Program-made: the position numbers and the translations under genes
Source: a virus
Direction: 5' to 3' (one strand)
Length of the DNA stretch: 24,428 nt
IMG/VR virus record: IMGVR_UViG_3300044302_004367
Coordinates: 1 to 24,428 of that record
Shown here: positions 1-24,428 of the stretch, piece by piece
Layout: every line of letters starts with the position of its first letter
Position numbering within the stretch: the first letter of the stretch is position 1
Notes under the pieces: model-generated
Databases searched by the model: none
What the model was told of the DNA's origin: nothing
What the model saw: the letters and a program-made list of their open reading frames with translations, nothing else

Positions 1-1972
1 TTCTTCCAATGTCCCCAACAATGTCTACACCAAAAGCAGTACCAACTCCCGCAACTGCGCCAGCTAATAAAACAGCTGGTAAGCTCGCTCCGCCTGTCAT
101 TCCGAGTGACGCAAGCATGTATGCAAGCATTGCCCCTCCTCCGGCAAATGTAGCCTGAGTATTGAAATTAGGCATACCAACACCAAAGAGGTCTTGTGTG
201 TTCCTACCATACAATGTAGGCATAAACGCATCAGCAATCATATTACTACCTGTAAAACCTGCTAAAGCTGGCAAAAAGCCAGCGCCAAGACCTTTCAAGC
301 CCTTACCTCCACGCATCATGCCTACACCTCGTCTGCCCCTTCCGGTCATACCAAGCATACCGACTCCTAATAAGCCACCAGCACCTAAAAACTTCATTGA
401 ATCAACAAGCGCACCAATAACTTGGAAAAGGCCAGACATCACAGGCGTAAGCATTCTCAAACCATCAGCAATCATTTCAAGTATCGTAGGTAACCTTTCC
501 ATTATAGGACTAGCGGCGCCAAAGAAATCTTTCATGGCCGGAAACACTTCATCAACAATAGCATTGACAACTGAATCTATACGATCTATACCGCCACCAA
601 AAAAAGCGTTATTGCCAGCTTCAAACAAGCCAAAAATACCGCCCATAAGCCGACCCATACTGGAACCGAATTTTTTAACAGAATCAGCATTAGCAACTAA
701 ACCCCTAGAAAAATCTCTAAACAAAGAAGACTTATTAGCATTAGAAGCAGCCTTAAACATGTCAATAATAACATTAGCCGCAGGCTCATACTTGCCTAAA
801 AAATCCCCCATACCAACAAAAAAGTTTCTAACAGAACGGAAAAACCCAACAAAATTCTCACCCATTTCCTTAATGTTACCCAAATGATCTATAATGTTTT
901 CAGTTATAAAACGCATCATGCGATCAAATATCGTAACCATAGTAGGCCCCATTGAGTCAGCGCCGAACCTTTGTATGATAACCTGAAGGCCTAAAAAGTT
1001 TTCCCTAAGAATATTAGCAATTTGAAGAAACGAATCACGCATTGGCCCCAACAAATCATCACCTGCATCTGCAAACATATCTCGTATGCCGACAAAAGAA
1101 GTCTTAGCAGTTCCAATAAATGTTCGGCTAAGGTCAGAGCCTTGATTAGCAAAAGCAGGGCTAAGCACATTTCCAGAATTTATCAAACCAACCAAACCAG
1201 ACAAATTAGTAGCAGATATGTTAGTGTTTTTAGCAAAACCCGGAGCGGATGTAAGAGCCTGCAGTGCAGGACCCAAACTACCAGTCGTTCTCGCTTGCCC
1301 CAAGGTCCCAATAAACTGAGCTGCAGCCTTAGGATCATAATTAAACAAAGCACTTACCTGTTGGCCTAAGCCAATACCAGTACGTCCTGAAAATCCGGCA
1401 CGAGCAAGAGCGCCTTGAAGCTCCATAGTGCCTTGGCCGCCTAACAAACCAGATGTCATAGCCCCAAAACCTCTACCCATACGGGCAACTTGGCCCCTAC
1501 CAGTAGCTCCCCCGCCTAAAAACGGAGAAAGTTGCGCCTCTTGAAATTGGCGCATAGCCGCAGCTGCCGTAGCTAAAGCTGTAGCTACACCTGCAGCGGT
1601 TACCGAAAGCCCCTTCAGGGCAATATTATATAAACTAGCCGCCGCACGGCCAGTTATAAGAGCTAACTTTACGGCAAGCAAACCTGCCGTAAATAAAGCG
1701 ATCTCACCCGCCATAGCAATAAAAGAAAACTTGGCGAACATTGTGAAAAGTCTCGTAAACCCACGAAACAATCCTGAAACGGTACGGCCTAACTTACCAA
1801 GCCTATTATCAAGCTTTTTGAACCTGTCGTTCATGCCGCTGCCACGACGATCCATACGAGCAACGGTCTTTTCCATTCTCTTAAACTGTTGTTCAATCAG
1901 CTTAAGACGCTTAGCTATATTCCCATCATCAAAGTCAAGCTTTGCGTGAATGGTATGTGAAGTGTCAGCCAT
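1..1972 (-). CDS. Tail tape measure protein (N-terminal part, runs off left edge)
   Basis: The frame stays open from an ATG at 1972 to the left edge, giving 657 visible residues. It begins MADTSHTIHAKLDF, followed by a charged, probably coiled-coil stretch at about residues 20-60. After that come long Ala/Gly/Leu-rich hydrophobic helices and many G-rich, M-rich segments, which is typical of tape measure proteins. These proteins set tail length, fill the tail tube and help DNA cross the membrane. A GAGGT sequence lies just before the ATG, so translation probably uses a Shine-Dalgarno. The gene follows the tail assembly chaperone pair, the canonical order in long-tailed phages. No enzymatic motif is visible in the part present. 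The family call is firm; the full length is unknown. Confidence 0.9.
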   Translation of the reverse strand, partial: MADTSHTIHAKLDFDDGNIAKRLKLIEQQFKRMEKTVARMDRRGSGMNDRFKKLDNRLGKLGRTVSGLFRGFTRLFTMFAKFSFIAMAGEIALFTAGLLAVKLALITGRAAASLYNIALKGLSVTAAGVATALATAAAAMRQFQEAQLSPFLGGGATGRGQVARMGRGFGAMTSGLLGGQGTMELQGALARAGFSGRTGIGLGQQVSALFNYDPKAAAQFIGTLGQARTTGSLGPALQALTSAPGFAKNTNISATNLSGLVGLINSGNVLSPAFANQGSDLSRTFIGTAKTSFVGIRDMFADAGDDLLGPMRDSFLQIANILRENFLGLQVIIQRFGADSMGPTMVTIFDRMMRFITENIIDHLGNIKEMGENFVGFFRSVRNFFVGMGDFLGKYEPAANVIIDMFKAASNANKSSLFRDFSRGLVANADSVKKFGSSMGRLMGGIFGLFEAGNNAFFGGGIDRIDSVVNAIVDEVFPAMKDFFGAASPIMERLPTILEMIADGLRMLTPVMSGLFQVIGALVDSMKFLGAGGLLGVGMLGMTGRGRRGVGMMRGGKGLKGLGAGFLPALAGFTGSNMIADAFMPTLYGRNTQDLFGVGMPNFNTQATFAGGGAMLAYMLASLGMTGGASLPAVLLAGAVAGVGTAFGVDIVGDIGR

Positions 1973-2011
1973 GCCTACCTCGTAGAATCTACATTAATTT
2001 ACAATAGTATT

Positions 2012-2026
2012 CTACCGTAAAGGTAG
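2012..2026. repeat. Small inverted repeat between chaperone and tape measure genes
   Basis: CTACC (2012-2016) and GGTAG (2022-2026) can form a 5-bp stem with a GTAAA loop, in the 73-base gap before the tape measure gene. No T-run follows it on the minus strand, so it is not a convincing terminator. It may be a minor mRNA structure or chance. Confidence 0.25.
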
Positions 2027-2045
2027 GGTATGATAATATAGGAAG

Positions 2046-2749
2046 TTACCTAGAACCCCTCTTTTTCTCTGCTTCCTTATGATCTCTAGATAAAGCTGTG
2101 GCGCAAGCCATTCTCAGCAGCCACTCGTCCTCATCACAGTTCAAAATCAAGATTGGATCTGTACTAAATGCTTCGGCTAATCGTGCGGCTGACCTTATTC
2201 TAGGGTCATGCGAAAGATGCTCAACTAGCCCTTCGTAGGGTCCTCAGCATCAAGATCATCTCCATAACCTGCATAATCAAGAATCTTAATCGCAGCAGAC
2301 TCAAGGTGAGGATCAACTGCAAAAAAAGCTCTAATAGCATCAGGTAGTGGACGAGTAGTCCCTGTCATATCAAGCAAAGGCTGAGAAGTAAAGTTAAGAG
2401 GATGACCCTGCTCATCTTCAACAAGCTCATCATTAAAATAAATACCATTTAAGCAATTACCAACAACATAACATGAGAACTTAATAGAATCAAGCTCATC
2501 TGTTTTCCTATTAGTGGAATTGCGTCGCCAAGCTTTCAATTGCTCATTCGTAATGTTTGGAGAAAAACGTAAAGAAACACCTTCTCGCTCAGGAACCGCA
2601 ATCTCAATATCAGGACGACTAACTTCCTTTGAAATCTCTTCTTTTAACTGATCTAAAACCGTAAGTTTAGCTGGAGGTTCTACATCTTTTTTGTGTTTGT
2701 CAACTGCGCCACCAGCAGGAACAGTTATAATTTCATCTTTATTATCCAT
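2046..2749 (-). CDS. Tail assembly chaperone, -1 frameshift (G-T type) fusion product
   Basis: This is the predicted long form of the gene at 2225-2749. The zero frame ends DPTKG-stop at 2225. The -1 frame is open from just after a TGA at 2246-2244 down to a TAA at 2048-2046 and encodes 61 residues beginning GLVEHLSHDPRIRS and ending KKRGSR. This extension has no plausible start codon of its own, so ribosomes must enter it from the upstream frame. The shift must occur between 2243 and 2229. The best slip points are CCT to CCC (2239 to 2240) or GGC to GGG (2230 to 2231), the latter with the UAG stop in the A site. Known family behaviour: lambda G/GT-type chaperones upstream of the tape measure gene make a minor frameshifted product needed for tail assembly. 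The product would be about 234 aa. Confidence 0.75.
2225..2749 (-). CDS. Tail assembly chaperone, short form (G-like)
   Basis: A 174-aa protein lying directly upstream of the tape measure gene. It starts MDNKDEIITVPAGG and ends with an acidic tail, YGDDLDAEDPTKG. The middle segment (DPHLESAAIKILDYAGYGD) resembles the C-terminal part of chaperones from myoviruses of actinobacteria. In this family the short form binds the tape measure protein and helps polymerise the tail tube around it. The ATG at 2749 has no Shine-Dalgarno, but a sigma70-like promoter places its -10 box six bases before the ATG (see 2756-2784), so the mRNA may be leaderless. The assignment rests on position, size and the -1 extension; sequence similarity is only by eye. 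Confidence 0.8.
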   Translation of the reverse strand: MDNKDEIITVPAGGAVDKHKKDVEPPAKLTVLDQLKEEISKEVSRPDIEIAVPEREGVSLRFSPNITNEQLKAWRRNSTNRKTDELDSIKFSCYVVGNCLNGIYFNDELVEDEQGHPLNFTSQPLLDMTGTTRPLPDAIRAFFAVDPHLESAAIKILDYAGYGDDLDAEDPTKG

Positions 2750-2755
2750 ACTGAT

Positions 2756-2784
2756 ATATTACTACAGTGAAAAGCCCATGTCAA
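2756..2784 (-). promoter_or_regulatory. Sigma70-like promoter of chaperone gene, leaderless geometry
   Basis: On the minus strand, TTGACA (2784-2779) is followed after 17 bases by TAATAT (2761-2756), then six bases, then the ATG at 2749. Transcription starting about seven bases past the -10 box would begin at the start codon. The -35 box sits a few bases after the stop codon of the lysin gene. Confidence 0.65.
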
Positions 2785-2788
2785 GGGG

Positions 2789-3529
2789 TTAGTCGGTTAG
2801 AGCCGCCCAAGTGTTCTTTCCAACAATACCATCAGCTACTAGACCCTCATCTTTTTGGAATCTCTTAACAGCACGGTCAGTCATTCTACCAAAATCGCCG
2901 TCAATACCTGAACGAGTCTTGTGCCATGTAAGCTTATATCCTTGAGCAACTAGCAGTTTTTGTAGCAATTCTACAACTTTACCTTTAGCGCCTTTGCGAA
3001 GCACGACTTTAGAACAGTCTTTGATGTACTTGGCTACAGCGTTTTCAGGCTCTGCAACAGCTTTAGTGATCTTCTTTTCTCCAGATAGTGCAGGAGCATC
3101 AAACCAAACAAACTTTCCGCCAGAAACATAACCCGGCTGGTGATGCCACCATTCCGAAGGCACTGTTTTCTGAATTCCATATTTTTTAGCTACAGCATTA
3201 ACTTTATTTGTACTCATGCCGCCGCCCCACTTAATTATGCGGAAATCAACTGCATAACCGTAAGAACCGAATGACGGTTGAGCCATATGGTAGCTACCTT
3301 GAAAGCCGTTAGATTTTTTCCTATCCGGGTTTGCCGCCAGATTGAACCCCGGCTTCTTGCTCTTGTACCCGTCGTACAGGTACTTTTGCTGCCAGTACGT
3401 GCGAACACCAGAAACAACGGATACTTTACCTTTGATCTCAGGGTCATTAAAGAATGCTTCAAGCCTATCTTTGAAACGTGGATGGAGCTCGTCAAGACGA
3501 ACGTTTTTACTTGTGGTTGGAATTGTCAT
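2789..3529 (-). CDS. M15-type peptidase with C-terminal peptidoglycan-binding domain (lysin)
   Basis: A 246-aa, two-domain cell-wall enzyme. Residues 30-140 match the VanY/D-Ala-D-Ala carboxypeptidase-like M15 fold: SGVRTYWQQ with R43, then H81, then D95 in GYAVDF, then EWWHH with H129/H130, the likely Zn ligands and catalytic set. Residues about 175-245 are a PG_binding_1 repeat, ending in the usual DGIVGKNTWAAL. The enzyme should cut the peptide stem or cross-link of peptidoglycan. There is no signal peptide or membrane anchor, so it needs a holin or is carried in the virion. The ATG has an AAAGGA Shine-Dalgarno and starts 13 bases after the tube gene's stop. Its position inside the tail operon, between tube and chaperone, leaves open a virion-associated role rather than a pure endolysin. 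Confidence 0.88.
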   Translation of the reverse strand: MTIPTTSKNVRLDELHPRFKDRLEAFFNDPEIKGKVSVVSGVRTYWQQKYLYDGYKSKKPGFNLAANPDRKKSNGFQGSYHMAQPSFGSYGYAVDFRIIKWGGGMSTNKVNAVAKKYGIQKTVPSEWWHHQPGYVSGGKFVWFDAPALSGEKKITKAVAEPENAVAKYIKDCSKVVLRKGAKGKVVELLQKLLVAQGYKLTWHKTRSGIDGDFGRMTDRAVKRFQKDEGLVADGIVGKNTWAALTD

Positions 3530-3542
3530 CTTTGTTCCTTTA

Positions 3543-4031
3543 TTAAGCGTTAGCTAAGCCGATTGGGGCAAACTGTGAAACCGCAAACGTTAGTGAAAAC
3601 GCTGACGGAGCTCCAGAAGAAGCATCACCATCAATATCAGAAAGTCCTACAAGTAGGCACCTTGGATATGATCTACGTGATTGTGCTGCTTCAAGATCAC
3701 AATTAAGTGTGTATATGGTAACATCGTAATAAGTTTGTCCGACACACTGACGAATTTCATCAAGAAATCCAGCGTCATGTACCTCATCATAAAACTTGCT
3801 TACAGTTATATCTCCAATTTCAGCAGGTGCACAAAGCACATCTGGGAATTTAGAGTTTCCATCATATATTTTCTCAACAGCTGCGCTTATTTCGCCACCA
3901 CTTACTGTAGCAAAATAATTAGTTCCAGTTGTGGCGCTTTTTTGCACTACAGGGCCTTCAACGTGCCCAGCAGCTTCATCAGCGGGTACCGGAGTTATTT
4001 CTGCTACAACCTGTCTTTGAGTAGTTTTCAT
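3543..4031 (-). CDS. Tail tube protein
   Basis: A 162-aa protein encoded 15 bases after the sheath gene, the standard sheath-then-tube order of contractile tails. It starts MKTTQRQVVAEITP. The rest is rich in beta-strand-like alternation, with a conserved-looking DVTIYTLNCDLEAAQSRR segment at about residues 103-120 and a Phe/Ala-rich C-terminus. Tube subunits stack into hexameric rings through which DNA passes. A good Shine-Dalgarno (AGGAG, nine bases before the ATG) fixes the start. No catalytic motif is seen. The assignment relies mainly on synteny and size. Confidence 0.75.
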   Translation of the reverse strand: MKTTQRQVVAEITPVPADEAAGHVEGPVVQKSATTGTNYFATVSGGEISAAVEKIYDGNSKFPDVLCAPAEIGDITVSKFYDEVHDAGFLDEIRQCVGQTYYDVTIYTLNCDLEAAQSRRSYPRCLLVGLSDIDGDASSGAPSAFSLTFAVSQFAPIGLANA

Positions 4032-4046
4032 TTTATATATCTCCTA

Positions 4047-5594
4047 TTATATTACTGGGGAATTGAGAGTACTCTTTGTAACCTCAACCTCAATCATGTC
4101 TACAACGCCTGCTACACGGACACCAACAGTAGCTTTAACAATTCCTTGCGCCAACTGGCTATTAGGATTATTAGTGCCATCTACAGTAACAACATAGCCG
4201 GGATCAACCAGCTGATTGCTGTTGTTTCTAGCCTCATAAAGGCCTCCAGAAACTCTCATTGGGTCTAGGAAAGCAACTATAGAAGCTTCAATCCTGCCAA
4301 ATAAGTTTCCACGGCTGTCAATCGTATTGAAGATAAATTCTTCCATTCTTGACTCTACACCGTAAACAACATGGTTAATTGTGTCTCTTAGAGTAATGTA
4401 TCGCCAGTTTGTCTCATCACTTGAAACAGACCTAGCTCCATAAACCCTAATACTGTTGCCAATCTTACGCATAGCATTTACTCTACCCTCATCAAGCCTA
4501 TCGCCATCTGCTGGAGAAACAGCTTGATTAAGATCAACAATTGTTCTAGCCGCAGAAATTGCACCAGCACCGGGTCGCCATGGGCCACCGGAGGATTGAA
4601 CTGCCCTAGCTCTAGCAGCAGCTGCATAAGCAGTTGGGTCAATCGTTACAGTTGCTGATTCTGGATCAGGTTCCGCAGTGGTTGCAGTAGCTCCAGCAGC
4701 AACATAAGAAGCAAGCTCAGTTGCGCTTGGGCTAGGAACCTTAACGTGTGGCCAGTAGTACGCTGTGTAGCTAGCTGCTGTATCAGTGTACTCTGAAGCA
4801 GCGGTTGTTATTGCTGTGTCAACTGAGGTTCCAGCTGCAAGCGCAAACAATGCTACTCTATTATGGGCCTCTACGTGAGACAGTAGACCATCTCTTGTTG
4901 TGTTGTCGTACACGCCCGGCACTGAAACCGCACCATTTTTAAGGTCAGTTGTGAACTTCGCAAGTCCTGTAACCTTTTCTGCTGCAGTAGCAGCGTTTGT
5001 TCCATTAGCTCCAGAAGTTAAAGCAGTAGCTGCATAAGCTTTTGGATTAAGTGATGACGCCGATTCATTACTTGCAACAACCAAATGATTAACCGTTCTA
5101 GATTCGTTAATAAAATTAACTGCGTCTGGAACGTCTTTAAGATCACGGCTTGTAAAGATCAAAACACTGTTCAAGTATATTTTAATTCTAAAATATCCTG
5201 AAATCGCAACAGTCGCATCAGCGCTTGTTAAGATTTCCACTGAAATAGTGTTTCCCCATTTTCCTGGGTTTTTAGCTGCTATTGTTATTGTGTTAGCAGG
5301 TGAACCTGCTGTATCTTGAAAGGTTTTTGTAGCAGTCGCATAAGAAGCGCCCAACACACGCTGAACATAACAACGTGTTCCACCTTCATCAAAATAAGTT
5401 TTGACATACTGGTAAAGATTACCTGCTTGGTAATCTCCATACTCTCTAACGTAATCGCTAAAGCTGCGACAAAGCGTAGGCTTTGTAATATCACCACGCT
5501 CAGCTTCGCCAACAACAAACCATTGGCCCGCCACTATATCGCCGTTACCCGTAGGTCCTTGTCGCACCGCTGTGGTGACATTAATTCCCGGCAT
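4047..5594 (-). CDS. Contractile tail sheath protein
   Basis: A 515-aa protein recognisable as tail sheath. It has the N-terminal MPGINVTTAVRQGPTG and GQWFVVGEAERGD, then a Y(V/F)DEGGTRCYVQRV strand that is typical of the family. The C-terminal third has the conserved segments INHVVYGVESRMEEFIFN, GNLFGRIEAS and GGLYEARNNSNQ. Sheath subunits assemble around the tube and contract to drive it through the host envelope. The start is set by a GGAGG Shine-Dalgarno eight bases before the ATG. The preceding 145-base gap is unusually rich in inverted repeats (see 5621-5708). Its presence makes the phage a myovirus. The protein is close to usual family size and appears intact. Confidence 0.93.
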   Translation of the reverse strand: MPGINVTTAVRQGPTGNGDIVAGQWFVVGEAERGDITKPTLCRSFSDYVREYGDYQAGNLYQYVKTYFDEGGTRCYVQRVLGASYATATKTFQDTAGSPANTITIAAKNPGKWGNTISVEILTSADATVAISGYFRIKIYLNSVLIFTSRDLKDVPDAVNFINESRTVNHLVVASNESASSLNPKAYAATALTSGANGTNAATAAEKVTGLAKFTTDLKNGAVSVPGVYDNTTRDGLLSHVEAHNRVALFALAAGTSVDTAITTAASEYTDTAASYTAYYWPHVKVPSPSATELASYVAAGATATTAEPDPESATVTIDPTAYAAAARARAVQSSGGPWRPGAGAISAARTIVDLNQAVSPADGDRLDEGRVNAMRKIGNSIRVYGARSVSSDETNWRYITLRDTINHVVYGVESRMEEFIFNTIDSRGNLFGRIEASIVAFLDPMRVSGGLYEARNNSNQLVDPGYVVTVDGTNNPNSQLAQGIVKATVGVRVAGVVDMIEVEVTKSTLNSPVI

Positions 5595-5620
5595 TTTCTA
5601 AGCCTCCATCTTACTAAAAT

Positions 5621-5708
5621 TCAATACGGTATTGATTTCCACTTTGAGTTGTCTCAAAGTAATTAAACTATCAAGGTTATAATATCACACGGAGACTGTA
5701 ACTCCATG
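5621..5708 (-). promoter_or_regulatory. Structured leader of the sheath gene: three consecutive inverted repeats
   Basis: In the 145-base gap upstream of the sheath gene, minus-strand RNA can form CAUGGAG/CUCCGUG (5708-5688, 7 bp with one U-G, 7-nt loop) and ACUUUGAG/CUCAAAGU (5660-5641, perfect 8 bp, 4-nt loop). It can also form UCAAUA/UAUUGA (5635-5621, almost no spacer). None is followed by a T-run, so they are not terminators. They could stabilise the mRNA of a highly expressed structural gene, control translation, or, for the short-spacer palindrome at 5621-5635, bind a protein. Confidence 0.55.
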
Positions 5709-5714
5709 AAACAT
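5685..5714 (-). CDS. Possible 9-codon leader peptide (MFHGVTVSV) before sheath gene
   Basis: An ATG at 5714 begins a nine-residue open frame that stops at 5685, with AAGGAG seven bases upstream, a well-placed Shine-Dalgarno. The first hairpin of the sheath leader lies inside this frame. It could couple ribosome passage to leader folding, but a frame this short can easily arise by chance. Confidence 0.25.
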   Translation of the reverse strand: MFHGVTVSV

Positions 5715-5726
5715 TGCTTAACTCCT

Positions 5727-5739
5727 TATTTATAGTATA
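5727..5739 (-). promoter_or_regulatory. Possible promoter upstream of sheath gene (TATACT / TATAAATA)
   Basis: The minus strand reads TATACTATAAATA just after the stop of the preceding gene. It contains TATACT, a plausible -10 box, and TATAAATA, identical to the core of T4-type late promoters. I find no matching -35 box. Only one TATAAATA was noticed in the window, so a T4-like late system is not established; in AT-rich DNA this may be chance. Confidence 0.3.
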
Positions 5740-6042
5740 TCATGTATTTCTGCGCAGAGCACGTATATCCGATTTTTTCAAAAGTCTGTTAACTCTAGAA
5801 TTACTATTATTCTTCTGAGCATCTCTTAAAACCCAGTAAGTTTGGCGCATATCTTCAAAATCACCTTTTTCATCAGGAAAATCTAAAGGCGCTACATTAT
5901 CAGTTCGCATAACACGAAACATAGCAACAAGGTCCTTAATTTGCTCATTGTTTACCAAGTTATCGTTTCTTGAAGGAAACTCTAACAAAAACTGTTGAAC
6001 TTCATGGTGCTTTTCTGGAGTAAATTCAACATTATTCGTCAT
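5740..6042 (-). CDS. Hypothetical protein, last of a four-gene small cluster
   Basis: A 100-aa, highly charged protein (starts MTNNVEFTPEKHHEV, ends KKSDIRALRRNT), predicted mostly helical, with no recognisable motif. It overlaps the previous gene by 11 bases and has an AAAGG sequence nine bases before the ATG, so it is probably translationally coupled. It sits between the giant protein gene and the sheath gene, where neck, connector or assembly proteins are often found. Such a role is only positional inference. Confidence 0.65.
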   Translation of the reverse strand: MTNNVEFTPEKHHEVQQFLLEFPSRNDNLVNNEQIKDLVAMFRVMRTDNVAPLDFPDEKGDFEDMRQTYWVLRDAQKNNSNSRVNRLLKKSDIRALRRNT

Positions 6043-6364
6043 CTTCTGAAGCCTTTCTCCTTGCCCTTAAATCATCTAAAACCTCTTGCATACTGTTAAA
6101 AGGCAAAGCTGAATTTTTTTCTTGTTCACGCTCAACCCTATCAGCTTGATTTTTTTGTAGATTGCGAACCCTTTGCACATACAACCTGCCTTGTGCTTCA
6201 CTATATTCCTTTAAAAGTTCAGGATCGTTAGCTACTTCTTCCATTGACATGCCATTACCTAGAATCACTTTATCTTCATGAACACGTTCAAATTCGTCAG
6301 GATTACCTATTATCAAGGGAACGCTATGAGGCTCTACAGAGGTTTTCTTTTCATCGTCAGCCAT
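6032..6364 (-). CDS. Hypothetical charged protein
   Basis: A 110-aa protein starting MADDEKKTSVEPHSVPL. Residues about 50-100 are strongly charged and likely a long helix or coiled coil (EAQGRLYVQRVRNLQK, later DLRARRKASEDDE). It starts inside the TAATG junction with the upstream gene, and GGGAG eight bases before the ATG acts as Shine-Dalgarno. The gene is part of the tightly packed four-gene set before the sheath. No family is recognised. Confidence 0.65.
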   Translation of the reverse strand: MADDEKKTSVEPHSVPLIIGNPDEFERVHEDKVILGNGMSMEEVANDPELLKEYSEAQGRLYVQRVRNLQKNQADRVEREQEKNSALPFNSMQEVLDDLRARRKASEDDE

Positions 6365-6696
6365 TATACATACTCCCCAAAGCCAAGAATAACGTCCACC
6401 GCATTATCATAAACACTTCGCTGAGTCTCTAAAGTCTCCTCAGGCATAGTAAGATTTCTACCATCTTCATCAAAAACAAAACTTCTCATTGATCCGATAC
6501 TTGCAATCCACGGAGGCAGTAAGCGATCAACATTTCTTTTTAAAGCAACCTCAAATGGTATCTTATCAGCTAAATCTTTACGCATTTTTTTATACAAAGG
6601 AGAAAGTTTGAAATCTAAAAATTCATCAGAACTGCTCTCTTCTGCATACTCATCCGTGTAAATCTCTGGATTAGTACTATCAAACTCAACTGCCAT
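6364..6696 (-). CDS. Hypothetical protein (start at ATG 6696)
   Basis: A 110-aa protein starting MAVEFDSTNPEIYTDEYAEESS. A longer frame beginning with GTG at 6711 exists, but AGGAG lies seven bases before the ATG at 6696, so the shorter start is preferred. It overlaps the upstream gene by 11 bases and the downstream one in TAATG. The middle has a basic, helical stretch (LYKKMRKDLADKIPFEVALKR), followed by a hydrophobic patch (LLPPWIASIGSM). No known domain is recognised. By context it belongs to the head-tail or tail assembly region. Confidence 0.65.
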   Translation of the reverse strand: MAVEFDSTNPEIYTDEYAEESSSDEFLDFKLSPLYKKMRKDLADKIPFEVALKRNVDRLLPPWIASIGSMRSFVFDEDGRNLTMPEETLETQRSVYDNAVDVILGFGEYV

Positions 6697-6919
6697 TTTT
6701 CTTCTCCTCACGTAACTGCATCACATCTCTACGAAGTTTCTTTAAAAACTCTTGGTACTCACGTGTAGTCTTTTCTTTCTCTTCTATAAGCTTAGCTCTT
6801 GTCATACCTTCACCATAAACAGTAGCAATCTCTTCATCTGTCTTGATCCAATTCTCATTCATCGTGCGAATAACATCTTCTCTGTCGTCTTCGCTCATAT
6901 TTTCATCAAAATCTGTCAT
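6686..6919 (-). CDS. Hypothetical acidic helical protein (start at ATG 6919)
   Basis: A 77-aa protein starting MTDFDENMSEDDRED and ending in a charged, coiled-coil-like helix (about residues 45-77). A GTG at 6937 would add six residues. The ATG at 6919 is preferred because a good promoter (TTGACT, 17 bases, TATGAT) places its -10 box exactly six bases before it, giving a leaderless mRNA. The extended start has no Shine-Dalgarno and would overlap the promoter. It is the first gene of a four-gene overlapping set that leads to the sheath gene. Function is not recognised. Confidence 0.65.
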   Translation of the reverse strand: MTDFDENMSEDDREDVIRTMNENWIKTDEEIATVYGEGMTRAKLIEEKEKTTREYQEFLKKLRRDVMQLREEKKNGS

Positions 6920-6925
6920 AACTAT

Positions 6926-6954
6926 ATCATACCCCACTAAACATTGCTAGTCAA
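6926..6954 (-). promoter_or_regulatory. Sigma70-like promoter of small-gene cluster, leaderless geometry
   Basis: Minus strand: TTGACT (6954-6949), a 17-base spacer, TATGAT (6931-6926), six bases, then ATG at 6919. Both boxes match the consensus at five of six positions. The -35 begins two bases after the stop codon of the giant gene. Confidence 0.7.
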
Positions 6955-6956
6955 TA

Positions 6957-9900
6957 CTATGCCATGTACCTTCCGCAAGACACATGGTGGCTTCCAGAAA
7001 TATCGTACAAGTTATCTTCATCTGAATCTCTCACAGCATTCTTATCAGAAGATATCAAGAAAGACCAAGGTTTTGTAACTTTAGTTAATATTTCAAGCCA
7101 AGCAGAAAGCGCTTTTCTCATATTTTCTGGCAATATAAACAGCTTCTGCGGACCAAAATCACCATATGTTAACAGGTATGTATTCTGACCTCTCAACTCA
7201 GTAGCCAAAGCTTTTTGAGCTGTTCCAGTAAACATTGACCTATGAGCTTGATATGCGGCTTCTTCTCCATGCCTATCAAAGCCTCTTCCAGTTCCTAAGT
7301 GTCCAAATATATCATGAACAGCTCTAAATTTATCGTTTTGCTCATTTGTAAAGAACGGGTGACCTCCAGTAACTTCAGTTTTTAAAACTTTAATTCTTTT
7401 ATTCTCTATAAAATCTTTCCTCATCTCTGCATAAGACCCATAAGGATCTTCATCAACAAACTCTACAGTTATGCCTAAGCCACCTTCTGATTCAGGTTTA
7501 GTAATAATATCCCACTGCTCTTCTACTTCATCAGCTAAGGCAGTCCAAGCTTCAGTAACCTCACCAGAAATTTGTTCTTTAGGAAGATCGGGCTCACTAG
7601 CATAAGTTCTACCAATATCTGTTCTTTCAGAAGGCTCCACTGCAGTAACTTGGCTCCAATCTTTTTTCTCTTTATGAAAAGCAGCTATGCTTTCTATGGG
7701 CTCAGCTACAGTAACAGTGACATCTTCGTCTGAGCGCTCGTAGGTTATTTCATCATCTACATCTGGAATGCCACTATCAGCCATTGTGTTTAGTGGCGGC
7801 TCATTAATGTCTGTGTCGTCATATTCTAAAACAGAAGTCTCAGGTCTTGTGTTCCTTACAGAAAGGCCTACAAATCTGTCAACCGTAACCCAACCTTCGC
7901 CTTGCATGCCCGGAGGTTGACTCATATCCTTTTCAATATCAGGCAAGTCTTCTTTTATCTTCTCAGCTTGAGCTTTTAAAGCTTCCTGAATTTCTTCGTC
8001 TGTTGCGTCGTCCATATCAAGATCTGTTTCTTGACCAATAACGTCTTTCAAGGTTTCTTCAACATATTCATTTGTAAAAATATTTGGAAATCTAGTAAAA
8101 GCAGAATAAGGGTTAGCTTCGTTATCACGAAAACCCTCAGGCAATTTATTATCATTATTTTGCCTTATCCTATCAATCTCCCTGTTGGTCCTATTAATAA
8201 TTGCCTCTGCGTCCCTAATCGCTGTAGGAGCTTTATCAAGTTTACTTGTATCTATGATAAATTCATGTTCTGGGAAAGAACCAAATCCTTGGGGAAAGCC
8301 AGACACAATAGCCTCTATCGGTACAGCAACTTCTACTATAAAACCATCTCCCTCTGCGAAATCCATAGCAGTTTCTGCGTCCAAAGCAAACGAAGCCAAC
8401 GGAGCATATTTAACATTTGAAGGAGTGTTAGGAGAATCGGTCTTAATTCCCCTGTATAACGTAACTCTTTCAATCCCTGCATCTTTCAAAACTTGCTGTA
8501 TAGTAGCAGACTCAGTTTCTAGTAAATGTTTAATAGCTTTAATAGATTGTTTATTGATACCTACCGTGGGGGAGTCCCATCTCAAATCGCTATCTTCTGG
8601 ATGAGATCCATCAGCCTCAGCGGCTTTAGCTAACTCAGACTCAACTGGAGTGTAATCAAACTTATCTTCCGCTTCCAGAATCTCTTCTGCGGTTATTCCA
8701 AGCAATGCTTGAATATCATCCTCATCTGTCCCTCCGATTTTATCCAAGTCTTCATATGTGGCGCCAGCAGCAAGCGACACAATAGTATCCCAATCATCTA
8801 ATGGTCTACCCTCAATTCCCCAAGACGTGACCTTACCGGCACCCTCAAGCGAATCCCGATACACAATTGCAATTCGTTTATCATCATCATAAGCATCAAG
8901 CAAAACATTAATAACAGCTTCTTTTTCTTTCGGATTTAATTTTCTGTTTTCTTTGTAAAACGGCATCCAAAACACTTTTTCAATTATCTCTTCTCTACTC
9001 ATTCCCGCCATTTCAGCCGCAGCTAATTGAGCAGAAATAATTTGAGAATCGCCTGCCCAAGCTGAATGTAGTTCACTAACAAATTTCTCTGCTAAATTAT
9101 TAAGATCAGATTCATTAATATCTTCATCAACTACTGAAGCGGCTACCGTAGCGTAATTCTTCAAAAACCATTCCTTAACATCATCAGGCACAGTCTCTAA
9201 AAGTTTCCTAGCAGTATTTTTAGAGCCCTCATTCTTAATAAGCTTTTTGACTTCTTCAAGATTTATTTCCGACCTATTTCTAAGTCGCTCACCTACATTC
9301 TCAGTTGGTGCTTTACCTACTCGGAATGGGTTACGAAGCGAAGCTATCTTAGCACGCAATTTACCTGTATGTAAAGATTTTCCAAGAGCCTCAGCAAAAG
9401 GCGTAAACTTATCAAGGTTTCTAAGCATCTTCTCAACACCCTCATCACCCTGCTCTAAAGCTTCTTGAAGCTCAATCGGATCATCGCTTCTAATACCCTT
9501 TGCAGCTCTTTTACGTGCGATAAATCTTTCAGCTGTTTTCTCAACAAAAGGACGCACAACCCTACCATAAATTGTTGAAAACTTTTTAGCCCTAGACAAT
9601 TCATCGTTTTTCTTTTCAGCTCTTTGCCTTTTAGCGTCATCAAACCTTTCAGCCATCGTACTCATAATTCTTCTTTTAATTAAAGAAGTAGTCTTCGGAA
9701 TGTTTTCTATTTCTAAATCTTCAGCTAGTTCTCTAATTTCATCAGGTTCCATAAGATCAAGCTCGTCACTGCTGATGTCCATAAAGTCATCCATGTCCAT
9801 AAAATCTGGGTCAGGAGTTGGGCTTGATGCAGCACCTGATGCTAATACATCCGACCTATAACTTGGCTTGTCAAGATTCCTTCGTTTCTTTTCTTGCTTC

Positions 9901-12900
9901 ATCTTTGCCGCAATTGCCAAACGTTTATTCTGTATTCGCCTATACACATCTTCATCAATCTCAGTACGAGAAATGACGGTGCCATTCAAATCCACAACAT
10001 CTTCAGAATTTTCATGAGCATCAATATAAACATCTAGCTTGCCATCGGGTATAAGCTTAACCGCTTCGTCAACAGATAATTGCCTATCACCCATAATGTT
10101 TTCAAAATTAGAAACAATATCATTTCGCTTTTTTGGATCAATTTTAGCTGAAACTCTTTTAGGTTTAGCCGCATCAGGATTCGCAGACATTCCATCATCC
10201 GTTATAACACCTAGCAAAGCATTCTTGACAGTAAATGAATCATCTACATTTTGAATGTCTACCACTTTTCTGATCAAAAGATCATCAGCTGCTAACGCTC
10301 TTTCTTCAACATATTTATTGGCCAACTTAAAAAGCTCAGGATTATTAATCTCTATAGCTTTCAATACATTTACTACATCTAATACGTCCTGAGGAATATT
10401 TTCTTTTGCTTCATTTATAACCACATTTCCTTTATCATCAAAATATATAACATTAGAAGCGTGTAAAGAAACTAACTCTTGTAATAATGCTTTTGCTTCT
10501 TCATCTCCGCCTGCTAGTTGAGAAATTCTTTCAAGCGTCATAGATTGAGCATATCCAAAAGCCCACAATTCTTCAGGCTTTCTCATATAAATTTGTTGGT
10601 TTACTTCCGGCACCAAGGTTCTGTTTTTATTAAAGTCAAGAATATTTACGTCTTTAACATCCGCATCACTTACCATATTCCGAACTTTCAGGACATACAT
10701 ATTTAAAATAACACTATTATAAATAACATCTTCATCTCCTGTTATTAAGCCTTCTAATATATTGGTGTTACGTGTAACGTCGCTTAGCGCTTCGTACTTG
10801 GATGACATGGCTATAGCCCTCACATAACGAACCCTAGCCTGCATGGCGTATGGCATATCTTCAAGAAGTTCTTCAAACTCATCGTCAGACATTTTTGACA
10901 AAGTTTTTAAAACAGCTTCTGGCGATCCATTTTCAGGGTTATAGTCAACTCTAACTGACTCTTCAAACAAACCACGTTTCTGAAGCTCTTCAAAAGTTAT
11001 ATCAAAACTTTTTTCATCAATAGTGATTCCCACTGCATCAAAAAATTCATCTACTATCTGTTCTTTTGTAGGGTTTGAAATGCCTCTTTTTTCAAGCCTT
11101 TCTTTAGCCCTTCTAATTCTAGTAGGAAAACGTTTAATAGCATTATCATAAATTTTATCTTTAGTTATTTTTATAGACCCAACTTCTGACTTAAATCTTT
11201 CTTCTTTATCTTTTATTGCCATCAAAACTGGCTTGTCCCTAAATCTTTCTGGAAGATACTTTCTCATAAACTTTTCAAAAACTGCATTCTTCTTAACTAA
11301 ATTCTGAAAAGTCTCTTTTATGGCAGATCTAGCATAGCCTTGAGGACTTGCTTTCCTGTAGTCATATCCGTGACCCGCCTCATGCACTAATATATCTACG
11401 GGGTCCCTACCCTTTATAACGATTATTCTATTACTGTCTTTATAATAACCTCCGTCCACACCCGGTTTAATTCTAGCTTGTCCTGTCCACGCTGGAGGCT
11501 TATTGCGATCTACAATTCCAAAAACATTTAATTTATTACCTTGCTCAACTACAGCATCAGCTTTTTGCGTACTAGCAATTATATCTAAAGCTTCATCAAG
11601 TTGGGCTGTACTCATAACCTCATCCAAAGATTTATCTTTTTTAAAGTTAAGTTTGAACCTTTCAAGGTCAGGTTTCTTAAATTGCACACGTTCCATCAAG
11701 CGGCTCACTACTCCCCTTCTTTTAACAACTGCAGCAGGAGGAGACTTAGGCGCACCCAACCCTCCATCAGTAGCATCGGGAAGCTCTGGAGAAGCAGCAA
11801 CGCCACCAACAGCGCTAACGGTAGTATCTACTACATCTTCTCCTCGTTCTATAGCTCGGTAACTTTCAGAGCTTTGAAGAAGAATCAAAGGATCAGGATC
11901 TATTTTAACAGGTTTGAAATCTTTTTCAAGAGCATCAATACCTTTGAGCCATCCATAAAAGTCATCTGAAATGCCTGCAATTTCTTCATAAGTAAAATGT
12001 TGCGGGAAATGCCACGAAGCTGCAACAGGATACGAATTATCCTCACCAACAGCCTTCCATTCTATCTTATTGCTCCCTTCAAAGATAGCCCTAACCTCTG
12101 GAGAAACCCTATCAAGCCTCTCCTCTTTAGCTCTAGTAAAAGACCAGATTCTCTCTACAAACTCCTGAACTTCTTCACTTGGGTCCCTTCTGTCACCGCC
12201 ATGCTTTTCGTACTGTTGCCAATACCGCCAATAATCTAAAACTTCTTTAAACGCTTCTTCATAGGTAAAGCCTGATTCACCCGAATTAACCCAATCGTTA
12301 ACGTCTCTTCTAATTTTCTCAAAAAGAGCTATTTCCACTTCAGGATGAAAATCTAGTAAATCATTCTCAGCCAAAATTTGCATAAACACAGCGTCTTCAG
12401 AAATTCTTGCCAAAGTTTCTACCGGCGTGTTCCAATAACTTCCAGAGTCCCTTGCTGAATCATCCCTCTGCAAAGCTCGTACCGTCCTACCACGATAAAT
12501 TTTTACAAGCACTCTAGCCATATGGTAACCAGCCATATCTTCTCTAGTACCATCTGGTTTTAAAGGAAAAGCTTTTTCAATATCTTCGTCACTAATAAGA
12601 CCTATTAATTTATCAGCATCACCATCTACTGTTCCAACGTCAATTCCAAAATCTTTACCTTTTTGAGTAGGAACTAAATCGCCACGCTCATCCACCTCAA
12701 GGTATCCGCCAGATATCAAAACAGCTGTCATAGCATTATTAGAATGGTAGGTGTGATTACTTCTCCAGTCTCTGGTATATTCTGTGGCTTTATCAGTGAC
12801 TGATGCATCTAAAGCATGATGATACTCATGTGTTAATATGCTTAAAGCATAACTTTGAAGATTATCTTTTATTTCTTTTTTCTTCTCTTCACTAGTATTA

Positions 12901-15900
12901 GGATCAGCCAATTTTTGAAGACGACGCTCCATGCCTTTTCCGGATATGTGTATTCTTTTAACTGGTTCCGTACCTGTCCCTATTTCCTTTATTGCAAAGT
13001 AGCCGCCAAATCCGGCTCCTTTTTCTGCTACTTCATTGCGAGCTTCTTGCGCTTCCATATACGCATCAGTAGGAACAAAACTAATAACAACTCTTTCTTC
13101 AGAAGTATTACCATTATTAGAATTCAAAATATTACTTAAAAGTGGAACAACCCCTTCCATTACGTTTTTGTATTGAATAGCCTCTGGAGTCTCATTTGCA
13201 TAAAATAAAACACCCCCAGAAAATCCATTAACAATGACAGGATTGTCATCCAGAGCTTGCTGCACATCTTCTTGCTTTCCAGCCAATGAAATTTTCTTTC
13301 TTCGTGCAAAATCAAAAGGATTTTCATAGTCAGTAACACGCACCAACATCTCGTCTATTTCTTTACCCTGTTTATCAGTCGTCATAAGCAAAATTTCTTT
13401 CATCTCTCCGATGCCCATTTCTTCTAACTCTTTTACAGTGTAAGTACCTTCTTTCTTTTTACCAAAACGTTTTTTAGGAACTGTCTCTAAAAACACCAAT
13501 CTGCCATCTTTAATAGACCAAAGCCTACCATCCCAATTTTTATCTATTACCCACTTATCTTGGCGTCGTCGGTAAATCATTCTTTGATTCAAAGTCTCAA
13601 CAAATTGAGCTTTTATTTTTTCTTTCGCATCAGGATCGCCTAAAGGAAGATCAGGTCTGCTATCCAAAAAGCTTATCAACTGGGACACAATCTCATTACG
13701 AAGTTTATGATCTTGAAAACTTCCATTGCCTTCAGGCACATCAATTTCTCCTAAATCAAATAACTCGTTATACATTTCATTAGCAATGAATTCCCTTGCT
13801 TCTTCACTAGTTGAACCATATGAATAGAAAGGGCTTCTAGGATCATCAAACGTAGTTCTGCTGGCCCTAACTTCCGGAACAAGCCTTATATCATCAGGAG
13901 CTTTAAAAGGCTTAAGATCCTGCTCCCCATCACTAATCAAAACCTCAGCATTAGGATCAACAATAGTCCAAGTAGGCAAACCCATCAGAGTATCATTATT
14001 ACGAGCATAAGTCCCCATAGCGTCAGAAAGCTCAGGAACTTCTGGAGTTTGCCTTATGGCTTCTGATCTCTGCCGTGGGTCAAGACCTTTCCTTTTGTTC
14101 TCTCCAAGACTCCACATATTAAATGCCAAAACATTATCTCTTAACTTACCACTAGATGGTAGCATAGCGTGAAGTATATCATCTCCCTTGGGGGCTTTAT
14201 CAAAAGAGGTCCCTGCTTCCTTTAGGGCATCGCTAACTGCCTTCTCATCAGCTGAATAAATATCAAATGCGCTTTGAGGTAACTTATCAACATCAATATC
14301 GCTTAACATGCCTTTTACACGCAAGTATCTTTCCCTATCGCCCAAAACAGCTGCCGCTATAATAAGCTCTGCATGCTCAGGATTATTAGGATCTAATCTC
14401 TTTGCTTGTCTAAGCTCATCAACTCTTTCCCAAGCCTTAACAAGTTTACCAGCAGTAACCAAACTTTGAGTTGTAGAAGCAGATGTTTTAGAAGGCGTAT
14501 AACCTTTATGCGCCCAAACAACGACACCTTTGTCAGAAGCCACTAACCTAGCTTTTTCAATACCTATTTCATTAGCAAACGTAAATGTATTCGTGTTAAA
14601 AATATCAGCTAATGACTCATCCAATGATCGTAGCTCAACTTCAACTTCTTTACCGTCACGCATAAATCTAGCAGTATGATCCGTGCCTAGATTCTCCATG
14701 AGCATCTGACCTTCAAGTAACCTTAACTCTCTAGCAGTTCCTCCATTTGCATAATCTCCAGTGCTTGTAGGATTTGGACCCTCTTCGCTATCATAAACAA
14801 GGTTATCATCGTTGTCATAAAGCCTAAAATGCCATCTTCCCCGCACAAGAATAGTATTATCTTGAGCTCTTTCAGGCGAAGGAGGCGGTCCTTGACCTTC
14901 TTCAAATCTTCTTTGCTGCTCAGCAAAATCATCACTAGGGAATCGTGTCCTATCAAGATCAACAATATGCTCGGCAGTTACCCTGTACTCTTCGCCTTCT
15001 ACAGTTTTAGTACCTAAATCTACCTCTTCCCCATCCATAAACATTTTTTTAAGATAGTCTTCTTTTTGCTGCCTACTAAGAGCAATAAATTTTTGACCCG
15101 CATCCTCAAATGTTTCGTCAATAAGCTCACCGTTTTCATCTTCAGGGTCAGGCACCTCCCAAGGGGCTTTAGAAATATCGCCATCTTTTCTCCAAATAAG
15201 ATTAAAAACTTTTTTAGCTCTTTCACGAGCAAGCATAAGCCTAGCTTTTTTCTCTTTTTGCCAACTATAACCATCTACAGCTTCTTCTAACTCGTCACCA
15301 GAAATAATTGGACCAAGATCATTGTCAACTTTTGTGTTCTTAACAACTGTCTCTACGGTTTCACCCCAGCCATCAGGAGTACGCTCTTCAACATCTATTT
15401 GTTCTGGGGTCTTATCACCTTGTCGCTCGCTCCTAACAGCAAGAGCAGCAGCAAGCCACTCCGAATCAGTCTCACTTAAACCATTTCTATCTCTGTTAGT
15501 TATAGAAGCATTAATGTAATCTTCTAATTGCGAATTGGAAAGCTCTCTTAAAAAACTTAGTTTCTCTTCATCTAGCTTAGGCGCAGTATTAATAGTACCT
15601 CTGGTATCGCCTATGGTTCTTGAGTTCTCAGCTATAGTTCCATTTGACTGACCTACAGTGGGAAATCTTTCACCAGTAGATAGTCTTTGACCAGACCAAC
15701 TTGGTGTATAATCAACACGATTGCCATTCCGATCTACAATTACTCGGCCACGCCTGTCTTCCATTGTCCTGCCGGGCACCCCTTCTTGCAAAAGGTTTCC
15801 TAGGTCATCGGCAATAAAGGTTCCTTTAGGGCGCTCCCATACAGTGCCCTCTTGAACTATCTGATCTAAATCTGCATCTTTGGGATTAGGCTTATACGGC

Positions 15901-15938
15901 TCTATACGTAAGCCACCCCATCTTTCTGTAACTGCCAT
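6957..15938 (-). CDS. Giant 2993-aa multidomain virion/effector protein (zincin x2, ADP-ribosyltransferase-like, HDxFGH domain)
   Basis: One uninterrupted 2993-residue frame. Visible elements in order: a charged N-terminal third without known motifs; H1037-E-Y-H-H1041 (HExxH) with E1174 in a Y-W-x-T-P-V-E-T-L-A-R context as likely third zinc ligand; and a second HExxH, H1519-E-A-G-H1523. A low-complexity acidic linker at about 2030-2060 leads into a SAP-like helical patch. Next is a region with R2496 (LYRGIK), S2516 (LASFALD) and E2557-x-E2559 (FPEHEF), the R-S-E/ExE pattern of mono-ADP-ribosyltransferases such as T4 Alt. The C-terminal region has H2875-D-I-F-G-H2880 and EEAAYQAHRSMF. There is no signal peptide or TM segment. 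This composition fits 'polyvalent' proteins packaged in virions and injected with DNA to cleave or modify host proteins. The gene lies in the structural operon and has its own promoter. Domain calls are by motif only. Confidence 0.85.
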   Translation of the reverse strand: MAVTERWGGLRIEPYKPNPKDADLDQIVQEGTVWERPKGTFIADDLGNLLQEGVPGRTMEDRRGRVIVDRNGNRVDYTPSWSGQRLSTGERFPTVGQSNGTIAENSRTIGDTRGTINTAPKLDEEKLSFLRELSNSQLEDYINASITNRDRNGLSETDSEWLAAALAVRSERQGDKTPEQIDVEERTPDGWGETVETVVKNTKVDNDLGPIISGDELEEAVDGYSWQKEKKARLMLARERAKKVFNLIWRKDGDISKAPWEVPDPEDENGELIDETFEDAGQKFIALSRQQKEDYLKKMFMDGEEVDLGTKTVEGEEYRVTAEHIVDLDRTRFPSDDFAEQQRRFEEGQGPPPSPERAQDNTILVRGRWHFRLYDNDDNLVYDSEEGPNPTSTGDYANGGTARELRLLEGQMLMENLGTDHTARFMRDGKEVEVELRSLDESLADIFNTNTFTFANEIGIEKARLVASDKGVVVWAHKGYTPSKTSASTTQSLVTAGKLVKAWERVDELRQAKRLDPNNPEHAELIIAAAVLGDRERYLRVKGMLSDIDVDKLPQSAFDIYSADEKAVSDALKEAGTSFDKAPKGDDILHAMLPSSGKLRDNVLAFNMWSLGENKRKGLDPRQRSEAIRQTPEVPELSDAMGTYARNNDTLMGLPTWTIVDPNAEVLISDGEQDLKPFKAPDDIRLVPEVRASRTTFDDPRSPFYSYGSTSEEAREFIANEMYNELFDLGEIDVPEGNGSFQDHKLRNEIVSQLISFLDSRPDLPLGDPDAKEKIKAQFVETLNQRMIYRRRQDKWVIDKNWDGRLWSIKDGRLVFLETVPKKRFGKKKEGTYTVKELEEMGIGEMKEILLMTTDKQGKEIDEMLVRVTDYENPFDFARRKKISLAGKQEDVQQALDDNPVIVNGFSGGVLFYANETPEAIQYKNVMEGVVPLLSNILNSNNGNTSEERVVISFVPTDAYMEAQEARNEVAEKGAGFGGYFAIKEIGTGTEPVKRIHISGKGMERRLQKLADPNTSEEKKKEIKDNLQSYALSILTHEYHHALDASVTDKATEYTRDWRSNHTYHSNNAMTAVLISGGYLEVDERGDLVPTQKGKDFGIDVGTVDGDADKLIGLISDEDIEKAFPLKPDGTREDMAGYHMARVLVKIYRGRTVRALQRDDSARDSGSYWNTPVETLARISEDAVFMQILAENDLLDFHPEVEIALFEKIRRDVNDWVNSGESGFTYEEAFKEVLDYWRYWQQYEKHGGDRRDPSEEVQEFVERIWSFTRAKEERLDRVSPEVRAIFEGSNKIEWKAVGEDNSYPVAASWHFPQHFTYEEIAGISDDFYGWLKGIDALEKDFKPVKIDPDPLILLQSSESYRAIERGEDVVDTTVSAVGGVAASPELPDATDGGLGAPKSPPAAVVKRRGVVSRLMERVQFKKPDLERFKLNFKKDKSLDEVMSTAQLDEALDIIASTQKADAVVEQGNKLNVFGIVDRNKPPAWTGQARIKPGVDGGYYKDSNRIIVIKGRDPVDILVHEAGHGYDYRKASPQGYARSAIKETFQNLVKKNAVFEKFMRKYLPERFRDKPVLMAIKDKEERFKSEVGSIKITKDKIYDNAIKRFPTRIRRAKERLEKRGISNPTKEQIVDEFFDAVGITIDEKSFDITFEELQKRGLFEESVRVDYNPENGSPEAVLKTLSKMSDDEFEELLEDMPYAMQARVRYVRAIAMSSKYEALSDVTRNTNILEGLITGDEDVIYNSVILNMYVLKVRNMVSDADVKDVNILDFNKNRTLVPEVNQQIYMRKPEELWAFGYAQSMTLERISQLAGGDEEAKALLQELVSLHASNVIYFDDKGNVVINEAKENIPQDVLDVVNVLKAIEINNPELFKLANKYVEERALAADDLLIRKVVDIQNVDDSFTVKNALLGVITDDGMSANPDAAKPKRVSAKIDPKKRNDIVSNFENIMGDRQLSVDEAVKLIPDGKLDVYIDAHENSEDVVDLNGTVISRTEIDEDVYRRIQNKRLAIAAKMKQEKKRRNLDKPSYRSDVLASGAASSPTPDPDFMDMDDFMDISSDELDLMEPDEIRELAEDLEIENIPKTTSLIKRRIMSTMAERFDDAKRQRAEKKNDELSRAKKFSTIYGRVVRPFVEKTAERFIARKRAAKGIRSDDPIELQEALEQGDEGVEKMLRNLDKFTPFAEALGKSLHTGKLRAKIASLRNPFRVGKAPTENVGERLRNRSEINLEEVKKLIKNEGSKNTARKLLETVPDDVKEWFLKNYATVAASVVDEDINESDLNNLAEKFVSELHSAWAGDSQIISAQLAAAEMAGMSREEIIEKVFWMPFYKENRKLNPKEKEAVINVLLDAYDDDKRIAIVYRDSLEGAGKVTSWGIEGRPLDDWDTIVSLAAGATYEDLDKIGGTDEDDIQALLGITAEEILEAEDKFDYTPVESELAKAAEADGSHPEDSDLRWDSPTVGINKQSIKAIKHLLETESATIQQVLKDAGIERVTLYRGIKTDSPNTPSNVKYAPLASFALDAETAMDFAEGDGFIVEVAVPIEAIVSGFPQGFGSFPEHEFIIDTSKLDKAPTAIRDAEAIINRTNREIDRIRQNNDNKLPEGFRDNEANPYSAFTRFPNIFTNEYVEETLKDVIGQETDLDMDDATDEEIQEALKAQAEKIKEDLPDIEKDMSQPPGMQGEGWVTVDRFVGLSVRNTRPETSVLEYDDTDINEPPLNTMADSGIPDVDDEITYERSDEDVTVTVAEPIESIAAFHKEKKDWSQVTAVEPSERTDIGRTYASEPDLPKEQISGEVTEAWTALADEVEEQWDIITKPESEGGLGITVEFVDEDPYGSYAEMRKDFIENKRIKVLKTEVTGGHPFFTNEQNDKFRAVHDIFGHLGTGRGFDRHGEEAAYQAHRSMFTGTAQKALATELRGQNTYLLTYGDFGPQKLFILPENMRKALSAWLEILTKVTKPWSFLISSDKNAVRDSDEDNLYDISGSHHVSCGRYMA

Positions 15939-15944
15939 ACTTAT

Positions 15945-15973
15945 ATTCTATCAGGCTGACGGTTTAATAGCAA
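15945..15973 (-). promoter_or_regulatory. Sigma70-like promoter of the giant gene, leaderless geometry
   Basis: Minus strand: TTGCTA (15973-15968), a 17-base spacer, TAGAAT (15950-15945), six bases, then ATG at 15938. The -35 box lies inside the end of the upstream coding region. No Shine-Dalgarno precedes the ATG, so the giant protein probably depends on this start. Confidence 0.55.
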
Positions 15974-16829
15974 CACCGTTATTACTTGTAGTTGAATAAG
16001 CGCTTGTGCCTGTTTTATTAATTGCCGCAACTCTAAAATAATAACTAGTTCCGTTTGTAAGGCTAGTTACCACTTTAACCGTATCAGTATTTCCTGTATC
16101 AGCTACTATTGTGCTCCAGTTAGTACCATCAGTGCTCTGATCAATTTTATAACCTGTCACTTCAAAGACCCCGCCGTCCCACATTGGCTCTTGCCAAGTA
16201 AGAGTAATTTGAGCATTTCCAGCAATTCCTAAAAGATCATATGGACTGCTTGGCAAAGTAGACATTTTGCTTACCGTTGGGTCAGCCTGAAGCATTACAC
16301 CCAACGCAGTGTGGTCAATTGTTTCTTCAAGCTGTAAATCATATGATATAAATGCTCCAGCCAAACATCTTTCACCTTTAACTAAAGTTATTTCTGAAAA
16401 CTCTTCTCTCATCGTGCCCTCATCAATTTTAGGGTAACATGGAACTGTAGTGTCGTATTTACTCAAAGAGGGGCCATCCAATAGGGCTTCTCTAACAATT
16501 GTAGTCAAATTATCTCTTTGCTCAGTTACTATATTTTCACCCGTAGCTCTTACCCAAACATACGTCCTCATTGCATAAACCACTCTATAATTAGGATCAA
16601 AATCATAAGCATATCCTTCTCTCTGGATTTGCGCAGTATTCATAACCATGTTTATTATCGTAGGCCAATGCCCTAAAGTAAAAGGCTCATGTGTAATAAC
16701 TTTTCTAGGGTCGGGTAATTGAGAATCACTTAAATTCCAATGATTCCTATACGTTAAGATACGTGCTGGTAGGTCATTTGATAAATAGTTACTTACATAG
16801 CTTTTCGCTAAGCGTGGTCCTGACATCAT
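15951..16829 (-). CDS. Neck/tail-completion-type protein with C-terminal FN3 domain
   Basis: A 292-aa protein. Residues 1-185 have no motif I can name, but size and place, right after the HK97-gp10-like gene, suggest a tail terminator or neck protein. Residues about 190-292 form a clear fibronectin type III domain: LTLTW-type strand (ITLTWQEP), VTGYKIDQSTDGTNW, LTNGTSYYFRVAAINKTG. FN3 domains on virion proteins are usually displayed and may help loose binding to surface glycans. The start overlaps the previous stop as ATGA. Two ATGs are adjacent (16829 and 16826), and either could be used. No disruption is seen. Confidence 0.75.
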   Translation of the reverse strand: MMSGPRLAKSYVSNYLSNDLPARILTYRNHWNLSDSQLPDPRKVITHEPFTLGHWPTIINMVMNTAQIQREGYAYDFDPNYRVVYAMRTYVWVRATGENIVTEQRDNLTTIVREALLDGPSLSKYDTTVPCYPKIDEGTMREEFSEITLVKGERCLAGAFISYDLQLEETIDHTALGVMLQADPTVSKMSTLPSSPYDLLGIAGNAQITLTWQEPMWDGGVFEVTGYKIDQSTDGTNWSTIVADTGNTDTVKVVTSLTNGTSYYFRVAAINKTGTSAYSTTSNNGVAIKPSA

Positions 16830-17335
16830 GTGTCAAACACCCCCCTAACCGTTCCGGCTTTATCAAGAATAATGTGTTCAGTAGCCATGTTACCAAAGTT
16901 CTCACCAAAGTTTCTTGGGTTATAAACAATCTGACGCTCATGCATATTTCTAGTCCCCATTTGATGAAACTTTGCGTAACTAATTGGAGACTCAGGACTT
17001 ACATCTATTCCCCAAACAGCGCTCGTAGGTCTTTGAGCACGCACAGACCCCGGACCTCTAAAACGACTTAAAGCTTGTCTCATGTCACCTGTTCTTTCAA
17101 GAGTCTGGCGCCCATAGCCTTGAGAAAACTTTTCATTAAAATATCTTCTGGTCAATGGGGCCCAACCACCTACAGGGGCTCCATCTGTTTGAAAGTTTTT
17201 AACATGCGCATCCGCTAAATCATCAAAAACTTTGTTCCAAATAGGCCTAAGGTTTTTTGAACGTACTGCGACACCTTTTATGTAACGATTGAATGCCCGT
17301 GTGTCCACTTCTAAAATTTTTTTTCTTACAGCCAT
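16826..17335 (-). CDS. HK97 gp10 / Mu G-like virion morphogenesis protein
   Basis: A 169-aa protein (MAVRKKILEVDTRAF). It has the typical order of this family: GGWAPLTRRYFNEK (about residue 58), LERTGDMRQAL (about 79), WGIDV, then YAKFHQMGTRNMHERQ at about 119-134. The family includes proteins at the head-tail junction or required for tail-head joining. A longer frame beginning with TTG at 17377 is possible. The ATG at 17335 is preferred because AGGA lies nine bases before it and it starts two bases after the connector stop codon (TAA-A-ATG). Downstream it overlaps the FN3 protein by four bases. Confidence 0.78.
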   Translation of the reverse strand: MAVRKKILEVDTRAFNRYIKGVAVRSKNLRPIWNKVFDDLADAHVKNFQTDGAPVGGWAPLTRRYFNEKFSQGYGRQTLERTGDMRQALSRFRGPGSVRAQRPTSAVWGIDVSPESPISYAKFHQMGTRNMHERQIVYNPRNFGENFGNMATEHIILDKAGTVRGVFDT

Positions 17336-17336
17336 T

Positions 17337-18326
17337 TTAGGATATCCTGACTCTACGATACTTACGTATCCCTGCAAGCTCCCTATCTGTAAAACCTGTC
17401 TCCATAGGCGCTATGTTACGAGTTGTAAGATCTTTAAGACCAACGGTATCATCATACATGTTCTGCATCTCTCTTGATGCAGCCCTTAACAACAAAATTT
17501 TGAAAGCTTTAATACTTGCGCCATCTAATCCAGCAGTATAAGTAATATCTATTTTATCGTTAGCATAAGCATTATACATATCTATACCGTATTCTCGTTT
17601 AACGTAATCTGTCTCGGCTACTTGTGCTACCGCCGTGCCACCATCAGTTCCTCCAGAAATTGATGAACCTGAATTAACAGTTGCTGTTCCGGCTTGATCT
17701 CCCGCAGAACCTATAAAAGAAGGACCAGAGCCTCCCGTACCATTAGGAATTTTTCCGCTATTCGCTACTGAGTTATAAGCTTTCCCACCTTTAACGGCTT
17801 GAAACGATTTATTAGTTGCAGTATTGCTAGCAACCGTAATTGACTCTGTGTTTGTATACGCATACACATCTGGATCATCTGGATCTGTAGTTGAATCAAT
17901 GTAGTAAACTGTAGCCTCACCTATAGCGTAAGTACCATTCGTGGCTCCAGCCAAATCTAGTTTAACCGTAGCTTTGCTTCCTTCTGCTATAGCTGGGGTA
18001 ATTGTTAAAGAAGTTACTGTAACAATAGGAGAATTCTTAATGTATAGTGTCCAAGTCGGCGTATACAAAATGCCCGGCGTTGTTAGAGTCGTTGAATAGG
18101 CTGGATCAGTTACATAATTGTGAAAATAATTATTAGGAGATATACCTCTACCAACTTCAGGAACCCTATATTCCTCTGTGAAAGACGTAACTGATATGGG
18201 GCGTCGCAAATAAGCAGAAAGCTCAGATTCTAAGCCATCTATTATAAACTGGGCAGCATCTTCTTGCTTGTTGTCCAAGTCTATGTCCATATATGTTTCT
18301 ATGTCAGCGACAGTTATTAACGCCAT
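17337..18326 (-). CDS. Head-tail connector (adaptor) protein with inserted beta-rich domain
   Basis: A 329-aa protein. The N-terminus (ALITVADIETYMDIDL, DAAQFIIDGLESELSAYLRRPI) and the C-terminus (DKIDITYTAGLDGASIKAFKILLLRAASREMQ) are the two halves of a gp6-like head-tail connector that docks on the portal. Such adaptors are normally about 100-180 aa. The extra length, about residues 100-225, is a Thr/Ser/Gly-rich insert. Its second half (VKGGKAYNSVANSGKIPNG ... SGGTDGG) resembles the G-x-x-x-N-x-x-x-G-x-I pattern and GGTD turn of baseplate J proteins. A GGAG Shine-Dalgarno precedes the ATG. The connector call is good; the insert's identity is tentative. Confidence 0.75.
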   Translation of the reverse strand: MALITVADIETYMDIDLDNKQEDAAQFIIDGLESELSAYLRRPISVTSFTEEYRVPEVGRGISPNNYFHNYVTDPAYSTTLTTPGILYTPTWTLYIKNSPIVTVTSLTITPAIAEGSKATVKLDLAGATNGTYAIGEATVYYIDSTTDPDDPDVYAYTNTESITVASNTATNKSFQAVKGGKAYNSVANSGKIPNGTGGSGPSFIGSAGDQAGTATVNSGSSISGGTDGGTAVAQVAETDYVKREYGIDMYNAYANDKIDITYTAGLDGASIKAFKILLLRAASREMQNMYDDTVGLKDLTTRNIAPMETGFTDRELAGIRKYRRVRIS

Positions 18327-18341
18327 TAGACTACTCCAAAA

Positions 18342-18482
18342 CTATCTCGTCGGACCCGGACCAAGTGCTGCTCTACTGCCTCTTCTAAGTGCTGGCATCC
18401 GATCCCGAATCCCACGCTGTAACGCACGACGAATCGGACCCGGACCTAACTCTCTATCTCTACTTCTTCTAGGAAACGGCAT
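18342..18482 (-). CDS. Small Arg-rich protein with two GPGP motifs
   Basis: A 46-aa frame, MPFPRRSRDRELGPGPIRRA..., with 13 arginines (28%) and two LGPGP-x-R motifs (residues 12-16 and 40-44). GGAG lies five bases before the ATG, and the stop is 15 bases before the connector ATG, as expected for a real gene in an operon. The rest of the 227-base gap shows no other coding. The strong positive charge suggests binding to DNA, RNA or an acidic protein surface near the portal. A Pro/Arg tail peptide is also possible. No family is recognised; the frame might be spurious despite the good ribosome site. Confidence 0.5.
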   Translation of the reverse strand: MPFPRRSRDRELGPGPIRRALQRGIRDRMPALRRGSRAALGPGPTR

Positions 18483-18553
18483 TTCTACTCCATCAATATT
18501 TTAAAATTTGCTCCTCAAAATATATGATACCGCAAATTCGCCTCATTCAAAGT

Positions 18554-19039
18554 TTATTCTTCACGAAGAGGTTTAAAGAAGTCTCCATTCATCCACATCA
18601 TACCTATAACAGAATAACCAATAATATCCAAATACGTGTCTTCAATAGACTCATTAGACGCCTCATACTGTTTTTCTAACAAGTTTTCAAGGCGAGCTAT
18701 CTTGTCATGAAGCCTTAATATCAAGCCTTTCTCAGCAAACCGTGCAATATTATTGGGCCCATAGTCTCTCTGCTTCTTAGAAAGGATTCTAGAGACCTCT
18801 ACGGCGCTTGCAAAAGGATGAGACTTGAGAGCTAGGGCTCCTAGGTCCAACCAACAAGAATCGTCTTCTAATTTATTGTCTCCGTGGAAGTAGTGATCAA
18901 TCATAAAATCAACCATAAGCCTGATCTCTTCCACAGGAGTTGTTGATAACCCCGAAACCCTATGATTCCAAACTCGCAAAGTGTGAACTAGGGCAGCATC
19001 ATCCCAAGTCTCCATCTGCATTCCTTCTAATAAGCTCAT
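18554..19039 (-). CDS. DUF1599 / nucleotide-modification-associated domain 1 protein
   Basis: A 161-aa protein whose second half matches the DUF1599 signature: KKQRDYGPNNIARF, then GLILRLHDKIARLENLL, then ESIEDTYLDIIGYSVIGMMW (about residues 86-153). DUF1599 has a helical, MazG-like look and is found next to genes for modified-nucleotide synthesis in phages. It may act on nucleotides, but the reaction is not established. AAAGGAG precedes the start, which overlaps the upstream stop as ATGA. It is the last gene of the three-gene operon from the promoter at 19749-19777. Residues 1-80 have no recognised motif and include a Trp/His-rich stretch. Confidence 0.8.
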   Translation of the reverse strand: MSLLEGMQMETWDDAALVHTLRVWNHRVSGLSTTPVEEIRLMVDFMIDHYFHGDNKLEDDSCWLDLGALALKSHPFASAVEVSRILSKKQRDYGPNNIARFAEKGLILRLHDKIARLENLLEKQYEASNESIEDTYLDIIGYSVIGMMWMNGDFFKPLREE

Positions 19040-19365
19040 TCTTTATCTCCTTTTTTTGGCGAAGCAAAGCTATGCTGAATAGCCAGCTTTAGCATATAAA
19101 GCAGCCACACAAATACCATTACGTTAAAGCATTCCCAGTAGCTTGCTCCAGCAGGAACAAAGTCCCAAGCTCTATTGGCATAGTCATTTAGCTTCATTAA
19201 GAAAAATCCAGATATAAAAGAAAGTATACCTATCCCAACCAAACCTCCGAAAACTTGACCAAGCCAAGTAACTAGTCCGTTCGTTGGCGCATTTCTTTTC
19301 TTGGTTTCAGTGGTTAACGATTCAAGAACCGCTTCCCACTCTTCTTTGCTTGCCTTCTTACTCAT
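19036..19365 (-). CDS. Small membrane protein, two predicted TM helices
   Basis: A 109-aa protein. Residues 1-28 are charged and soluble. TM helix 1 is about residues 33-58 (WLGQVFGGLVGIGILSFISGFF). TM helix 2 is about residues 78-96 (NVMVFVWLLYMLKLAI). The C-terminus is basic (SPKKGDKE). Size and topology are compatible with a holin or another phage inner-membrane protein, but it is not next to the lysin gene, so that role is not supported by context. AAGGAG lies five bases before the ATG; the gene overlaps both neighbours by four bases, showing a coupled operon. Confidence 0.7.
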   Translation of the reverse strand: MSKKASKEEWEAVLESLTTETKKRNAPTNGLVTWLGQVFGGLVGIGILSFISGFFLMKLNDYANRAWDFVPAGASYWECFNVMVFVWLLYMLKLAIQHSFASPKKGDKE

Positions 19366-19742
19366 GTTTTCTCCTTAATTATCTGATAAATCCACTGCCT
19401 GCTTAAACTGTACTCTCTAGCTAAAGCTGATGCGGACGCTCCTTTTGCATAAGCGATTTTTATTTTATTATTGCGATCTACTACAATGTTCTTTGATTTA
19501 GGTCCCGGCCTTACCGGACCCCATGTCCAACTAGGTACTTTTTCTAAAAGCTTTATCCTTCTATCAGAAAGCAATCCCTGACGATAGCGTGTTCTCATGT
19601 AACTAACCCAGTGACCTAAATTTATCTCTGCGCCATTATCTAAGAACTCTAAGTGTCCTGTTGGTACCAAAGCATCACCATATCTTTCTTGATAAGCTTG
19701 CAAAGCTTCGTAGTAGATACTCCATCTCTGTTCATGATTCAT
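19362..19742 (-). CDS. Helicase-associated (HA) domain plus HTH DNA-binding protein
   Basis: A 126-aa protein. Residues about 5-75 match one helicase-associated repeat: W-x(6)-L-x(2)-Y-x(2)-RYGDALVP, then INLGHWVSYMRTRYRQGLL, then RRIKLLEKVPSWTW. Residues about 88-125 look like a resolvase-type helix-turn-helix (IKIAYAKGASASALAREYSLSRQWIYQIIKEK). HA repeats are small DNA-binding modules, so the protein is likely a two-module DNA binder, perhaps a regulator of this operon. It has no Shine-Dalgarno; a near-consensus promoter puts its -10 box six bases before the ATG. It heads a three-gene operon with ATGA overlaps. Confidence 0.8.
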   Translation of the reverse strand: MNHEQRWSIYYEALQAYQERYGDALVPTGHLEFLDNGAEINLGHWVSYMRTRYRQGLLSDRRIKLLEKVPSWTWGPVRPGPKSKNIVVDRNNKIKIAYAKGASASALAREYSLSRQWIYQIIKEKT

Positions 19743-19748
19743 ACTACT

Positions 19749-19777
19749 ATTTTAGTAAAGATTTGTTTACATGTCAA
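19749..19777 (-). promoter_or_regulatory. Near-consensus sigma70 promoter of HA-HTH operon, leaderless geometry
   Basis: Minus strand: TTGACA (19777-19772), a 17-base spacer, TAAAAT (19754-19749), six bases, then ATG at 19742. The -35 is perfect and the -10 matches at five of six positions. No Shine-Dalgarno lies between the -10 box and the ATG. Confidence 0.8.
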
Positions 19778-19797
19778 GTCCGGATTTAGAAAACTGG

Positions 19798-20886
19798 TTA
19801 AGGTAAGCCTATATATTCATGAGACCAACATATTCTAGTGTTATCAGCGTAGTGGTTTTTCCAAACATCATCATGCTTTATATCTGTACGCAATTTTCTA
19901 TTTTTACTAGTAGCTTTCCATACATCTGACTTTTCCCTATAGTTGCCCATACTAGGGTGAGCTGTTCTAGAAAAATATCGCCCTTCTTGTTCTAAGTACA
20001 CTTGGGCAATAGCGTCAGAGAACCTATTGCCTATACCGAGTCCTTGAAAGTCTGGCAGAACAACTGTTCGGTGCTCTCTCCACCCATTCTTAACAGTTCC
20101 GCTTGGGTATCTCATTACCGAACTAAAACCTACTAAGTTTCCTTCCCATACCGCTGCGTAACAATGAGAGGCTTTATTTAAAGAAGAGCTCAGATAGTGA
20201 TGCTTTTTAAAAACTGGCCAGTAGTGGTAAGTTGTTCTGTATATGTCAAGTTGTATTGATGGTCGCCGAAGATACCTCCCAGTATAAAAGTTTCCCGTAA
20301 ACGTATCAAAAACCCAATCAGGTCTCAGCCACTCCAAAATGTCATAATGGCATGAAGCAATAACTATGCCCTGTAGGTTGTTCTTGTCTACATAACGTCT
20401 AAAAGCATTTGATGTTGAAAAAGCAACATCCCTATTAACCACTGATGTGTACTCATCTATCAAAGCCCCACTTTCTAACTGCCTAGCCAAGTCGCATCTA
20501 AACTGCTCACCGTTTGATAACTTATCATAAGGTAAAGTCATTTGTGGTATAGAATTGAATCCAACTGCAGAAAACTTATCAATGCCTTCTTCAGGTGTTG
20601 CAAAATGAGAGATTACTGATCGTTCATGGTCCCACTTGGGCTGCCACACATGATCTGGATTTAGTGATCTTAGTAACGTAGATTTTCCGCTTCCACTAGG
20701 ACCAATTATGGCTCCAATGCCAAACTCATCTGGCAAGGTCGGAAGTTGTTTTATTTCTGTTACGATTTCACCTTCAAAACGAAAATCAAAAAATTCTGCT
20801 AATTTTTCAGTATATTCATCATGATTAACAATTGTTTTAAGCTCAATTGTTTCAGGGGACTTCTCAATTAATTCTAGCTGCTCCAT
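19798..20886 (-). CDS. ABC-type ATPase fused to GNAT acyltransferase domain
   Basis: A 362-aa protein. Residues about 35-205 form an ABC ATPase: Walker A GPSGSGKST (62-70), Q in SIPQM, signature LSNGEQ (123-128), Walker B ALIDE with D144/E145, and H-loop H180. There are no TM segments, so it is not a transporter. Residues about 225-350 look like a GNAT fold with the acyl-CoA loop QGLGIG (281-286) and an unusual Trp/His-rich C-terminus. GNAT-type Mom of phage Mu modifies adenine in DNA; a DNA- or RNA-directed acyl transfer driven or gated by ATP is possible here, but the substrate is unknown. The ATG at 20886 has GGAG nine bases upstream and lies one base after the previous stop. A longer frame from TTG at 20922 is less likely. 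Confidence 0.82.
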   Translation of the reverse strand: MEQLELIEKSPETIELKTIVNHDEYTEKLAEFFDFRFEGEIVTEIKQLPTLPDEFGIGAIIGPSGSGKSTLLRSLNPDHVWQPKWDHERSVISHFATPEEGIDKFSAVGFNSIPQMTLPYDKLSNGEQFRCDLARQLESGALIDEYTSVVNRDVAFSTSNAFRRYVDKNNLQGIVIASCHYDILEWLRPDWVFDTFTGNFYTGRYLRRPSIQLDIYRTTYHYWPVFKKHHYLSSSLNKASHCYAAVWEGNLVGFSSVMRYPSGTVKNGWREHRTVVLPDFQGLGIGNRFSDAIAQVYLEQEGRYFSRTAHPSMGNYREKSDVWKATSKNRKLRTDIKHDDVWKNHYADNTRICWSHEYIGLP

Positions 20887-20887
20887 T

Positions 20888-21250
20888 TTATTTAACTCCA
20901 TAATATTCAATCTCTCTAGCAAGAGATCTAATTTCTTTTACAGTTTGGTCTTTGCCAACTTCTTCAGACCATAAAACTATATCTTCATGTACTTGCATCT
21001 CTATAGCATCCCAACACATAATAAATCTAGAAACAAATTTTCTTGGTACCATATCTATCAGCACATCAAAATCGTCTGATGCAGTTTTTATAGGCATCCC
21101 ACATATAAGCGCTATCGCATAAGGTAATGATATTTCACCATCTTCATTTCTAGGTGCAGAGTCAGAAAGCCCTACATCATGAATTAAATTGGCAAGATGA
21201 TCTAAGTCAACGTAAATCTTAGCATTATTTAATTCTTTAATAGATAGCAT
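20888..21250 (-). CDS. Hypothetical acidic protein upstream of ABC-GNAT gene
   Basis: A 120-aa protein starting MLSIKELNNAKIYVDLDHLAN and ending REIEYYGVK. It is acidic and mostly helical by composition, with no motif I recognise. It is separated by one base from the ABC-GNAT gene and probably co-transcribed with it, so it may be a partner of that protein. It has no Shine-Dalgarno. A promoter (TTGACT, 18 bases, extended TACAAT) ends six bases before the ATG. The gene lies directly after an intrinsic terminator, so its expression may be set both by the promoter and by read-through. Confidence 0.7.
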   Translation of the reverse strand: MLSIKELNNAKIYVDLDHLANLIHDVGLSDSAPRNEDGEISLPYAIALICGMPIKTASDDFDVLIDMVPRKFVSRFIMCWDAIEMQVHEDIVLWSEEVGKDQTVKEIRSLAREIEYYGVK

Positions 21251-21256
21251 ACATCT

Positions 21257-21286
21257 ATTGTAACAAAAAGATGGGGCTCAAGTCAA
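21257..21286 (-). promoter_or_regulatory. Promoter of 120-aa gene, overlapping the terminator
   Basis: Minus strand: TTGACT (21286-21281), an 18-base spacer, TACAAT (21262-21257) preceded by TGT (extended -10), six bases, then ATG at 21250. The -35 box lies in the loop of the terminator hairpin and the spacer covers its 3' arm and T-run. Confidence 0.65.
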
Positions 21287-21299
21287 GCTGAACCCCATC
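21265..21299 (-). terminator. Intrinsic terminator after the nrdJ 3' region
   Basis: On the minus strand a GATGGGG/CCCCATC stem (21299-21293 with 21276-21270, 7 bp plus a few inner pairs) is followed immediately by TTTTT (21269-21265). This is a good rho-independent terminator for transcripts from nrdJ or from the local promoter at 21383-21412. Confidence 0.8.
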
Positions 21300-21376
21300 C
21301 TAGATAATTTGGAAAGTTGATGACCGGCTACATCAACCGAAAATTCCTCCTTCGTGTGGGGTTAGCCTTCCGGTAT
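21265..21376 (-). ncRNA. Candidate structured RNA / attenuator between nrdJ and the 120-aa gene
   Basis: About 110 bases downstream of a TATAAT box and ending in the terminator above. The minus-strand RNA has a perfect hairpin GUUGAUG/CAUCAAC (21337-21331 with 21322-21316). Its 8-base loop UAGCCGGU can pair with upstream GGCUA (21367-21363) or ACCGG (21374-21370), a possible pseudoknot. AACCCCA (21363-21357) is complementary to UGGGGUU (21297-21291), the 5' arm of the terminator, so an antiterminator fold competes with termination. A perfect AAGGAGG (21352-21346) precedes an AUG directly followed by UAG at 21333-21328. It could be a small RNA or a conditional leader for the 120-aa and ABC-GNAT genes. 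I do not recognise a known riboswitch class. Confidence 0.5.
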
Positions 21377-21382
21377 ACAGAT

Positions 21383-21412
21383 ATTATACTAAGGCTATTT
21401 ACGCTAGGATAA
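21383..21412 (-). promoter_or_regulatory. Possible promoter for the structured RNA
   Basis: The minus strand has a perfect TATAAT (21388-21383). Possible -35 boxes 17-19 bases upstream (TTATCC or TTTATC, about 21407-21413) are weak. The start would fall near 21376, just before the structured region. Confidence 0.4.
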
Positions 21413-21434
21413 AACTATTTATGGTATAAGGGTC

Positions 21435-23399
21435 TTATCTTACAGGACACGCTCCGGTGTCGCAGCTTTCTCCCATAAGAGCCATGTCATCTTCTGACAT
21501 TACAGTAGACCCAGACAATCTTTCACCAAGCCCTTTAGTTTTATTTAACATTTCACTATATTCTTCTAAAGTAAGCTCTCCCATAGGCGCTTGATCAAAG
21601 CCATGTTCGCTATGAAGAAGGAAAGATACCGACTTCATTTCATGCCAATTCTCTGCTAGGTAATCTTTTATACCATCTAGTTCTTCCATCTTATAATAAA
21701 CGGTAACAGAGATAGCGTTATCTGCCCATAACTTTTGAAGTTTTCTAACTAAGTCCATCTGCTCAATAGCAGTCATATCATTAGCTAAAATAGTTCCTTC
21801 AGGAAAAGCACAAGGGAACTCAACAACCACAGTTCTATCATCTTCAGAACCATCAAAGTTTCTCAAAGGCTCAACATAGTAACCCTTTGACCTGCAGTAA
21901 TCTACCAAAACATCGCTTGAGGCCATTCTCATCCTCTTGACGAATCTCTGGCTAAAAGCAGGATGCACGCCCGGCGTTACGCCCGGAAGCAAGCTCAAAG
22001 TACCCGAAGGCTTTATAGTCGTCAAACGGACAGACTCTGGCCATCCACGACTAGCTGACCACTCAGCATCTAGTTCTCGCAACGCAACATAAGTATCATC
22101 TAACCAATCAATCTTATCCATGGCTTGAGTAACACCAGTTACACCTAGCCCTAGTCGCATGTTTTGAGATGTAATCTTATCTGATGCAGGATCAAGATAA
22201 GGCAAAGCAGCAATAGCTTTCTGAACTTTGTACAGAAGTTTTGCTACGTCAATTAGTTCCTCTTTGGAGTCAATCATGGGTAAGTAAAGCTCTGCTAAGT
22301 TGCAAGATTCTCTGTTTGCTAAAGGTATCTCAGCGCAAGGATTAACACCTACAATTGACGCATCCAATCGCTCTTCTCCCATACGGCCATACTGACGAGA
22401 AGCTTCAAGATTAAAGAACCCATATGGTTCTCCGTTTCCTTTGTAACCTTCCCATATAACTTCTGGCATGTCTTTCATTTCTTCTGGAGAAACAAATACT
22501 GTGTTGTTGGACATAGCACGCTCAATCGGAATATCTCCTAAGTCCCATCTTTTGGCCATCAAGTAATCTTCGTCATCAAGCCGACCAACTGCTATTTCTG
22601 CAGATCGGCGCACGTTTCCAGCAACTACTATTGATCCAATAATGTTCATACAATCTAAAACTTCAACTGAAGTCATAGTGCGGCCAATAGCGCCGTCTAA
22701 TACATTACAAATCTTCTCTATTCCGGAGATCAAAATCTCTGGGCCAGAAGCTGTACCACCAAAAGTTTTTATAGGAACGCCAGCAGGTCTAATAAGATGT
22801 GTAGCGTACACCATGTTTCGTGGGTTGTCGTCATCACCTAAATAGCATTCAAATACTTTGCGGATAACTTCTCCCCAACCTTCTCTTGTGTCGGGAACAA
22901 TGTAATCTGCATCATTAACGTCAAGATGCTCTACCCAGCCTGACCTAACTATACCTAATCTTTCTGGCTTATCACAAGAAAATCCTACTCCACCACCAAG
23001 CATAAGCCTTTCAACTGACCAAGAAAAGTCAGTTGGCTTCTGAATATCTACAAACCAACAATTCACTAAACTGTCTCCACCAAGCCTCACGTTGTTAGGA
23101 GTCCCTAATTGCCAAAGCATTCGGCCAGCGACATTACCTTTTAAATTAAACAAATAGTCGTACAAGCGCATTGCTTCTTTTTCGGTTAACCTAGTCCCAA
23201 TATCTTGAGCACCGTTAACAACACGCTGAACAGTCTCATGCCATTCTTCTGTTCTAAGTACGGTATCAGAATCCCCTTCAAATATTGGGCGTGCATAAGT
23301 TCTCTTATAAACTATGTAACCCAATCCGTTGAAACCCCAAGGGGCGGTCTTCTCTTCGTATTCTTTTATAAAATCGTCGTCAATGTAATAAGTTGTCAC
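21435..23399 (-). CDS. nrdJ: Adenosylcobalamin-dependent (class II) ribonucleoside-triphosphate reductase
   Basis: A 654-aa monomeric class II RNR that reduces ribonucleotides to deoxyribonucleotides with coenzyme B12. Expected catalytic residues are present: C114 (LVNCWF) and C366 (ESCNL) as the active-site disulfide pair, and C355 with E357 in NPCAEI for the thiyl radical cysteine and the general acid/base. The C-terminal shuttle pair is C646/C651 in CDTGACPVR. Spacings (11 between C355 and C366, 5 at the C-terminus) match the Lactobacillus leichmannii enzyme. GNVRRSAEIAVG (about residues 263-274) and IKPSGTLSLLPG are further family marks. It is shorter than the 739-aa L. leichmannii enzyme but appears complete. 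The start is GTG at 23399 with AGGAG five bases upstream. It has its own promoter, overlapped by a palindrome. Confidence 0.95.
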   Translation of the reverse strand: MTTYYIDDDFIKEYEEKTAPWGFNGLGYIVYKRTYARPIFEGDSDTVLRTEEWHETVQRVVNGAQDIGTRLTEKEAMRLYDYLFNLKGNVAGRMLWQLGTPNNVRLGGDSLVNCWFVDIQKPTDFSWSVERLMLGGGVGFSCDKPERLGIVRSGWVEHLDVNDADYIVPDTREGWGEVIRKVFECYLGDDDNPRNMVYATHLIRPAGVPIKTFGGTASGPEILISGIEKICNVLDGAIGRTMTSVEVLDCMNIIGSIVVAGNVRRSAEIAVGRLDDEDYLMAKRWDLGDIPIERAMSNNTVFVSPEEMKDMPEVIWEGYKGNGEPYGFFNLEASRQYGRMGEERLDASIVGVNPCAEIPLANRESCNLAELYLPMIDSKEELIDVAKLLYKVQKAIAALPYLDPASDKITSQNMRLGLGVTGVTQAMDKIDWLDDTYVALRELDAEWSASRGWPESVRLTTIKPSGTLSLLPGVTPGVHPAFSQRFVKRMRMASSDVLVDYCRSKGYYVEPLRNFDGSEDDRTVVVEFPCAFPEGTILANDMTAIEQMDLVRKLQKLWADNAISVTVYYKMEELDGIKDYLAENWHEMKSVSFLLHSEHGFDQAPMGELTLEEYSEMLNKTKGLGERLSGSTVMSEDDMALMGESCDTGACPVR

Positions 23400-23470
23400 T
23401 TCTTCTCCTAGTAGTGGGGTCGCCTCTTGCGATTATCCTGTGATTGTAATGGTGAGGATTTGATTATTCT

Positions 23471-23499
23471 AAAATATAATCCGACAGAATATCTGTCAA
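23471..23499 (-). promoter_or_regulatory. Sigma70 promoter of nrdJ
   Basis: Minus strand: TTGACA (23499-23494), a 17-base spacer, TATTTT (23476-23471); an overlapping TATATT gives a 15-base spacer. Transcription would start near 23464, leaving a leader of about 65 bases with a normal Shine-Dalgarno before the GTG. Confidence 0.65.
23483..23497. promoter_or_regulatory. Candidate operator: palindrome over the nrdJ -35 box
   Basis: The sequence GACAGA-ATA-TCTGTC (6-bp arms, 3-base centre) overlaps four bases of the -35 box and the start of the spacer. A repressor dimer bound here would block the promoter. The binding protein is unknown. Confidence 0.5.
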
Positions 23500-23522
23500 G
23501 TCTTTTGGAGACTTAAAAATTT

Positions 23523-24236
23523 TTACGACTTAACCGTTACTAAAGTTTTTGCTAAATCCACATTTCCTGAAAAAACTAAAAACAATCCTGCTGCCTCTTC
23601 GTTTATAGAGATAATTGAATCTCCTTTTTTATTTATGGCCATATCTAAAAGACCAATAGCGCATAGCTTTCGGATAAAATCTACAAACTCTAAATCAGTT
23701 TGTAAATGTAGATTTGATTCAAAAACTATGTCACGTAGTTCTGTTATTCTAATACGTGTTTTACCTTTTGTCAAGATCAAGTGTAAAATACTCGCAGACT
23801 TATCTTCCCATTCTCCAAACAATGATAACGCTGGCCTAATTGCAGACTCTTGAAGCATTGACCCTTTTTTCTTAGACAAGCACACAGCCGCTTCAAGCGC
23901 AGCATCTGTCTCATCATGCAAAGCTAAGAATAAAACACTATTGTCTGATAAGCCTACCGCTTCTAAAGTTTGATTGCTCATAACTGTATCCACTAAGCAA
24001 AACTCTGTTGCTAAAGAAAGTACTTTATCTGCGTTTTTAAATACATGGCTGTTCTGTCCAAATAGAACAACCGAGCTTAGAACAAGCATCAAGTCCATCG
24101 TGGAATCTTTAACGTAACCTTTGTTCTGTATCAGAAACTTAAGTAAGTTTGAGATGCCTATGGCCGCATCAAAATCTATGAGCAGGAGCGATGTAACATC
24201 ATCAGAAGACCAAACAGGTAAATCAAACTTATCCAT
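23523..24236 (-). CDS. Hypothetical protein, helical, possible C-terminal winged-helix region
   Basis: A 237-aa protein starting MDKFDLPVWSSDDVTS. It is leucine-rich and predicted mostly helical, with no signal peptide or clear TM segment. Residues about 150-225 (ILHLILTKGKTRIRITELRDI, FVDFIRKLCAIGLLDM, then a short beta-like GDSIISINEEA) look like a winged helix-turn-helix, but this is only by eye. It could be a regulator; no family is recognised. An extended -10 box (TGT-TATAAT) ends five bases before the ATG and an AAGG sits one base before it, too close for a normal ribosome site. It is isolated between a terminator upstream and the nrdJ promoter downstream. Confidence 0.75.
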   Translation of the reverse strand: MDKFDLPVWSSDDVTSLLLIDFDAAIGISNLLKFLIQNKGYVKDSTMDLMLVLSSVVLFGQNSHVFKNADKVLSLATEFCLVDTVMSNQTLEAVGLSDNSVLFLALHDETDAALEAAVCLSKKKGSMLQESAIRPALSLFGEWEDKSASILHLILTKGKTRIRITELRDIVFESNLHLQTDLEFVDFIRKLCAIGLLDMAINKKGDSIISINEEAAGLFLVFSGNVDLAKTLVTVKS

Positions 24237-24241
24237 ACCTT

Positions 24242-24250
24242 ATTATAACA
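24242..24250 (-). promoter_or_regulatory. Extended -10 promoter, leaderless geometry
   Basis: The minus strand reads TGT-TATAAT (24250-24242), a perfect extended -10 box, five bases before the ATG at 24236 and 11 bases after the terminator T-run. No -35 box is recognisable, since that position lies in the terminator stem. Confidence 0.5.
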
Positions 24251-24261
24251 TGTTGCAAAAG

Positions 24262-24290
24262 AAAAAGCCCCCGACCCGAAGGCCGGAGAC
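24262..24290 (-). terminator. Strong intrinsic terminator with UUCG loop
   Basis: Minus-strand RNA forms an 8-bp GC-rich stem, CUCCGGCC-UUCG-GGUCGGGG (24288-24269, with two G-U pairs), followed by C and TTTTT (24266-24262). It ends the transcript of the gene that enters from the right edge. Confidence 0.85.
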
Positions 24291-24309
24291 TGGTTCTCAA
24301 TTCTCTCGT

Positions 24310-24325
24310 TAAGTCTTAAGACTTA
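24310..24325. repeat. Perfect 16-bp palindrome TAAGTCTTAAGACTTA
   Basis: A gapless palindrome 22 bases after the stop of the right-edge gene and about 20 bases before the terminator stem on the transcript. It contains no promoter boxes. It could be a protein-binding site or add to the 3' structure of the transcript. Confidence 0.5.
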
Positions 24326-24347
24326 GCCACTACCTATACCCTAAGGT

Positions 24348-24428
24348 TTAGGAAGGCTTGGCGTCAAATGTGACTTTTACGAAGGATTCTGGTCGTTTAA
24401 CCGCTAGAGCAAGACGCTCTTCAGCAAG
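24348..24428 (-). CDS. C-terminal end of an unidentified gene (partial, right edge)
   Basis: An open frame enters from the right edge and ends at a TAA (24350-24348). The last 26 residues read LAEERLALAVKRPESFVKVT followed by FDAKPS. A strong terminator follows 58 bases later, which supports a real gene end here. Too little is visible to assign a family. Confidence 0.6.
   Translation of the reverse strand, partial: LAEERLALAVKRPESFVKVTFDAKPS

Follow-up and report, generated by a model that had tools for sequence, protein, structure and literature searches.

Mom of phage Mu (PF25680, phrog_1384; PDB 8bv8, 'Methylcarbamoylase mom') is, like the protein described here, a member of the GNAT superfamily; its activity is the modification of adenine N6 in DNA. 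Iyer and colleagues predicted a family of ABC-ATPase-coupled GNATs (reference 136 of PMC7824862, and PMC7824862 itself), and PMC7824862 predicts DNA base acylation for this family and names a homologue in Tenacibaculum phage pT24. Mom has no ABC ATPase, whereas members of the ABC-GNAT family have one that is either fused or adjacent, and the Mu Mom sequence lacks the QGLGIG CoA loop that is present in ABC-GNAT. In the literature searched, we found no mention of COG2401 and no paper joining ParB, Mom, ABC and acetyltransferase.

We analysed a viral stretch of 24,428 nt (IMG/VR record IMGVR_UViG_3300044302_004367; hereafter, the window), in which a 362-aa ABC-GNAT fusion protein is encoded at 19798..20886 on the minus strand, as are all features given below. 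The protein starts at MEQL, and the in-frame ATG and TTG codons further upstream overlap the preceding 120-aa gene. It belongs to the phrog_11143 ABC-GNAT family: this profile, in which ABC is followed by GNAT, covers the full length of the protein (residues 13–360, E 1.2e-110), domain order and motifs are identical to those of the ABC-ATPase-coupled GNAT family with no essential difference, and the pT24 homologue is 39.5% identical. In Pfam searches, PF00583 (GNAT) was matched above the cut-off (E 2e-6) and PF00005 (ABC_tran) at the cut-off (25.0 bits). Motif conservation was assessed in an alignment of 62 relatives, and it bears out the complete ABC ATPase motif set and the GNAT loop claimed in the original prediction. 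The Walker A motif GPSGSGKS (residues 62–69, 20680..20703) has G62, S64, G65, G67 and K68 invariant; the ABC signature LSNGE (residues 123–127, 20506..20520) has L123, S124 and G126 invariant, along with R130 in the same region. Walker B (LIDE, residues 142–145, 20452..20463) retains D144 and E145 in all relatives and is followed by YTSVVNR, where S148, V149, V150 and R152 are also invariant, as is the switch histidine H180 (20347..20349). Within the GNAT half (residues 204–362, 19801..20277), H230, Y231 and L232 of an HHYL motif (residues 229–232, 20191..20202) are invariant, and so are Q281 and G282 of the QGLGIG acyl-CoA loop (residues 281–286, 20029..20046), G284 and G286 being nearly so. 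The AlphaFold2 model is confident (mean pLDDT of 90.8 for the whole protein and 91.0 for the GNAT half), and the GNAT half resembles solved N-acetyltransferases with Z up to 14; nearest in fold, among the 50 matches listed, are enzymes that N-acetylate proteins or small molecules, RimI and Ard1 for example.

By sequence, the protein does not belong to the Mom family, given that neither Mom model (PF25680 and phrog_1384) matched it at E values up to 1. Profile–profile comparison of the GNAT half with Mom gave weak values (probabilities of 0.5% and 2.8%, with P of 0.11 and 0.016). A first ABC-GNAT alignment of 14 sequences yielded nothing significant against the Mom profile; with deeper alignments, Mom reached P 0.016 against 0.59 for a reversed Mom control, and the hhalign alignment with P 0.016 places the HHYL motif in register with the HYS motif of Mom, so that an HY motif would lie at the same place in both proteins. 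This profile likeness is suggestive only. The Mom structure 8bv8 was not among the 50 matches listed (VIA-align), where general GNATs appeared; the BFVD matches include a phage protein named Mom (E 5.5e-4).

The two enzymes are also linked by genomic context, as they occupy exchangeable slots and have Com and ParB-like neighbours in common. In Porphyromonas phage011a, ABC-GNAT follows the last tail gene, and in phage014a Mom follows the same gene (88% identity over 425 aa). Com, the regulator of Mom, lies ahead of Mom in Pseudomonas PAN70, and in Pseudomonas Komp_PAO1_1 a homologue of it, with matches to phrog_6417 and phrog_13819 ('gpCom control of modification'), lies ahead of ABC-GNAT; identity between the Com-like frames of these phages is 67%. 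Enterococcus 9184 and PMBT2 have the polymerase body on one side of ABC-GNAT or Mom and glutaredoxin on the other, in slots that are close, not identical. A ParB-like gene was detected directly upstream of ABC-GNAT in at least 64 of 80 clade A representatives, and the same ParB-like family directly upstream of an Appa-type Mom subfamily in at least 69 of 79 loci, both counts being lower bounds because the simple gene caller mis-picked neighbours in some high-GC loci (L016 and L017). The ParBs of Gordonia Jace and Microbacterium Appa are 58% identical over 98 aa, and the C-terminal tail of the ParB-like protein differs, one type accompanying ABC-GNAT and another Mom. In the clade of the window protein, a ParB-like gene lies upstream in only 1 of 70 cases, and the evidence from clade A therefore carries over only by homology; a 31-kb contig of the same phage, itself a fragment, contained no match to ParB or Mom. 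Mom (PF25680/phrog_1384) adjoins ABC-GNAT in three loci (L129, with a 4-nt overlap, L131 and L060), that is, in 3 of 70 compared with 226 of 50,697 phage records (P about 0.004, a rough value). A few phages carry both genes next to each other, so simple redundancy does not account for the pair. C5 methyltransferase genes flank ABC-GNAT in the near relatives L003 and L004, joined in L003 by MT-A70 and SNF2.

Taken with the published prediction, these links suggest, with a probability of roughly 0.6, that ABC-GNAT, acting as a single gene, acylates DNA bases of the phage genome in an ATP-dependent manner and so evades host restriction. It would play the role that Mom has in phage Mu. The DNA substrate, the acylation of an amine, the ATP-driven clamp and the evasion of restriction are all predicted. 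Two ABC domains would pair, ATP would drive their closure on DNA and position it, and the GNAT domain would move an acyl group from acyl-CoA held at the QGLGIG loop to an exocyclic base amine, the acceptor, close to which the HHYL motif would lie.

A wider and more tentative reading is that phages have a common DNA-acylation system in which ABC-GNAT and the enzymes of one branch of Mom can replace each other, with a shared ParB-like partner. The ParB-like protein may then associate with the enzyme that a given phage encodes by means of an exchangeable C-terminal tail, which is zinc-ribbon-like (CPxC) where Mom is encoded and has the form V-x-V-x-C-x-(D/S)E-x2-Q where ABC-GNAT is; a separate gene of 42 to 49 aa sometimes encodes the ABC-GNAT type of tail. 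ABC-GNAT would be the ATP-driven, acyl-CoA-dependent DNA base acyltransferase of such a system, its product would be a modification so far unseen in DNA, and the clade of the window would have given up the ParB-like partner.

RNA cytidine acetyltransferases such as TmcA consist of a helicase-type ATPase joined to a GNAT and act on RNA. They thus combine both activities in one nucleic-acid-acting protein, as predicted for ABC-GNAT, although the ATPase of the latter is of the ABC type and the genomic context differs. Given this resemblance in layout, ABC-GNAT might have RNA as its substrate: the ATPase would remodel it, the GNAT would acylate it, perhaps at a tRNA base, and the effect would be to counter tRNA-targeting defences or tune translation. 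Its GNAT profile does match RNA cytidine acetyltransferases weakly (E 0.04); however, these matches are confined to 24 residues in the vicinity of the CoA loop, and genome context ties the gene to Mom, Com and DNA methyltransferases, making an RNA substrate unlikely. We consider it equally improbable that ABC-GNAT acetylates a protein, be it the RNA polymerase of the host, a restriction enzyme or one involved in defence, and that its ABC part acts as a sensor or clamp. RimI and Ard1 are among the closest solved folds in the 50 matches listed, and PMC7824862 treats phage GNATs whose targets are host proteins, but this explanation leaves unaccounted for both the exchange with Mom behind Com and the shared ParB-like family. 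For the whole model, Foldseek ranked transporter nucleotide-binding domains at the top, as would be expected if the ABC half served transport and the gene were part of an importer or exporter. Non-transport ABC ATPases have the same fold, though, and the membrane protein of the window belongs to an independent backbone (see below). A transporter role was rejected because no membrane partner recurs beside ABC-GNAT, there being no membrane-domain family among its recurrent neighbours, and we regard it as the least probable of all the functions considered. The DNA-acting ABC ATPases (Rad50/SbcC, the OLD family, MutS and UvrA) are likewise soluble and without a membrane partner, and ABC-GNAT is proposed to act on nucleic acid as they do. 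It differs from them in its minimal domain without coiled coils and in carrying an acyltransferase instead of a nuclease; no close sequence relation is claimed.

The neighbouring genes were considered as possible partners. ABC-GNAT lies 1 nt downstream of the 120-aa gene (20888..21250) and is followed by genes for an HA and helix-turn-helix protein (19362..19742; PF03457, E 6e-16), a 109-aa membrane protein (19036..19365) and a DUF1599 protein (18554..19039; PF07659, E 1e-7). No Pfam or PHROGs family was matched by the 120-aa gene or the membrane protein. The original prediction had placed all five genes correctly on this strand, and its DUF1599 and HA assignments hold, but it had joined them into a DNA or nucleotide modification module. 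The gene spacing is indeed tight in the window and in the near relative L002, and DUF1599-like genes lie close to ABC-GNAT in two other loci. In a related 128-kb phage (G003), however, the order is RNR, 120-aa gene, HA, membrane protein, DUF1599 and tail genes (identities to the window of 44% for the 120-aa gene, 65% for HA, 30% for the membrane protein and 56% for DUF1599), with no gene between the 120-aa gene and HA, i.e. the site is empty of ABC-GNAT. Its own ABC-GNAT, 82% identical to that of the window, is located about 70 kb from there, in the midst of genes for DNA methyltransferases. Since the same gene order exists without it, ABC-GNAT is a lone, movable and independent cargo gene, and its neighbours in the window are unrelated bystanders of the phage backbone that form no part of its system. 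Comparison of neighbourhoods agrees: apart from the same phage and one near relative, no locus compared has the 120-aa, HA or membrane gene close to ABC-GNAT, DUF1599 is close to it in just the two loci mentioned above in addition, and 20 of the 22 ABC-GNAT records searched lack DUF1599 (one of the 20, L002, has a copy cut by the contig end). The recurrent linkage expected of a module is thus absent from other phages, and a joint module is very improbable; what survives of that proposal is a DNA-modifying role for ABC-GNAT itself, favoured by the genomic links to Mom and the published prediction. Directly before HA lies a sigma-70-like promoter (TTGACA-17-TAAAAT, 19749..19777, 11/12 consensus), which is conserved in G003 (TTGACA-17-TATCAT) and also argues against the module. 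As this promoter-like site of HA's own is downstream of ABC-GNAT, we discounted HA as a regulator of the whole operon. A terminator-like hairpin (21268..21301; 14 pairs, then a T run) is located between RNR and the 120-aa gene, and a further promoter-like site (TTGACT-18-TACAAT, 21257..21286, 10/12 consensus) may serve the 120-aa gene and ABC-GNAT.

The ABC-GNAT family is widespread: it was matched in 51 phage records (E<1e-5) and is present in at least 597 viral stretches and in 406 cellular ones; plasmids contained only three copies, all distant. The 31-kb contig of the same phage encodes a single ABC-GNAT gene and no second copy, both contig and window being fragments. Many database entries label the family as a transporter ('ABC iron siderophore transporter', 'hemin importer').

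DNA acylation had already been predicted for this family, and the genomic support, namely the Mom/Com slot exchange and the ParB-like partner, is added here; together, the exchange and the shared partner point to the function of the family. That function can be tested in cultivated phages that carry ABC-GNAT, including Lactococcus P335, Pseudomonas Komp_PAO1_1, Gordonia Jace and Leptospira LE3. If DNA is acylated by ABC-GNAT, an ATP-dependent type of enzyme would join phage DNA modification, and both a novel modified base and a novel means of escaping restriction would be expected.

The window is a 24,428-base fragment of a contractile-tailed phage, with tail sheath and class II ribonucleotide reductase (RNR) genes present, and its minus strand reads RNR, a 120-aa gene, the 362-aa ABC-GNAT gene (19798-20886), HA-HTH, a 109-aa membrane protein, DUF1599 and structural genes. 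A terminator-like hairpin overlapping a promoter-like site lies between RNR and the 120-aa gene (21257-21301). The window also encodes a 2993-aa protein (6957-15938) with no Pfam match, in which an ADP-ribosyltransferase-like stretch (LYRG ... SFA ... EHEF) was spotted by eye and which may be a polyvalent injected protein; G003, a 128-kb contig of a related phage, matches it only weakly (23% identity across 277 aa).

The domain calls made from the sequence were borne out by Pfam matches to GNAT (PF00583), ABC_tran (PF00005), HA (PF03457) and DUF1599 (PF07659), and phrog_11143 matches the ABC-GNAT protein along its full length (E 1e-110). In an alignment of 62 sequences, the Walker A, signature, Walker B and switch-histidine residues show no variation, and H230, Y231, L232 and the beginning of the QGxGxG loop are likewise invariant. 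The AlphaFold2 models are of high confidence (pLDDT 90.8 for the whole protein and 91.0 for the GNAT half); the whole model groups with ABC nucleotide-binding domains in Foldseek, and the GNAT half with solved N-acetyltransferases in VIA-align (Z up to 14).

The proposal that ABC-GNAT, HA, the membrane protein, DUF1599 and the 120-aa gene form one module did not hold, as G003 has the same order without ABC-GNAT there. The contig is genuinely related to the window phage: its 100-120 kb region is collinear with the window, with homologues of a 237-aa gene, RNR (83%), the 120-aa gene (44%), HA (65%), the membrane protein (30%), DUF1599 (56%), the tail sheath (53%) and others, and no ABC-GNAT was found between the 120-aa gene and HA. 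HA instead starts about 55 bases past the 120-aa stop codon, with TTGACA-17-TATCAT between them, and at the corresponding site the window carries ABC-GNAT and then TTGACA-17-TAAAAT ahead of HA. Given the empty site and the promoter-like sequence before HA in both phages, HA, the membrane gene and DUF1599 are probably transcribed as a unit of their own, and ABC-GNAT stands outside it as a single gene. In three near relatives (loci L002, L003 and L004), ABC-GNAT is 81 to 85% identical; the window's neighbours are retained in L002, and none of them lies close to ABC-GNAT in L003, the locus within G003, or L004. In the neighbourhood survey, the window's own phage and L002 were the only cases with the 120-aa, HA and membrane genes close to ABC-GNAT; DUF1599 was close to it in these and two other loci. 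DUF1599 matched in 2 of 22 ABC-GNAT records, a count in which L002 was scored as lacking it, its copy being cut by the contig end; one of the two is G003, where about 74 kb separates the gene from ABC-GNAT. Two distant clade B phages encode DUF1599-like proteins (phrog_1485) no more than about 1 kb from ABC-GNAT (L063, 2799-3194; L126, 3236-3559), too few cases to make a linkage.

In G003, ABC-GNAT lies near 35 kb and adjoins ThyX, a histone-deacetylase-fold protein, C5 DNA and MT-A70 methyltransferases and an SNF2 helicase. The histone-deacetylase-fold gene, whose product could be a deacylase counterpart, is located three to four genes upstream of ABC-GNAT in both methyltransferase clusters (L003, 6569-7516; L004, 5732-6652). 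Two ParB-like genes in G003 (C1, 7308-7544 and 9236-9448) are far from ABC-GNAT.

The protein was found in 51 phage records by tblastn, and pattern scans gave 406 stretches from genomes of bacteria and archaea and at least 597 from viruses. The ABC and GNAT parts are encoded by two neighbouring genes in phages of Streptococcus, Lactococcus, Oenococcus, Enterococcus and Thomasclavelia. A midpoint-rooted tree of 150 representatives splits into clades A and B (support 0.82), the window protein falling in clade B. A ParB-like gene lies directly upstream of ABC-GNAT in 64/80 clade A loci versus 1/70 in clade B, counts that are not natural frequencies because sampling favours relatives of the window; annotation adds one clade B case, Leptospira LE3.

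This partner is shared with one branch of the DNA-modification enzyme Mom. The ParB-like proteins preceding ABC-GNAT in Gordonia Jace and Mom in Microbacterium Appa are 58% identical over 98 aa, and a profile made from ABC-GNAT partners detected the gene directly upstream of Appa-type Mom in 69 of 79 loci and upstream of another Mom branch in 0 of 80 (Mom loci with the gene fall within L215-L294). One ParB-like family accompanies two different acyltransferases (before ABC-GNAT in L010-L015, L023 and others), with a distinct C-terminal tail for each. The tail that goes with ABC-GNAT reads about V-x-V-x-C-x-(D/S)E-x2-Q...G-x-x-C+-L-x-L; the inspected proteins associated with Mom carry a zinc-ribbon-like CPxC tail. 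In Komp_PAO1_1, Porphyromonas and Chromobacterium, the ABC-GNAT-type tail is encoded directly upstream by a small gene of its own (42-49 aa; L026, 4672-4800; L028, 4678-4827; L210).

The two enzymes also exchange places. Behind a last tail gene that Porphyromonas phages 011a and 014a have in common (88% identity across 425 aa), 011a carries ABC-GNAT and 014a carries Mom. Ahead of ABC-GNAT in Pseudomonas Komp_PAO1_1 lies a zinc-finger gene akin to the Mom regulator Com (phrog_6417; phrog_13819, 'gpCom control of modification'), and a relative of it precedes Mom in Pseudomonas PAN70. Enterococcus 9184 and PMBT2 have ABC-GNAT or Mom between polymerase and glutaredoxin genes, a slot that is near rather than identical, since the 9184 ABC-GNAT comes ahead of the last polymerase part. 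The 9184 ABC and GNAT genes (L029, 2791-6307) are within the DNA polymerase gene region, whose last segment is an in-frame continuation of the GNAT reading frame. Mom proteins (PF25680, phrog_1384) neighbour ABC-GNAT in L129, L131 and L060, the last assigned by similarity to the other two; with Mom in 226 of 50,697 phage records, three of 70 would seldom arise by chance (P about 0.004, the two collections being different).

In both families the first helix is followed by an invariant HY, in register in both hhalign runs. The alignment scores poorly (best P 0.016, against 0.59 for the reversed control) and supports kinship no further than the GNAT superfamily. ABC-GNAT differs from Mu Mom in having retained a normal CoA loop, a feature that points to an ordinary acyl-CoA as the donor.

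An ABC-coupled GNAT acylating DNA has already been predicted in print, citing earlier work (PMC7824862), and the window protein adds a member to this predicted family. The papers compared contain no account of the empty site, the exchange of slots with Mom and Com or the swap of ParB-like tails, features that may be new. In Komp_PAO1_1, Porphyromonas 011a and Gordonia Shatter, the gene that directly follows ABC-GNAT encodes a formyltransferase-fold protein (phrog_9240; L026, 5924-6397; L028, 5936-6553; L030, 1805-2452), which may tailor the transferred group in these phages. What the analysis shows directly is the fold, the motifs and the genomic links. We infer that DNA is the substrate, with the ABC domains most likely dimerising on ATP to grip it and the GNAT domain most likely acylating a base amine of the DNA so held; such acylation would shield the phage genome from restriction.

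Follow-up and report, generated by a model that had tools for sequence, protein, structure and literature searches.

A previously uncatalogued structured RNA, representing a class that is supported by covariation and absent from Rfam on the sequence comparisons presented here, is encoded on the minus strand of the window, i.e., the whole stretch of 24,428 nucleotides that was analysed and that is itself an IMG/VR virus record. Together with its −10 box it lies within positions 21388–21265, between nrdJ and a small gene, and it is one of 29 distinct copies, about 110–120 nt long, that were found in IMG/VR phage contigs. The class sits in widespread uncultured phages carrying a B12-dependent ribonucleotide reductase. 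Of the functions considered, the one placed first, though tentatively, is that the RNA may act in cis as a conditional terminator that yields a leader RNA of about 110 nt.

Structure and conservation of the RNA

The window copy gives a full match to covariance model R1 (21268–21377, 52.8 bits), and a covariance model built from 20 copies, from which the window was left out, finds it at E ~1e-11. Folding of the region beats dinucleotide shuffles (z = −2.65, 2/200). On the minus strand, the −10 box TATAAT of the RNA promoter (21383–21388) is followed by the first pseudoknot strand, ACCGG (21370–21374), and by the antiterminator strand AAGGCUAACCCC (21358–21369), which lies within the pseudoknot loop and overlaps a GGCUA segment (21367–21363) and an AACCCCA segment (21363–21357). 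The Shine-Dalgarno-like AAGGAGG (21346–21352), likewise located in the pseudoknot loop, is present in 29 of 29 copies and runs into the 5′ strand of helix P2 (21344–21347), which together with the 3′ strand (21311–21314) reads GGAA/UUCC in the window where relatives have GAUUG/CAAUC (GAUUG in most of them). P2 encloses the P3 hairpin, formed by GGUUGAUG (21331–21338) and CAUCAACU (21315–21322) around the loop UAGCCGGU, and this loop holds the second pseudoknot strand, CCGGU (21323–21327). A conserved UAUCU (21302–21306), whose UCU can pair with GGA of the Shine-Dalgarno-like segment in the antiterminated fold, precedes an intrinsic terminator hairpin of 14 bp (21268–21301) with a T-run to about 21264. 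The terminator is among the two strongest of its region; the U-tract behind it is weak in some relatives. The TATAAT box, the hairpin, the segment complementary to the terminator arm and the terminator with its T-run had all been pointed out in an earlier note on this DNA, and all are present on the minus strand.

The same note proposed a search for compensatory base changes in relatives; it was run and such changes were found, so the structure was not refuted. The 29 sequences were aligned on P2, P3 and the terminator, which favours these helices; in this alignment P2, P3, terminator and pseudoknot together show 96% standard pairs, both partners have changed in 17 of the 31 pairs, and double-change cells number 64 compared with 13.5 in shuffles. 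Sliding the partner strand destroys this signal. The terminator (helix 4) is 99.7% paired, and double changes occur in 9 of its 12 pairs. The pseudoknot (helix 1; 96% of cells paired) is absent from the model and was predicted independently by RNAalifold from the same alignment; its core hardly varies, and a single pair shows a compensated change (C-G to A-U). The earlier proposal that the P3 loop can pair with upstream segments of the RNA thus holds for ACCGG:CCGGU, while the alternative GGCUA:UAGCC pairing was rejected, since it is not conserved across copies.

Distribution and neighbouring genes

Four kinds of query were used against IMG/VR: the downstream protein, the ABC-GNAT protein, nrdJ and a DNA pattern. 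The search with the downstream protein is the unbiased one among them; all 42 loci that it found carry the RNA immediately upstream, and it added lineages that had been missed by earlier RNA-based searches (L093, L112–L115 and L117). Each genome searched contains a single strong match, i.e., one copy. When the DNA pattern was used without the AAGGAGG requirement, model matches above background were family members only, and every one of them has AAGGAGG. WhiB is encoded in 14 of 20 records, and among 14 control genomes only Corynebacterium was positive, so the hosts are most likely Actinobacteria. The carriers of the RNA would be phages of mostly marine actinobacteria. Neither a DNA nor a protein search of the annotated phage collection gave direct homologues (one search returned only short, chance-level matches), the downstream protein was not found in bacterial genomes, and Rfam 15 contained no matching family at gathering or permissive thresholds, the best sub-threshold matches being chance-level. 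No paper describing the RNA was found in the open literature, of which coverage was incomplete.

All 29 copies are directly followed by the gene of an orphan protein of about 120 aa, in the window at 20888–21250 on the minus strand. The protein has a predicted all-alpha fold (pLDDT 94) and matches only uncharacterised phage proteins; it has no meaningful Pfam, PHROG or defence-model score and no solved-structure match, and it gives no clue to the signal that the RNA may sense. The gene after it matches ABC-type ATPase and GNAT domains. Its product in the window (19798–20922) is a single protein whose N-terminus gives a partial ABC-ATPase match and whose C-terminus carries a GNAT acetyltransferase domain (PHROG 11143, function unknown). 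Its position behind the RNA is lineage-specific, as a relative in a 128-kb contig lies about 75 kb from the RNA. The small protein encoded at 19362–19742 combines a helicase-associated domain with a Mor/resolvase-like HTH; its gene has a leaderless promoter of its own and is kept behind the RNA cassette in relatives.

On its upstream side the RNA is flanked by nrdJ (23399–21435, minus strand), and genes of B12-dependent nucleotide reduction are thus close to it in the window. The link to nrdJ noted earlier is one of position only, since in several genomes other genes intervene; where a peroxiredoxin gene or another ORF lies between them, the RNA travels with the downstream gene and not with nrdJ. 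It was absent from those nrdJ relatives of 63–67% identity (L037–L041) that were checked, and no significant match was obtained in the nrdJ-bearing deposited records MW202701 and OQ999401. The intervening peroxiredoxin gene (5498–6010 of L018) is found in a subset of the phages; used as a probe, it retrieved one relative of 55%, on a contig of a Pirellulales MAG that does not carry the RNA. Short extra ORFs occur at the same place in L015, L026 and L027, and the first of those in L026/L027 is Cys-rich and zinc-finger-like.

Promoters, operator and antiterminator pairing

At sequence level the RNA has both a promoter and a terminator of its own. All 29 copies have a TANNNT box 6–7 nt upstream of the RNA 5′ end, and all 29 have another one 5–7 nt upstream of the downstream gene's start codon (in the window TACAAT, 21257–21262, 6 nt before it). 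Most copies have a TTG-containing −35-like element inside the terminator loop, which in the window is TTGACT (21281–21286, loop/arm). Leaderless genes mapped in Mycobacterium tuberculosis have a TANNNT near the start codon (PMC3898074), the downstream gene has no Shine-Dalgarno sequence, and leaderless promoters are frequent in these phages. Since the downstream gene appears to have its own leaderless promoter with the −35 box in the terminator loop, classical attenuation of this gene is not obligatory. Elsewhere in the window (24291–24266) and in the long contigs G002, G003 and G006, a leaderless promoter often comes right after a terminator, and such junctions therefore seem general in these phages. 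Upstream of the RNA promoter lies an operator-like direct/inverted repeat with the consensus AGTTGCAATCTGGTGCAAGTTGG, which is degenerate in the window (21394–21416); in a PWM scan of three long genomes it scored highest in all of them, and in two it outscored the next site by a wide margin. A second conserved −10-like element, TATTATA, is seen about 12 bp upstream of the operator in most copies and perhaps gives a second start, for a longer RNA.

It had been noted that AACCCCA is exactly complementary to UGGGGUU (21297–21291) of the terminator arm and could compete with it. The complementarity is exact in the window, but as fixed 7-bp columns it showed no covariation, and the ungapped pairing was replaced by a longer one with one bulge. 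This was revealed by folding the transcript only up to the terminator loop: the L1 segment (e.g. CAAGUAGGCUAACCCCG) pairs with the terminator 5′ arm and loop (CGGGGU-C-UGGUCGCUU), and in such prefix folding the antiterminator forms before the terminator 3′ arm is made. The pairing covers 12–16 nt and is found in 27 of 29 copies, at about −13 to −21 kcal/mol. Since several tests were tried, the probabilities that follow are exploratory. The window alone gave p = 0.03. In a permutation test, pairing with the own terminator was better on average than cross-clade pairing; for the variable part of L1 and that of the arm P was 0.0003 (23 distinct sequences), 0.0014 (10 clade representatives) and 0.0006 (9). 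The control of L1 with the mid region gave P > 0.6, whereas that of the P3 loop with the arm was also borderline (P 0.004–0.09), which makes the signal only moderate. Extension past the CCCC core beats shuffles with a combined p of ~3e-5 over 9 clade representatives that are not fully independent. GRCUAACCCC, the sequence of L1, itself hardly varies, and when the arm is randomised in ways compatible with the terminator, its pairing with L1 is nearly as good in most copies and better in some. The L004/L093 lineage has neither ACCCC nor UAUCU, the two segments that are used only in the antiterminated fold, which counts as a single evolutionary event, and it has all other elements. The idea of a structured RNA with competing antiterminator and terminator is supported across about nine clades, L004/L093 having no antiterminator segment; taken together, the sequence data give the antiterminator moderate support.

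Possible functions and known systems

If the RNA is a conditional terminator, the transcript would begin about 7 nt past the TANNNT box, where the pseudoknot has its base. In the first fold the 5′ end ACCGG would pair with the P3 loop and leave L1 free, so that the terminator forms and transcription stops. In the second fold L1 would pair with the terminator 5′ arm and loop, enclosing P2 and P3, and polymerase would continue into the operon that follows. It seems that only one of the two folds can exist at a time, because in the long antiterminator stack the 5′ strand would be kept well away from the P3 loop. A binder at the strictly conserved AAGGAGG/pseudoknot region might tip the balance toward termination, and the simplest candidates are the 30S subunit or a phage or host protein. 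The strict conservation of AAGGAGG suggests the ribosome as partner. It is improbable, although conceivable, that 30S binding favours the pseudoknotted, terminated state and that scarcity of free ribosomes favours read-through, by which the RNA would sense translational capacity or divert ribosomes to leaderless phage mRNAs. Confidence in the conditional terminator is low, since the downstream gene carries a leaderless promoter of its own and, being devoid of a Shine-Dalgarno sequence, would probably be started poorly from a read-through mRNA.

The conditional terminator is placed slightly ahead of an autonomous, trans-acting phage sRNA because antiterminators tend to pair better with their own terminators and because the two folds look incompatible; with an sRNA the antiterminator pairing would be unexplained. 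Such a pseudoknotted sRNA, which is nearly as likely, would be delimited by its own promoter and terminator and would pair through its exposed loop (GRCUAACCCC...AAGGAGG) with mRNA start regions or with the 16S anti-Shine-Dalgarno, in the latter case as a ribosome decoy that favours leaderless phage mRNAs. It is in agreement with the promoter and 5′ end placed exactly at the RNA in 29/29 copies, a dedicated operator that, in two of the three long genomes, reaches a high score at this site only, the single copy per genome, a downstream gene that would be independently transcribed judging by its signals, the abundance of leaderless promoters and the Shine-Dalgarno-like segment, whose strict conservation extends to copies retrieved without requiring it. 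Against it, there is no conserved target, as complementarity to phage gene starts does not exceed that of shuffles except at one site in one genome, and roughly 40% of the genes in these phages are themselves preceded by Shine-Dalgarno sequences, so that a decoy would hurt them. Both functions are compatible, since a terminated leader can act in trans. One observation is recorded here in its own right: at L138:843 (G003 20843), CCTCCTTATGGGGGATTGG in the −35/−10 spacer of another leaderless promoter complements the L1–Shine-Dalgarno segment at −33 kcal/mol, better than shuffles; no such site was seen in other genomes with the pattern used.

An unlikely reading makes the RNA a leader in which AAGGAGG initiates a minigene of 1–13 codons (mostly GUG-NNN-AUC-GGY-stop), whose translation would control folding or sequester tRNA or ribosomes. 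A start codon 3–14 nt past the Shine-Dalgarno-like segment, with a stop soon after, is found in 28 of 29 copies, and the diverged window (AUG-UAG) and the L004/L093 lineage (MVSA-stop) have replacement AUGs; yet L067 has no start, L017/L021 and L027/L054 have no GUG, indels shift the frame, P2 and P3 pairing explains the codon conservation at least as well, and short ORFs are expected by chance. A metabolite riboswitch proper, e.g. for cobalamin or a nucleotide, is slightly more unlikely: the pseudoknot core with invariant unpaired bases, the antiterminator and terminator and the nearby B12-dependent nucleotide reduction genes would fit, but no Rfam riboswitch matches and the RNA is not upstream of nrdJ, from which it is separated by genes in several genomes. 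The cobalamin switch was rejected, as no Rfam cobalamin model matches and the RNA lies downstream of nrdJ, a position that the earlier note had called unusual for a B12 switch. Least probable is a type III toxin-antitoxin-like module in which the RNA binds the downstream protein: the order of promoter, pseudoknot RNA, terminator and small protein gene and the constant co-occurrence of RNA and protein recall it, but the one RNA copy per genome has no tandem repeats, the protein gene has its own promoter, and the all-alpha protein has neither the ToxN/CptN/TenpN-like fold nor a meaningful family or structure match, so that type III toxin-antitoxin was rejected.

The strict Shine-Dalgarno-like loop, the pseudoknot and the overlapping terminator and leaderless promoter offer testable predictions on transcription or translation control in actinobacteriophages. 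The RNA resembles attenuators and transcription-controlling riboswitches in that a conserved core in the leader region is followed by an intrinsic terminator and a putative antiterminator that would exclude each other; it differs in having no known ligand, leader peptide or Rfam match, in the leaderless promoter of the gene behind it, and in the one lineage without the antiterminator. The 6C sRNA and other C-rich sRNAs of Actinobacteria resemble it in the actinobacterial setting and the exposed C run, but the pseudoknot and the Shine-Dalgarno-like motif are not part of 6C, and the RNA described here has no Rfam match. The segments GUACCGGAAGG and CUAACCCC presumably resemble short, out-of-order pieces of actinobacterial 16S rRNA. 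Type III toxin-antitoxin systems (ToxIN, CptIN, TenpIN; PMC5086642) likewise combine a pseudoknot RNA, a terminator and a small protein gene, whereas here there is no repeat array, the all-alpha protein is unrelated and its promoter is separate. Finally, the leaderless promoters of Actinobacteria (PMC3898074) likewise have a TANNNT shortly before the start codon, and the difference is that here the −35 element sits in the loop of the preceding terminator.
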